Assembly: GCA_027491115.1 (NCBI GenBank)
Contig: JAIXWV010000020.1
Location: 165,975 to 229,974 of the forward strand
Source of the DNA: Pseudomonadota bacterium
GTDB taxonomy: Bacteria; Bdellovibrionota; UBA1018; CAIMNF01
Length of the DNA: 64,000 nucleotides
Reading direction: 5' to 3'
The notes beneath the pieces were generated by a model. The model saw only the letters and a program-made list of their open reading frames with translations, was not told the origin of the DNA and did not search any database. The translations under genes were made by a program, and so were the position numbers. Of this stretch, positions 1-64,000 are shown piece after piece. The number at the start of each line of letters is the position of its first letter. The first letter of the stretch is position 1.

Positions 1-204
1 AAGGGCACGGGGCTCGGGCTCTACCTTTCGCGTTACTTCATTGAAGCACATCGTGGCGAACTCACCGTAGACAGCCGCTCTGGAAAAGGAACCCGGTTCC
101 TGATCCGCCTTCCGATGGAGCTCACCCAGGCCGATGTTTTTCGCCCCGGCCTACCCCTCGATGGAATTCAGAAAAGAAATAACAAGGAGATGAAGAATGC
201 GTAG
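1..204 (+). CDS. Sensor histidine kinase, C-terminal end (5' truncated)
   Basis: Frame 1 reads KGTGLGLYLSRYFIEAHRGELTVDSRSGKGTRFLIRLP (HATPase G2 box) to a TAG at 202-204; overlaps the regulator start. Confidence 0.85.
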   Translation, partial: KGTGLGLYLSRYFIEAHRGELTVDSRSGKGTRFLIRLPMELTQADVFRPGLPLDGIQKRNNKEMKNA

Positions 205-1624
205 AATTCTGGTGGTGGATGATGATGCCGGCCTTCGCAGTACAGTGACCTCCGCACTCACCGAGGGGATGTATCTGGTGGATCAAGCCTCCGACGGTGA
301 CGAGGCAGTCACCCGGGTCCGGGCCGGAGAATATGACATGGTCCTCATGGACGTGAACATGCCGAAAATGTCCGGCATCGAGGCACTGAAAGAGATCAAA
401 GCCCACGATCCTTCCATCATGGTCATCATCCTCACCGCTTTTTCGAACATCCGGGATGCAGTGGAGGCAACGCGCCTCGGCGCCTACAATTATCTCGAGA
501 AACCCGTGAGATCCGACAACTTGGTCTACATGATTGACCAAGCCTTTCGCAGCCAGAACATGGTGAAGAAGCTGTCTTACTCCGCACCGGTCTTCAACCT
601 CCCGAGTGGGAATGAATTTGTAGGCCAGAGTAACGAAATGAAGAAGATTTTTAGCGTCATCGACCGGCTCGCCCGCGTCGAAACCGCAGTAATGATCCGT
701 GGTGAGAGCGGAACAGGCAAGGAGCTGGTCGCCCAATCCTTGCACTATAACGGACCACGAAAGGACAATCGCTTTGTCGCTGTGAACTGCTCGGCCATTC
801 CCGAGACGCTGATGGAGAGTGAGTTTTTCGGTCACGAGAAGGGCGCTTTCACCGGTGCCGACACCCGCAAGATTGGAAAATTTCAATATGCGGAAGGCGG
901 AACCCTCTTTTTGGACGAGATTGGGGAGATCCCGCCCTCTATGCAGGTGAAACTCCTTCGTGTCCTACAGGAGAAGAAGTTCACACCCGTTGGATCGAAT
1001 CGCGAGATTGAGATGAATGTCCGGATCGTCGCTGCGACCAATCGCGACCTGGAGGCGATGATTGAATCCGGTGACTTTCGAGAAGATCTCTTTTATCGCC
1101 TGAACGTTCTTCCGATCCAACTCCCGCCGCTCCGGGATCGAAAAAACGACATTGAGTCCTTGGCCCGATATTTCATCGACAAATTCAACCAGCGTTACTC
1201 AAAAGAGGTGCGTGGTCTCACTCCGGAGGCGCTAGCGGCTCTCCGCGCACACCGTTGGCCCGGAAATATTCGGGAATTAGAGAACGTACTCGAACATGCC
1301 TTTGTGCTCGAATCCGACGAATGGATCAAAATCGAATCCCTACCCGAAAAGATTCAGAGAGCCACGCCCCCCGAAGCCGTGGCCGAGATCGGACTCGAGG
1401 AAGGGGCCGTACCCATGGAAGGCGAAGCAATGAGTTTCCGGATGAGCATCCAGAAGTTTGACTTCCAGGCGAGTAAAGAGGAGTTCGAAAAACAGTTCTT
1501 GATCAATGCTCTCCGTGCGTTCCGCGGAAAGATCAACCAGACCGCGCTCCATGCAAACATCCCGAAGAAGACCCTACTCAGGAAACTCGAAAAGTATGGA
1601 ATCACTGCGAAGGATTACAACTGA
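197..1624 (+). CDS. NtrC-family sigma-54-dependent response regulator (receiver, AAA+, FIS-type HTH)
   Basis: ILVVDDDAGLR receiver, GESGTGKE Walker A, GAFTGA loop, C-terminal NQTALHANIPKKTLLRKLEKYGI HTH. Confidence 0.95.
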   Translation: MRRILVVDDDAGLRSTVTSALTEGMYLVDQASDGDEAVTRVRAGEYDMVLMDVNMPKMSGIEALKEIKAHDPSIMVIILTAFSNIRDAVEATRLGAYNYLEKPVRSDNLVYMIDQAFRSQNMVKKLSYSAPVFNLPSGNEFVGQSNEMKKIFSVIDRLARVETAVMIRGESGTGKELVAQSLHYNGPRKDNRFVAVNCSAIPETLMESEFFGHEKGAFTGADTRKIGKFQYAEGGTLFLDEIGEIPPSMQVKLLRVLQEKKFTPVGSNREIEMNVRIVAATNRDLEAMIESGDFREDLFYRLNVLPIQLPPLRDRKNDIESLARYFIDKFNQRYSKEVRGLTPEALAALRAHRWPGNIRELENVLEHAFVLESDEWIKIESLPEKIQRATPPEAVAEIGLEEGAVPMEGEAMSFRMSIQKFDFQASKEEFEKQFLINALRAFRGKINQTALHANIPKKTLLRKLEKYGITAKDYN

Positions 1625-2595
1625 GCCGGCTTATTGCCCAGCTCAAGGGTTTCGATGCTCTTCTTGATCTCCACCAGCCGTTGACGCTTCGGCTCGATTT
1701 CAACCAAAAGATCCTTGAATTTCAGTAGCTGGGGTGAAGGCAGCCCCTTCTGCTCGGGTAGTGATTCCTGGACTTTCTCAAAAAGCTCAATACTGAGTTC
1801 GAGATGGCTCAACTCATCTCTCTGCTGGATCAGAACCGCCCATGGGCTCAAGCTCTCATCCAGACCAGCCTGACGAAGTAGATTCTGGCGTCGGGTCTCC
1901 AACTCCTGATCTCTCAGCGCATACCCCAACAAGAGCTCTTCCTTACGTGACTCTGACCATTCTTTCATCACTCGGTCGAAAAAATACTTACGATCCTGAT
2001 AGTTCCAGTAGCCCCGTTCGGAAAAAGCATTCATCCAACGGATCCGACACTCAACCGGATGCTCCTCCAGCTTACATAGCGAAACCGATTCTTTTTCGAG
2101 GAGTTGGTAATGAGTCAGGCGACAACGATTCCCGAGTTCAAAATCGGTAAGCGCGGCTTGCGCCGGCGTCCTGAAGACTTGTTGGTAAAGCCGGAGGATC
2201 GACCGTCCGGCCCTGACCCCACAGTGACCAGCCAGATCAGAAAAATCACCGGGCTCCTGCTTTCTCAGTAGCAACTCCCGGGTCAGGACACTCTCGATCC
2301 GGTCTACCCCCCAAAACAATGGGGCTACCAGGATGAATCCCAAGCCAAACGCCGTCAAACTCACCCCTGAACGCGCTCGGAGGCTTCTGAACAAAACACC
2401 TGAACAGATCGAAGAAACCAGCAAGAATCCAAGCAGGATGAAGAAAGACGATGAACTGTCGATGTCGGGGCGCAGGGAAGCCTGAAACCGGGCACTGAGC
2501 GCCCCTAGAAAAGTAAATAGGAACCCAGAAAACGCTAGAGCGGCCTCACCCGATCGGAACGAAGCCTTCCGCTTCGAATGCATGCCTCGGCTCAC
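1615..2595 (-). CDS. Hypothetical membrane protein
   Basis: Long ORF with N-terminal hydrophobic helices and coiled-coil-like C-terminus; converges on and overlaps the regulator 3' end by 10 nt. Confidence 0.6.
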   Translation of the reverse strand: MSRGMHSKRKASFRSGEAALAFSGFLFTFLGALSARFQASLRPDIDSSSSFFILLGFLLVSSICSGVLFRSLRARSGVSLTAFGLGFILVAPLFWGVDRIESVLTRELLLRKQEPGDFSDLAGHCGVRAGRSILRLYQQVFRTPAQAALTDFELGNRCRLTHYQLLEKESVSLCKLEEHPVECRIRWMNAFSERGYWNYQDRKYFFDRVMKEWSESRKEELLLGYALRDQELETRRQNLLRQAGLDESLSPWAVLIQQRDELSHLELSIELFEKVQESLPEQKGLPSPQLLKFKDLLVEIEPKRQRLVEIKKSIETLELGNKPAQL

Positions 2596-3392
2596 TCTTT
2601 AATTTTCGCTTTACGCCGCAGATCAGTTACGAGATTCCTCAGCATGTCACGCTGCACATCGGACCGGACTTGCTGCTCGACTTCTACAAATTCCGGAGTT
2701 TTCCCCACCTTACGGTCGACGACCTTGATGACATGGAAACCGAATGAGGTTTTCACCGGGCCAACGATCTCTCCAATTCCTGCAGTAAATGCTGCGCGAG
2801 TGAAAGCCTCGTCGAACATGTTCCTTGAGAAATATCCCACATCTCCCCGGGTGGTCTTGGCCGACGGATCCTTGGAGCGCTGCTCGGCAAGTCGTTGGAA
2901 ATCCACGCCTCGTTTGGCCTCGGCAAGAACGCTTTCTGCATCAGCCTGGGTCGCAAGAAGGATGTGCTGGGCATGAACCTGGTCGGTCGAGTACCGGGTT
3001 TTGTTGCGCTGATAGAAGTCCTTCACGGCAGCCTCGGTGACCTTGGGAGCGAGTTTCTTTGAAACAAGGAGATTCACCAAGGCCTGCTTCCGCATCAATT
3101 GGAGGGAATCCTTGAACTCACGGGAAGAATCGAGTTTCTCACCAGCAGCCTCTTGAACCATAAGCTCCTGATCGATCAGGTCCTGTATGATCCGCTTCTT
3201 GGTGGCTGGGTCCTTTTGGGCAAGCTCGCGCTGTTGCATCGGGAGACCGGCGATCAAGGCTTGGAAATCCTCTTCGGTGATGCTCTTCCCATTCACGCTG
3301 GCCAATACTCCGGCCGAAACCGGCATGGACATCCCCACTCCCCACACAAGCAACCCCAGAACGAAAAATGATTTCATGCTCATATTATGCAT
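2592..3392 (-). CDS. Secreted parvulin-type peptidyl-prolyl isomerase (PrsA/SurA-like)
   Basis: Signal peptide then VHAQHILLATQADAESVLAEAKRGVDFQRLAEQRSKDPSAKTTRGDVGYFSRNMFDEAF...VKTSFGFHVIKV rotamase signature; start ambiguous (3392 or 3377). Confidence 0.9.
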   Translation of the reverse strand: MHNMSMKSFFVLGLLVWGVGMSMPVSAGVLASVNGKSITEEDFQALIAGLPMQQRELAQKDPATKKRIIQDLIDQELMVQEAAGEKLDSSREFKDSLQLMRKQALVNLLVSKKLAPKVTEAAVKDFYQRNKTRYSTDQVHAQHILLATQADAESVLAEAKRGVDFQRLAEQRSKDPSAKTTRGDVGYFSRNMFDEAFTRAAFTAGIGEIVGPVKTSFGFHVIKVVDRKVGKTPEFVEVEQQVRSDVQRDMLRNLVTDLRRKAKIKE

Positions 3393-3398
3393 GAAATC
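3370..3398. repeat. Perfect 10-bp inverted repeat (GATTTCATGC-N9-GCATGAAATC) over the PPIase start codons
   Basis: Arms 3370-3379 and 3389-3398, spacer tcatattat. Confidence 0.8.
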
Positions 3399-3421
3399 AA
3401 CGACCTCCGACAATAAAGTTC

Positions 3422-3459
3422 AAACAAAAACGGTCTGGATCCGAACCGGATCCAGACCG
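3422..3459 (-). terminator. Rho-independent terminator downstream of rpsI
   Basis: Perfect 13-bp inverted repeat CGGTCTGGATCCG-AAC-CGGATCCAGACCG, followed on the minus strand by CGTTTTTGTTTG. Confidence 0.85.
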
Positions 3460-3488
3460 CCATGAAGTTGACTGTCTCGATAAGTCGA

Positions 3489-3890
3489 TTAACGCTTCGA
3501 GAACTGGAAGCGACGACGAGCGCCTGCGAGGCCGTACTTTTTCCGCTCGACTTCACGCGCATCGCGGGTGAGGAATCCGGCTTTCTTGAGAACCGGACGG
3601 AAAGTCAGATCCATCGCATTCAGAACCTTTGCGATTCCGTGACGGACCGCGGTCGCCTGAGCGGAAATCCCGCCACCGGACACGTTCACGAACACATCGT
3701 ATTGACCGTTGTTGTTGGTCAGGTCAAGAGATTGCATGGCAATCTTCTGAAGGGCCGGGCGTGGGAAATAGTCCTCGAGCGAACGTCCGTTTACCTGAAT
3801 GGAACCCACCTCACCCTTGCGGGGACGGAGATAAACTCGGGCCACTGCAGTCTTACGCTTACCAACCTGATGAATTTCTTTTTCCAACAT
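3489..3890 (-). CDS. rpsI: 30S ribosomal protein S9
   Basis: QVGKRKTAVARVYLRPRKGE...C-terminal KKYGLAGARRRFQFSKR. Confidence 0.98.
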   Translation of the reverse strand: MLEKEIHQVGKRKTAVARVYLRPRKGEVGSIQVNGRSLEDYFPRPALQKIAMQSLDLTNNNGQYDVFVNVSGGGISAQATAVRHGIAKVLNAMDLTFRPVLKKAGFLTRDAREVERKKYGLAGARRRFQFSKR

Positions 3891-3898
3891 ATTCTACC

Positions 3899-4411
3899 TT
3901 ACGCCTTCTTTTCGACTTTTTTAGTCAGAGCCGAGCGACGCTTGGCCGCGAGCGGGAGCTCTTCGAATTTTTGTGCCTGATGAGGATGCTCGGATCCGGC
4001 ATAAATTTTCAGTTTTTTCATCTGATGACGGGCGAGAGTCGACTTGTTCGTCATGCCCCATACCGCACGGCGGATGATTTCTTCCGGCTTGGTCGCCAAC
4101 ATCTGACGAGCAGTCTTTTCTTTCAGGCCGCTGATGTAACCGGAATAATCCCGGTAAATCTTGGTGTCCATTTTGTTCCGGGTCAGAACCACCTTGTCGG
4201 CATTCAAGACGACCACGAAATCACCGGTGTCCACGCTGGGAGTGTAGGTCGCCTTGTGCTTACCCGTGATGATCTTTGCGATCATCGAAGAAATACGACC
4301 AGCAACCTGGTCTTTGACGTCCACGACGTACCATTTGGGAGCGTTGGGGCCCTTGATCTCGAAGAAATGCGCGCCCGCTTTTTTAGCTAAATAAGACTTT
4401 TGTTGAAACAT
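3899..4411 (-). CDS. rplM: 50S ribosomal protein L13
   Basis: [48 protein letters not shown]. Confidence 0.97.
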
Positions 4412-4456
4412 AGCCTTGAAGGATTACCGCAGGGTGGAGCCACAGTCAATTCGAAA

Positions 4457-7027
4457 CTAGATCACACCCAGGGAAAAATAAAACACGCTGGGCGACTCAC
4501 CCGGTCGGGGGTGCAATTTGAATCCCCAATCAAAGTTGACCGGCCCGACGGGCGTCAAATAACGCATGCCCACTCCACTGCCCAGCCTCAGGTTTCCGAG
4601 AGAAAAAGCATCGAGCTGGAGGTTGCCGGCATCCAGAAATGGTCCCACCGCCAAGTTGGGGTTAGCAAAAAAATCCATTTGAGTCCGGTAGTTTACATAG
4701 CTCAGGCTCCCTTGAACCCGACGATCGGGGTCTTGGGCCTGAACATTGATCTCTTGTTCTGTGAATCCCCGGATGGAATTAACCCCTCCCAGGGCGAACT
4801 GCTTGATCAATGGAACCGTGATGCGGGGATCTAAAGATCCGTCCTCCCGAAGAGGACTCACGTAGTTTTTGAGCCACCCTCCACGCACGCTCCAGTACCA
4901 AACCAGATTGGGAATCAGGTTGAGATAGTAGTCCGCTCGGGCCCGGAACCTGCCGTAGCTCACGGGAACGGGCTCAGTCTGTGTACCCAGGAAAGAATCA
5001 GCGAATTCAAACGATCCTGTGGCATAGAATCCGCGCTTCGGTGAGTAAGGATCGTCGCGCAAGTCGAGCCTCAAGGTTGGGGTGATCGACCCGATCGTGA
5101 TCTGCTGATCCTGAGTCGCATCGATTGCATTGAATTGTCGGACTCGTTCGAGGGAGTATCCGAGCGATGCGGAAATCCGGAGAGGAGAATACAACATCCG
5201 GTCAAGATTCATGTTCAATCCAAAAGTCTCAGCATCAAACTGGATGTACTGACGCTTCTCCGCACTTAAACTCGGCTTAAATGTCGTGGGCCCTAGAAAC
5301 GCCCAAGGCATCGTATACGTGACCTGGGCGGTGTACTCCATGAAACGATAGATCGTGAGACGACGGTTCAGAGTCGCGTCCAATGCCCAGGTGTGGTTCA
5401 GACCCCAAAGGTTGGAATAAGAGACTCCACCGAAGGTCCGGATCCCGAGATCGTTCCGAAAACCGATACCGGCAGTACTGTTACCCGGAACCGCTTCCTG
5501 GACCGAAACTTTCAGGTCCCGCACCAGAGAGCGCTCGGGGTCATTTCGAGATTCAAGATTAACCTGACTGAAGATGCCGAGTCGACGGAGGTTATCCTCG
5601 GTAGCCTGCAACTGCGCTTCCCCGAGAGTCTCTCCTGGACTCACCAGAATCTCTCGCTCGATCACCTTGCGTCGTGTTGCATCGTTCCCGTAAATCTCAA
5701 ACTTCCCGAGTGAGTATCTCCCCCCCTCGTCGAAATCAAAACTGAGGTAAGCGAACTGGTTCTTTTCGGAGTAACTCACCAGCTGCTGATCGATTTCATT
5801 GGTGATCAGGAAATCCATGTACCCCAGATTTCGATATTCCTGTTTAATCCGATCAATTCCGTCTTCGAGCTTCGGCAGACTCAATGGTTCACCCTCTGTG
5901 AAGCCGAGCAAGCTCAGTAGTTTGGGCTGATCGATGATCCCATTCCCCCGAAATTCGATACTCTGGATTCGGGTCTGAACACCCTCGTTCAAAAAACAAC
6001 GGATCTTTACCTCTGAACCGGCATCCAACTCTTCCGTCTTAATTGCAATCAGTTTGGCCGAGAGATAACCTCGATTCTTCAATTCCTCGATCAATGCGGC
6101 AGCCCCTTCATCGACCATCTTGCCGTTGTAAATCCTGGCCCGGATGCGATCGGATGAAACACGATAAAACACTTCTGTGAGTTCACCGTCACTGAATATT
6201 TCGTTACCTTCAAAATCGAGGGCACGAATCGTGGCACGCAATCCCTCCTCGATACTGAAGATGAGCTTTTTAGGTTCGTCACCGTTAGCCTCAAAAGTCA
6301 GCGGGGTGATTTGAACCTGTCGGTAACCGTGGTCGATGTATTCGTTCCGAATCCGATCGATCAATACCCCCACATAATCCCGACCCAACCCGACTGCACG
6401 CTGGGATTCGATAATCGACATCAACTCGGTCCGCGAGAATGCTTCGTTGCCCTGGACGGAAAGGACGACTTTCTGACCTAAAAAAACATCGAACCGAACC
6501 ACTGGCCCCTCGTTGGCAGGCTCGATACCGATATCGATAACCCTCGAGTCGATGAAGTTCTGTGAGGCGAGAACTGAATCCACTGCCCGGCGCATGTCGC
6601 GGATACGTTCTCGATCCAGAAGCTCTCCGGGCTTCCAATCAACCGCTGCCTGCAAACGTCGAAGCAACTCGGGTTGGATCTTCCCCTCTCTCGCATCAAA
6701 GCGGACCAAAGAAATTCTAAGTGGGCTACCGAGTTTAGCCCGGAAGACCAGATCCGCCTCACCTGAATCTCGAACAATTTCGGCGGTCACTCGGGCATCC
6801 GGGTAACCCTTTGAGATGAAATACTCCGTCAACTTCAGCCGACCTCGCTCTGCACGGGCCGACTCGTATTCGTCCCCTGGATTGAATCCTCCCACTAACT
6901 TGGACTGATCCATCAACTCCGAGGGAACTCCCTCAAATCGGATTTCTGACAACGGCATCGCAAGCACTGACTCGACAAAGAGCAACAGTCCAGATAACAG
7001 GGTGATCATGGACCATGCACCCTTCAC
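4457..7027 (-). CDS. Omp85/BamA-TamA family outer-membrane protein with several POTRA domains
   Basis: Repeated POTRA-like motifs, C-terminal barrel with GGVNSIRGF (VRGF/Y motif) and terminal VFYFSLGVI; overlaps the tamB-like gene by 4 nt. Confidence 0.92.
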   Translation of the reverse strand: MKGAWSMITLLSGLLLFVESVLAMPLSEIRFEGVPSELMDQSKLVGGFNPGDEYESARAERGRLKLTEYFISKGYPDARVTAEIVRDSGEADLVFRAKLGSPLRISLVRFDAREGKIQPELLRRLQAAVDWKPGELLDRERIRDMRRAVDSVLASQNFIDSRVIDIGIEPANEGPVVRFDVFLGQKVVLSVQGNEAFSRTELMSIIESQRAVGLGRDYVGVLIDRIRNEYIDHGYRQVQITPLTFEANGDEPKKLIFSIEEGLRATIRALDFEGNEIFSDGELTEVFYRVSSDRIRARIYNGKMVDEGAAALIEELKNRGYLSAKLIAIKTEELDAGSEVKIRCFLNEGVQTRIQSIEFRGNGIIDQPKLLSLLGFTEGEPLSLPKLEDGIDRIKQEYRNLGYMDFLITNEIDQQLVSYSEKNQFAYLSFDFDEGGRYSLGKFEIYGNDATRRKVIEREILVSPGETLGEAQLQATEDNLRRLGIFSQVNLESRNDPERSLVRDLKVSVQEAVPGNSTAGIGFRNDLGIRTFGGVSYSNLWGLNHTWALDATLNRRLTIYRFMEYTAQVTYTMPWAFLGPTTFKPSLSAEKRQYIQFDAETFGLNMNLDRMLYSPLRISASLGYSLERVRQFNAIDATQDQQITIGSITPTLRLDLRDDPYSPKRGFYATGSFEFADSFLGTQTEPVPVSYGRFRARADYYLNLIPNLVWYWSVRGGWLKNYVSPLREDGSLDPRITVPLIKQFALGGVNSIRGFTEQEINVQAQDPDRRVQGSLSYVNYRTQMDFFANPNLAVGPFLDAGNLQLDAFSLGNLRLGSGVGMRYLTPVGPVNFDWGFKLHPRPGESPSVFYFSLGVI

Positions 7028-10000
7028 TTGAATCTCCTGTTGAACTTGAGGTCCAGCCCGAATGAAGTTCGTGTTTCTCGGGAGTTCGCTTCTTCAATGT
7101 TATTCCAGACACCCATCATCGACATGCCTGAAGAAACCTTGTACTCCGCGTTGACTTCACGGAGGCTCCTCGACCCAATTCCTACCGTACTGCCAAACGA
7201 GAAACTCAAGTTTCGCCCCAAGCTTCGCTTGAGAACAAGCTTGGGTGCGGCCATGTTTTCAGCCAGATTTTGCGGGCGGAATATGCTCGCCGCAGTCTGG
7301 TTGTCAATCGCCTCCTGGACGTCAAACTGGAATCCCGTTTTTTTCTGAACGTCCTTACTGAAATCCATCGAGTGCAAAATCAGCGATGCCGCCTCCCCCT
7401 GATTGACCAAACTTCGGTCGCGGAACTGGAAGCGCCCGGCATCGCCCGATGCGCTTCCAGATGAAAGGACTGAAAAGATCTCATTCTCCTGAAGAAACGG
7501 TGTACTGCTAAACTCCAACTTCCACTGTGTAGACTTGCCCGATGCCAAAACACGGATTTTGTACTGATTTACTTCACTGATGGCCGTTGCGGTGAAACGC
7601 GGGTTGATCGAGTAGGGGTCGTCAAACACCACCTTGGCGCTTTCGAATACAAAGGGTCGATCCTTGAACAACACTTTGCCTTGGACCAACTGTCCTTCAC
7701 CGAGTAATTTCGGACTATCCGGCTCGCCAATCAGGCGTGCTTTACCCTTGAACTCGGCGTCCAGAATCTCGTTCCGGATGAAAACCCCTTGAGGCGCATT
7801 CACTCCAAGGTCCATCACCCACCAGCCACCTGAAGTCCGCTTCTCCAGGTCTTTAGGCATGAAGCGATCGCCACGATTTCCAACAGCTCCTCCCTGTTTG
7901 GAGAAGCTCCGGGTCCAGAGCGCATTGACCAGCTCCAAGGCACCTGTGATCAGATAGGGTGGTTCCTTGCCTTTGAGCAAGAGCGTACCCTTCGCCTGGA
8001 TCAGATCGAAAGGCTCCATCTTGATCTTATTGTTATCGAGCTGGACCCGAAGATCGAACTCTGGGAGCCGATCCGTGAACGTGAGGATTCGTCCCCCCAT
8101 CGAGACGAGCTCTTCTCCTAGGAATCCTTCAAGGTTGTCGACCAGGATGTTGCCTTGTTGGAGACGGATCATCCCATCGAGATCTTCAACCGGTGATTGC
8201 AGGCCGCGAATAGTGAGTCCCCCGGATGCAATTGCCAGCTCACCATCGAGCCGTAAATTCTTCAATGGTCCGTGAATCCGGATATCCGGTAGAACCTTGC
8301 CTTTTGCCGCGAGGATCATCGGACTTAGAAACTCCGCCAATGCCATATCCGCCTTGCCCCGGATCCGGACATCGACATCTCCTCTTCGCCCCTCTCCTTC
8401 AACCTCGATTTCGGAATCGTTGAACTTAAAGGATATCGGAGGAATTTCGAAATATCCGAGTTGGATCGGAACACTGAAGGGCCGGACCAACCGCATACTG
8501 GACCCGGTCTTTGCGAGCTCATAACGTTCAACTGACCACTGGCCTCGTGCGAGCTCCGCCTGAGTGCTGAGGAATTCTAGGGACAGCTGTCCGCTCATCA
8601 CACCCACCAAAGAAAGATCGTCGAGTAGCTTCGGATTCAGAATGAGTAGCAAGGGAGAAAAATCGAAGTCATTCACCTCCAGGCGTATGGAACACGGCTG
8701 CCTCGGTAGGAGGGAGTACTTCACCTGTGCCGCGAGCTGATCCCCGAAAATACCTGCCGAAGCACGAAGGGTGTTCTCACCGGTCTCGAGAAAAAAACTC
8801 GAAGAGTCGAAGCGCTCACCCTTGATTCGGGTTTCGAAAAAGCGCCCCTCAGTTTTCGACCTCAGTCGACCCATTTTGCCGCTGCCCGAACTGGTAACCT
8901 CAACCCTGGACTTCGCGGGGATCTCAAGCCTCTCCAAAAAATCGATGTCTGCGAAACTGAACCCGTCGGTTTTGAAGTTCCAGGTCATCTCATCCGTGGA
9001 ACTTTTGAACTCGATTCCGCCCCGAATGGAACCGGATGACTTGATGATATTCGCTTCCCGGGCAAAATAAGTCCCCCGGTCATACCCCAGTGACATTCGC
9101 ACTCTACGGGCTTTTTCACCCATCCAGGACCAATCCGACCCTTCGATCCGAGCCGAGATGAGCATCTCAGGGAGCTGGACCTTGCCTCCGATTTCGAGGT
9201 TGCCGTGAACCTCTCCCTTTAGGGAATGAGGGAACCAACTGATCTTCGAAACAAGATTACCCAACACCTCAGCCAGATCCTCGATTCGACCGGAGTGGAT
9301 TTCAATCGGAAGGTAAAGTTCGTCGGTCCCCGACAGATCGATGGACCCTTGCGGAAGTGAATAGTAAGTGTTTTTGTGGCTCGCATGAATTCCCGTGAAT
9401 CGGAGTTCCGACAAGCCATCATCGTAGGTCACCCGTCCCTTCAGCTTTCCAAGCTTGAGATCAAGGTACTCGGCATTGACGAGGCGGGTGTCGAAATCGA
9501 GAATGACACCGTCGGATTTTCCATGAATGTGAGCCTCGAGCTCCCCTTCACCCAGTATGCGACTGCCAGCGATCTCATGGATCTCCTTCATGTCGACTGG
9601 GCCCTTCGCCCTGAAATCGAAACCGGTTTCACCCTTCACACCGCCGGTCACTTTGAAACGGGTTTTCTCTATCGAGAGACCGAGATCCTTGAACTCGACG
9701 CCATCCGGTCCGATCTCGAGCCCTCCGTCCAATCGGATAGGCTTACGAGGTCCGAGAACCCTGACCATCGGCTTCGGATGGTCAAGGGACTGGTTGGTCA
9801 GTTGGAATCCGGCGACCGTAAGTCCCACCTTGGTCTTGAGCTTCCAGGATTTCCGCTCAGGCTGAAACCGAGCATCCACCTTGCCCGTGACCAAGCCCTC
9901 CAAAGGCGCAAGTGCGGCAGGGACCGCCCCCCCAAGCCAATGCAGGTCTCCATTTTCAATCTGCACTCCGATCTCGAATGCCTCTCCGAGCGATAAGGGA

Positions 10001-11124
10001 ATCCTCGAGTGCCCGAGCCTGAGTCTGCCGCCACCACCCGAACCGTTTGCATCGAGCGCTTCGAGTCGATCGAGTTCGATCCGATGATTCGCGAGGTCAA
10101 CCGTGCCTTTTGCCGAAACCTGATCAGCCCTCATCCGGCGCCACTGAATTCCCCGCCCCTCAAACTCGAAGCCGGCCTTAAGGGTTTTCATGAAATCAGA
10201 CAACTGCGCCTGCACCGATGATGTGACCCGGAGCTCACCTGACCAGTCCTTGGCACCAAGATTCGTTAAGAAAAAAGTAGAAAGATCCGCCTCAGCCCGA
10301 ACTTTGGCTTGCACCTTGGGGTGAGCAAGCGGATCCAAAAGATTTCCGTCCACACGCCCCTTGACCTCGACCCGTACGCCCGGCAACTCGGCGGAGAACG
10401 GCTCGAGTTCGAGGCCAGTATCGTTCAGGCCAAGGCTCCACTTGAGGCTGACCGCTTCGCGTACGGGCAAGGGCTTCCAGCCCAAAGGAGATTGGACCCG
10501 AATCGAGTTCACCTCCGCACGTGAAATGATTCCGTCCTTTCCTCCGACCTTTCCCCTCCCAAGGGAGAGGTCGGTCACGACGAGTTCAGCCCCGAACAGG
10601 GATTTTTCACGATCTGGAATTTCGAACTGAACATCGAGCTTGGTATCCACGAACCGGAAGCCATCGATTTGAAGCTGGAAAAGATCCTGCCAATCGAGTT
10701 TTCCTCCGGACACCTTTTGACTCTTCCCTCTCCAAGTCTGAGAATGGATCAAAGCTTTCACTTTTCCTGATCTGACCTCGACTTCAGACACATGTAGAGT
10801 TCCAGAGAGCATTTGGATCGGAGCGAACCCCACCCGCAACTCTCGTGCTTCAATTTCGCCATCGACCGGCAGTCTCGAGACGTTCTCTTTCTCGATCCGG
10901 ATCCGGGGGTTCACCACTCCGACACCGGGTGGAAAGAGATAAAGTTTTAGATGAGAAAAGTCGCCGATGATTCCGAGCTTTTGTGGTGATCTCTCAGATA
11001 TGAGGCGTTTCACGAAGTCCGCGAAAGACTGACTTTGTAAATAGAGGATCCCACCGGTTGTGGCCGTGCCGACAATCAACGCGAGTGAGAAAAACGCGAT
11101 CCTGAGTTTACGAACGGTACTCAA
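7024..11124 (-). CDS. TamB-like (DUF490, AsmA/TamB superfamily) translocation/assembly protein
   Basis: 1366 aa, single N-terminal TM, beta-rich repeats, C-terminal ...NPRFTATAISEVNQYKIRVLASGKSTQWKLEFSSTPFLQENEIFSVLS; paired with Omp85. Confidence 0.88.
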   Translation of the reverse strand: MSTVRKLRIAFFSLALIVGTATTGGILYLQSQSFADFVKRLISERSPQKLGIIGDFSHLKLYLFPPGVGVVNPRIRIEKENVSRLPVDGEIEARELRVGFAPIQMLSGTLHVSEVEVRSGKVKALIHSQTWRGKSQKVSGGKLDWQDLFQLQIDGFRFVDTKLDVQFEIPDREKSLFGAELVVTDLSLGRGKVGGKDGIISRAEVNSIRVQSPLGWKPLPVREAVSLKWSLGLNDTGLELEPFSAELPGVRVEVKGRVDGNLLDPLAHPKVQAKVRAEADLSTFFLTNLGAKDWSGELRVTSSVQAQLSDFMKTLKAGFEFEGRGIQWRRMRADQVSAKGTVDLANHRIELDRLEALDANGSGGGGRLRLGHSRIPLSLGEAFEIGVQIENGDLHWLGGAVPAALAPLEGLVTGKVDARFQPERKSWKLKTKVGLTVAGFQLTNQSLDHPKPMVRVLGPRKPIRLDGGLEIGPDGVEFKDLGLSIEKTRFKVTGGVKGETGFDFRAKGPVDMKEIHEIAGSRILGEGELEAHIHGKSDGVILDFDTRLVNAEYLDLKLGKLKGRVTYDDGLSELRFTGIHASHKNTYYSLPQGSIDLSGTDELYLPIEIHSGRIEDLAEVLGNLVSKISWFPHSLKGEVHGNLEIGGKVQLPEMLISARIEGSDWSWMGEKARRVRMSLGYDRGTYFAREANIIKSSGSIRGGIEFKSSTDEMTWNFKTDGFSFADIDFLERLEIPAKSRVEVTSSGSGKMGRLRSKTEGRFFETRIKGERFDSSSFFLETGENTLRASAGIFGDQLAAQVKYSLLPRQPCSIRLEVNDFDFSPLLLILNPKLLDDLSLVGVMSGQLSLEFLSTQAELARGQWSVERYELAKTGSSMRLVRPFSVPIQLGYFEIPPISFKFNDSEIEVEGEGRRGDVDVRIRGKADMALAEFLSPMILAAKGKVLPDIRIHGPLKNLRLDGELAIASGGLTIRGLQSPVEDLDGMIRLQQGNILVDNLEGFLGEELVSMGGRILTFTDRLPEFDLRVQLDNNKIKMEPFDLIQAKGTLLLKGKEPPYLITGALELVNALWTRSFSKQGGAVGNRGDRFMPKDLEKRTSGGWWVMDLGVNAPQGVFIRNEILDAEFKGKARLIGEPDSPKLLGEGQLVQGKVLFKDRPFVFESAKVVFDDPYSINPRFTATAISEVNQYKIRVLASGKSTQWKLEFSSTPFLQENEIFSVLSSGSASGDAGRFQFRDRSLVNQGEAASLILHSMDFSKDVQKKTGFQFDVQEAIDNQTAASIFRPQNLAENMAAPKLVLKRSLGRNLSFSFGSTVGIGSRSLREVNAEYKVSSGMSMMGVWNNIEEANSRETRTSFGLDLKFNRRFK

Positions 11125-11867
11125 AGGAATCTCAGCCTGAACTCGGCGTCCCTGAAAGAGGGCTCCGTCTCGAGCACCTTCCTATACCAGCCTTTTGCAG
11201 AACCAGGATGACCAAGACACTCCTCTGCTCGCCCCATCAGGTAATAGAGGCTGGTTTTTTCCTCGTGAAGGAGTTCGACATCCGACAGAACCGGCTCCAG
11301 CACCATCTTTGCGTCAAAGGCTTCACCCGAAAGGATCAAAGACTCAGCTAGAAGAGCGGTCGCCGACAGCCCGACTTCGCCGAGTGTTGAGGTTTCCTGC
11401 AACACTTGCCGGATAGTGTGCCTCAACTCTCGTCCTGAATCCCGGAAGCATCCCATTTCAAAGAATGCGATACCGAGATCGAGTGACGATCTTGCATCTA
11501 AATCTACAGAATGTTTCCAAATTTCTATTCCAGAATCCACCGAACCACTCGTCGGTTCTTCTAGGCCGAGATCACTCTCCAGCCTCCGGACCACTTCGTC
11601 AGGATCCTCCAGAGCCACTTTCCCTTGAGCTCTTATTGGGGAATGATACAAATGCTCGATCTCGTACTTGGAAATTTGCTCGAGTAACTCACGACCCTTG
11701 CGGTAGTGAGGGCTGTGAAGGAGCATCCGGTAGAGGATGCGTTTCGCCTCTTCCAGCAAACCTTCAGAGTAAAGAATCTTAGCGCTCGCCAGATCGTCCT
11801 CGAGCGAGGGCCTCTCAGGCGCAAGAGACTTCGGCAATGATGCGCTTTCGTCAGTATTTCCAGACAC
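11121..11867 (-). CDS. TPR-repeat protein (start uncertain; ORF open to 11978)
   Basis: TPR-like repeats (LYYLMGRAEECLGHPGSAKGWYRKVLETEPSFRDAEFRL); GTG at 11867 chosen to avoid overlap with accC. Confidence 0.65.
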   Translation of the reverse strand: MSGNTDESASLPKSLAPERPSLEDDLASAKILYSEGLLEEAKRILYRMLLHSPHYRKGRELLEQISKYEIEHLYHSPIRAQGKVALEDPDEVVRRLESDLGLEEPTSGSVDSGIEIWKHSVDLDARSSLDLGIAFFEMGCFRDSGRELRHTIRQVLQETSTLGEVGLSATALLAESLILSGEAFDAKMVLEPVLSDVELLHEEKTSLYYLMGRAEECLGHPGSAKGWYRKVLETEPSFRDAEFRLRFL

Positions 11868-11904
11868 TTTCGACCTGAACCCCCATGGATTCAGGATAAG
11901 GCTT

Positions 11905-13269
11905 TCAGGTCCGTTTTTGGAGGAATTCTTCAATAAAGCGTGTTGTATATTTCGACTCGCCAAATTCCTGACTTGCAAAAATCTGACGGTGGACCGGAAG
12001 AGTGGTTTTCACTCCCTTCACAATGAACTCGTCCAATGCTTGACGCATTTTTGCGATCGCCTCTTCGCGCGTGCGACCGTGCACGATCAATTTCGCAAGC
12101 AAAGAGTCGTAAAATGGAACCACTTTGTATTCGTTGTAAATAAATGAATCCACCCGCACCCCGAAGCCTCCGGGGAGGTGGAGCGCTGTGATTTTTCCGG
12201 GACAGGGATGGAAGGTCTCTGGATCTTCCGCATTCACCCGTACCTCGAACGCATGACCTCGCAATTGGACCTCTTCCTGGGTGAACCCAAGAGGTTCACC
12301 AGCTGCGATTCGGATCTGCTCCTGGATGAGATCGATTCCGGTCACCATCTCGGTGACGGGATGCTCGACCTGAATGCGGGTATTCATCTCCATGAAGTAA
12401 AATCTACGATCCTCATCCACCAGGAACTCAACGGTCCCCACCGACTCGTATCCCACGTCGGCACACAAGGCCAAGGCGGCGGCCCCCATTTGCTCTCGGA
12501 TCTGCGGTGTCAGCACCGGACTGGGAGCTTCTTCGATCAATTTCTGATGTCTCCGCTGGATCGAGCAATCGCGCTCGCCCAGGAAAACCCGGTTACCGTA
12601 CCGGTCACACGCCACCTGGATCTCGACATGTCTCGGTCGTTCACAAAATTTTTCGACATAGAGAGATCCATCGCCGAAAGCGGCACGGGCCTCCTCACTG
12701 CAGCGCTGGAATGAATCCGAGAGGTCCTTCTCGTTCCGGATGATGAAGATTCCACGACCACCACCCCCGGCAGCAGCCTTCAGAATCACGGGATAACCGA
12801 TCTCACGGGCGGCTTCGATCGCCTCCTCGACACCTGCTACCGCACTGAGCGTTCCAGGAAGCATCGGCACTCCGGCCTGCCTCGCCCGGGCACGGGCACG
12901 GGTCTTTTCTCCCATCGCCTCGATATTCTCGGGAGTAGGACCGATGAAGGTGAGCTTGCATTCACGGACCAATCGCGCAAACTCGGCGTTTTCAGAAAGA
13001 AATCCGTATCCCGGATGAATCGCCTCGACTCCCGTCACCTCGGCCGCCGAGAGGATGCTCATCATGTTCAAATAAGATAACTTCGGAGCAGGAGGTCCTA
13101 TGCAAATTGCCTCATCCGCGAGCTTTACATGCAAAGAGCTCTCATCCGCGCTCGAATAAACAGCAACGGTTTTGATGTCCAACTCACGACAGGCACGGAT
13201 GATCCTGAGAGCGATTTCGCCTCGGTTTGCGATCAGGATTTTTTTGAAGGGCGGCTTCTTCGCACTCAC
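11905..13269 (-). CDS. accC: Biotin carboxylase subunit of acetyl-CoA carboxylase
   Basis: FKKILIANRGEIALRIIRACRELDIKTVAVYS...GGGGRGIFI...MNTRIQVEHPVTE; GTG start inferred at 13269. Confidence 0.97.
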   Translation of the reverse strand: MSAKKPPFKKILIANRGEIALRIIRACRELDIKTVAVYSSADESSLHVKLADEAICIGPPAPKLSYLNMMSILSAAEVTGVEAIHPGYGFLSENAEFARLVRECKLTFIGPTPENIEAMGEKTRARARARQAGVPMLPGTLSAVAGVEEAIEAAREIGYPVILKAAAGGGGRGIFIIRNEKDLSDSFQRCSEEARAAFGDGSLYVEKFCERPRHVEIQVACDRYGNRVFLGERDCSIQRRHQKLIEEAPSPVLTPQIREQMGAAALALCADVGYESVGTVEFLVDEDRRFYFMEMNTRIQVEHPVTEMVTGIDLIQEQIRIAAGEPLGFTQEEVQLRGHAFEVRVNAEDPETFHPCPGKITALHLPGGFGVRVDSFIYNEYKVVPFYDSLLAKLIVHGRTREEAIAKMRQALDEFIVKGVKTTLPVHRQIFASQEFGESKYTTRFIEEFLQKRT

Positions 13270-13282
13270 GGTCCCACCCGTC

Positions 13283-13798
13283 TCACGCGGTGTCGATGAT
13301 GAACAACGGCTCACCGAATTCAACAGGTTGCCCGTTTTCAACCAGGACCTGGATGACCCGGCCTGCGAAATCCGCCTCAATTTCATTCATGAGCTTCATT
13401 GCTTCCACAATGCAAAGCGAATCCCCGGGAGAAACCCGCTTCCCGACCTCGACATACGGAGCAGAGGTGGGCGAAGGCGCCCGATAGAAGGTTCCGACAA
13501 ATGGAGAAAGGACCTTTTTGTAAGTGGGCGGATCACGTTCTTCCACCGGTGCGGCCGACTGTGCCTGAGGCACCTGGACCACGGTGTGGGTGGCCGCCTG
13601 GGCCAAGGGCTGAGCGGCATGGCCGGTTTTCAGAACCAGTCTGTTTTTTCCGTCCGACCACTCGAACTCGACGATTCCACGCTCGCGCATGAAGTCAGAG
13701 ATCGGAGCCAGATCCGAGGCCAAGAACGGCAAAACTGCTCGAGTATGAGCCTTGACCTGCGTCGCTGGGGCTTTCTTATTTGTTCGCTTTTTCGACAT
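13283..13798 (-). CDS. accB: Biotin carboxyl carrier protein
   Basis: [42 protein letters not shown]. Confidence 0.97.
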
Positions 13799-14348
13799 AG
13801 GAAGAGTCCCGGGTGTCGATCTTCAGCACGTCACCTTCGGAAATATGAAACGGAACCTGAACCACTGCACCGGTTTCCATGGTAGCGGGCTTTGAGCCTC
13901 CGGTAACGGTATCCCCACGAAAGGAAGGATCGGTCTTGACCACCTTGAGTTCGACGAATGTCGGTAACTCCACGGTGATCGGCTTCTCGTTATAAAACAC
14001 CACCTGAACTTGCATGTTGTCTTGCATGAACAGGGCGAGCTCACCGATTTGCTCTTCGCTAATGATCGTCTGTTCGAAATTCTCAGTGTTCATGAAGTTG
14101 AAGCCACTGCCATCCTTGAAGAGGTACTGCATGTCCTTCACTTCTACGTTGGCGGCCGGAACGCGGTCACCCGACTTGAAGGTCCGCTCGATCACGTTCC
14201 CGTTCAAAAGGTTCTTCAGCTTCGTCCGGGTGAAGGCGCTTCCTTTCCCTGGGCTAACATGCTGGAAATCGACAATCTGATAAGGGGTGTTGTCGATGTC
14301 GAGCTTGATGTTTTTCCTGAACTCATTGGTAGGGTATACAGATGCCAT
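13776..14348 (-). CDS. efp: Elongation factor P
   Basis: [60 protein letters not shown]. Confidence 0.97.
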
Positions 14349-14379
14349 AGATTCTCCGGTTGCCTAGGGGTATCAATAA

Positions 14380-14979
14380 TCAGGCTTGTTTCGCAAGCCT
14401 AAAGCGCTGGACCCGGACCAGCAGGTCCTGAAGCATCTCGATGCGGGCCATCCATTCCCGTTTCCGGACCGTCGGATCGCCCGAAATCGCGGTCTCGGCC
14501 GGTTTAACGGAATAACTCTTCAATGGAATGGGATCTTTTTGCAGAACCAAAAGCCCATCCTCGTATGCCTGGGATTCAATTTCCCGGACAAGTCGAGCCA
14601 CTTCACCGTCCTGAGGCATGAAAAAAAGCAACATTTTGTAAGCCGAAAGCGCATCCGCCATCCGGCCGAGAATCAAGTAACTTTCAGCGAGTAATTTCTG
14701 AGCCACCAGATTGTCCGGAGCATCAAGAACGACCGGCTCGAGCTCCTTCACGGTCTCAGCGTACTGCCCCTTGTCGAACAGTGCCCGGGCCAGGGCCACC
14801 CGCCCTCCGATGAAGTGGGGGTGAATCCGAAGCCCGTCACGACAGATCTCGATCGCCTCTTCAAGCAAGCCCGCCTTCCGGTAAGCCTCAGCTAAAGGTG
14901 CGAAGACTCTTGACCGGGGATCCTCCTGATACTTTCTCAGGTAGTGGTAAATCTGCGGGGTACCACGGATCGGATTCAT
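14380..14979 (-). CDS. TPR-repeat protein
   Basis: SRVFAPLAEAYRKAGLLEEAIEICRDGLRIHPHFIGGRVALARALFDKGQYAETVKELEPV. Confidence 0.8.
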   Translation of the reverse strand: MNPIRGTPQIYHYLRKYQEDPRSRVFAPLAEAYRKAGLLEEAIEICRDGLRIHPHFIGGRVALARALFDKGQYAETVKELEPVVLDAPDNLVAQKLLAESYLILGRMADALSAYKMLLFFMPQDGEVARLVREIESQAYEDGLLVLQKDPIPLKSYSVKPAETAISGDPTVRKREWMARIEMLQDLLVRVQRFRLAKQA

Positions 14980-16736
14980 AGTTTTCCGGTTTCCTTGGCG
15001 TCTTCAGTCGAGCCTGCAGCGTCCCCTACGGTCTGGTCCTTCCCGAGATTCTTCTCCTGATTGACAATTCGTGGGGTCACGAAGAATACGAGCTCGGTTT
15101 TCTTGGTGTTCCCTCCGGCCTCTCCGAACAACCAACCGATGATGGGCATTTTCCGCAGGATGGGAAACCCTCCCTCGTTCGAGGTCTCATCCACACTGTG
15201 CACACCACCGAGCACGAGGGTGTTCCCGCTCTCGACGATGACCTCAGTGTTAATGCTTCTCGGCGCGGTGACAGAAGTCCCACTGATGGTTTCAACCGTG
15301 TCGCGGGTTAGATTCAAGTTCAGGAAGACCGAGCCGTCGTTGGTCACCCGAGGAGTGACACCCAGACTGGTGTTGTAAGGAATGAAGTTCTGCGTGATCT
15401 GAGTGCCCGTTGGAGTCACTGTTGAAACCGAGTTTACGATATTCGACCCTTGAGTGATCTGGGCTCGACGTCCGCTCAGGACCATCACCCGAGGGGAAGA
15501 CACGACCTTCGCGGTGTTTTGCGTTTCTGAAAAAGCCAACAAAGCATCGAGAGTTGCCGTATTTCCGATCCCGAACCGGAAGCTGTTGCTGTTTCCGGTG
15601 GAGGTCACCGGCGCACCTATGGCCGCCGGGACACCACCGTTAAAATCCATTCTATTTCGATTATCAGAAGTCAGCGACATGCTCAATCGACCTCCGATGG
15701 TCTTTGAAAAAGACTCTAGAGCGTCGATCACCTTTGCCTCAATGATCACCTGCGGAGTTTGCACGTCAAGCAACTGGATCATCTTCTTGATCCGCTCCAC
15801 ACCCTCTGCCGTGTCGCGGACAATCAGTGATTGGGTGTTGGCGTTGGTCAGAATGGTGGCCGGAGTTCCCCCCGCCGTGCTCTGCGAGTTGGCAAAAGTG
15901 GTGAGCAAGGACTGAAGGGTTCCAAGCTCGGCATAGCTCACAGGGAAAATGCGGGTGATTCGCGGAGCGGCTTGCGCCACAACCCGCTTGGCATCGATCT
16001 CGGCTTGTTTCTCATTGATCAATTGATCACGTGGCATGACCCTGAGAACACTGTCTTTTCTGTCGGCCGCAAGCCTGAGCGTAGTCAGGACGACATCGAG
16101 GGCCTGATCCCAAGGAACCTGCTCGAGAGACAGGGTCAGCCTCCCTGAGACCTGCGGATGAATCACGATATTGAATCCGCTTGCGTCCGAGATCAGACGG
16201 AGTACTTCGTGCACATCCGCATCTTTCAACTTTAGTGTAATGGGTGAGCCAGTGAATTTCTGGTCCGTCTCGGCACTCATGATCGTGGTAAGAGGATCAA
16301 GATCCGAGGGTTTCAAGTCCGGCAACCGCTCCCGTTGGATCGCCACAGCTGGCTTATCATTAGACAGCGGAATCCTGATCGTGATTTTCCTGTCGTTCGC
16401 ATCAATTTTGTACTGGAGCTTTGACTTGAAATCGAGAACGACCCGGGCATCCAGATCGGTGAAGGGGTAACTCGAAATCTGGACCAAGGGTGAATTGGGC
16501 GACTCGGCCGAGGGGTCGAACGTCTGACGGGCAACATCTGCCAGAGTTGACTCCTTGAAAGTCAATACCAGCTGGGGAGGCGAGGCTTTCTCCTCCTTGA
16601 GGTAATCACCGATCCCGTTTCCAACGATTTCGATCACACTCTCGTTTCCTACAGTCTTCACCTGCATCGACTGGATCTGTCCGGCTTCGGCACCAACCGC
16701 CATCATCATCAGGAGCGCCAGCATGAATGATCTCAT
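14976..16736 (-). CDS. pilQ: Type IV pilus secretin PilQ
   Basis: Signal peptide, AMIN-like N-domain, secretin N1 domain, VNSVSTVTPTGTQ...ILRKMPIIGWLFG secretin core. Confidence 0.96.
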   Translation of the reverse strand: MRSFMLALLMMMAVGAEAGQIQSMQVKTVGNESVIEIVGNGIGDYLKEEKASPPQLVLTFKESTLADVARQTFDPSAESPNSPLVQISSYPFTDLDARVVLDFKSKLQYKIDANDRKITIRIPLSNDKPAVAIQRERLPDLKPSDLDPLTTIMSAETDQKFTGSPITLKLKDADVHEVLRLISDASGFNIVIHPQVSGRLTLSLEQVPWDQALDVVLTTLRLAADRKDSVLRVMPRDQLINEKQAEIDAKRVVAQAAPRITRIFPVSYAELGTLQSLLTTFANSQSTAGGTPATILTNANTQSLIVRDTAEGVERIKKMIQLLDVQTPQVIIEAKVIDALESFSKTIGGRLSMSLTSDNRNRMDFNGGVPAAIGAPVTSTGNSNSFRFGIGNTATLDALLAFSETQNTAKVVSSPRVMVLSGRRAQITQGSNIVNSVSTVTPTGTQITQNFIPYNTSLGVTPRVTNDGSVFLNLNLTRDTVETISGTSVTAPRSINTEVIVESGNTLVLGGVHSVDETSNEGGFPILRKMPIIGWLFGEAGGNTKKTELVFFVTPRIVNQEKNLGKDQTVGDAAGSTEDAKETGKL

Positions 16737-17224
16737 TGTTTGTCCTCGTCTTTCTTGGTGAGAGAGACCAACTCTCCCGCCAACCTCAATTCGTAGATGT
16801 CAGGAACGTTGCGTCCTTTTTCATCCTGATAGAACTCAGTCACCCGAACGGCATCGGCCGTGATCTGGGTAATCTTCCCGCCCCGAACTCCAATTCGATC
16901 GCCGACCTTCACAAAGTAGGTCTTTCCACCCGCACCAGACAACATCGCCCTGACTTTACGAGGACCAGAAATGATCCCTTGGAGCTTGAAGTCTTTTAGC
17001 GCAAGGGTTTCGAGCTCTGACTTGGGGGTCTCCTTCTTCATGATCGCACTCAAAGGTAACTGAAACGGATCACGTAGAGCCCTGATCAAATCCTCACTCA
17101 GAATTGAGTCCATGGCCGTCTCCTGATCAGCCATGACGACCTGCTCGGCAGGAGGTGGTGGCGCGGGTGCTGCAGATGCCATGACAGGATGAAGGAGGAC
17201 AGCTAAATGAAGCCAGGCATTCAT
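16733..17224 (-). CDS. pilP: Type IV pilus lipoprotein/assembly protein PilP
   Basis: RDPFQLP and LKDFKLQGIISGPRKVRAMLSGAGGKTYFVKVGDRIGVRGGKITQITADAVRVTE. Confidence 0.92.
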   Translation of the reverse strand: MNAWLHLAVLLHPVMASAAPAPPPPAEQVVMADQETAMDSILSEDLIRALRDPFQLPLSAIMKKETPKSELETLALKDFKLQGIISGPRKVRAMLSGAGGKTYFVKVGDRIGVRGGKITQITADAVRVTEFYQDEKGRNVPDIYELRLAGELVSLTKKDEDKQ

Positions 17225-17964
17225 GGTCCTCCTCCTTTGGGCCGCTCACTTGCAGCCGGAGCGGCTTTCTGGCCCGCCTTATCCTCTACCTTCAGCTTGT
17301 CGTCCATTTTCGGTTTATCCGATTCTTTTTTCGGCGAACCCTCGGATCCGATCATGTCCTTCGGAATCTCAGCAATCTGAAGCTTATCTTCCTTGCTGAG
17401 CGTGTACTGATAAGCACGTACCGACAAGTTCGCCGAAAGGGTGATCGCTTTGGCTGATACACTGGAAGCGGCGATTCTCAGTGTGACCCCTTCGATCCTC
17501 AAGATCCTTTGCAGCTGGGAGACCCGATGGATGAAGAGCAACAGATTCTGGAAAGTCCCCCGCACATCGAGCTTGAACTCCTGCTCTAAATAATACTCCC
17601 TCTGATCTTTTTTTCCGGGCTCGATCCGATCCACTTTCAACTCTGCTCGCTTGGCCTCAGTGTCAAGTAGGCGGAGCAAAACGGGCACATCAGGTGCCTC
17701 CGAAAGAGCGCCTTGGTACTCACCCAGCTTGACGATCTGGGCACGGATTTCCTCGCGCTTTTGATCGAGCGACTTCATGAACTTATTCCCATCGGCGAGC
17801 TTTTTCCTCAAGCCCTCCAATTCAGAATTCGCACTTGCCAATGCTGAACGATGAAGCTCCACCTCACCTTCGGGCGAGTAACTGAAGGTGTAGTATTCGA
17901 AACCCAGATACCCCAGGAAAGCGAAAAGCATGAGGTAGAACGGCGTCGACTTCAAACTCGCCAT
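17221..17964 (-). CDS. pilO: Type IV pilus inner-membrane protein PilO
   Basis: Single TM plus coiled coil, FQNLLLFIHRVSQLQRILRIEGVTLR; position in pilMNOPQ. Confidence 0.92.
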   Translation of the reverse strand: MASLKSTPFYLMLFAFLGYLGFEYYTFSYSPEGEVELHRSALASANSELEGLRKKLADGNKFMKSLDQKREEIRAQIVKLGEYQGALSEAPDVPVLLRLLDTEAKRAELKVDRIEPGKKDQREYYLEQEFKLDVRGTFQNLLLFIHRVSQLQRILRIEGVTLRIAASSVSAKAITLSANLSVRAYQYTLSKEDKLQIAEIPKDMIGSEGSPKKESDKPKMDDKLKVEDKAGQKAAPAASERPKGGGP

Positions 17965-18593
17965 CAGTCCCGCCTCGCAGTCAGCTCGAAGTTGATCCGT
18001 TTTTGTGTCGGATCGCTCGAAGAGTTCCGGAGCGTGACATCCTTGTAATAGATCGTCCGCCCAAGACGGGACATAAAGTCACTTACCATGCTGTACTCGA
18101 TCGCTCCGCCACGAAGAGTATAGGCTTTGTCCACCTGACTGAATTCGAGAATCCATGTGTCCTTGGGCATGGCCTGCACCAGACTGATCATCGACTTGGC
18201 AGTGAAATCCCTTCCACGAATCAGGTTTTCAATGGTGTCCATCTTGGCACGGATCACCATCGAGTTACGCTCGAGCTCCATCTTGATCGCCTCGAAACCT
18301 TTGATCTTTTGGAGCTGCTTGTTGATCTTGTCTTTAGCCTCCGCCACAGATGCCAATTCCTTAGCCTGCTCGTCCCGGATTGCCTGGATGGCTTCGTCGT
18401 AAATGTAATTGGCAGAAAGAGCAAAAACGGCCGGAATTCCGATCTTGTAGAACAATGGGGCCAGGGTCTTGCCGCTCCCTTGACCGACATTCTTCAGAGC
18501 ATCGAAATTGATCTTTGACTTGAAATCGTCGACCTTGGCTCCGGCGCCAGATGTGGCAACAGAACGTTTTTTGACTAAGTTGACCTTGATCAT
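17964..18593 (-). CDS. pilN: Type IV pilus assembly protein PilN
   Basis: MIKVNLVKKR start, TM plus coiled coil, position. Confidence 0.9.
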   Translation of the reverse strand: MIKVNLVKKRSVATSGAGAKVDDFKSKINFDALKNVGQGSGKTLAPLFYKIGIPAVFALSANYIYDEAIQAIRDEQAKELASVAEAKDKINKQLQKIKGFEAIKMELERNSMVIRAKMDTIENLIRGRDFTAKSMISLVQAMPKDTWILEFSQVDKAYTLRGGAIEYSMVSDFMSRLGRTIYYKDVTLRNSSSDPTQKRINFELTARRD

Positions 18594-19696
18594 GTCTTGT
18601 CCCTCGCACGGATAGCAAGACCGATCGGTATCACGGCTTCAGGAGCGATACTGTCTAGGTACTCTTGACTCATTTTTTTCGGATCCCCTTGGATCCGCTC
18701 GAAAGGATTCACGATCTGCACCGAAACACCCACATACTCCTGGACGATCGGAATCATGCCTTGTGCCCGAGATCCTCCGCCCGACAGGTAAACGGTGGAC
18801 ACTGGGGGACCCAAATTCGAGGCGTTGTAGAAATCGATCGATCGCTTCAGCTCGGTACCGAGCACATGACACATCCTCGAGACGATCTCGGAAACCTCCT
18901 GCGGCAATGTCTCGGAAATCTTGAGCGTCTCTGCATCGACAAAAGTCGGGAGCTTCAATTCACGCTGAATCTCATTGGTGACATTGATGCCACCATAAGG
19001 AGCATCTTTGGTGAAGAGGGGGGATCCGTCGGCACAAATGGTCACTTTCGTACTCATTGCACCGATATCGGCGATCAGAACCGCCTCGTTTGGCGGAATC
19101 GTGTAATTTGATTCAAAACAGTTTTGTAGCGCAAACACCTCGACATCCATCACCTTGGTCTGGAGTCCGGCCTCTTCGATCACTCCAAGATACTGATCGA
19201 TGTAATCGTTCTTCACCGCAACGACGACAACTTCGAATTCATTCTTCTTAGTTTCACGAATGGTTTGATAGTCGATCACAACATCGTTGATATCGAACGG
19301 GATATACTGTTCAGCCTCCCAGTAAACCTGATCCTCGAGCTCTTTTTTGTTGTTCACGCTGATGGTGATATTCTTGATGATCACCCCGCTCCCCACCAGA
19401 GAGGAGCACACTTCTTTAGATTTGACTTTGGTCGCCGTCAAAGCTTCTTGAATGGCGAATGCGATGTTCGCCGCGTTCACCACTTCACGCTGATCCGAGA
19501 GGACCTCTTCAACCGGAATGTTGGCGTAGGCCGTCATCATCCAGGAGTTGGATTTCTTGCGTAATTCGACCAGCTTGACGCTCGACGCACCAATGCTGAG
19601 ACCCACATACGAACGACCAAGCATGAAAGAGAGGTCAATGCCCCCCTTCAAACGTGCGAGTAGACTACTTCCTGCCCTTCCTTGAGCGGATGCCAT
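18590..19696 (-). CDS. pilM: Type IV pilus actin-like ATPase PilM
   Basis: VGLSIGASSVKLVEL...VLIADIGAMSTKVTICADG...VYLSGGGSRAQGMIPIVQE. Confidence 0.96.
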   Translation of the reverse strand: MASAQGRAGSSLLARLKGGIDLSFMLGRSYVGLSIGASSVKLVELRKKSNSWMMTAYANIPVEEVLSDQREVVNAANIAFAIQEALTATKVKSKEVCSSLVGSGVIIKNITISVNNKKELEDQVYWEAEQYIPFDINDVVIDYQTIRETKKNEFEVVVVAVKNDYIDQYLGVIEEAGLQTKVMDVEVFALQNCFESNYTIPPNEAVLIADIGAMSTKVTICADGSPLFTKDAPYGGINVTNEIQRELKLPTFVDAETLKISETLPQEVSEIVSRMCHVLGTELKRSIDFYNASNLGPPVSTVYLSGGGSRAQGMIPIVQEYVGVSVQIVNPFERIQGDPKKMSQEYLDSIAPEAVIPIGLAIRARDKT

Positions 19697-19742
19697 GAAT
19701 ACCAGAGTATCGGGTTCGAGTAAGAATTACAATTCATTGACA

Positions 19743-20315
19743 CTAGTTTATGGAAATTTTTGCCGATTCGCCGTCGAGGATCACGTATGAGGCCCGATCC
19801 AGTCGACCCGCAGTCAAGTCATTGACTGGAACCACCACCACCACATTACGGACCGCCTGATTCAACTCGAGTCCGAACACTGGATCGAAACAGATTTCAT
19901 CAGTCGCCAAACCCAGGGAGTACCGGGCCGCCTCGGAACGCGAAAGAATGACCAACTCCTCGGACCTCAGGGTCCAGGTCCCCGGAGCGAGCTCCCTCAA
20001 CACCGGCCCACTTCCACATCGCTCCAGAACGTCCACCTGGTATTGACCACCACCGATAAACTTCAAGCGAACAGGACGTTTTTCCTGGATGGAAAGAGTT
20101 TTCACACGCTCCAGCTCAGTGGAGATCTCTCTCGCCGCCCGCAAGGACCTCCACTTGGGAAGGCGTTCCTTCACTACCGGTACCGCACAAAGGGAGAGGA
20201 ACAGGATGAGCGCCGATCCAAAAATGAGGAAGCGTTTCCGATTCTGCCGGATCCGGACCTGCTCATAGAGTTCAAAATCCCGCCACTGCACTTCTTCTTC
20301 TATAGGCCGATCCAT
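19743..20315 (-). CDS. FimT/GspH-like single-TM protein without an obvious prepilin cleavage site
   Basis: KRFLIFGSALILFLSLCAVPVV TM followed by AAREISTELERVKTLSIQEKRPVRLKFIGGGQYQV, resembling the FimT/GspH helix-to-beta transition. Confidence 0.55.
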   Translation of the reverse strand: MDRPIEEEVQWRDFELYEQVRIRQNRKRFLIFGSALILFLSLCAVPVVKERLPKWRSLRAAREISTELERVKTLSIQEKRPVRLKFIGGGQYQVDVLERCGSGPVLRELAPGTWTLRSEELVILSRSEAARYSLGLATDEICFDPVFGLELNQAVRNVVVVVPVNDLTAGRLDRASYVILDGESAKISIN

Positions 20316-21094
20316 GCTGACACCCCGAAAAAGAGTTCTACCAGAGCCCCGAAGACCAGGAAAGGCCCATAAGGAATCTGGGTCCTGAGCACCCCATCCT
20401 CCCCGCCGTCACCCTCCCCACGCCGCTTGGACCAGGCCGCCATCAACAACCCCACCAGGCTCCCTGTAATGGAACTGATCAATATGGCCGACCAGATCCC
20501 CCCGAACCCAAGAAACACTCCAATCGTTCCCATGAAGTTCACGTCTCCCCCGCCCAACCCCACCCGCCCGGTCAACTTCTCGTAGAGCAGGCCAAACAAA
20601 AAGAAAAAACCGAACCCAGCGACCGACGCAGCCACCAGCTCTCCAGGTCCGTGACGATAATCAGCAAAGCAAGTCAGAAGCCCCACCCCCCAACCACCAA
20701 AACTGAGGGTGTGAGGGATGATCCTGTGATCGAGATCGATGAAGGTGACTGCTATACCGATCGAAATAAATATCCAGATCCTGAGTTGATTCACCACCTG
20801 AATCCCATCAAGCGGCAGACCCAAGTAACTACCCCAAAACAAGAAAGCGGTCAGGAGCTCCACCAAAGGATAACGAGGAGAAATTTTTGTTCTGCACCCT
20901 GCACACTTTCCCCGGAGCACCAGGTACCCCAAAACTGGAAGGTTGTGAAACCATCGAATCGATGCTTTACAGGTGGGACATCGACTCCCGGGGTGCACAA
21001 TCGACTCTTCGAGCGGCAGTCGGTGGATGACCACATTCAAAAAACTTCCCAACACCAGACCAAGAATCACGACGAGGATCGATTCGATCATCAT
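20300..21094 (-). CDS. pilD: Prepilin peptidase/N-methyltransferase
   Basis: GSFLNVVIHRLP...CPTCKASIRWFHNLPVLGYLVLRGKCAGC...IDLDHRIIPHTLS; GGGDVNFMG catalytic Asp. Confidence 0.97.
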   Translation of the reverse strand: MMIESILVVILGLVLGSFLNVVIHRLPLEESIVHPGSRCPTCKASIRWFHNLPVLGYLVLRGKCAGCRTKISPRYPLVELLTAFLFWGSYLGLPLDGIQVVNQLRIWIFISIGIAVTFIDLDHRIIPHTLSFGGWGVGLLTCFADYRHGPGELVAASVAGFGFFFLFGLLYEKLTGRVGLGGGDVNFMGTIGVFLGFGGIWSAILISSITGSLVGLLMAAWSKRRGEGDGGEDGVLRTQIPYGPFLVFGALVELFFGVSAWIGL

Positions 21095-21870
21095 AGATTC
21101 TTCCTATAAAATACAGCGTTTCCAATGAGCATGAACAAGAGGGCCCACGCCAACCCGTACCCCATTCGCTGGATCAACTCAAATCCGCCGAGCGCCACAT
21201 CGTAATAGACCCGGGTATCCATCAACAAAACCTGCCCATTCGGAGTCAACTGCTTGAGCAATGAGAACACAGGGGATCCTTCACCAGCCTGATTCTTCAG
21301 AAAATCGAGCTGATCGTGATTGTGACTCAGAAACAAGTAGGCCATGCACACCATGACCGAAAGCCCCTGACGAAAAAACAACGACACCAGCATGGCGGTG
21401 GCTGAGACCACCCAGGACTCCACCCAGATCAGGAGTGTGGCCTGAATCAACGCCTCATTCACTCCACCCCCGGTCACACGAAGCGCAATCCATAAAACCA
21501 TCGTCAGGAGCAGCAGATTCACAGCACAAAACCAAAGGATCCCAAGCCACTTTCCAAAAAAATAACTGACTCTCGAGACCGGCCTTGAAAGAGGCAAATA
21601 GGCCACGCGTTGCTCCACCTCAGACCTGAGCAACCTGGCACCGGCTCCCCCTGCAACCAGATATACCGAAAGTGCATTGATCATGATCCCGAAGTGGAGC
21701 ATGACCCTGTCCTGATGACCGTAAACCAACAGGGCCGCTAGGTACCCGAAGAAGAGCAAAAACAAGGATACGAAAAAGATATTGTACAGAATTCGCTCGC
21801 GAAGCAGATCCTGAAACGCCTGAGCTGCCACGAACATGGTCTTTGTCAGATATGCACCACCCCGACTCAT
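21091..21870 (-). CDS. pilI: ABC-2 type permease, PilI-like
   Basis: Six-helix ABC-2 permease; ATGA overlap with upstream ATPase; position matches M. xanthus pilI. Confidence 0.8.
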   Translation of the reverse strand: MSRGGAYLTKTMFVAAQAFQDLLRERILYNIFFVSLFLLFFGYLAALLVYGHQDRVMLHFGIMINALSVYLVAGGAGARLLRSEVEQRVAYLPLSRPVSRVSYFFGKWLGILWFCAVNLLLLTMVLWIALRVTGGGVNEALIQATLLIWVESWVVSATAMLVSLFFRQGLSVMVCMAYLFLSHNHDQLDFLKNQAGEGSPVFSLLKQLTPNGQVLLMDTRVYYDVALGGFELIQRMGYGLAWALLFMLIGNAVFYRKNL

Positions 21871-22541
21871 GTGCGCGCCCTCCACTCCGAAACGGTTCCC
21901 CTGAACCGAATCTCGCCGTCTTCGAGAATTAAAACTTCATCAGCGAGCTGCTCGACATCCTCCATCACATGGGAGGAAAAGATGATGGTTTTTCCCGCAT
22001 CACTCCACTTGAGGATCTGGGCCTTGACCGACTCCCGGGACTCGGGATCGAGGCCGCTCATGGGCTCATCCAGAATCTTGATCTCCGGATTGCCGAGAGC
22101 AGCCTGGGCCAACACCGCCTTCTGCAGCATCCCTTTCGAAAAAGTGCTCAACGAATCGTCGAGGTGCCCACTCAATCCGACCTCTTGAGCGATTTGCTCA
22201 AACGCAGCTCGGTCTCGAGGCACTCCGGCCAAGCGGGCATGATAGTTCAATAGAGAACCGAATTCGTGATCCAGATTCAAGTACGGACGTTCGACCACAT
22301 ATCCCATTGCCGCGCGCGAACGCCAATCCTCGTTCGACCTCCCGAGGATACGAATTTCTCCTGCGGTCTGGTATTTCAGCCCGAGCAGAATGTGGAAAAA
22401 AGTAGTCTTCCCGGCACCATTGTGACCCAACACAGCGAAGACCTTCCCCCGCGGAATGGAAAAATCGAGACCTTTCAAGATGCGTTTCTTGCCAATGTCG
22501 AACTTGAGCCCGACAACTTCGATCGCGACTGATTCACTCAT
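21867..22541 (-). CDS. pilH: ABC transporter ATP-binding protein, PilH-like
   Basis: GHNGAGKTTFF Walker A, STFSKGMLQKAVLAQAALGNPEIKILDEPMSGLDP. Confidence 0.88.
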   Translation of the reverse strand: MSESVAIEVVGLKFDIGKKRILKGLDFSIPRGKVFAVLGHNGAGKTTFFHILLGLKYQTAGEIRILGRSNEDWRSRAAMGYVVERPYLNLDHEFGSLLNYHARLAGVPRDRAAFEQIAQEVGLSGHLDDSLSTFSKGMLQKAVLAQAALGNPEIKILDEPMSGLDPESRESVKAQILKWSDAGKTIIFSSHVMEDVEQLADEVLILEDGEIRFRGTVSEWRART

Positions 22542-23214
22542 AAGCCTTGAGCTTCTCCTCGTATTTCTTCCTGACCGGACCGGGCTCAGTGGTGGAAACC
22601 ATCCATTTGAGCACTTTCACCGCGAGCTTCCGATCACCGTCTCCCTCCTGAAGCCATTTTTTCATGCTCTGCAAATAGGCTGGAGAACCGGGGGAATAAG
22701 CGGCTTTCAAATAGTCGTTGCGGGCCTGACCCCAATCATTCCGCATGAACGCGTTCACATACGCCCGATACAGGTACAGACTGTAAGGGTGGGTCCAGTA
22801 CCGCTTCGGAGGACTGGCCCGTTCATAGATCCGGATGCCTTTGTCGATAAACTCGAGAGCTGCAAAGGGGGCATCGAACAAACAGGAAAAATTGACCGCG
22901 GCTTGGTCATAAATCTCGTAAAAATACGGATCAAGCCCCGTAGAAAGCCGGTAAAATCCGACACTCTCCTTGAGTGCTTCGGCACCGTAGTTCCCCGACC
23001 CGATCAACTGAAGAGTACGAATCCAAAGGTAATCGTGAGCTGCCGGCCAGAACCCTCCGGAGATCAACCTAAAGAACTGCGGGGTCAACTGATAGTCCCC
23101 AGCCCGCAGCAAATGCGGCCGATCGAAATCAACTTCTTTAATTGATAAATAAAGAGGCAAGCAAAAAACGAGGGCGACAAGCGCCTGACGGTGAAAAACA
23201 CCTCGCCATTTCAT
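22534..23214 (-). CDS. pilG: Membrane-anchored helical/TPR-like protein, PilG-like
   Basis: N-terminal TM, helical repeats (GLDPYFYEIYDQAAVNFSCLFDAPFAALEFIDKGI); immediately upstream of pilH as in M. xanthus; start set at MKWRGVFH. Confidence 0.7.
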   Translation of the reverse strand: MKWRGVFHRQALVALVFCLPLYLSIKEVDFDRPHLLRAGDYQLTPQFFRLISGGFWPAAHDYLWIRTLQLIGSGNYGAEALKESVGFYRLSTGLDPYFYEIYDQAAVNFSCLFDAPFAALEFIDKGIRIYERASPPKRYWTHPYSLYLYRAYVNAFMRNDWGQARNDYLKAAYSPGSPAYLQSMKKWLQEGDGDRKLAVKVLKWMVSTTEPGPVRKKYEEKLKAYE

Positions 23215-23287
23215 AAACTTGTCAATAGAATAAAGGTATGGGCGGACGTAGGGAAGCCCAAAATACCCTTTTAAGGAGGGGATGCAT

Positions 23288-23962
23288 ATGGAACGTAAAT
23301 GGAACGTAAAGAGTAATGCGGGTTTCACCTTGGTGGAACTCATGGTGGTCGTGGCAATCATTGGGATCTTGGCGACTCTCGCCGTACCTCAGTACAAAAA
23401 GTTCCAAGCGAAAAGCAGGCAAAGTGAGGCAAGGCTCTCTTTAGGGGGTGCCTACACCATTGAGCAGAGCTTTGCCGCAGAGAACTCCTCTTACACTCAG
23501 TGCTTGGGCCAAGCCGGCTATGCTCGGGATGGCGTAAAGTTCTACTATACAGTGGGATTTTCTGCCGATGGCGGCAACACTTGCGGACCGAATGGAGCCC
23601 TCTCCTGCGTTCGAACCAATTGGGTTTTCCTCCCTGCGACCCAGGCTTACTCGGACGTTGTGGCGAACGGTGCGGTGGAATGTACCGGTACTACAGCGAA
23701 CACCGATATCTTCTTAGCGACCGCAGCTGAGAACAGCGGCACCTTGACCGGCATCAACGCTACCACCGGTCGCACTCGGCTTAGCAGCACGGCAAACGCA
23801 GGCGGTAACGCAGCAGCTACTCTGACCCAACAAACCTTCACCATCGGAGCTTCAGGGAGCATCCTCACTGCTGGTGGAGCCTTGGCTCTTACCAATGGCT
23901 ACGATGGGTGGACCATCGACCAGAACAAGCAGCTGAGGAACACCCAGAGCGGTCTTCAGTAA
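23288..23962 (+). CDS. pilA: Type IVa major pilin
   Basis: NAG^FTLVELMVVVAIIGILATLAVPQYKKF; AAGGAGGGG is spaced for the second ATG (23288) rather than the first (23282). Confidence 0.95.
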   Translation: MERKWNVKSNAGFTLVELMVVVAIIGILATLAVPQYKKFQAKSRQSEARLSLGGAYTIEQSFAAENSSYTQCLGQAGYARDGVKFYYTVGFSADGGNTCGPNGALSCVRTNWVFLPATQAYSDVVANGAVECTGTTANTDIFLATAAENSGTLTGINATTGRTRLSSTANAGGNAAATLTQQTFTIGASGSILTAGGALALTNGYDGWTIDQNKQLRNTQSGLQ

Positions 23963-23985
23963 GCTCAGATCAAACGGATGATTCC

Positions 23986-24018
23986 AAAGCCCCCGGGTTC
24001 TGCCCGGGGGCTTTTTTA
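23986..24018 (+). terminator. Rho-independent terminator of pilA
   Basis: AAAGCCCCCGGGTTCTGCCCGGGGGCTTTTTT; overlaps the 3' end of the convergent regulator gene. Confidence 0.9.
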
Positions 24019-24972
24019 TTTCTCTAGAACCAACGCGTCCGCTTTTCCGGAGTCCTGTGCACTGAATACCAGTGCCTCGTGACGATAGAATCTTCTGACC
24101 TGTGAAAAGATTTCGTTAAGGTCCACTGGTCCTAGGCTGAAATCAGCCTTCAGTACCAACTCCCGGGGCTTTCCAAGCTCTTTTCGCGCAGCCAGAACCA
24201 TCTCTGGCGGTAAGGTGGTGATTTGAATGGAATGGCTCGACTCCAAAGTGCAAACCCTCTCTAGGATGTTCTCGAGCTCACGAATGTTCCCGGGCCATCG
24301 GTGAGCGAGAAGAATCTGCAAAGCTTCCGGAGCGAAACCCTCGAGCTGACGCTGATACTTTTCATTGTAGCGCTTCAAGAAGAACAGTGCGAGCTCCTCG
24401 ACATCACCAGCCCGTGTCCGGAGCGGTGGAGTCTCAAGAAGGATCACATTGAGCCGGTAATAAAGGTCCTCGCGGAAAGTCCCCTTCTTTACGGCGTCCT
24501 CGAGATTCCGATTGGTGGCGGCGACAATTCTGACATCGATCTTGATATTGTCATTGCCCCCCACTCGCCTGATCGAGCGGTCTTGAAGGGCCCTCAGGAG
24601 CTTCACCTGCATAGTAAGTGGCAACTCACCCACCTCGTCAAGAAACAAGGTTCCTCCGTCGGCCACTTGGAACAAACCTTCTTTGTCCGCGACGGCTCCT
24701 GTAAAACTTCCTTTTTTATGTCCGAACAGTTCGCTCTCAATCAAGGTTTCTGGAATTGCGCCGCAATTGACCGCAACAAAAGGGCCACTTTTGACCGGAC
24801 TGAGCTCGTGTAGCGCCCTTGCCACAAGCTCCTTTCCTGTTCCGCTCTCTCCGATGATCAAGACATTGGTCTTCGAGGGAGCGACTCTTTCGATCATTTT
24901 CTTCAGAGCGGCCACCTGAGGTGACTTGCCCAACAAAGGTCGTTTGATCTCATCTATTGCTGCCATGATCAC
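24016..24972 (-). CDS. Sigma-54-interacting AAA+ protein, PilR position, without receiver and without recognisable HTH
   Basis: Starts directly at LLGKSPQVAALKKMIERVAPSKTNVLIIGESGTGKELVARALH; GSFTGA loop; C-terminus ...VRRFYRHEALVFSAQDSGKADALVLEK has no FIS-like helix. Confidence 0.9.
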   Translation of the reverse strand: MIMAAIDEIKRPLLGKSPQVAALKKMIERVAPSKTNVLIIGESGTGKELVARALHELSPVKSGPFVAVNCGAIPETLIESELFGHKKGSFTGAVADKEGLFQVADGGTLFLDEVGELPLTMQVKLLRALQDRSIRRVGGNDNIKIDVRIVAATNRNLEDAVKKGTFREDLYYRLNVILLETPPLRTRAGDVEELALFFLKRYNEKYQRQLEGFAPEALQILLAHRWPGNIRELENILERVCTLESSHSIQITTLPPEMVLAARKELGKPRELVLKADFSLGPVDLNEIFSQVRRFYRHEALVFSAQDSGKADALVLEK

Positions 24973-26210
24973 TCTCCTCCGCCGCCTGCACTGCCTGCCA
25001 TCTGGAAAATCGGTAAGTACATCGAGATCATCAATCCACCCACAATCCCACCCATGACCACCAACATCACGGGCTCGATGAGTTTCAGCATGCCTTGGAT
25101 CGCATTTTCCACTTCTTCTTCATAGAACTCGGCGATTTTCTCGAGCATTTTGTCGAGATTTCCGGTGTTCTCACCCACCGAGCTCATCTGGATGCACATC
25201 CGCGGAAAGAGCTTGGGAAACTTAGACATTGCTGCCGTGAAGCTGGCTCCGAGTTCGACGTCTTTCTTCATCTCGGTGATCGCGTCTTCGAACGCGACAT
25301 GGGTCGCTGCCGCTTTGCAAATCTCGAGTCCGTCGACAATCGGTACACCTGATGCAAGCAGGGTCGCCAAGGTCCGAGTGAAGCGGGCGACACCGCTCTT
25401 CACGATCAAGGGACCTGTGAGGGGCAGACCCAGTGCAATGTTTTGCATCACGATCCGACCCTCGTTGGTACGCAAATAAGACCTCAGCATGTAAAACCCG
25501 ATCCCGAGCATCCCGAGAATGGTCATGAAGTTGTCGATCACTGCGTGGGACAACCACAAGACCACCTTGGTCGGGGCCGGCATCTCTCCACCACTGCTAA
25601 TAATCATCGCCTCAAACTTGGGAATCACTACAGTGAGCATGAGAGTGATTACCCCGAGGGCGATCACCGTCACAGATATCGGGTAAGTCATCGAGCTCTT
25701 CAAGAGCTTCTTGAGTCGATAGGAATTCTCGAGGTACTTGCCGATCCGCTTCAGCATCACGTCGAGCGTTCCGGAAGACTCGCCTGCACGGACGAGTGCC
25801 ACGAAGACCCTCTCGAAAGTATTAGGGTACATCGCAAAGCACTCCCATAGGAAACTACCGCCGTTGATCCGTTCTTTGCAGGCTCCGAGAATCCGACGGA
25901 GTGTCGGATCCGTTTCCTGTTCGTGAAACAGTTCAATGGCCTGAATCAGCGGAACTCCGGAAGTGATCATGGTCTGAAGCTGCCGGATGAAGTTCATCAG
26001 GCGCTCGACATTGACCGTGTCCGAACCGCCAGCCAGACCCTTGATGGCCGTACCGACGTTGATCTGGGTCAGGGATGCTTTGGCGATCTTGTTAGGACGT
26101 AGGCCCTGGCCCCGCAAGGCCATGCGAACCTCGCCCTCGTTGCTGGCCTCCATCTTCCCTTCGACTTTTTTCCCCGCTTTGTCCGAGGCAATGTAGACAA
26201 ATTCAGGCAT
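24969..26210 (-). CDS. pilC: Type IV pilus inner-membrane platform protein
   Basis: FIRQLQTMITSGVPLIQAIELF...SVGENTGNLDKMLEKIAEFYEEEVENAIQGMLKLIEPVMLVVMGGIVG. Confidence 0.97.
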   Translation of the reverse strand: MPEFVYIASDKAGKKVEGKMEASNEGEVRMALRGQGLRPNKIAKASLTQINVGTAIKGLAGGSDTVNVERLMNFIRQLQTMITSGVPLIQAIELFHEQETDPTLRRILGACKERINGGSFLWECFAMYPNTFERVFVALVRAGESSGTLDVMLKRIGKYLENSYRLKKLLKSSMTYPISVTVIALGVITLMLTVVIPKFEAMIISSGGEMPAPTKVVLWLSHAVIDNFMTILGMLGIGFYMLRSYLRTNEGRIVMQNIALGLPLTGPLIVKSGVARFTRTLATLLASGVPIVDGLEICKAAATHVAFEDAITEMKKDVELGASFTAAMSKFPKLFPRMCIQMSSVGENTGNLDKMLEKIAEFYEEEVENAIQGMLKLIEPVMLVVMGGIVGGLMISMYLPIFQMAGSAGGGGE

Positions 26211-26222
26211 TCAGCATTCTCC

Positions 26223-27284
26223 TCAGACCATCTTTCCGAGTTCGTCGGGCATGTGACTGTATGCCATGGCGTCAGCCTTGGTCAGATTGCCTTTACGAAC
26301 TAGCTCGGCGAGCGACTGATTCATGGTCTGCATCCCGGTACCGGCCTGGCCCGCCTGCATGGCACCGTAAACCTGGTGCATTTTGTCCTCACGGATCAGA
26401 TTCCGAATGGCTGTGTTGGGAGCCAAGAGCTCGAATGCGGCAGAACGTCCGGATTTCCCCGAGTTCGGAACCAATTGTTGGGTCAGTACGCCGATCAGTG
26501 TGGCAGCGAGCAACTGGCGGATCTGGGGCTGCTGGTGCGGAGGAAACACGTTCACCACCCGTGCGATCGTCTGAACAGCGCTGTTCGTGTGCATCGTACC
26601 GAACACCATGTGACCGGTCTCAGCGGCGGTCAAAGCCATTTCGATGGTCTCCAGATCCCGCAACTCTCCCACCAGAATGAAGTCCGGGTCCTGACGAAGA
26701 GCGTGCTTGAGTGCGTCGTGGAAGGTGTGGGAATCCGCACCGATCTCTCGTTGGTTGACAATGCAGTTCTTGTGCTGGTGGACGAATTCGATCGGATCCT
26801 CGAATGTGAGAATGTGTCCGTTGTCTTCACGATTCAAAAGGTCGATGATGGCCGCGAGGGAGGTGGACTTACCCGAGCCGGTAGGGCCGGTGACCAGGAA
26901 CAAACCGTTCGGCTGTTTGACAATCTTTCTGATCGCATCAGGGAGACTGAGTTTGTCGAACTCGGGAATGTTCACCGGAATTTTCCTGAAGACAGCTCCC
27001 ATCGATCCACGCTGAAAGAACAGGTTTCCCCGGAATCGAGCCACATCCTTCACACCGAACGAGAAGTCGAGTTCGTTCGAGGTCTCGAAAGTCTTCTTCT
27101 GCTGCTCTGTTAGAATCTCGTAGACCAGTTCCTTGATCGAATCAGGAGTGAGGGGGTCCGTCTTGGCTTTCATGAGCTTGCCGTGGATCCTGAACTGCGG
27201 CGGAGTGTTGCAGGTGATGTGCAAGTCGGACGCGTCCTGATCCACCATCGCCCGGAGCAATGCTGTGAGTGTCAGCTTTCCCAT
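26223..27284 (-). CDS. pilT: Pilus retraction ATPase
   Basis: ASDLHITCNTPPQFRIHGKL, VTGPTGSGKSTSLAAIID, AIRNLIREDKMHQVYGAMQAGQ (PilT AIRNLIRE motif). Confidence 0.98.
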   Translation of the reverse strand: MGKLTLTALLRAMVDQDASDLHITCNTPPQFRIHGKLMKAKTDPLTPDSIKELVYEILTEQQKKTFETSNELDFSFGVKDVARFRGNLFFQRGSMGAVFRKIPVNIPEFDKLSLPDAIRKIVKQPNGLFLVTGPTGSGKSTSLAAIIDLLNREDNGHILTFEDPIEFVHQHKNCIVNQREIGADSHTFHDALKHALRQDPDFILVGELRDLETIEMALTAAETGHMVFGTMHTNSAVQTIARVVNVFPPHQQPQIRQLLAATLIGVLTQQLVPNSGKSGRSAAFELLAPNTAIRNLIREDKMHQVYGAMQAGQAGTGMQTMNQSLAELVRKGNLTKADAMAYSHMPDELGKMV

Positions 27285-27308
27285 TGTACCGTCCTTTTCA
27301 TGAATGCC

Positions 27309-29030
27309 TCACTGTTCCGCGGTCATCGAGACCGCTTCATCGACCGAGGTCCTGCCCTCAACCGCTTTTTTGAGTGCCGAAACCCTGAGCGTTTGGAGTC
27401 CGTATTGTTCGACTGCGGTTCGCTTGATTTCGATGGCCGTCCTTCCGGCCAGAGTCATCTCCTTGAGCTCGGAGAAATACTCGAGCACTTCGTAGATGGC
27501 CACACGCCCCTTGTATCCCGTGTTATTGCACTCTTTGCACCCCTTCGGGCCGTAGAAGTTGGCGTTCGCCGCGAACTTGTTGATCCCCAGGGACTCCATT
27601 TTGTCCGCTGGAATCTTGATCGGCTGTTTGCAGTGTTGGCAGAGCGTCCGGAGCAGGCGCTGGGCGACGATGGTGTTCACAGATGCAGTCACGAGGAAGG
27701 GCTCGATCCCCATGTTCACCATCCGGGTGATGGTCGAGACCGTGTCGTTTGTGTGAAGCGTGGACAGCACCAAGTGACCGGTCAGAGCTGCCTGAACCGC
27801 AACCTCTCCTGTTTCAAAGTCCCGGATCTCCCCCACCAGAACGGTATCCGGGTCTTGGCGGAGCAAGGCTCTCAAAACCGCAGCGAAGGTCAATCCGACA
27901 TCCTTGTTCACTTGAACCTGGTTGATCCCCTCGAGATTGTATTCAACAGGATCTTCAACGGTCGAGAGATTGTCTGAGACCTGGTTCAGCTCCATGAGTG
28001 CCGAATAGAGTGTAGTGGTTTTTCCGCTACCGGTCGGCCCTGTGACGAGCACCATTCCGTTCGGTTGGGCGATCCCCTTGCGGAAGATTTCCAATTGTCG
28101 ATCCTCGAATCCAAGGGTTCTCAGATCGAGCTGAAGGTTACCTTTGGACAGAATACGCAACACGACCTTCTCGCCGAAAAGGGTCGGCAGGGTGTTCACC
28201 CGGAAGTCCACTTCCTTGTTTCCAAGCTTGATCTTGATGCGTCCGTCTTGCGGCACGCGGGATTCCGCGATGTCCATCCGGCCCATGATCTTGAAGCGCG
28301 CGACCACCGCACGCTTCATCTCCATCGGAATATGTGTGACATCAATCAGCGCCCCGTCCACACGGATCCGAACCCGAAAATCGCGCTCATAGGGTTCGAC
28401 ATGGATGTCCGATGCCCCACGGCGGATCGCCTCGGTCAGTACACTGTTCACCACGGAGATGACAGGGGCATCATCTCCAGTGGCATTGTTCACATCGTGA
28501 ACCTGGAACTGCTCGATCTGTTGGATCTGCTCTTCCTTGCCCCCCTTCGGGCCTTGGGCGTCTTTCTTGAATTGCTCCAGGGCACGTCCCAGGTTCTGCG
28601 TTCCGGAGTAATACTTCAGGAAAGCGGCATCAAAGGCAGTGAAAGTGGTCAGTACCGCCTCGACGTTCATTTTCGTAGCAAAGCGAATGTCGTCGAGAAA
28701 TGCGATCTGTGTAGGATCGGGAACGGCAACCACGAGGATCCCACGACTCATTTGGATTGGAATCGCTTGGGCCTTGCGAGCGAGATCCGCACTGATGGTG
28801 GCGACGACTTCAGGCTTCACCTCGAACTTGGCTAGATTGATGCTCTGGAGGGAGAATTTCTGATTGAGGAACAGGAGCAGTTTCTGTTCCGACAGAACCT
28901 TTTTCTCGATGAACTGACGGATGGCATCCCCATTGCTTTTGAAGATGGCCTCGGCATCCTGATATTGGGACTGTGTGAGGAGCTTGTCCTTGTAAAGGAG
29001 CTCGACGAGTTTCCTGGACATCCCCTTCAT
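27309..29030 (-). CDS. pilB: Pilus extension ATPase
   Basis: GTPSE_N-like domain, ASDIHVEPYE, VTGPTGSGKTTTLYSAL, CQHCKQP and CKECNNTGYKGR zinc motifs. Confidence 0.97.
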   Translation of the reverse strand: MKGMSRKLVELLYKDKLLTQSQYQDAEAIFKSNGDAIRQFIEKKVLSEQKLLLFLNQKFSLQSINLAKFEVKPEVVATISADLARKAQAIPIQMSRGILVVAVPDPTQIAFLDDIRFATKMNVEAVLTTFTAFDAAFLKYYSGTQNLGRALEQFKKDAQGPKGGKEEQIQQIEQFQVHDVNNATGDDAPVISVVNSVLTEAIRRGASDIHVEPYERDFRVRIRVDGALIDVTHIPMEMKRAVVARFKIMGRMDIAESRVPQDGRIKIKLGNKEVDFRVNTLPTLFGEKVVLRILSKGNLQLDLRTLGFEDRQLEIFRKGIAQPNGMVLVTGPTGSGKTTTLYSALMELNQVSDNLSTVEDPVEYNLEGINQVQVNKDVGLTFAAVLRALLRQDPDTVLVGEIRDFETGEVAVQAALTGHLVLSTLHTNDTVSTITRMVNMGIEPFLVTASVNTIVAQRLLRTLCQHCKQPIKIPADKMESLGINKFAANANFYGPKGCKECNNTGYKGRVAIYEVLEYFSELKEMTLAGRTAIEIKRTAVEQYGLQTLRVSALKKAVEGRTSVDEAVSMTAEQ

Positions 29031-29064
29031 TTTAGGGCTGAAGGAAGCCTTATCGCAATTCTAT

Positions 29065-30018
29065 TTAAGAATTTCGTGAACTTAAGAGATGACCCGCCAA
29101 TTCCGTGTCGGCCTGAATCTGGTGTTTCAACTCGTCAAGCGATCCGAACTTCCTCTCATCGCGGATCCTTTCATGAAACGAAACTTCGAGAATCTCACCG
29201 TAGAGCTCAAGGTCCTCATGGAGAAGGTGGGTTTCCATGCGGAGCTCAGACGAGTCGAAGGTGGGTCGGGTACCCAGATTGGTGACTGCCGGATAGGTCT
29301 TCCCCTGCCAGAAAACTGTCGTTGCATAGACTCCGGACCGCAGGGGGAACTTCGTGTCACACTTCATGTTCGCAGTCGGGAACCCGATGGTCCGACCCCG
29401 CTTGTCGCCATGGACCACTTCAGCCCTGTAAAAAAACGGCCGGCCGAGCAGTTCTCTGGCCAGGCTGACTCGCCCCTCGGAAAGGGCCGCCCGGATCCTC
29501 GAGCTCGAAACCGGAAGACCGTCCACCTCGACCGGAGGCAGGGCTCGCAAGATCACCCCTGCTGCATCGCAAAATCCCTTCAAGACCGGAATGGTCCCCT
29601 CTCGGTTCCGGCCGAATGTGAAGTTCTCACCCACGACGATCACTCTTGCATGAGCCCTTCCGACCAGAATCCGGTCAAAAAACTCCTGAGCTGAAAGACC
29701 TGCAAAAGTCGAATTGAAAGGCTCTTCGATGCAATAATCCACACCCAGGCCCTGTAAACGGATCCGCTTCTCGTCATAGGTCATGAGGAGTCTCAAATCT
29801 GACTCCGGCTTCAGCTCCAGGGTGGGATGTGGCTTGAAAGTGAACGCAACGACCGGAAACCCGATCGTCCTGGAGTCTTCCATGGCACGTCCGAGAATGG
29901 ACTGATGCCCCAGATGAACCCCGTCAAAATTTCCGAGCGCCACCACGGTTTGAGGCGGAAACTCGGCGTCCAGAAATTGCGAACCGAAGTAGGTTTTCAT
30001 GGGGTGGGTTAAAGCCAT
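29065..30018 (-). CDS. ribF: Bifunctional riboflavin kinase/FAD synthetase
   Basis: VVALGNFDGVHLGHQSIL; RAALSEGRVSLARELLGRPF; VVHGDKRGRTIGFPTANM. Confidence 0.97.
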   Translation of the reverse strand: MALTHPMKTYFGSQFLDAEFPPQTVVALGNFDGVHLGHQSILGRAMEDSRTIGFPVVAFTFKPHPTLELKPESDLRLLMTYDEKRIRLQGLGVDYCIEEPFNSTFAGLSAQEFFDRILVGRAHARVIVVGENFTFGRNREGTIPVLKGFCDAAGVILRALPPVEVDGLPVSSSRIRAALSEGRVSLARELLGRPFFYRAEVVHGDKRGRTIGFPTANMKCDTKFPLRSGVYATTVFWQGKTYPAVTNLGTRPTFDSSELRMETHLLHEDLELYGEILEVSFHERIRDERKFGSLDELKHQIQADTELAGHLLSSRNS

Positions 30019-30076
30019 AGTTTTACACTGGATTTGACTGGAGCGACAGGATAAAGTGGGGGCTCACTTCTCGGAA

Positions 30077-30161
30077 GCGCGCGTGGTGAAATTGGCAGAC
30101 ACGCCAGACTTAGGATCTGGTGCCGTAAGGTGTGGGGGTTCAAGTCCCTCCGCGCGCACCA
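30077..30161 (+). tRNA. tRNA-Leu (anticodon TAG), CCA encoded
   Basis: GCGCGCG/CGCGCGC acceptor, anticodon arm CCAGA-CTTAGGA-TCTGG, variable arm, GTTCAAGTC T-loop, terminal ACCA. Confidence 0.95.
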
Positions 30162-30463
30162 TCTTTCCTCGTAAAAAACCCTCCCGGACTTCGTCAGACT
30201 TCTCTCGCGCTCCCGCGGCGTATATCACGATACGCCTTGGTCACGCTCGCTCTTCTTCCTCGTGCGGGAGGGGTTTTTACGGGAAACATCGCGGGGCGAT
30301 CAGGAGGGACTTGAACGGGAGCGTCCGACCGCGGACGAAGCATGCCTTCGGACGCGGACAGCCATGCACGATGCATGGCTGAGGATGCGGCCTGGCCTGA
30401 AGCGAGGGAGCCGGAGGCGAGCGAAGCGGAAGGCAAGTCCCTCCGCGCGCACCATCTTTCCTC
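30141..30463 (+). repeat. 30-bp direct repeat of the tRNA-Leu 3' end plus 9 nt downstream
   Basis: caagtccctccgcgcgcaccatctttcctc at 30141-30170 and exactly again at 30434-30463 (offset 293). Confidence 0.97.
30170..30281 (+). repeat. Long near-perfect inverted repeat (17-nt arms, one mismatch) immediately downstream of tRNA-Leu
   Basis: cgtaaaaaaccctcccg (30170-30186) versus cgggaggggtttttacg (30265-30281), enclosing GGCGTAT-ATCACG-ATACGCC. Confidence 0.85.
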
Positions 30464-30554
30464 ATACACACCTGCGGCGTATACCTCGATACGCCTTTAC
30501 AGAAAACGCAGATGGCCATGCAGAATACATGGCCGAGGATGCGACCTGGACTGG
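30217..30554 (+). repeat. Two families of duplicated palindromes in the tRNA-Leu tail
   Basis: GGCGTAT-N6-ATACGCC at 30217-30236 and 30476-30495; AGCCATGCA-CGA-TGCATGGCT at 30360-30380 and GGCCATG-N7-CATGGCC at 30514-30534, each of the latter followed by GAGGATGCGRCCTGG. Confidence 0.9.
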
Positions 30555-30586
30555 AGTTTTTGATCCGAAATGACGATCAGCAGAAC

Positions 30587-31291
30587 ATGAGACTGCTCCT
30601 CATTCCCTTTCTATTCACCCTCACCACTCCGGTCTTTGCCAAAACCATCGATCTGGACGGCCTCTGCGTGGGACTCCGGGCCGGCGCGGCCTTGAGCGCA
30701 GAAGGGAAAAGCCTGCTCGTCAGCAAATCCCTCGATCGGGAACTCGACGTCGCCCTGAAGGATGCGGACCGTGTGCGGGACGCTGCTTGCATCATCGGAG
30801 AAGCCAAACGGTCGGTACACTTGGGTGCCTTGCTCCAGGTCCGTAACGAGCATCTGGTACCGGAGATATTCCAGGCCATCACCCGCATCGCCTCACCCAA
30901 GAACGAGGAACAAATCCGGAATTCCATGAAGTCCTGGATGCAATCCCCCAACCGCGAAGATCACATCCTGAAGACTTTGGGAGCACTTCAAGTGCTGGGT
31001 GCAATTCAGTGGAAACCGACCCTCAAGGAACTGCAAGGGCTGCTCGAGTCGAGCATTCCCGAAGTGAAAATGGGAAGCCATGATTTCTTGTTTCAGCGCT
31101 TCGATCAACTGAGCCCTCAAGAACGACAGGATTTGATGAGATCCGCCCTGAAAAGAGACCCGCTTCAGGTCCGCATCAGTGCGCTCCGAACCTATCGGGC
31201 TCTCAAGGATGCGGACAAAAAGATCCTTCAAATTGATCTGAAGGACTGCAAGAAGGATCCAGAGGAAGAGGTCAGGGAGGAGTGTCCATGA
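30587..31291 (+). CDS. Secreted helical-repeat (HEAT-like) protein
   Basis: Signal peptide MRLLLIPFLFTLTTPVFA followed by repetitive helical segments; start moved downstream of the tRNA-tail repeat. Confidence 0.6.
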   Translation: MRLLLIPFLFTLTTPVFAKTIDLDGLCVGLRAGAALSAEGKSLLVSKSLDRELDVALKDADRVRDAACIIGEAKRSVHLGALLQVRNEHLVPEIFQAITRIASPKNEEQIRNSMKSWMQSPNREDHILKTLGALQVLGAIQWKPTLKELQGLLESSIPEVKMGSHDFLFQRFDQLSPQERQDLMRSALKRDPLQVRISALRTYRALKDADKKILQIDLKDCKKDPEEEVREECP

Positions 31292-32241
31292 AGGCCGGAA
31301 TGACCGTGGTTACAGTGTGTTTGCTCCTTCAAATCCATTCCACCCTTGCACTTGCGGAACCGTCCTCCGCAAGCGAGGTGACGCAAACTCTCGAACAAGT
31401 CACTAAAATCAACCAGAAGCCTGCATGTGATCCCTGGAGCTCGATGTCCCGACTGAAAAAATGTCGGGAAAAAATGAGGCGTTTGTACCAAGACGGTGTG
31501 GCCAACATCCACCTGTTCATGGGGTATGGCGACTCGGGAGGGAATCCTCCGGTAGCCACCGACGCGATTGAAAGAGCTTATCTTGTCCAAAAGCTTTATG
31601 CGACATGCGGAGTCGAACCCTGCGGGTTCCGTGCCGACCCGAAGAACGCCAACCACATCAGCAAATCTCTTCCCGGGGGTAAAAAGATAGTGGTGAAGCT
31701 TTACACGAGCGCGCTATCCAACCGCGATGATCTGAACCGAAAGAACCCCAAACAAGCTGAGCACACCAAATGGATGAACGAGAAATTCAAAACCAGCCTC
31801 GCATCATCGGAGGCCGTCTTCTATGTGGGACACTCCCGAGATGGAGGAGGTCCTGACTTCGGGCCGCCCCGACTCCTCAGTAACGGGCACACCGACTACG
31901 GCTGGTACCGGAAAAACCGCCCGGGATTGAAAATGATCCAAGAGAACATGAAAAAGGGGCGCCCAGAAATCTACGGATCGTTTTCATGTGACTCTCTCAA
32001 ACACTTCGCCGCACCGATTCGAAAAGTGAATCCGGATGTGATCTATTTCGGAACCACCCGCCTCGCCTACTACAATTACACGAGCAAAGTGGTGAACCAA
32101 GTGAGCGTTCCCGACCGGATCGGATACAGTGAGTCCATCGACTCGACACTAATCGCCATCGGCGGCGTCGCGGATCAAAAGTGCGAGTTCAACACGAACT
32201 TCAAGAAAAAGAAACAGCCGACCGAAGCCGATTACGAGTGA
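31288..32241 (+). CDS. Secreted protein of unknown function, possible clan-CD-like His/Cys fold
   Basis: Signal peptide (TVVTVCLLLQIHSTLALA), VFYVGHSRDGGGPDF and IYGSFSCDSLKHF motifs; GGAGG upstream of ATG 31288. Confidence 0.5.
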   Translation: MKAGMTVVTVCLLLQIHSTLALAEPSSASEVTQTLEQVTKINQKPACDPWSSMSRLKKCREKMRRLYQDGVANIHLFMGYGDSGGNPPVATDAIERAYLVQKLYATCGVEPCGFRADPKNANHISKSLPGGKKIVVKLYTSALSNRDDLNRKNPKQAEHTKWMNEKFKTSLASSEAVFYVGHSRDGGGPDFGPPRLLSNGHTDYGWYRKNRPGLKMIQENMKKGRPEIYGSFSCDSLKHFAAPIRKVNPDVIYFGTTRLAYYNYTSKVVNQVSVPDRIGYSESIDSTLIAIGGVADQKCEFNTNFKKKKQPTEADYE

Positions 32242-32247
32242 CGGGAT

Positions 32248-33537
32248 TCAGATCCCGGCTTCATGTCGGATGAGATCAGTGTAAGTTTCGCGCTTACGGA
32301 TCAGCTTGACTTGACCCCGGTCTACCAGGACTTCGGCCACTCTGGGGCGGGAGTTGTAGGTGCTACTCATCGAAAACCCGTAGGCTCCGGCCGAGAGGAT
32401 GGCCAGGACTTCGCCAGGGAGTCCTTCCAGCGCCAGTTTCCGAGATTTTGCAAAATAGTCCGTACTCTCGCAAATTCCACCAACCACATCCCAGCTCACC
32501 GGTTGAGGTCCCTTCTGCTCCAGAGGGAGGATCTCGTGATACGCCTCATACAATGCGGGGCGGACCAGGTCGTTCATTCCGGCATCGAGGATCAGGGTCC
32601 GGTCTTTTCCGCGCTCCTTTGAATACACCACCTGACTGACCAGCGCCCCCGCATTGGCAATGAGACTACGACCCGGCTCGATGAGGATCTTGGGAACTCC
32701 CTTGAAGTGCTTCAGGATGAGCTCGGCGTATTCACCAAGATCGATCACCTTCTCCTGGTGGTAGCGGACCCCGATCCCACCTCCGAGATCCACATAGTCG
32801 AGCTCGCGTCCCAGGTGCTCCTCCACTTCGAACTTCAGATCCGCCAGCCGCTTGAATGCCCGATCGAAGGGCCGGATGGAGGTGATCTGGCTTCCTATAT
32901 GTATTGAAAGTCCAGCGATCCTGACAAAGTCGTCATCACCATAAGTGACCGCCAGATCGAGGATCTCCTCGCGGGTGAGACCGAACTTGTCGTGTTTCCG
33001 TCCGGTGGAGATCTTGTCCAAGGTTCCCGCGTCGACATCCGGATTGTACCGGAATGCGACCGATACGGGACGCCTCATGGAATTGGCGATCAGGAGGATC
33101 ATCTCGAACTCCATGACCGATTCGACGTGGATGGATCCGACCCCACCTTCGGGTAACCGGAACAGGCTCTCGAGCTCGCGAGCGGTCTTGGCCACACCGG
33201 AGAGAACTCTTTTTTCACGCGGAACACCCGCCCTTTCAGCCCGATCCCACTCTCCATAAGACACCAGATCGCATCCAGCACCGAGTGATGAAAGCAGACG
33301 CAAGATGGATAGATTCGAATTGGCCTTCACTGCGAAGCAGATTTGGACCGGTGATTTTTTGAAAGCCTTCGTCAAGGCCGCATAAGACTGGCGGATCGCT
33401 CCACCCGAATACACATACAAGGGAGACCCGTATCGCTCCATGATGCCCTGGAGAGGGATGCCCTCGACAGACAGTTTACCTTTTTTGTACTCGAAGTAGT
33501 CCCGGGGTCCGGGGAGAGCGGTCAGGGATGATTTCAT
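32248..33537 (-). CDS. lysA: Diaminopimelate decarboxylase
   Basis: FAVKANSNLSILRLLSSLGAGCDLVSYGE; HIGSQI; EPGRSLIANAG; GGICESTDYFAK. Confidence 0.96.
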   Translation of the reverse strand: MKSSLTALPGPRDYFEYKKGKLSVEGIPLQGIMERYGSPLYVYSGGAIRQSYAALTKAFKKSPVQICFAVKANSNLSILRLLSSLGAGCDLVSYGEWDRAERAGVPREKRVLSGVAKTARELESLFRLPEGGVGSIHVESVMEFEMILLIANSMRRPVSVAFRYNPDVDAGTLDKISTGRKHDKFGLTREEILDLAVTYGDDDFVRIAGLSIHIGSQITSIRPFDRAFKRLADLKFEVEEHLGRELDYVDLGGGIGVRYHQEKVIDLGEYAELILKHFKGVPKILIEPGRSLIANAGALVSQVVYSKERGKDRTLILDAGMNDLVRPALYEAYHEILPLEQKGPQPVSWDVVGGICESTDYFAKSRKLALEGLPGEVLAILSAGAYGFSMSSTYNSRPRVAEVLVDRGQVKLIRKRETYTDLIRHEAGI

Positions 33538-33562
33538 GCCCTGAGTATGAACGAGAACGAGT

Positions 33563-33593
33563 CCCCGGTCAAAGGACCATCCTTCGACCGGGG
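33563..33593. repeat. Bulged hairpin between lipoprotein gene and lysA
   Basis: ccccggtc-a-aagg-accat-cctt-c-gaccgggg; no clear U-tract. Confidence 0.5.
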
Positions 33594-33638
33594 CTCATCG
33601 AGAGAGAGATGAGGGTTGAGGGGGACAGCTGGAAAAAC

Positions 33639-34172
33639 TCAGTTACGCGTTCCGTTGATGGTGATGCTCCCAAGGCATCCATAACCAAAGGAAGAAGATG
33701 GGTTGAGAACTCCTTGAATGGAAGTTCCCGAAACCATCAGAACACCTTGATAAGTGCAATTTGTTGGGGCAGCACCATACATGCCTCCTCCGTAACCATA
33801 CATGCCTCCTCCGTAACCATACATGCCACCACCCGCTTGACCATAGGCACTGGTTGCACCACTGACTGGAATGAGGGAAAGAGTCACATTCATTTGCCCA
33901 TTGGCAGCCCGGGTCCCGGACAAAGTCTGGTTGAAGCAGGGATTTGAACCGGACCCGCTGATCTGGTTGCTGGATTCACTCACCGAAAGACGAATTGTGG
34001 AACATTGGGTATTCGAGAACTGGGCCCCACTCTGGGTCAAGTTGTAAACACTGGTGCCTTGCATCCCGCATCCGATCCCTGAGATCAGGGTCAGGAACAT
34101 CCAGGGTCTCATGGATTTCAGGATTTCGAACTTCATCTTCATCATCGTCTCCGTGTGAGATTGATAGAGCAA
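33639..34172 (-). CDS. Small secreted/lipoprotein-like protein with GGGMYGY repeats
   Basis: N-terminal WMFLTLISGIGC; GGGMYGYGGGMYGYGGGMYGA. Confidence 0.6.
   Translation of the reverse strand: MLYQSHTETMMKMKFEILKSMRPWMFLTLISGIGCGMQGTSVYNLTQSGAQFSNTQCSTIRLSVSESSNQISGSGSNPCFNQTLSGTRAANGQMNVTLSLIPVSGATSAYGQAGGGMYGYGGGMYGYGGGMYGAAPTNCTYQGVLMVSGTSIQGVLNPSSSFGYGCLGSITINGTRN
33775..33837. repeat. Three tandem 21-bp units encoding GGGMYGY
   Basis: ccatacatgcctcctccgtaa twice exactly, then ccatacatgccaccacccgct. Confidence 0.9.
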
Positions 34173-34308
34173 AGACGATGCCAGCCACTAGAGGCCCGTG
34201 AATTCGATTACAAACGGATTCAACCTTGAATCTATCCCTTCGAGGTGTCCAAATCCGTTACAGCCGAGAGAGCCGATGACATCGGTCTCATCCATCAACT
34301 GATTCGAT

Positions 34309-35652
34309 TTAGTGGTGAAGCTCGAGCTCTTGGGCTAATTTTTGCCGCATCCGTTCGACTCCGGCATAGATGGTGGCCGGATCGAGCGTCTCGAAACGCC
34401 CTTGATCGAGCAACACCCTTCCATCGCAAATGACCGTATCCACCTCGAGCCCCTGGCAGGCGTAAACCAACTGGCTCAGGACCGAGTGCATCGGCATCAG
34501 ATGGGGATGATCCGTACGAATCAAGATGAAATCTGCCCGCTTGCCCGGCTCGAGTGACCCGACCAGGTGCCCCAGGCCCAACGCCCTGGCCCCTTCATAG
34601 GTGGCGAGATTGAGCGCATCGAGGGCGACCATGGCGGTGCTGTCGTGATGGGCGACCTTCTGGGCCTTGGTTCCGAGATCCATGGCTCCGAAAAGAGACA
34701 AATCGTTGTTCGATGCGGAACCGTCCGTTCCCAAGGCACACTCCACGCCCGCCCGACGGAACTTCGTGATCGGTGCGATTCCGGAGCCCAACTTGAAATT
34801 GGAATCCGGATTGTAAATCACAGTGGCTCCGGTCTCACGGAAGAGACGGATCTCCTCGTCAGTGAGATGGACCCCGTGTGCAGCGAAAAAACGGGAGTGT
34901 AGAGCACCGAGATCGTACAACCGCTGCGCCGGAGTCTTGCCATATTTGGCCACCGACTCACGGACTTCTTTCTCGGTCTCCGAGACATGCATGTGCACTG
35001 GGACCTGGAACCTGTTGGATAGAGCGGTCACCTCGCGAATCAAATCGTCACTACAGGTGTAGGGGGCGTGAGGTCCAAGAGCGGGTCGGATGCGCGGGTG
35101 ATTCCGGTAACGTTCATAGAACGCCTGGAACCGGGCGGGCCTACCTGACAGGGCCAGATCCCCGAGATGCTTCTCGTCGGGAACTGGAAAGTCCATGAAC
35201 GGCCAGGCCAAAGTGGCTCGAAGACCCGAGTCATCGAGTACCTTTGCAGCTGACTCGGTGAAGAAGTACATGTCATTCACCGTGGTCGTCCCGAAGCGGA
35301 TGCACTCCAAGGCCGAGAGCGAGACGCCGACTTCCACGAATTCCGCATCCACCCACTTGGCTTCAACGGGGAACACCCGCTCGAACAACCACTTGTGAAA
35401 GGGTAAATCGTCCTCATAGCCACGAAGGAGACTCATCGCCAAATGGGTGTGACCGTTCACGAGTCCGGGCATCACAATCCGGCTTCCGCTGTCGATGAAT
35501 CGGGAACATTCCTGATCCCGCCCCTCTTTCCAGGGGACTGATTCCACAATCAGTCCGTCTTTCACTCCGAGGAACTGATCCAAAAGAACCTTACCTTCTC
35601 CTCCAGTCATCGGAAGAAGCGTCCTGCAGCGGATCCCGAGATCGAAGGTCAT
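34309..35652 (-). CDS. mtaD: Amidohydrolase, MTA/SAH deaminase-like
   Basis: MPGLVNGHTHLAMSLLRGYEDDLPFHKWL; HMHVSETEKEV; LGTDGSASNNDLSLFGAM. Confidence 0.85.
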   Translation of the reverse strand: MTFDLGIRCRTLLPMTGGEGKVLLDQFLGVKDGLIVESVPWKEGRDQECSRFIDSGSRIVMPGLVNGHTHLAMSLLRGYEDDLPFHKWLFERVFPVEAKWVDAEFVEVGVSLSALECIRFGTTTVNDMYFFTESAAKVLDDSGLRATLAWPFMDFPVPDEKHLGDLALSGRPARFQAFYERYRNHPRIRPALGPHAPYTCSDDLIREVTALSNRFQVPVHMHVSETEKEVRESVAKYGKTPAQRLYDLGALHSRFFAAHGVHLTDEEIRLFRETGATVIYNPDSNFKLGSGIAPITKFRRAGVECALGTDGSASNNDLSLFGAMDLGTKAQKVAHHDSTAMVALDALNLATYEGARALGLGHLVGSLEPGKRADFILIRTDHPHLMPMHSVLSQLVYACQGLEVDTVICDGRVLLDQGRFETLDPATIYAGVERMRQKLAQELELHH

Positions 35653-35653
35653 C

Positions 35654-36541
35654 TCAGGCCCCGCAGTTCTTTTCGACAGACAACAGAATCGCTCTCAGGA
35701 TTCTGGTGGACGAGGTTTTACACGCATCAAGAATGGCGAAATGATCCAACTCTTCGGGCTCTCCATCGGCACCCCCAGAAAGACCTGCAGCGATGTTGCT
35801 GATGAGCGAGATCCCACAAACCCGGGCTCCACTGTGCTTGAGGGCGACCGTTTCCCAAACCGTGGACATCCCCACTGCATGAGCTCCGATTCCCTGGAAG
35901 AAGCGGATCTCAGCCGGGGTTTCAAATGCGGGACCTGCGACACCGACATAGACCCCTTCATGAACCTTGAGCTCTTCCGACTGAAGTGCAATCGACACCT
36001 CTCGTGTCCACTCACGGTCGAACAGACGCGTCAGATCCTGGAACCTCGGACCCCAGGGTGTTCCGTCCGGGCGCGACGGATTGGATCCACTCAAAGGATT
36101 CTTCCCTGAAAGATTGATCTGGTCGCGGATCAGCATCACATCGCCGGTCGTATGAGCAGGATCCATTCCGCCGGCTGCATTGGTCAAAAAGAAATGCTCG
36201 ACCCCGAGTTCACGGGGGAACATGACCGTCCGGACCACTTCCCGAGGCTCGAGGCCCTCGTAACCGTGAAGTCGCCCGACCTGGATGATCCCGCAAAGTT
36301 TCCGGGTGCGGTGACGGATGAAAACGTATTTCCCGGAATGTCCCGGGGCTGTGGAAGGGTGGATTCCGGGAATCTCTCCAAACGGAACTTCTGCGGCGAT
36401 GACGAATCCGGACGGGATGCCCTGATCGAGAGCGTCCTTGAAGCCGGAACCGAGCACCACCTGAAACGAAGGGGAAGGAAGACCCTGACGGGTCAACAAG
36501 CTCTGGATCGCACGGGCTCCATCAGACAAAACTGGGGTCAT
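35654..36541 (-). CDS. Purine nucleoside phosphorylase
   Basis: LGSGFKDAL...GHSGKYVFI...GRLHGYEG...FLTNAAGGMDP...GPAFETPAEIRFFQGIGAHAVGMSTVWE. Confidence 0.95.
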   Translation of the reverse strand: MTPVLSDGARAIQSLLTRQGLPSPSFQVVLGSGFKDALDQGIPSGFVIAAEVPFGEIPGIHPSTAPGHSGKYVFIRHRTRKLCGIIQVGRLHGYEGLEPREVVRTVMFPRELGVEHFFLTNAAGGMDPAHTTGDVMLIRDQINLSGKNPLSGSNPSRPDGTPWGPRFQDLTRLFDREWTREVSIALQSEELKVHEGVYVGVAGPAFETPAEIRFFQGIGAHAVGMSTVWETVALKHSGARVCGISLISNIAAGLSGGADGEPEELDHFAILDACKTSSTRILRAILLSVEKNCGA

Positions 36542-36578
36542 GCCTCCCACTCTAGTCTAAATCCCCTTGAAACCAAAC

Positions 36579-36616
36579 GAAAAAGGCCCCCGGACCTCAG
36601 CCCGGGAGCCCTTTTC
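36579..36616 (-). terminator. Rho-independent terminator of ftsZ
   Basis: Minus strand GGGCTCCCGGGCTGAGGTCCGGGGGCCTTTTTCG. Confidence 0.75.
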
Positions 36617-36633
36617 AAATCCGAAAAGAACGA

Positions 36634-37977
36634 TCAACCGTTGTTCGGGTTCGACTCGTTCGAGCGGCGCATGAAGGCTGGAACATCGTAGTCCTGGCCT
36701 TCGGAGCTCACCATCCCGAGACGCTTGGCGATCTCACGAGCACGTGCAAGTTCGGAATTCTCATTCCCTGCGGCGGCCAGATTCTGAACCGACTGAGGAT
36801 TGAAGTTCTCCGATACCGCCCCGATACCCTGGCTGTTATTGGCCTGGACATTGTTATTCTGGGTGTTATTGGCGGGAACATTTGCAACATTGCTCGGATT
36901 GTTGATTGGAGCATTGTTCTGACCAGGATTCTGGGCATTGCCTAGGTTCATGGTGTTCGCATTGACATTGTTCCGAACGGCAGGATTGGCGTTCTTCATC
37001 TCGGTGATCTGAGCCGAGGCGTCGCAACCGAGTCCGGTCGCGATCACGGTCACCTTCACCTTGTCATTCAAGGACTCGTCGATCACGGTCCCGAAAATGA
37101 TCTGGGCGTCTTCATCTGCAGCTTCCTGGATGATCGACGTGGCCTCGTTCACTTCATGAAGGGTCAGGTTCGAGCCCCCAGTGATGTTGATGATGATTCC
37201 GGTCGCTCCGTTGATCGAGATGTCCTCGAGCAAGGGAGAGGAAATGGCGGAAGTCGCAGCTTCCACGGCACGGTGGTCGCCCTGACCGAAACCGATCCCC
37301 ATGAGGGCCAGTCCCTTATTTTCCATGATGGTCCGGACGTCGGCGAAGTCGCTGTTGATGTAACCGGTGTGGTTGATCAGGTCGGAGATGCCCTGAACGG
37401 CGTTCAGGAGGACTTCGTCGGCCTTACCGAAAGCTTGCATCATCGAAAGCGAAGCGCCCGAGATGTTGAGCAGGCGGTTGTTCGGGATGATGATCAGGGA
37501 GTCCACGCTCTCACGCAGCTGATTGATCCCTTCGAGGGCCTGCTTCATACGCTTTTTGCCTTCGAACAGGAAGGGCTTGGTCACCACACCAACGGTGAGG
37601 GCGCCCACTTCCTTGGCGATCTTGGCGAACACGGGAGCAGCCCCGGTTCCGGTACCACCACCCATTCCGGCGGTGATGAACACCATGTCGGCCCCGGACA
37701 GCATTTCAGAAATTTGAGCATAATCTTCGAGAGCGGCTTTGCGGCCAGTGTCCGGATTGGCACCGGCTCCGAGACCGCGGGTCAGCTCCTGACCGATGGC
37801 AATCTTGGTCGGGGCCAGAACGCTTTCGAGCACCTGCTTGTCGGTGTTCGCTGCGATGAACTCCACGCCGGTCAGACCGGCACGGATCATGGTATTGACC
37901 GCATTGCAGCCACCACCGCCGACTCCGACGACCTTGATTTTAGCACCCAGAACCTTGTTTTCTTGAATTTCGAACAT
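36634..37977 (-). CDS. ftsZ: Cell division protein FtsZ
   Basis: [16 protein letters not shown]...[13 protein letters not shown]; Asn-rich C-terminal linker; C-terminal DVPAFMRR. Confidence 0.98.
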
Positions 37978-38017
37978 ATGTACCACGCCTCCTTGTGTCA
38001 GTTGTTTTCGAAAAGCT

Positions 38018-39286
38018 TCAGAACAAATCCTTCATCCAGTTTTTCATCTGTCCACCGATCTTACTGAATACTCCGTCGTCCCCGAGGAGTCCTTCAGCCA
38101 GAAGCGACGGCCCCCCAGTGTGAACCCGATTCAGTTTGTCGGCCCCGAACTTGAGCAACCCGACCGCAGTGGAATATTTTGGAGAATTGACCACATCCTT
38201 GAGTCCGCCGAGACGGATCGGAGCGCCACGCTTGAGCGGAACCTCGAACAGGAAATCGCCGTACTCGACCATTCCTTGCAGAAGAGTCGTACCGCCGGTC
38301 ATCACGATGCCTGCAGCCAGGAGATCTGCGTATCCCGAGCGGCTGATCTCCTGCTGGATCAACGAGAACATCTCTTCGATACGAGGCTCAACGATTTCGG
38401 CCAGAATTTTTCGGGATACCACGCGTGGCTTGCCCTCACCTACAGAAGGAACCTCGATCGTCTCGTCTTCTTTTACCAGTGAAGACATGGCACAACCGTG
38501 GGCGATCTTGATTTTCTCGGCCGCATCGAGCGATGCGCGGACGCCCACAGAGATGTCGTTCGTGATGTGCATTCCCCCAACAGGGAGGACAGCCGTGTAA
38601 AGGAGCGCTCCCTCACGGAAGATGGCGATATCAGTGGTCCCACCACCGATATCCACCAGTGCGACACCCAATTCTTTCTCGTCATGGGTCAACACGGCAG
38701 AGCTCGAAGCGATCGGCTGCAAACACAGCTCGGTGACGCTGATCCCGGCGCGATTCACGCACTTGACCAGGTTCTGAGCGGCACTGATGGCCCCGGTCAC
38801 AATGTGCACCTTGGCCTCGAGACGGACTCCGTTCATCCCGATCGGATCACGGATGCCGTCCTGATCGTCGATGATGAATTCCTGGGGGATCACATGGAGG
38901 ACTTCGCGGTCTTGCGGAATCATGATGGCCTTGGCGGCCTCGATCACGCGCTGGACGTCCTGTTCGGTGATTTCCTTGTCCTTGACCGCGACCACTCCCG
39001 AGGAGTTGAAAGACTTGATGTGGGTGCCTGCGATTCCGACATAAGCTGAATTGATCTTGATTCCGGCCATGTTCTCGGCTTCTTTGACCGCTTTGCGAAT
39101 CGCCTCGACCGTGGAGTCGATATTGATGACCACCCCTTTACGAAGCCCGGTCGAAGGCGCTTGGCCGAAACCGATAATATCTATAGAGGAGGCTTGGGTC
39201 GGAGTCGCCGGATGAACTTCCCCGACGATGCAACACACCTTGGTCGTCCCGATATCGAGACCGATGACTAAATCTTTTTTAGACAC
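38018..39286 (-). CDS. ftsA: Cell division protein FtsA
   Basis: [47 protein letters not shown] start behind GGAGGAGGAGGG. Confidence 0.97.
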
Positions 39287-39364
39287 TTGACCCTCCTCCT
39301 CCCATGAGCACGGGTACCGTTCGAGCTGCGACAAAATTCCAACTGACGCAACTTAGCTGAAAGT

Positions 39365-40174
39365 CTATGGACCCCTTGAAAATTTGACAACGATTTTCTT
39401 TCCGTCCCCTAGCCATATTTTTGACGCCGGCTGGGACCGGCTGGAGAGGTAGTCGAAGACCTGCTTCAGGTGAGCGGAGGAGACCCCATTGGCCTCTTCC
39501 AGGTTGAGCCCGAGCTCAATCACGGTTCTCATCAACTTCTGGTTCTTCATCGGGTAGATCACCATAGCCTTCAGACCGGACTTTTCATCGTAGCTCAGTG
39601 AAGACAATCGTAAACCAGGGAGACGCTCTGATGAAAACCAGGTCCCCATAAATTGATTCAAAGCCTTCAATGTCGGAAGATCCGCAGCCGGAAATCCGGT
39701 CAAGATGGGAAGGTCCGCCGGATAGACCATGGCCCGGTCTTCGAAGGTCGACCCGTCCTCTTCCAGATACAGGATGCGTCCCGTGCTTTCACTCAGGAGG
39801 GCAACCGGGGTCCGTTCGATGATTTTCAGGGATAGAGTTCCGGGAAACTGCTTACCGATCACCACCCCTTTGACCCAGGGGTTTCGGACCAACCGAGTTT
39901 CCATGGGTTCCAGATCGAGATGGAACAGAGAAACCCGCCCAAGAGGCGCCTTGGCCATCTCGAGCACGGCCTCCCGAGTGAGGGGGTATCCAGGAGAAAG
40001 GGACTCTACCTTGACTGCCTTCAACAGGAAAATAGAGGAGCGGGAAGCCTGCAGGACCCCAAAGCCCATGGCCAGCAGCACCACGGCGGCGACTCCTGCA
40101 TGAAGCAGGTTCCGGTAGGACTTTCCGTCAGAAACATAACGGAAGTTCTTCTTCTGAAATGCCGCCACGGACAT
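39365..40174 (-). CDS. ftsQ: Cell division protein FtsQ (POTRA)
   Basis: Single TM, LKAVKVESLSPGYPLTREAVLEMAKAPLGRVSLFHLDLEPMETRLVRNPWVKGVVIGKQFPGTLSLKIIERTPVALL. Confidence 0.9.
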   Translation of the reverse strand: MSVAAFQKKNFRYVSDGKSYRNLLHAGVAAVVLLAMGFGVLQASRSSIFLLKAVKVESLSPGYPLTREAVLEMAKAPLGRVSLFHLDLEPMETRLVRNPWVKGVVIGKQFPGTLSLKIIERTPVALLSESTGRILYLEEDGSTFEDRAMVYPADLPILTGFPAADLPTLKALNQFMGTWFSSERLPGLRLSSLSYDEKSGLKAMVIYPMKNQKLMRTVIELGLNLEEANGVSSAHLKQVFDYLSSRSQPASKIWLGDGKKIVVKFSRGP

Positions 40175-40269
40175 GCTCGATCCCCCCAACCCCGAATTTA
40201 GGCCGGCCTGAGGACCGAGTCAACACATCAACACTGACAATCCTGAAACATTTGAAGGATAATCTCTCC

Positions 40270-41664
40270 ATGCGCACTCATCTGTTCCTATTGATCTGCG
40301 GAGCCCTTCCGCTCCTTTCCTCCTGCTCCCACACCGGATCCAACTCCAAAAAGGAGACTCGGGACGGTGCTTTCGAAACCCTTCCCTTTGTCGGAAGCTT
40401 CGAAGTGAAACGGGCCGTCCTCCCGAATGGATTGAGACTCATCATCCAAAAGGACAGTTCTTCTCCGACCTTCGCTTATCAGACCTGGTTCAATGTCGGT
40501 TCCAGAAACGAGGTTCCGGGAAAAACTGGGTTGGCCCACCTTTTCGAACACATGATGTTCAAGGGGACTTCCAAATACCCTGACGGTCGCTTCGACGCCC
40601 TTTTGGAACAGGCCGGCGCCGAGGGCGAGAATGCCTTCACCTCGAACGACCACACGGTCTACATCCAGGAAATGCCAAAGGATGGGTTTGATCTGATCTC
40701 CGAACTTGAATCCGACCGGATGGTGAACCTGATCGTGAACGACGCATCCTTCAAGACTGAGCGCGAAGTGGTTCAAAATGAGCGTCGCTTTCGAAAAGAA
40801 AACTCTCCCGAAGGCACGATGTACCAAACGCTATTCGAGACCGCCTTCACCACCCACCCTTACCGTTGGCCCGTCATTGGCTACGAACAGGACCTCACCT
40901 CCATGAGTGCCCAAGACGGACGCGACTTCTACACCCGCTTTTATAGCCCAGACCGCGCGGTGATCGTCGTGGTCGGCGACGTCGATGAGCACCGTGTGCT
41001 GAAGCGGGTGGAACGCCTCTATGGCCACCTTCCGGCACGCAAGACCGAAAATCCCGCCTATGAACAGGAGCCCGAGCAGACCGCCCAACGCCGGAAACGT
41101 CTGGAGTTGAATGTGGAGGTGGAAAAAGTCTGGCTCGCATTCAAGATCCAGGGACTGAACTCGGCCGACACCCCTGTGTTCGAGGCCATCCAAGGGCTTC
41201 TGACCGAAGGCCGGAACGGTCGCCTGAACCGGGCTCTGGTCGATGCCGGAATTGCCACGTCAGTCGGCTCGGGATCGATCGCGCTTCGTGATCCGAGCCT
41301 CTTTTTGATCGAGGCCGATCTACAAAAAGGGAAAACCGCCCTGCTCGCGGAATCAGTGATCCTGCGTGAGCTCGAGCGACTCAAGAACACTCCCGTCAAA
41401 ACGGAAGAATTGAAGCGCGCGACCAACGTCATGCGCTTCCGCTTCATGAGCCGACTACTTACCTCACACGGCAGAGCCCACGTCCTCGGACAATTCGAAA
41501 CGGAGAACGGTAGCGTCGAGGCCGGACTCGCTCAACAAGAACAGGTTTATTCGGTGACTCCCGAACAACTCCAGGAAACCGCCAAGCGTGTGTTCCAGAC
41601 CGCAAAACTCACTGTGATCACCGGCGTACCGAAGTCCGCCGCAGCAGGAAAGGATCAGCCATGA
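40270..41664 (+). CDS. M16-family zinc metallopeptidase, lipoprotein (catalytic subunit-like)
   Basis: LLSSC lipobox; GLAHLFEHMMFKGT (HXXEH). Confidence 0.93.
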   Translation: MRTHLFLLICGALPLLSSCSHTGSNSKKETRDGAFETLPFVGSFEVKRAVLPNGLRLIIQKDSSSPTFAYQTWFNVGSRNEVPGKTGLAHLFEHMMFKGTSKYPDGRFDALLEQAGAEGENAFTSNDHTVYIQEMPKDGFDLISELESDRMVNLIVNDASFKTEREVVQNERRFRKENSPEGTMYQTLFETAFTTHPYRWPVIGYEQDLTSMSAQDGRDFYTRFYSPDRAVIVVVGDVDEHRVLKRVERLYGHLPARKTENPAYEQEPEQTAQRRKRLELNVEVEKVWLAFKIQGLNSADTPVFEAIQGLLTEGRNGRLNRALVDAGIATSVGSGSIALRDPSLFLIEADLQKGKTALLAESVILRELERLKNTPVKTEELKRATNVMRFRFMSRLLTSHGRAHVLGQFETENGSVEAGLAQQEQVYSVTPEQLQETAKRVFQTAKLTVITGVPKSAAAGKDQP

Positions 41665-43001
41665 AACCCTTCATCACCCTTCTCGCCCTTCTTTCTTTCG
41701 CCACTCCAGCGGATGCCGCCCAGTTTTTCTTTGAAAAAGACTCTTCTTTGCCATTGGTTTACGTCACAGTGGCCTTCAAAGGGGGCGCCACCCAGGATCC
41801 GGATGGCAAAACCGGAGTCTCGAGCCTCATGGGGAATATGATGCTCCGGGGAACCAAGAACAAAACCAAACAGCAGATTGATCTTGCACTCGACGCCATG
41901 GGGGGCTCACTCGAGTTCGAAACCCGTGCCGAATTCATTGCCTTTCGGGGCATGGTGCTTGCGGACCAATTGCCGAACTTCCTGTCCCTGCTGGCCGAGA
42001 TCCTGACCTCACCCTCGTTTCGGACACAGGAGCTCGAACGACTCAAAAAAGAGGAGATCTCATCGATCCTGAATGAACTCTCGAATGACCGGAACCTCGC
42101 GCGACTCCGCTTCGACGAAACGTTCTTCAAGGGTCACCCCTTCTCCAAGCCCTCGAACGGAAAACTCAAGGACCTGAAGGATCTCTCGATCACCGACATC
42201 CAATCTCAGTTCCAGAAACTCATCCATGACGATTCGATGATTCTCCTCGCCACCGGGAGCGCTGAAGAAAACACCTTCCAATCCCTCCTCAACTCCATCC
42301 GACAAAAACGTCCGGGCGCAGCCAAGACACAGAACGTTCCGGAATTTGCTGGAGAGCCTGGCAAACTGCGGGTCATGATTTTTGACAAACCGGACCGCAC
42401 GCAAACCCAAGTAGTGATTGGACAAAAAGGGGTCTCCATCCGACACCCCGATCTCGACGCACTCCAATTAGCCAATCACGCCTTCGGTGCGGGCGGATTC
42501 CAGGCCCGTCTCATGGTCGAACTCCGAGTCAAACGCGGTTGGACCTACGGAGCAGGGAGCGCGTTCAGGCTCGGCACCACTCCACATTCTTGGAAGGTGT
42601 CTTTCTTTCCGAAGAACGCCGACACCCCGGCCGCCATCCGCGAAGCCCTCCGGATGATCGAGGACCTTGGCAAGAATGGCCTCACCGAACAGGAGTTCGA
42701 GAACTCAAAAAAGAGCCTCCTGAACGGGGCAGGCTTCAGCTTCAATACCCCCGCCAAGAGAATGGAGAACCGCCTGACTGAGATCCTTTTCGGGCTTCCG
42801 GAAGGATACTTCCGGGACTTCGCGAATCGCCTCTCGGGAATCACTCGTGATCAAGTGAACTCGGCTCTGGCCACCTTCATCCGCCCCGACCGCCTCATGG
42901 TGGGACTGGTGGGCACCGCGAAGATTTCAAAGCCCGCGATCGCTAAGACCCTCGGACTTCCTGAAGCGCGGATCGAGGTCCAGAACTATCAAAAAGAATG
43001 A
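41661..43001 (+). CDS. M16-family peptidase-like protein without HXXEH (non-catalytic partner)
   Basis: KTGVSSLMGNMMLRGT replaces the zinc motif; ATGA-coupled to the catalytic paralogue. Confidence 0.9.
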   Translation: MKPFITLLALLSFATPADAAQFFFEKDSSLPLVYVTVAFKGGATQDPDGKTGVSSLMGNMMLRGTKNKTKQQIDLALDAMGGSLEFETRAEFIAFRGMVLADQLPNFLSLLAEILTSPSFRTQELERLKKEEISSILNELSNDRNLARLRFDETFFKGHPFSKPSNGKLKDLKDLSITDIQSQFQKLIHDDSMILLATGSAEENTFQSLLNSIRQKRPGAAKTQNVPEFAGEPGKLRVMIFDKPDRTQTQVVIGQKGVSIRHPDLDALQLANHAFGAGGFQARLMVELRVKRGWTYGAGSAFRLGTTPHSWKVSFFPKNADTPAAIREALRMIEDLGKNGLTEQEFENSKKSLLNGAGFSFNTPAKRMENRLTEILFGLPEGYFRDFANRLSGITRDQVNSALATFIRPDRLMVGLVGTAKISKPAIAKTLGLPEARIEVQNYQKE

Positions 43002-43576
43002 GCGACCTGATAGAGCACCTTGAGACCGACACCGCCCACCAACAAGTAAGCGAAGGTTTCGATTCTCGGGAAACGATTCAGGAGAGCGATCATTTTTTCG
43101 GCGGCAAAACGGATCAGGATCACGCCGAGGATTCCACCTGCGACAATGCTCCAGTAGTCCGTCGTCACCGCCACCGCCGCCAGGATGGAGTCGACAGCAA
43201 AAATGAGATCTGTGACCTCAATCCAGAAGACCACCACCCAAAAATTGGCCGAGGTCTTGCGGGATTTTGATTCTTCTTCGCCTTTTCGAAAGAAATACTT
43301 GATGGCGAGCCAGAGCAGATAAGCCCCCCCGATGGCACGCAACCAAGGGTACTTCACCACCTCGGTGGCCAGCGCCACAGCCATCAAACGCAACACCACG
43401 GCTCCGATCAATCCGTAGCGAAGGGCTCGCTTCTGCAGCTCGGGCTTCAGCTCGCGGGCCATCAAGGCCAGGATGACGGCATTGTCGATCGAGAGGAGGG
43501 CCTCCAGCAGGGCCAGGGAAAGGACGGTGAGGCCGGTTTGGGTCAGGGTGGGTTCCACAGTGAAATAGTGAATCAA
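42989..43576 (-). CDS. TerC-family integral membrane protein
   Basis: EALLSIDNAVILALMARELKPELQKRALRYGLIGAVVLR...FWIEVTDLIFAVDSILAAVAVT. Confidence 0.93.
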   Translation of the reverse strand: MIHYFTVEPTLTQTGLTVLSLALLEALLSIDNAVILALMARELKPELQKRALRYGLIGAVVLRLMAVALATEVVKYPWLRAIGGAYLLWLAIKYFFRKGEEESKSRKTSANFWVVVFWIEVTDLIFAVDSILAAVAVTTDYWSIVAGGILGVILIRFAAEKMIALLNRFPRIETFAYLLVGGVGLKVLYQVAHSF

Positions 43577-43605
43577 GTTGGAAGTATTTGAAATGACTTT
43601 GAAAG

Positions 43606-43681
43606 TGGTGAGTCCAGAAGGATTCGAACCTTCGACCCTTTCATTAAAAGTGAAATGCTCTACCAGCTGAGCTATGGACTC
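43606..43681 (-). tRNA. tRNA-Lys (anticodon TTT), CCA encoded
   Basis: Minus strand GAGTCCATAGCTCAGCTGGTAGAGCATTTCACTTTTAATGAAAGGGTCGAAGGTTCGAATCCTTCTGGACTCACCA. Confidence 0.96.
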
Positions 43682-43751
43682 ATCTACATTGTGAAAGGAG
43701 CCTCAGGAATAGCAGAAGGTGGAAATCCGATCAAGGGATTTTTCATCAAAA

Positions 43752-45623
43752 ATGGGTTATCCTCAAAGGGTGGGTATTCGTGGTCTGCCGGCGAGTCTGA
43801 TCGGGTCCCTGGCGCTGCTCAGCGCCTGCAGTCTCGATTCATTTCGTTTCAAAGAACCCGCCATCGCCAGAATCTCTCCTGAGACCCCCGAATCCGCCCC
43901 CGGAGGGGATTCCACCCCAGGTTGTCTTTCCATGCTGAACGAGTACTGCGACTCCTTGTATCAGCCTGGCGTGGAAGGGAATCTCATCATCCAGAAGAAA
44001 AAAGGGGGCTCGCTCCGAGTCCTTCAAGGGAAAACCGTGAACGGGTTCAGACAGGTGTTTGTGGAGTTTGCAAGGAGCAAACTTCGGAACCGACGCCACC
44101 TACCGCCCGACTTGCAACTCATCCTGAATGCCCATCAGTACTTCGAGCGTCTCGAACAGCTACTGAACAGAACGCCGTTCGAGCACATGACCTTGATGGA
44201 TCGGGTAGAAGCACACGAGGAAGAGTCGGGAATCTCGCACACCTGGGATCTCGCCATCCGGGACACCCTCATCATCCGGATGAGCCGTCGATTCAAGGAA
44301 TACGCCCGAACTCCCGCGGACCTCCAGCCCCCGGAAGTGATTCACGCCGAGGGAGTGGAACGGAAGATCCTCTTGGCCCAGATCTCTTCCGCGATCTGGA
44401 AGGACCATCCGAACTGGAAGAAGGTCCAATCGACCTTCGAGGCGCTGAGGAAAAAAACCCTCCTGCTGATCGACACCTTACCGTTCGACGGAAAACTCCG
44501 AAAGGAATGGAAAGAAAGGATCGCCTCGGTCAGACTCGTTCTTCCTGGAAGTCTCCCAGAAATCGTGGATCGCGACTGTTCGACCACCATGATGAACGCC
44601 TATTACTACACCCCCCTGAACGTCATCACAGTGTGTGCCGGAGATTTCAACAGCGAAGAGATTCTCCCCACTCTGGCTCATGAACTTTCACACGCCCTCG
44701 ACAACGACCGGAGCCTCTACCTCTTTTTCAAAAACAGCCGGATCAGCCACTCCCTGGAAGGATTCAATCAAAACCTGTGTTCTCCTCGGCCGGCTCACTT
44801 CTCTTGTGAACGTTGGCGTGAATTCAAGTCTGGAATCCCAGGATTGCTTTCAGAGCTCGGCTCCTACCGCCCCAACCTTCCGGAACTCCAACGCTGTCTC
44901 AAGAAAGACCGCGACACCGAAACTCCGAGCACGGAGGCGATCCGTCGAATCGCGACAACCACGATCCGCGAAACCATCCGGGAACTCGCGGCCGAAGACG
45001 CATTCATCCGAATCACCCAGGACAAACTTCCCCTGAACAACGGCAAGAGGGTGAGCAACCCCTCCTTCATGAACCCCTGCCTGTTTTTGCAAACCCACTG
45101 GAGCGACGAGACCCTCGACAGTGAGCTTTCACTCCTGACCGCATTCGCGGCCGAATACCGTTGCAGCACCGAACCCGACTCGGGGCTCCGTCTCGAGAAT
45201 TCCATCCGTGCCACCCAATCCCTCTTTGAAGGACTCCTTGAGGGAATGATCCGTTCAGAAGGCGAATTTTCAGACAGGAAAGCGATGATCACCGAGGGAT
45301 ACAGTTCTTCGCCGACAGAACGGTTCGCGGACTTTTTCGGAAGCCGATTGATCGCCTCGCAGCTTGAGGATTCCCCTTCTCTTTGGGACCGGCGCATGAC
45401 CTTTCTTGCAGGGAACTCCTGGCAATGCCCGGGCCCCTCCCTTTCCCAGGCTTTCCCGAAAGAGAGCTCGGTCCTCAGGCGCTACTTGCTGAACGCCCAT
45501 ACGGACGGTCAGGACCGACGTAAAGAATCCTTCTCCGCGCCGCTACGAGAAGTGCTCGGATGTGAAAAGGACTTCGAATGGCCGGAGTGCTCTCTCAGCG
45601 GGAGTTCTCGCGATACACCTTGA
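43752..45623 (+). CDS. Large lipoprotein with HExxH putative metallopeptidase motif
   Basis: SLALLSAC lipobox, ILPTLAHELSHALDNDRS; Cys-rich remainder. Confidence 0.65.
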   Translation: MGYPQRVGIRGLPASLIGSLALLSACSLDSFRFKEPAIARISPETPESAPGGDSTPGCLSMLNEYCDSLYQPGVEGNLIIQKKKGGSLRVLQGKTVNGFRQVFVEFARSKLRNRRHLPPDLQLILNAHQYFERLEQLLNRTPFEHMTLMDRVEAHEEESGISHTWDLAIRDTLIIRMSRRFKEYARTPADLQPPEVIHAEGVERKILLAQISSAIWKDHPNWKKVQSTFEALRKKTLLLIDTLPFDGKLRKEWKERIASVRLVLPGSLPEIVDRDCSTTMMNAYYYTPLNVITVCAGDFNSEEILPTLAHELSHALDNDRSLYLFFKNSRISHSLEGFNQNLCSPRPAHFSCERWREFKSGIPGLLSELGSYRPNLPELQRCLKKDRDTETPSTEAIRRIATTTIRETIRELAAEDAFIRITQDKLPLNNGKRVSNPSFMNPCLFLQTHWSDETLDSELSLLTAFAAEYRCSTEPDSGLRLENSIRATQSLFEGLLEGMIRSEGEFSDRKAMITEGYSSSPTERFADFFGSRLIASQLEDSPSLWDRRMTFLAGNSWQCPGPSLSQAFPKESSVLRRYLLNAHTDGQDRRKESFSAPLREVLGCEKDFEWPECSLSGSSRDTP

Positions 45624-46746
45624 GAACGGCCCCGACTCCCTTACCGAATTCGACCGGATGCCCGAGTTCATGTAGAGCCAGCTCAAGCGCCCCGATACCT
45701 GTGGCGACATCGAACACGTCACAATAGCCGAAATGAGACAAACGCAGGATCTTTCCTTGGAGTTCATCCTGCCCCCCCATGATGATCACCCCATACTTCT
45801 CCTGCATGAGCTTCTGGATCGCCTTGCCTTGATCGACCGAGAAGGACGCTGGAACCCTCACCGTCGTCAGTACGGGGGATGGCGCCTTTGAAAACAACTC
45901 GAGCCCGAGAGCCAAAGCGGCCTCACGGGTGCATTTGGCTAAAATCTCATGACGTGCAAACAGGGTCGACAAGCCCTCCTCGCGCAAAAGCCCGAGCGAC
46001 TCGACTCCGCCTTCGATCAATGAAATGGCAGGGGTCCATGCGGTCTGCTGTTTTTCCTGCATCTTCTTTTCGCGCGTGAGATCAAAATAAAAACGGGGAT
46101 TCTTGGACCCGGCAACGGCCTGCCAGGCTCGGTCACTCAGTGCGATGAAAGCCAGACCCGGCGGAAGCATGAGCGCTTTCTGCGAACCGGTGATCAGGAC
46201 ATCGATGCCCCAAGCATCCATCGGAAGATCGAGAATCCCGACAGCTGTGATTCCGTCACACACACTCAGAACCCCGTGCTCCCTGCAAAGATCCACAATG
46301 GCTTTGACCGGATTGAGTGCTCCGGTGGAAGTCTCGGAGGCTTGGAACAGAACCGCCTTCACGGTCGGATGAGCGGCCAGCAATCGCTTCACTTCGGCGG
46401 GATCGGCCGCGGAGCCGCGCTCCACCAACAGTTCGTGAACCGTGAGCCCGTAAGTCTTCGCCAGCTTGGTCCAACGCTCTCCGAACTTTCCGAGGTTGAG
46501 AACGATGACCTCGTCCCCCGCAGAAAACAAATTGGCCACGGCGGCCTCCATGGCTCCGGAACCGGTCGCGGTCAAAGTCAATACGGGTTCCCGGGTCTGG
46601 AAGAGCCATCCCAGATGGTCTTGAAGTTTTTTGAAACGCGCCTCGAATAACGAGGTGCGGTGATGGATCACGGGCTCCGCGAACTTCGAAAGCACCGACT
46701 CGGGAATGGCGGTCGGTCCGGGCGTCAAAAGACGGATCTTCTTCAT
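45595..46746 (-). CDS. Class-V aminotransferase (serine/alanine-glyoxylate type)
   Basis: [15 protein letters not shown]...[19 protein letters not shown]...[39 protein letters not shown]-terminal extension to 47313 rejected. Confidence 0.92.
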
Positions 46747-46824
46747 GGGTCGAAGGTACCACAGTCCCCCGCGTCGGTGCACTTCCTTCTTGCCCGCTCC
46801 GGTCACCGCCCGTACCCTGAAACC

Positions 46825-48789
<1,965 letters not shown>

Positions 48790-48796
48790 ATCCGGA

Positions 48797-50038
48797 ATGA
48801 AAGCCTCAATCCTCACCATCGGTGACGAACTCTTGATCGGTCAGGTCCTGAACTCGAACGTTCAATGGATCAGTGAAAAACTGACCGCGATCGGCGTCAC
48901 GGTCACACGGCACCTGAGTGTCGGTGACGAAATGGAAGAGATCACCGGGGCTCTCCGGTTTCTTCAAAGCTCTTGCGATGTGTTGATCATCGGCGGGGGC
49001 TTGGGCCCCACCCACGATGACCTCACCGTCGAGGCACTGTCGCGGTACTTCAAAATCCCGCTCCGGTACGACGACGAATGGGTCGGCAAGATCGAGGAGT
49101 TTTTCAAATCGCGCGGTCGCCCGATGACCGAGAACAACAAGAAGCAAGGCTACCTGCTCCGGGACGCTTTGCGGATCGACAATGATTGCGGCACTGCTCC
49201 CGGGCAGTTCCTGGTGGAGGGGAAGACCCGGATCTTCGTGGTACCCGGCGTGCCTCACGAAATGAAGAGCATGATGGAGCGGGTGATCCTGCCCAAGCTC
49301 TTGAGTGACCCAACTCTCGGCTCGACCCGGATCCTGAAAGAAACACTCCTCACCTCCGGCGTCGGTGAAAGTGCGCTCGCTCAGAGGATCGAAATGGATG
49401 TGGAGCGAATCCGGAACATTCCGGGGATGAGCCTCGCCTTCCTGCCTTCGAATACCGGAGTCCGCCTCCGTCTCCAAATGCGAGCCTCGACCCCCGAGGA
49501 AGAAGCCTGCTTCCGGAGCGAATTCGCCGCTCTCGAAAAAGCCTGCGGGTCTGATGCTTTTGGTGTCGAACCCGATACGCTCGAAGAATGCATTCATCGA
49601 TTGTTGCATAAACGTGAAGAGACGCTTGCCGTTGCGGAGAGTTGCACGGGCGGACTGGTTTCGCAGCGACTCACCCGGATCGCGGGAGCCTCCAAGATCT
49701 TGCGTGGGACCCTCATCCCCTATCAGACCGAATTGAAAACCCAGGAACTTGGAATCCCAGCCACCCTCTTCGAGCAATCGGGAGTGGTGTCTGAAGCGAG
49801 CGCGAGAGCCATGGCCGAGAACATCCGCACCAAGTGGGGAACCACCTGGGGACTCGGGATCACCGGCTACCTGGGCCCCGAAGGAGACGTCTTTGCTCCA
49901 GGCGGAACCGTCTGGATTGCAGTGGCCCGAGAAAACCGGACCCTGGCCCGTGAGTTCCACTTTGAGAACCATCGGGAACGCGCCCAAGAGCGAGCTGCTG
50001 CTTATGCTCTTGACTCACTCCGTCGAGCCCTGATCTGA
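48797..50038 (+). CDS. cinA: CinA-family protein (competence/damage-inducible, nicotinamide-nucleotide amidase domain)
   Basis: SILTIGDELLIGQVLNSNVQWISEKL; IGGGLGPTHDDLT; LAVAESCTGGLVSQRLTRIAGASKIL. Confidence 0.96.
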   Translation: MKASILTIGDELLIGQVLNSNVQWISEKLTAIGVTVTRHLSVGDEMEEITGALRFLQSSCDVLIIGGGLGPTHDDLTVEALSRYFKIPLRYDDEWVGKIEEFFKSRGRPMTENNKKQGYLLRDALRIDNDCGTAPGQFLVEGKTRIFVVPGVPHEMKSMMERVILPKLLSDPTLGSTRILKETLLTSGVGESALAQRIEMDVERIRNIPGMSLAFLPSNTGVRLRLQMRASTPEEEACFRSEFAALEKACGSDAFGVEPDTLEECIHRLLHKREETLAVAESCTGGLVSQRLTRIAGASKILRGTLIPYQTELKTQELGIPATLFEQSGVVSEASARAMAENIRTKWGTTWGLGITGYLGPEGDVFAPGGTVWIAVARENRTLAREFHFENHRERAQERAAAYALDSLRRALI

Positions 50039-50160
50039 CCGCACACCGGTGCCAAACCGCACTAGAGAATCTCGGGGCCAAAGGGTCACCACCACTCCCT
50101 GTACGAAGCACCAAACTCATGAGACATTGAAATCATTGACCAATCTTTTGACATGATTTT

Positions 50161-50176
50161 GGCACAGCCCTTGCTG
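50161..50176 (+). promoter_or_regulatory. Sigma-54 (RpoN) -24/-12 promoter
   Basis: TGGCACAGCCCTTGCT with GG-N10-GC spacing, 53 nt upstream of the 50229 ATG. Confidence 0.85.
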
Positions 50177-50228
50177 TTTGCATGGCTGACGTGAACCACA
50201 CGATGCCAGCACAAGGGGGGGCATCTCT

Positions 50229-50993
50229 ATGAAAACGATCTCTCAACGACTCTGCAATTCCGGACTCCTCATCTTGACTCTGTTCTCTCTGACCGCCTGC
50301 GAAACGGTGATTGTTCAAGGAGGCGGGGGAGTCTATGTCGACCCCTACCGTCGAGCTTGGTACGACGTATACGGAAATCAATGCACCTCCTATGGATATC
50401 CAATGGCGGGTTGCAACTTCTACGCGGACGGCTCGAAGATCACCGCCAATCAGGATCCATTTGCTTCGAGCCGCACTCTCTATTTCGACTACTGGACTTA
50501 CACGGACTCTTACGGTTTCCGCAGGGACTACATGGGCTACGCCTGGCTAAGCAGCACCGGTATCCTTTATGACTCCTTCGGGAACGCCTTAAACGAAATG
50601 GAAGACGGCTCATCTCAATCCGCGGACATCATCGCCTCGGCAGCCGAACATGAAGAGGCCAGCTCCCGCGCCGCTGGACGCACCCTTTCACAAAAATATG
50701 CTCTCGCTGAATCCGCGGGCGTGAGTATCGCAAAAACACTACAAGACTGGGCGGTGCTCGGACGTGACCGTGCCAGAACCCAGGCCGATGTCGAAGACTT
50801 CAGTAAGCGCCTCTACGGAGTGAATCTTTCTCGAGCCACCCTAGCCGTGAAGGAAGCAGCAAAGGGCAACCGTCAAGCCCTCACCGAGGTCAACATCGAT
50901 GTTGCGGCTCACTGGGGAACCAGTCCGGAAACCTCAAAACAAATTTTGAGCGAATGGTACCGAGAGGAACTCGCCCGACTCGGAGCGAAGTGA
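50229..50993 (+). CDS. Lipoprotein of unknown function
   Basis: FSLTAC lipobox; Tyr/Gly-rich N-terminal half, helical C-terminal half. Confidence 0.75.
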   Translation: MKTISQRLCNSGLLILTLFSLTACETVIVQGGGGVYVDPYRRAWYDVYGNQCTSYGYPMAGCNFYADGSKITANQDPFASSRTLYFDYWTYTDSYGFRRDYMGYAWLSSTGILYDSFGNALNEMEDGSSQSADIIASAAEHEEASSRAAGRTLSQKYALAESAGVSIAKTLQDWAVLGRDRARTQADVEDFSKRLYGVNLSRATLAVKEAAKGNRQALTEVNIDVAAHWGTSPETSKQILSEWYREELARLGAK

Positions 50994-51017
50994 ACCTTTT
51001 GACATCACAAACAATTG

Positions 51018-51055
51018 GCACCTGAAACGCCCTGTGTTTCAGGTGCTTTTTTTTT
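51018..51055 (+). terminator. Rho-independent terminator after the lipoprotein gene
   Basis: GCACCTGAAAC-N7-GTTTCAGGTGC followed by a T9 tract. Confidence 0.93.
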
Positions 51056-51077
51056 ACCGAGCCTTTAACCTTGTAGC

Positions 51078-51689
51078 ATGGATCAAGCAAAGGAGTTCCT
51101 CCTCCAATACCAGGGGATCCAGGCCTATCTGGTTTTTTATTTCACACTGATCGGTTGTGGAATCGGCATGCCGATCAACTCCGATCTCACCCTGATTGCG
51201 GCCTCGGTTCTAGCGGCACTCGGTTTTTTCAAACTGCCGATCCTGATTCCGGTCGCCTTCCTCGGTCTCCTCAGTGGAGATACGATCAATTATCTGGTCG
51301 CGCGCAAGTACGGGCCGAGAATCCTGAAGAGAGCGCCATTCAGATGGATTCTCACTCCCGGAAAGGTGGCCGCTGCCGAACGTTATCTCGAAAAACGGGG
51401 AACCCGGTTCCTGTTCTTGGTCCGGTTCCTTCCCCTCATCCGGACAGCACTGTACTTCACAGCGGGCTCCTTACAAGTCCGCGCCCGGACCTTCTTCCTT
51501 CTCGATTCAATCTCGACCGTGATTTACCTGCTCGGACTCATGAATCTCGCTTATGCCGCCGGAGAGAACATCGACTCCCTCATTGAGGGCTTCAAACGCT
51601 TCCAGTTCGGCCTCCTCGGATTTCTCCTTACCGGATCCCTATTCATCCTCTACCGGAATCGTCGGACCAAAAGGACTCTCGCCTCATGA
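51078..51689 (+). CDS. DedA-family (VTT domain) membrane protein
   Basis: LLSGDTINYLVARKYGPRILKR...GTRFLFLVRFLPLIRTALYFTAGSLQV. Confidence 0.9.
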   Translation: MDQAKEFLLQYQGIQAYLVFYFTLIGCGIGMPINSDLTLIAASVLAALGFFKLPILIPVAFLGLLSGDTINYLVARKYGPRILKRAPFRWILTPGKVAAAERYLEKRGTRFLFLVRFLPLIRTALYFTAGSLQVRARTFFLLDSISTVIYLLGLMNLAYAAGENIDSLIEGFKRFQFGLLGFLLTGSLFILYRNRRTKRTLAS

Positions 51690-54043
51690 ATCGTCTGCTT
51701 CTCTGGCTCTCAGCCCTCCCCCTGGTCCTCATCGCGGCCTTCTTCCAGATCACACTCGATCTGGGGGAACGCGGAGAACTGGAATCCGGATTCCTACGCG
51801 AGACCATCTATCCAATCGCACGATCGGTGACGGGAGCCCTGACCAACGTCAAATTCCGATTGCGTGGACCCGAATCCGCCAACCAGAAGATCGTGATTCT
51901 TGCGGCGGACGAGGAGTCCATCACGCAATATGGTCGTTGGCCCTGGCACCGGGAAGTGTATGCAGAGATCATCTACCGGCTTCTCGAAATGCGGGTCAAA
52001 ACCATCGGTCTCGATGTGGTGTTCTCGGAGCCCGAGGAGCGGATTCACGAACAAGCCTACGAGCTGATCCGGAAACATAAACCCTCCCTCATGAAGCAAT
52101 TTCTCGAACTCGAGAGCGATCCTCAACTGGCTCAAGCAATCGCCGCGGCCAAGGATCGCTTGGTGCTGGGATATGCCTTCGACGGGGCCTGCCAGCCCAG
52201 GTATGAAAAAGGTGACTTTTGCCCACTCACCCTGGAAGGGATCTCCGAGGATATCCGCACCAGTAGCGGCAAGTTCGCGATTGGGCAACCCTATCCCTAT
52301 CCCAAAGAGACTCTTTGGAAGACCTCTCTCAAAAACCTGTATCATGTGATCCCGAATATCGATCTCTTCAGTGCCAATGCCCGCTACGCCGGGACCTTCA
52401 ATGCGGATCCCGACCCCGACGGTTACATCCGTCGTTACGGACTGTTCTCCTTTTCCGAGAAACTCATCCTTCCTTCACTTGCAGTGAAGATGGCGGAGCT
52501 CGCCCGGGATGATCAGATCCAGATCGAATTCCGTCCGGACGGTCTCATCAAGAAAGCTTACTTCAAGAAGGACCCCGCGAATCCGATTCCGGTGACTCCG
52601 CTCGGGTACATGGACATCAACTTCAAAGGACCCACAGGACTCCACCTCGACAAGCCGATTCCCGGATACGAACCCTACCACTACATTCCGGTCCATCGAT
52701 TGTTATCCAAGCTCGAGCCACTCGAAGAAGCCGAGCTGCAAGAAATCCTCCACGACTCACATGTGCTGTTCGGTGCGACTGCTCTCGGGGTTTATGACAT
52801 GAGGGCCTTCCCCTTCGATTCGAACACCCCCGGGGTCGAAGGTCACGCCACCGCTCTCGATAACCTGATTGCCGGAACCCAGCTCCGTTCGGCCAGCGCC
52901 ATTCACATGAGTTGGCTGCCTTTGACCTTGATCGTGGTCTTCGGCCTGATCTTCATCTTCCTGTTTTCGAGCCTGGACGCCATTCCGAGCATCCTCGTTT
53001 TCATCGGATTCTTGAGCGTCTTGGGTTGGTTCGACATCCGCATCCTATTCAAGAACCACATCAACCTGTCGACCGTTTTCCTCCTAATTGAGACTTTTCT
53101 GATTTTCGTCACCCTGCTCTCGATCCGGTACATTTTGGAAGAGAAAAAGAAGAAGTTTGTCAAAGAAGCGTTCTCGAAATACCTCGCCCCACAAGTCGTG
53201 GAACTGGTTCTCGAGGATCCGAGCAAGCTTCAGGTAGGGGGTGAGCGGAAGGAAGTCACCATCCTGTTCAGCGATCTCCGTGGCTTCACGAATTTTTCGG
53301 AGAACATGGATCCGAAGGTGTTGACCCAGTTCCTGAACGAGTACCTCTCCGAAATGACCGAGATCATCTTCCAGCACGAGGGGACCCTCGACAAGTACAT
53401 CGGGGATGCGATCATGGCATTCTGGGGCGCACCCATCGACCAGAAGGACCATGTGGAGCGGGCCTGGCGGGCGGCCGTGGCCATGAAGAAGCGTCTCGAC
53501 GAGATCGCACCGGACTTCAAAAAACGTTACGGGATCGACGTCAGTGCCGGAATCGGGATCAATTCGGGACTGGTCAGCGTTGGAAATATGGGCTCCAAGC
53601 GGATTTTCGAGTACACGGTGATCGGAGATCACGTGAACCTTGCTTCCCGACTGGAAAGTCTGACCCGATTGTACGGTGGCGACATTCTGAGTACCGAAGT
53701 GACCCGGGAGAGGCTCTCGGAAGGAGTGCAGGGACAATTCCACACCCGGATTCTCGATTCGGTGATCGTGAAGGGGAAGACCAAGGCGGTCGATCTGATC
53801 CAGATCTCGGAAGTGGAGTTCGACCCCGAGCTGATCCGAAACTTCACCGAGGCCCGCGAAGCATTCAAACACCGTGAGTGGGAAGTGGCCCGCGCCAAGT
53901 TCAAGCTCGCCAGTGAAATCCAAAAAGCCCGCACCGGTTCGGTCGATCCGGTCTCCGAGATTTACCTCTCCCGTTGCGTGGAATTTGAGAAAGCCCCCCC
54001 TCCAGCCGATTGGGATGGGACGATAGAAATGCACAGGAAATGA
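51686..54043 (+). CDS. CHASE2-domain class III adenylate/guanylate cyclase
   Basis: IVILAADEESITQYGRWPWHREVYAEII (CHASE2), TMs, VTILFSDLRGFTNFSE...TLDKYIGDAIMAFWGAP...EYTVIGDHVNLASRLE. Confidence 0.95.
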   Translation: MNRLLLWLSALPLVLIAAFFQITLDLGERGELESGFLRETIYPIARSVTGALTNVKFRLRGPESANQKIVILAADEESITQYGRWPWHREVYAEIIYRLLEMRVKTIGLDVVFSEPEERIHEQAYELIRKHKPSLMKQFLELESDPQLAQAIAAAKDRLVLGYAFDGACQPRYEKGDFCPLTLEGISEDIRTSSGKFAIGQPYPYPKETLWKTSLKNLYHVIPNIDLFSANARYAGTFNADPDPDGYIRRYGLFSFSEKLILPSLAVKMAELARDDQIQIEFRPDGLIKKAYFKKDPANPIPVTPLGYMDINFKGPTGLHLDKPIPGYEPYHYIPVHRLLSKLEPLEEAELQEILHDSHVLFGATALGVYDMRAFPFDSNTPGVEGHATALDNLIAGTQLRSASAIHMSWLPLTLIVVFGLIFIFLFSSLDAIPSILVFIGFLSVLGWFDIRILFKNHINLSTVFLLIETFLIFVTLLSIRYILEEKKKKFVKEAFSKYLAPQVVELVLEDPSKLQVGGERKEVTILFSDLRGFTNFSENMDPKVLTQFLNEYLSEMTEIIFQHEGTLDKYIGDAIMAFWGAPIDQKDHVERAWRAAVAMKKRLDEIAPDFKKRYGIDVSAGIGINSGLVSVGNMGSKRIFEYTVIGDHVNLASRLESLTRLYGGDILSTEVTRERLSEGVQGQFHTRILDSVIVKGKTKAVDLIQISEVEFDPELIRNFTEAREAFKHREWEVARAKFKLASEIQKARTGSVDPVSEIYLSRCVEFEKAPPPADWDGTIEMHRK

Positions 54044-54044
54044 T

Positions 54045-55040
54045 ATGAGCGCCAAAGAAGTCAGCCTGAAACAAAAAGACCTCCTCTTCGAGGAGGGCGA
54101 CCCCTCCAACAACCTCTACTTTGTCAAAAAAGGTGCGATCCGTCTCTTTCGCAGGAAAGGCGACGGGAAAATCGAGATCGACACCGTCCGCGCGGGGTCC
54201 GTATTGGGTGAGTTGGCGTTTTTCGACGGCCAACCCCGCTCGGCTTCGGCAGAGGCCTTGCTCCCGACCGACCTGATCGAGATCTCCAAAGGGTCACTCG
54301 ACGATGCTCTTTCCAAGATCCCCGAGTGGCTGGTGACTTTGATCAAGACCATCAGCTCTCGCCTCAGGGCTGCGAACAACAAGGTCCGGGTTCTGGAAAG
54401 TCTTTCGACCGAATACGAGGTGGACAAGCACGGGAACCGTTCGAAAGAGTACTGCTTCGTGACCACTCCAGAGCTGCTGAAATTCTCGACCGCCCTGCTC
54501 ACAGTGGCCTCCCGCTACGGCAAGAACGAGAAGCCCGATGGAATCGAGTTCACGTCCGCCATGCTCGAGCGCTTCGCGACCCAGATCCTCCAGGTTCCCT
54601 CGGCCAAGGTGTTGAGCCTGATCGAGCTCATGAAGACGGTCAAGATCCTGAAAGACGATCTCATGCTCACCGACATCCGGTTCCTCGACCAGTTCATCCA
54701 ATTTGTGAATGAACAGAACCTGACGGCCCACGAGAAGAGGCAGACCCTTTCAGAAACCGGATTCAAGATCCTGGGACTCATGGTCCAAAACCGGGCTCAA
54801 GCCAAGCCCCTGGCCGACTCGGTCGAGCGTCTCAACATCGGACCTGCCATTCAACAGGCCAGGATCCCCGTGGGCCAGATCCAGGAATTGCAGGACCAGG
54901 GCTTCATCAAGAACATCACTCTTGTCTCGGCCAACGAGGTTCTGCTCGACTACGAGGGAGGCAATCTGCTGTTCCTGTACCGGGTGTACTGGGTCCTGAC
55001 CGAGATCGACCGCCTCAACGAGGAGAAGCGGAAGAAATGA
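54045..55040 (+). CDS. Cyclic-nucleotide-binding-domain protein without HTH
   Basis: LFEEGDPSNNLYFVKKGAIRLFRRKGDGK...LGELAFFDGQPRSASAEAL (phosphate-binding cassette); no Crp-like C-terminus. Confidence 0.88.
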   Translation: MSAKEVSLKQKDLLFEEGDPSNNLYFVKKGAIRLFRRKGDGKIEIDTVRAGSVLGELAFFDGQPRSASAEALLPTDLIEISKGSLDDALSKIPEWLVTLIKTISSRLRAANNKVRVLESLSTEYEVDKHGNRSKEYCFVTTPELLKFSTALLTVASRYGKNEKPDGIEFTSAMLERFATQILQVPSAKVLSLIELMKTVKILKDDLMLTDIRFLDQFIQFVNEQNLTAHEKRQTLSETGFKILGLMVQNRAQAKPLADSVERLNIGPAIQQARIPVGQIQELQDQGFIKNITLVSANEVLLDYEGGNLLFLYRVYWVLTEIDRLNEEKRKK

Positions 55041-55695
55041 CGACGAAGCTCTCGATCTTGCGCTTCGAGACGAGCTCCTTGCCCTTCGCTTCGGCGGCCT
55101 TCCGGGATTTGAATCCCGAAAGCACGACCCGGTAACGGGTCTCGCCGTTCACTTTTGCAGTCCGGACCTCGGTCTTCAGTCCGCGCTTGGTGAAGACCCC
55201 CGTTTTTTTGCGGGCGGCCTGGAGGTTGGGGTAGGAGCCCAATTGGACCGCGAAGGTTTCGGAGGGTGCCGCCGGCTTTTCCGCGACTTCCTCCTCTTCC
55301 TCTTCTTCCTCTTCGGCGACTGGTGGATGGGTCACCTCTGTCGGGAGGGCCATGGGCGGATGCACGGTTTTCTCGGTCGGGAGCTCGACTGGCTTCGGAT
55401 GATCCAATTTGATCCCAGATTCAGCCGCTGCTTTCTCAGTGGCGCCCTCGATGGCCTCTTTGGTCGCCTGGTCCACGTACTGGGCGCCTTGATCGAGAAC
55501 AGCGCGAGGAGGAGTCGCCTCATGCCCACCTTCGACCTTCGGAGCAGGTGTTTCGACCACCGGTTCGTCCATGCGGATCTGCTTTCCGTAGTGCAGTCCG
55601 AGCGTGAAGCAGAATCCCAGGGCGGTCACCACGAGAAGTCCGAGAACGAACAACTCTTTCCAGCTGAAAATGAAAAATTTTTCGCTCTTTTGCAT
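55015..55695 (-). CDS. SPOR-domain, single-TM protein with acidic linker
   Basis: SWKELFVLGLLVVTALGFCFTLGLHYG TM; VAEEEEEEEEEVAEKP; C-terminal FAVQLGSYPNLQAARKKTGVFTKRGLKTEVRTAKVNGETRYRVVLSGF. Confidence 0.9.
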   Translation of the reverse strand: MQKSEKFFIFSWKELFVLGLLVVTALGFCFTLGLHYGKQIRMDEPVVETPAPKVEGGHEATPPRAVLDQGAQYVDQATKEAIEGATEKAAAESGIKLDHPKPVELPTEKTVHPPMALPTEVTHPPVAEEEEEEEEEVAEKPAAPSETFAVQLGSYPNLQAARKKTGVFTKRGLKTEVRTAKVNGETRYRVVLSGFKSRKAAEAKGKELVSKRKIESFVVISSASPR

Positions 55696-55743
55696 CAAGT
55701 TCGAGTCTACTCCCGTTGGCGCAGTTTTTGTAGACCAAAGAAA

Positions 55744-55921
55744 CATGAATCGAATCTCTTTCAAATGCCCGGATCGAAGTGGCCAAGGCTTGAGCGAATA
55801 CATCATTCTCGTCATGTTGATCGCGGTTTGCTCGATTGCCGCTTCCCGGATGGTGGGCACCACCATCAAGACCAAACTCGATACCATCAACCAGAAGCTC
55901 CTGGAGATCCACATCCCCTGA
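55744..55921 (+). CDS. Flp/type IVb-pilin-like small protein
   Basis: DRSG^QGLSEYIILVMLIAVCSIA fits the G^XXXXEY Flp prepilin motif; 58 aa. Confidence 0.75.
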
Positions 55922-56280
55922 ATCGCCGGAACGGCCAAAGTCTCATCGAGTTCCAGTGGGCGATGCTACTGATCCTACTTCCACTGACGGCAGGGGCGGT
56001 CCGGATGGGGTGGATGGAATTCACCCGAATCCGATGCGGACTTCGGGCATTCCAATCCGCTCGGGAAGAGCTTCTCCGAACCGACGCCTCTGTGGTTCGT
56101 GTGGAACCCTGCGGAGGCGGAATGGAGGAGCGGATCCGTCTCCTCCCCTTGGAACGACTCGATCGGACCGGGCGGGTTTCTCCCTCCTCGGAGGAGTTCT
56201 CCTTCTTATGGCCCTCAGCATGGGAACCGGTCTCTGGATTTCCGCCCGACACCTCAGAGCCATCACGGAGCGTCAGGTGA
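55918..56280 (+). CDS. TadE-like pseudopilin, probable CTG start
   Basis: NRRNG^QSLIEFQWAMLLILLPLTAGAVRMGWMEF; no ATG/GTG/TTG near the N-terminus in frame; CTGA overlap with previous stop. Confidence 0.55.
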   Translation: MNRRNGQSLIEFQWAMLLILLPLTAGAVRMGWMEFTRIRCGLRAFQSAREELLRTDASVVRVEPCGGGMEERIRLLPLERLDRTGRVSPSSEEFSFLWPSAWEPVSGFPPDTSEPSRSVR

Positions 56281-56741
56281 ACTTCGATCGCTGTACTGGT
56301 CTGGCTGCTCTGAGGATTCGGTCCTGGATCACTGCACACGACCAGTCCTGGAAGCGGGTCGAGTTCGCACGAAGGATCACTCTGGGCTTACTTCCCACTC
56401 CAGCAGGTCCGACCGCTGTCGAATCCTTCCGGATCCTGCTGTTGGCAGAACGCGGGAATCAGGAAAGACTCCGTCTGGAATGGCGGCGAGAGGCCCTGCG
56501 TTGGAATCTCCTGACCGGGGTCGGCTGCAGACTGCGCAGACGCCCTGAACGGAGTGACTTTCCGGAACACGACTTGACCCTGGTGGAGCCAGATGTGGAA
56601 ACGGTCCTTTCCGGTGCCGGCCAAAGGGGGGCGATTCCCCGACAAGAGTACCGCGTCAGGATTGCCTCCCGGAATCAACACTCTTCCGCCGTCGCATGGA
56701 GGTCACCAAATGAAGCCTGGAAGGTCCGATGGATCCCCTAA
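56034..56741 (+). CDS. Pseudopilin-like protein (no Glu5), start uncertain
   Basis: SDRAG^FSLLGGVLLLMALSMGTGLWISARHLRAITERQVNFDRCTGLAALR; only in-frame ATG at 56034, deep inside the previous gene. Confidence 0.5.
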   Translation: MRTSGIPIRSGRASPNRRLCGSCGTLRRRNGGADPSPPLGTTRSDRAGFSLLGGVLLLMALSMGTGLWISARHLRAITERQVNFDRCTGLAALRIRSWITAHDQSWKRVEFARRITLGLLPTPAGPTAVESFRILLLAERGNQERLRLEWRREALRWNLLTGVGCRLRRRPERSDFPEHDLTLVEPDVETVLSGAGQRGAIPRQEYRVRIASRNQHSSAVAWRSPNEAWKVRWIP

Positions 56742-56889
56742 CTGGAAACGAGGATCCGCATTCTTGGAGGTAGCGCTATGGTCCGGTCTGATCGTGTTCG
56801 TTCTGGTTCTTTGCGCCAATCGCTTCGCCCGAACCTATCGGGGATTCTATCGCGCCTTGGAACACCAGCGATCGACCCTGCATTACTGA
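56710..56889 (+). CDS. Small pseudopilin-like protein
   Basis: NWKRG^SAFLEVALWSGLIVFVLVLCANRFARTYRGF; Glu at +5. Confidence 0.6.
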   Translation: MKPGRSDGSPNWKRGSAFLEVALWSGLIVFVLVLCANRFARTYRGFYRALEHQRSTLHY

Positions 56890-56894
56890 GGCAG

Positions 56895-57317
56895 GTGCGG
56901 GCCCTGCTGGGTCTGCTCGCAGGCCTTTTGCTGGTGGCCCTGGCCCATCGAGGGTCCTTCGAGGCGGGGGCGCGCCACTTTCATGAGGGTCACCTCCTAC
57001 CCGGTGAAGCCTGGCGAGCCGTACTGTCCAGTCGTGGTTTCCGCCCCCTTGCCGTGAACCGGGGCTCTCCGGGAGACGGGAAGGTGAGGATTTCACGAGA
57101 TGGCCGGATCATCGAGTTTCCAGGTGGGATCCAGGACCTTCCTACCGGTGTCCACATTCGGGGGATCCCCGCCCTCAAACCGGATTGGATCGAGCTCAGC
57201 CCAGGAATTGCCGGTTATGAGGCCTGGATCCGGAGCCTGGACGCCCATCCGATTCCCGTTCTGCAGCCGACGAAGCTCCGGGTCAATTCGATTGACCCCA
57301 AAGAGTTCCGCTATTAG
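56895..57317 (+). CDS. Single-TM hypothetical protein at the end of the pseudopilin-like cassette
   Basis: VRALLGLLAGLLLVALAHRGSFEAGARHFHEG; GTG 56895 follows the previous stop by 5 nt (ORF open to 56778). Confidence 0.5.
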   Translation: MRALLGLLAGLLLVALAHRGSFEAGARHFHEGHLLPGEAWRAVLSSRGFRPLAVNRGSPGDGKVRISRDGRIIEFPGGIQDLPTGVHIRGIPALKPDWIELSPGIAGYEAWIRSLDAHPIPVLQPTKLRVNSIDPKEFRY

Positions 57318-57327
57318 AATCCCGGCC

Positions 57328-58278
57328 ATGCACACAAGCCCCACCCGTCCGATTTTGACCGTTGGTTCCATGGCCTTCGACTCCGTCCGCACCCCTGCCG
57401 GGAAAGCGGATCACGTCCTTGGAGGCTCGGTGAATTACTTTTCCTTGGCAGCATCGCTGTTCACGCCGATCAAGATCGTCGCGGTAGTCGGTGATGACTT
57501 CCCAAAGGAGCACCTCGGATTCCTGAAAGAGCGCAACGTGGACGTCTCGGGCGTGCAAGTCGCGGCCGGCAAGACCTTTCACTGGGTGGGCGAATACGAT
57601 ACCAACCTGAATGAGGCCAAGACCCTCGCCACCGCCTTGAACGTGTTCGAGCATTTCGATCCGAAGCTTCCCGAGACCCACACCGACTGCCCAGTGGTCT
57701 TCCTTGCCAACATCGATCCAGTCCTCCAGCTCCAGGTCTTGAACCAGGTTCGCGGTCACGAGTTCGTAGCCTGCGATTCGATGAACTTCTGGATCACTGG
57801 AAAGCCCGCAGAGCTCAAGGAGACCCTGAAGCAAGTGGATCTCCTCTGCATCAACGAAAAAGAAGCCTTCTTGCTTTCGGACGAAAAGAGCCTCGAAAAA
57901 GCAGCTCGTAAGATCCAGTCCATGGGTCCATCCAACATCATCATCAAACGCGGTGAATACGGCTCAGCCCTCTTCACCCCGACCGGCACTTTCCTCGCCC
58001 CCGCATTCCTGGTCGACGAAGTCATCGATCCGACCGGAGCCGGAGACAGCTTTGCCGGAGCCGTGATGGGTTATTTGGCCGAGGCCGGTGCCAACCGCGC
58101 CATGATGAAGAACGATCCCCAAGCCTGGGACCAACTCCTCCGTCGCTCGGTCGTCTACGGAACCGTCATGGCGAGCTTCACCATCCAGGACTTCAGTATC
58201 GGCCGCCTGAAGACCCTCTCCCGCGAAGACCTGATGCACCGGAGAGAAAAGTTCATGAGAATGATGAGCGTCGGATGA
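57328..58278 (+). CDS. PfkB-family sugar/nucleoside kinase
   Basis: GGSVNYFSLAASLF...IIIKRGEYGSALF...DEVIDPTGAGDSFAGAVMGYLA. Confidence 0.95.
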   Translation: MHTSPTRPILTVGSMAFDSVRTPAGKADHVLGGSVNYFSLAASLFTPIKIVAVVGDDFPKEHLGFLKERNVDVSGVQVAAGKTFHWVGEYDTNLNEAKTLATALNVFEHFDPKLPETHTDCPVVFLANIDPVLQLQVLNQVRGHEFVACDSMNFWITGKPAELKETLKQVDLLCINEKEAFLLSDEKSLEKAARKIQSMGPSNIIIKRGEYGSALFTPTGTFLAPAFLVDEVIDPTGAGDSFAGAVMGYLAEAGANRAMMKNDPQAWDQLLRRSVVYGTVMASFTIQDFSIGRLKTLSREDLMHRREKFMRMMSVG

Positions 58279-58285
58279 TCCGAAG

Positions 58286-59467
58286 ATGAGTCATGCGAAC
58301 CTGATTCGATTCGCACTCTTCTTCACCACGATCTCCTTCCTGGTCTCCTGGCTGACCTACCGTTTGCTTCGGAGACGACTCGGCCTCACCCCGGTCGGAA
58401 ACCGCAGGATGCTGGCCTTTTTCATGGCCTCTGCGGGACTCATGACCCTCGGCCCCTTTTTGTACCGCTTGCTCGAGGCTCCGGCCGGTTCGTTCCCGGA
58501 TCTGATCCTGCAATGGACCCAATTCACCCTGCTTGGCTGGATCGGATCCGTTTTCATCGTGTATTTATTCGTCGAGGTGATCCAGTCCGCTTCAAGACGA
58601 TTCGATCCTCAAAAACGGATTTTTCTGACCGAGGGCGTGGGGCGCACCCTACTGGCCGGCACCACCCTCACTTCGGTGGCAGGATTCTTTGAAGCGACCT
58701 CCGGAGCGGAAGTCGTCCGGGTTCCGGTGACCTTGGACCGTCTCCCACACGCGTTCGAAGGACTCAAGATCGTCCAACTCTCGGACGTACATGTCGGGCC
58801 CCTCATCCACAAAGGTTATCTCGATCGGGTGGTGGATCAAGCTCTCGCAGAAAAGCCGGACCTGATCGTCATCACCGGGGACCTCGTCGATGGGAGTGTG
58901 AACCAACTCCGAGATCAGATCGCCCCCCTGGGCCGATTGAAGGCTGCTGAAGGGGTTTATTTCTGCACCGGGAATCACGAGTACTATTCAGGTGTCCACG
59001 AATGGGTGGCTCATTTGGCCACGCTCGGGATCACCGTGCTCGGGAACTCGAACCGGGTGTTGCGTCGACCGGGAAAAAGCGGCGAAGAACGGATCCTCCT
59101 GGCCGGAGTATACGACCATCAGGCTGCACGATTCGAACCCGCCCATGCTACCGATCCGGTGAAGGCGGCATCCTGCTCTGAAGAAGTGGCCTGCAAGATC
59201 TTGCTGGCCCACAATCCTTTCAGCATCGAGGGTGCGTGCAAATCGGGCTTTGATCTCCAACTTTCAGGACACACTCATGCAGGCCAGTTCTATCCCTATT
59301 CCTTCATCGTGAAACTCGTCCTGAAGTATTCCGAGGGACTGTACCGGGTGAATGAACAGACCCAGCTCTACGTGAACCGGGGCACGGGTTTCTGGGGCCC
59401 CCCGAACCGTTTCGGGAAACGTGCGGAGATCACCTCACTCACGCTGAACGGACGATTCAAGGGCTGA
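58286..59467 (+). CDS. Membrane-anchored metallophosphoesterase (YaeI-like)
   Basis: LKIVQLSDVHVGPLIHKGYL; DLIVITGDLVDGS; CTGNHEYYSGV; LQLSGHTHAGQFYP. Confidence 0.95.
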   Translation: MSHANLIRFALFFTTISFLVSWLTYRLLRRRLGLTPVGNRRMLAFFMASAGLMTLGPFLYRLLEAPAGSFPDLILQWTQFTLLGWIGSVFIVYLFVEVIQSASRRFDPQKRIFLTEGVGRTLLAGTTLTSVAGFFEATSGAEVVRVPVTLDRLPHAFEGLKIVQLSDVHVGPLIHKGYLDRVVDQALAEKPDLIVITGDLVDGSVNQLRDQIAPLGRLKAAEGVYFCTGNHEYYSGVHEWVAHLATLGITVLGNSNRVLRRPGKSGEERILLAGVYDHQAARFEPAHATDPVKAASCSEEVACKILLAHNPFSIEGACKSGFDLQLSGHTHAGQFYPYSFIVKLVLKYSEGLYRVNEQTQLYVNRGTGFWGPPNRFGKRAEITSLTLNGRFKG

Positions 59468-59933
59468 GATAGAAGGTCTGGGTGTCGTCGTTGTAACCGA
59501 ACATCTCGGCATAACGACCCCAACTCACCACGGTTCCGAAGGACGACTCCGCGTCCTCATTCGGAAGGAGTTCGGCCAGTTTCTCGAGCATTTCCTCGCG
59601 GCTCACCTCGGTGCCTTCTTCGCGGGAAAGGTACTCTTTCACCATTTTGAACAGCGGGATCTCAGCGAGCTTGTCTCGGATCAAATCCTTCCGGTCCGTG
59701 ATGGACGCATCCACCACCTGGTTCCCGAAGGGCTCGACGACCACGTCTCCACCCGGAGTGTGCACCAGGCCGAGCATCTCGGCGGCACGGATCACGGTCA
59801 GGGTCTCACCGAGCTCCATCGAGAGTTCTGCTGCGAGTTTGTAGATGTCCTCACGTCCGCCTTTACCGGCGAGTAATTCGACTAGTCCGAGGATCTGGCT
59901 GATTCCTATTTCAGGGAGGGCTGCGGGTTTCAT
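59457..59933 (-). CDS. Stand-alone AAA-associated C-terminal domain of nitrate/sulfonate-type ABC ATPases
   Basis: ISQILGLVELLAGKGGREDIYKLAAELSMELGETLTVIRAAEMLGLVHTPGGDVVVEPFGNQVVDASITDRKDLIRDKLAEIPLFKMVKEYL. Confidence 0.8.
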   Translation of the reverse strand: MKPAALPEIGISQILGLVELLAGKGGREDIYKLAAELSMELGETLTVIRAAEMLGLVHTPGGDVVVEPFGNQVVDASITDRKDLIRDKLAEIPLFKMVKEYLSREEGTEVSREEMLEKLAELLPNEDAESSFGTVVSWGRYAEMFGYNDDTQTFYLSP

Positions 59934-59972
59934 GAATACAGGTTCCTTTTTACGCTGTTTGTTCCGATTCTG

Positions 59973-60725
59973 TTAAGCAAGAAGTGAAAAGACCCGATCC
60001 ACGTACTCCACGAAGTGCGGGTCCCGCTTCCGACGTGGACGCGGCAGGTCAATTTTGAGTTCTCCGGCGATCCGGCCGGGACGGTTGGAAAGGATCAGGA
60101 TACGGTCCGATAGCTCGATCGCCTCTTCGATATTGTGGGTGACCATGATCATGGTGTTCACGACATTGTCCCGGTCACTCCAGATGTCGAGCAATTCGTT
60201 CCGAAGATTGATCGAAGTGAGCACATCCAGTGACGAAAAGGGCTCGTCCATCAACAAGAGGCTCGGTTCGACCGCCAAGGCACGTGCCAATCCGACCCGT
60301 TGTTTCATGCCGCCCGAAAGTTCTCTTGGGTAGGCTTCTTCGTAGCCCTCGAGACCGACCTTCATCACGTAGTGCCGGACCCGGTCTCGCCTGAGCTCCG
60401 GATCTTTAGTGCGTGCCTCGAGACCGAGTTCGATGTTTTGAGCCACCGTCAGCCAGGGAAGGAGTCCAAAGTTCTGGAACACCATTGCGGTCTCATAATT
60501 GATCCCCCGGCGCTCTTGCCCTTCGTACAAGATGGATCCGGAGGAGGGCTGAAGGAGACCGTTTAGCATCCGGAGCAAGGTGCTTTTCCCTGCACCGGAA
60601 GGCCCGACGATGGTGATGAACTCCCCTTCCATTGCCTGGAAGGAGATGTCCTCGAGTACAGTGACCTCTCCTTGCGGAAGAAGAAAACGGCGCGAGACAT
60701 TTTTCAATTCGATGAGATGTTTCAT
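59973..60725 (-). CDS. Nitrate/sulfonate/taurine-type ABC transporter ATP-binding protein
   Basis: VGPSGAGKSTLLRML, PRELSGGMKQRVGLARALAVEPSLLLMDEPFSSLD. Confidence 0.95.
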   Translation of the reverse strand: MKHLIELKNVSRRFLLPQGEVTVLEDISFQAMEGEFITIVGPSGAGKSTLLRMLNGLLQPSSGSILYEGQERRGINYETAMVFQNFGLLPWLTVAQNIELGLEARTKDPELRRDRVRHYVMKVGLEGYEEAYPRELSGGMKQRVGLARALAVEPSLLLMDEPFSSLDVLTSINLRNELLDIWSDRDNVVNTMIMVTHNIEEAIELSDRILILSNRPGRIAGELKIDLPRPRRKRDPHFVEYVDRVFSLLA

Positions 60726-60726
60726 A

Positions 60727-62505
60727 TCAGAATTTAAACCTCTCGAGATTGCGCTGATAAAGCGGTTGCCAGACCAACAGATTGACGAACAGGATCCAAG
60801 CCACCATGACGAGGATGCACAAGGTGATCGCCCGACCGTCGCCGAGTTCGTAGACGGCGGTGGAAAGCAAGGCACCGAGTCCTTTCACTTTCAGGACCTC
60901 GTGCTTCACAGTCATGTATTCCGAAACCACGAGGGCGTTCCAGCCGCCCCCCCAGGCCGTGATAGCCCCGGTGATGAGTGCCGGACGGATGGCCGGGAAC
61001 ACGAGTTTCCGGAATGTGGCGAACGGGGAAAGTCCGTAAGAGCGGGTCGCATCCACCAGATCCGAAGGAATGGTCGATGCGCCGCCGATGGCATTGAACA
61101 ACACGTACCACTGGATCCCGAAGGTGAGGAGAATGAGAGTCGCCAGATCCATTCCACCACCGAATTTCCGGACTCCCACCAGGACAATGAGCGGGAAAAG
61201 CGCGGTAGCCGGAATCGAGGCTCCGAGTTGGGCGACCGTGGTCAGGATGTGACGAAGCCGCGGCTTGTTCCAGGTGAAGTACACCAGCGGCAAGATCCAC
61301 AAGAACGAAATGGAGAGAGCGATCAGGATCCTGCCGGTCGAGTACAGGAGTCCGAGCGGGAGATCCCGGATGACCGGTGGGAGCGGTCCCTTGAACCAGT
61401 TCCAGATGTAGAAGCAGCCAAACACGACCAGGAATCCTAGAGCGAAATATCCGATCGCGACCCGGGCTTTCTTGGTCTGTTCGATCACGGGCTCGATCGG
61501 CTTGCTGATCCCGTGAAAAGCCTTGGACAACAAGTAAGCGGGCAGATCCCAACATAAGGGGAAGACCACCTCTTTCAGGAACCAACGGGCGGGAAGAGTG
61601 AACGTGTTCAGCATCTGAAGCAGGGGCTCGGTCAGGAACTCGAAACGTGAGGCGATCGTCTTCGGGAGCCTCAAGAAGATCCCCACATCCTCCTCATCCT
61701 GGTTGGCAGTGGCATCCTGTCTGAACCGCTCCGACCAGATCATGAGCGGCTTCCAGATCATCACGTCCAGAACGAGGATCATGGTCGCAAGGGAAAGCAG
61801 GCCCCAAAGAACCAGTCCGATCCGTTCTTCTTCTGCGGCCCGGGCCAGGAAACTCCCGATTCCGGGAAGATTGTACTGTACAGGCCCGATGGCGATGATC
61901 TCGCAAGCAACCAGGAAGAACCATCCATTCGACCAGGAAAGAATTGAATTGTAGACCACCCTTGGAATCGCCGCCGGAAGGTAAAGCCTGAAAAAGCGCT
62001 GGCTCTGGCTCAATCCGAAAGCTCGTACCGCCTCTTCGTTCTCTCCGGGAATGGCCTTCAAGGACTCATAGACAGCGAAGGCCAGGTTCCATGCCTGGGA
62101 GGTGAAGATCAGAAAAATCGCCGAGAGCTCCACTCCGATGCGGTGTCCCTGGGTGATCCCGATGAAAAAGCTGATGGCCGCCGGAAAGAATCCCACCACG
62201 GGCACCGACTGCAGGATGTCGATCAGAGGCAGGATGAAGCGGCTGCCTGAACGGGTGCGCGCCGCGAGAATACCGAAAACGAATGCGAAAATGAGAGATC
62301 CGGCGTAAGCCAGGGCCATCCTCATGAAAGAAAGAAACAGAGCCCCAGGAAGATCTGGCAAATAAACGGTTTCGGCACGGAGCTCTGAAAGACGCACCCC
62401 ACCCCGGTAGATCCCGATCATCGCGATGATCAACCCGACAAAGAGCAACAAATAGATGACGCTGGATTTGGTTTTCTCCAGAATTGCGCGGGGAAGCAGT
62501 GCCAT
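60727..62505 (-). CDS. ABC transporter permease with two fused BPD-type permease halves
   Basis: Two EAA-like loops: ENEEAVRAFGLSQSQRFFRLYLPAAIPRV and DLVDATRSYGLSPFATFRKLVFPAIRPALITG. Confidence 0.93.
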   Translation of the reverse strand: MALLPRAILEKTKSSVIYLLLFVGLIIAMIGIYRGGVRLSELRAETVYLPDLPGALFLSFMRMALAYAGSLIFAFVFGILAARTRSGSRFILPLIDILQSVPVVGFFPAAISFFIGITQGHRIGVELSAIFLIFTSQAWNLAFAVYESLKAIPGENEEAVRAFGLSQSQRFFRLYLPAAIPRVVYNSILSWSNGWFFLVACEIIAIGPVQYNLPGIGSFLARAAEEERIGLVLWGLLSLATMILVLDVMIWKPLMIWSERFRQDATANQDEEDVGIFLRLPKTIASRFEFLTEPLLQMLNTFTLPARWFLKEVVFPLCWDLPAYLLSKAFHGISKPIEPVIEQTKKARVAIGYFALGFLVVFGCFYIWNWFKGPLPPVIRDLPLGLLYSTGRILIALSISFLWILPLVYFTWNKPRLRHILTTVAQLGASIPATALFPLIVLVGVRKFGGGMDLATLILLTFGIQWYVLFNAIGGASTIPSDLVDATRSYGLSPFATFRKLVFPAIRPALITGAITAWGGGWNALVVSEYMTVKHEVLKVKGLGALLSTAVYELGDGRAITLCILVMVAWILFVNLLVWQPLYQRNLERFKF

Positions 62506-62534
62506 GGTTACTCTTTATTGATACGCTAAAGGGT

Positions 62535-63284
62535 ATGAAGTTGCACTTCATTTCCATGCTGCTTTTCCTTCATCTGCCGAACGTCATGGCAACGAGCTTT
62601 CACGCCGAATCGTTCGAAAGCTTCACCTCGAAGTCGAAGCACATCGTCCGGGGGACGATCAGACGTCAACAAGTGGAGAAGACGACCGCTCCAGACGGCA
62701 CAATCACAATTTACACCTACGCACTCGTCGAAGTGAAAGAACCCCTGAAAGGGGGAATCCATCAAGCAGAGATCCGAGTTCGACGACTTGGAGGTGAGAC
62801 CGAGGGATACCATCACGAGGTCCCGGGATCGCCTGAGTTCAAAGAAGGCGAGGACACGGTTCTCTTTTTGACGGGGGAACAGGAGGACGGCTCCTATGAA
62901 GTTGAGAGCATGGAAATGGGGAAGTTCGGACTCCGGATGGAAAACGGGGCCGAGATCCTGACGGGTGGGATGCTTCAATTCATTCAGCGTGCGAAGAACG
63001 CTCCCGAAAAACTCGTTACCCTGGGTAGCTTGAGAGAAATCATCCGAGCGACCTCGACCACGCCTCCTTCCGCTACGACCGGGGGAGCTCAGGCAGATAC
63101 CACGGCATCTCCCGAGTCCCGTCCCGATTCAGCGGTTCGCCGGGAGGGGACAACGCCGAGCGAGATCTCGACTCCGGATACGACTCCATCTACCTCCGGG
63201 TTGGGAACACCCCTAGGCGCCTTGGTTCTGGTAGTGCTCGCTTTACTCGGGTGGCTCGCGCTCCGTCGCAGGCGAAAGCACTGA
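62535..63284 (+). CDS. Secreted protein with Ser/Thr/Pro linker and C-terminal TM-Arg anchor
   Basis: Signal peptide; beta-rich domain; TTPSTSGLGTPLGALVLVVLALLGWLALRRRRKH at C-terminus. Confidence 0.7.
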   Translation: MKLHFISMLLFLHLPNVMATSFHAESFESFTSKSKHIVRGTIRRQQVEKTTAPDGTITIYTYALVEVKEPLKGGIHQAEIRVRRLGGETEGYHHEVPGSPEFKEGEDTVLFLTGEQEDGSYEVESMEMGKFGLRMENGAEILTGGMLQFIQRAKNAPEKLVTLGSLREIIRATSTTPPSATTGGAQADTTASPESRPDSAVRREGTTPSEISTPDTTPSTSGLGTPLGALVLVVLALLGWLALRRRRKH

Positions 63285-63324
63285 GGTTGTCTTCGGAGAT
63301 CGCCCGCGCTACACTGCATTCAAG

Positions 63325-63837
63325 ATGAAATTTACGCTCGGCTTGCTCACTTCTCTCACTTCGTTGGTACTCCTGGTTACTGCCTCACCTGCTTGGTCAC
63401 AATTCGACGAATCCGCCTTTCGCCAGGCATTGAAGGTGAAACGTAACGTTTATCTTGCCGAGGGGGCCTTCAGCGGAGGCGATCGCTTGATTTCGGATGT
63501 GAAAATTTCGGGAGTCCGGATCGCCGCAAACCCGGCCGGCTATGACCGGGTGGTTGTAGATTTTTCAAAATCCGAGCGCCCGCCCTTTTACTTGGTCGAA
63601 AACGATCCTTCCAACCAGCGCGTCACGGTGACCGTGTACGGGAAGATCAAGACCGACTTTTCTACTCAAAGTACGATCCAGGCAGCCCGAAAAACACGCA
63701 CCCTGAGCGCAGTCGAGTTCCTGCCCCAGGTGGAGTCCGACCGGTGGATGTTTACATTGAATTCTAAATTCCCCATGAAAACCGAGGTTTTCGAGCTCTC
63801 CTCTCCAGCACGGATGATTATCGACCTCAAACCTTGA
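63325..63837 (+). CDS. Secreted AMIN-like domain protein
   Basis: Signal peptide; KISGVRIAANPAGYDRVVVDFSKSERPPFYLVENDPSNQRVTVTVYG...FELSSPARMIIDL. Confidence 0.75.
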   Translation: MKFTLGLLTSLTSLVLLVTASPAWSQFDESAFRQALKVKRNVYLAEGAFSGGDRLISDVKISGVRIAANPAGYDRVVVDFSKSERPPFYLVENDPSNQRVTVTVYGKIKTDFSTQSTIQAARKTRTLSAVEFLPQVESDRWMFTLNSKFPMKTEVFELSSPARMIIDLKP

Positions 63838-63868
63838 TTTCTCAAGAATCGACACCATTGATGGGGTT

Positions 63869-64000
63869 GTGGAACACCCCCTGATTCTCCCAGACCAAAT
63901 CCTTCCTCAGTCCCTCTTCACCATCGCCCACCCGGGTCCTGTGCTGTATCCCACCCTCATGGCCCCTCTGGTGATCTGGCATCCGAAGGCCATCGCCACC
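63869..64000 (+). CDS. Lon-like protease N-terminal start (truncated by window)
   Basis: VEHPLILPDQILPQSLFTIAHPGPVLYPTLMAPLVIWHPKAIAT resembles the Lon substrate-binding N-terminus. Confidence 0.5.
   Translation, partial: MEHPLILPDQILPQSLFTIAHPGPVLYPTLMAPLVIWHPKAIAT

Follow-up and report, generated by a model that had tools for sequence, protein, structure and literature searches.

The five overlapping genes at 55745-57317 of the window, the stretch of 64,000 nucleotides that was analysed as a whole, probably make up the pilin module of a second Tad-like (type IVb/IVc) system, compact and widespread in the Bdellovibrio phylum, whose genes are split between two loci in the class to which the window belongs. 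All five open reading frames lie on the plus strand and, as had been described before, stand between a divergent SPOR-type gene on the minus strand and a PfkB kinase gene on the plus strand (Table 1). No secretion ATPase or secretin was seen adjoining the cassette in the window, and to this extent the original prediction of a set without its own ATPase or secretin holds; it does not hold for the genome, where such a pair is found on contig C28, nor for most other families sampled, where a pair follows the homologous cassette. The cassette looked orphan because the genes for its motor and outer-membrane pore seem to lie elsewhere, at a separate locus, and in this genome it is probably not machine-less.

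Table 1. Cassette genes and prepilin peptidase in the window (^, predicted cleavage position)
Feature	Position	Strand	Leader	Remarks
Gene A, Flp-type prepilin, 58 aa	55745..55921	+	RSG^QGLSEY	Pfam; alignment of 17 homologues
Gene B, TadE-like short prepilin	55918..56280	+	RNG^QSLIEF	two invariant Cys
Gene C, Glu5-less prepilin-like protein, about 195 aa	56154..56741	+	RAG^FSLLGG	Gly codon at 56175; 56154 is the first residue used in the alignment only, not a start codon
Gene D, tiny prepilin	56710..56889	+	KRG^SAFLEV	G/E/W invariant in 22 homologues
Gene E, one-TM protein	56886..57317	+		C-terminal DP[RK]E[IF]RY near-invariant (57291-57314)
A24 prepilin peptidase domain (PilD)	20447..20776 (G000:C30:186421-186750)	-		E 1.7e-14

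The architecture of the products agrees with the earlier description. Four of them begin with a short leader, a Gly and a hydrophobic helix, and the fifth, which closes the set, has one transmembrane segment. Mature position +5 is Glu in A, B and D and Gly in C; position +1 is Gln or Ser in A, B and D and Phe in C, but there without Glu at +5. That the first product is Flp-like is seen in its GXXXXEY-type motif followed by a hydrophobic helix, the features by which a Tad/Flp pilin is recognised, and in its Pfam match to Flp_Fap (PF04964, E 0.0012, below the cut-off), next to a weaker match to Class_IIIsignal. Among 17 gene A homologues, 11 match Flp_Fap at E up to 0.1 (best 6.1e-5). The TadE-like nature of the second product, also proposed before, comes from its relatives, as TadE (PF07811) matches two of 17 gene B homologues (best 5.8e-8) and not window B itself. 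One homologue of D matches a TadE/TadF-type family at 0.013 and one homologue of B matches N_methyl at 0.0069. Window proteins B, C, D and E gave no Pfam match, none of the five window proteins matched N_methyl, and scans of C and E homologues returned scattered weak matches only. When B, C and E were searched by sequence against the PDB, no significant match came up. AlphaFold models C (pLDDT 89.5) as a very long helix at the N terminus with a second helix and, at the C terminus, a small sheet; this fold had no PDB or viral match at E <= 1e-3.

The starts of several of these genes are unusual. Gene B has no ATG, GTG or TTG near its leader and appears to begin at a CTG (55918) that overlaps the stop of the flp gene (A); the same arrangement is found in four close genomes, at a site where relatives have ATG. 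No canonical start codon lies within 22 codons of the Gly of gene C, and most of the window's family likewise lacks ATG, GTG or TTG near the leader (56154-56177). For gene E, the candidates are a CTG at 56886, overlapping the stop of D, and a GTG at 56895. Rare start codons or a frameshift are possible explanations, and a programmed B-C frameshift fusion was considered because C is without a start codon near its leader.

The cassette genes are confirmed as real and as separate frames that have been kept beyond chance. By BLAST, every one of the 14 genomes searched in the genus has gene C, as do two more genera of the family, and a profile search found it in 55 of the 63 genomes of the window's class, with only one match containing a stop, and in none of the other 316 genomes of the phylum. 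The original prediction had been made dependent on the frames being conserved separately, and in 23 loci, which were fetched via the PfkB neighbour for a comparison of order and frame, nearly all five ORFs recur, their order unchanged and their frames overlapping (the automatic pick overlooked gene B in L065). Across 17 aligned homologues of gene A, the G, Q, E and Y of the GQ..EY core are invariant; in gene B homologues the G, the Q and both Cys are invariant and Glu5 is present in at least 90%. Open frames and motifs are thus retained at a class-wide identity of about 20-35%. Eight genomes of families f3, f7, f8 and f9 gave no clear match to C or to the secretin described below; there, the top Flp match still adjoins the SPOR gene and has B/C/D-like ORFs beside it, except in G027, where the contig ends first.

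Contrary to the earlier view of a lineage-specific set, the cassette is spread through the Bdellovibrio phylum and occurs in several classes. Homology of gene C between classes has moderate support from profile-profile comparison (E 4.6e-5, 1.8e-3 and 1.1e-3, with control pairs at 0.0097 to 0.91). For gene E no profile link was found between the window's class and the other classes, so that these proteins are joined by position and topology only; f10 and f12-type proteins are connected by a weak profile link (9.7e-4). Gene E occupies the place expected of an RcpC/CpaB connector, and a weak match to RcpC (0.006, below the cut-off) came solely from an f23 relative.

The relation to a secretion machine is most direct outside the window's class. 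In family f10, which belongs to another class, the order is SPOR, Flp, small TM protein, Glu-less protein, short prepilin and TM protein, and a secretin and a CpaF-like ATPase follow downstream, contiguous with the cassette, in 9/9 loci. Most of these loci (L189-L197) also encode, after the TM protein and ahead of the secretin, a small exported protein of about 100-125 aa for which the window's class showed no counterpart. Of the 13 regions fetched from other families, nearly all show the cassette, and the secretin/ATPase pair lies within about 8 kb downstream in f12 (3/3 genomes), f17 (2/2), f20 (1/1) and f19 (1/2). Family f11 has the secretin downstream of the cassette, with the ATPase absent from the listing, and in f23 and f30 the pair was not seen within the stretches fetched. 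Between cassette and secretin/ATPase pair, loci L319-L342 (f11, f12, f17, f19 and f20) encode an exported protein of roughly 600-800 aa with a GTGM or GSGM-type motif and usually also a CheY-like regulator.

In the window's own genome, contig C28 carries metK, then a secretin gene (PF00263, E 6.5e-24) whose end overlaps the start of a T2SSE-family ATPase gene (PF00437, E 3.2e-39), and then a convergent gene for a 338-aa TM protein. This pair is conserved throughout the class as a second locus. By count, 51 of the 55 genomes with gene C have a match to the metK-locus secretin that clearly exceeds the background of other secretins; the remaining four are G021, G047, G054 and G059, three of which are 71-75% complete. 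The ATPase is downstream of the secretin in 26 of 30 loci and the convergent protein is present in about 16 of 20; metK, secretin and ATPase are also together in f3, f8 and f9. The convergent protein is a candidate platform protein, as indicated by an hhalign comparison with TadB/TadC (prob 93.8, E 1.8e-7). Two of its relatives match T2SSF below the cut-off and the C28 copy has no such match; its AlphaFold model is helical (pLDDT 85.8), and a PDB fold search gave no match at E <= 1e-3. The secretin of this locus (L199:8160-9560) has a conserved C-terminal [FY]PWN[VAL]L motif. In L241 and L242 (f9 and f3), the ATPase has an N-terminal extension that, by eye, resembles an FHA domain, and its gene is overlapped or adjoined by a kinase-like one. 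Cassette and metK locus are on different contigs in the genomes of the window's class that were seen. Their co-occurrence across the class, together with the linkage in other families, suggests that the two loci work together.

The main rival to a second system is that the cassette supplies a canonical tad machine, in trans, with an alternative set of pilins or tips. As the original prediction had allowed, a Tad machine does exist elsewhere in this genome: an intact canonical locus lies at C30:33-49 kb, about 175 kb from the cassette, and holds genes for two Flp, two TadE-like proteins, RcpC/CpaB, RcpA, a TadZ-TadA fusion, TadB, TadC and FHA proteins (names read from sequence and from Pfam matches to ATPase, TadB/C, RcpA and RcpC). 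Judged by its marker gene RcpC, the locus is near-universal in the class (61/63 genomes), and there is a precedent for service in trans in Myxococcus, which uses several unlinked minor-pilin tip clusters, the interchangeable Kil tips, with one Tad machine (PMC12075869). Against this, homologous cassettes elsewhere are linked to their own secretin and ATPase, though the families with such linkage also carry canonical tad genes, and neither side lacks a pilin of its own, since a Flp-type pilin is encoded in the cassette, and Flp and TadE-like genes are present in the tad locus. Use of the cassette by the canonical machine is considered unlikely, although it is the strongest of the alternatives.

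Phylogenies bear on the same question. In the ATPase tree, canonical TadA from several families forms a supported clade with the lone C13 and C36 ATPases, and this clade leaves out the metK-locus, f10-linked and f12-type ATPases; in the secretin tree, RcpA is a clade of its own with the metK-locus secretin outside. In neither tree were f10-linked, f12-type and metK-locus genes shown to be mutual closest relatives, and the deeper joins between these non-canonical clades are without resolution. The ATPases on C36 (L200) and C13 (L198), which branch beside canonical TadA, are of the CpaF type, and about 6 kb from the one on C36 is a 694-aa TadE-domain protein that looks TadG-like by eye.

The cassette probably corresponds to a locus that has been known in part from Bdellovibrio bacteriovorus. 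This organism has four flp genes, of which flp3 (bd3297) is non-TAD and silent under the conditions tested, and its deletion had no effect on predation; fliA is bd3318 (Avidan et al., PMC5430801). Capeness et al. mention bd3306 as 'pilQ' and bd3307 as 'cpaF', with fewer cpaF transcripts in host-independent strains than in attack phase (PMC3818213). In an f12 genome (G205), flp is followed by the secretin nine genes on, the ATPase ten genes on and, further on, a FliA-like sigma factor and flagellar genes. This order matches the numbers bd3297, bd3306, bd3307 and bd3318, and the cassette was therefore taken as the counterpart of the flp3 locus, which is likely for gene A on a match of gene order only. 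Another candidate, flp4 (bd4000, between bd2719 and bd2720), was dropped as the gene order fits flp3. No paper was found in the literature that treats flp3 and its neighbours as one system.

A working model of the second Tad-like system can be drawn from these parts. No A24 peptidase other than the PilD of the window was detected in the genome, which makes PilD the likely processor of A to D, as had been suspected; it would cleave the four leaders after the Gly. The Flp-type pilin A would then polymerise into a filament, and B, C and D would act as minor pilins, probably as a TadE/F/G-like priming tip. GspK-type subunits are without Glu5, and by this analogy C, which also has none, would be the outermost subunit. 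A CpaF-type ATPase acting on a TadB/TadC-like platform would drive assembly, the filament would exit through the dedicated secretin, and E may be a membrane-anchored connector that bridges the membranes. The minor-pilin tip suggested originally is plausible for B, C and D, but the set comes with a Flp-type pilin of its own as well.

Alternatively, the same parts could form a T2SS-like pseudopilus or secretion device, in which a GspK-like, Glu5-less tip pushes cargo through the dedicated secretin and no surface pilus is made. The tiny subunits, the Glu5-less member and the dedicated secretin would all suit such a device, as would the absence of a predation effect on deletion of flp3 in B. bacteriovorus (PMC5430801). 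It is nonetheless quite improbable, given that A is Flp-like with a GXXXXEY-type motif, that ATPase and platform are CpaF- and TadB/C-related and that no cargo gene was identified. That the cassette is a decaying or non-functional remnant of a lost tad locus is most improbable of all, for the CTG starts, the missing canonical start near C in most of the window's family and a flp3 that is silent and dispensable in laboratory B. bacteriovorus (PMC5430801) are set against frames and motifs that persist across the class, with a stop in a single C match.

If the second Tad-like system is accepted, its parts are of known kinds and the B. bacteriovorus genes have already been named singly; the apparent novelty lies in seeing them as one system that spans the phylum and is split in the window's class, where annotation by locus missed it because of that split. 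The 'orphan' flp3 of predatory bacteria would become the pilin of a probable second machine, with a concrete list of genes for a possible role outside laboratory predation, and the cassette would offer a small model of the place that Glu5-less minor pilins take in Tad-type systems. Perhaps, and this is a tentative suggestion, the phylum has carried a second Tad-like machine since its ancestor, one whose own ATPase, secretin and platform lineages evolve fast and whose minor pilins form a miniature set with a Glu5-less tip; this machine may even work as a pseudopilus or as a secretion device unlike the Tad, T4P and T2SS subtypes described so far.

In comparison with canonical Tad/Flp (type IVc) systems, the Flp pilin has a counterpart, and there are candidate counterparts of the TadE-like prepilin, the CpaF-type ATPase, the TadB/C-like protein and the secretin. 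The minor pilins are much smaller, however, one of them is Glu5-less, the genes lie in two loci, the ATPase has no TadZ fusion, RcpC is not recognisable, and ATPase and secretin fall outside the canonical clades. Small ordered prepilins with one lacking Glu5 are reminiscent of the minor pseudopilins of T2SS and type IVa systems (GspH-K, FimU-PilX), from which the cassette differs in the lack of Phe +1 in A, B and D and of an N_methyl match, no product combining Phe +1 with Glu +5. The Kil system of M. xanthus is similar in having a Tad-like machine with TadE/F/G-like minor pilin sets (the KilLMN tips) encoded apart from the main locus (PMC12075869); unlike in Kil, a Flp of its own belongs to the cassette and, in relatives, so do a secretin and an ATPase. 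Close in arrangement is the locus of flp3 of B. bacteriovorus, a non-TAD flp, whose order of flp, secretin, CpaF-type ATPase and fliA is shared by f12 genomes, whereas the window's class has the secretin/ATPase pair apart from the cassette, at the metK-linked locus.
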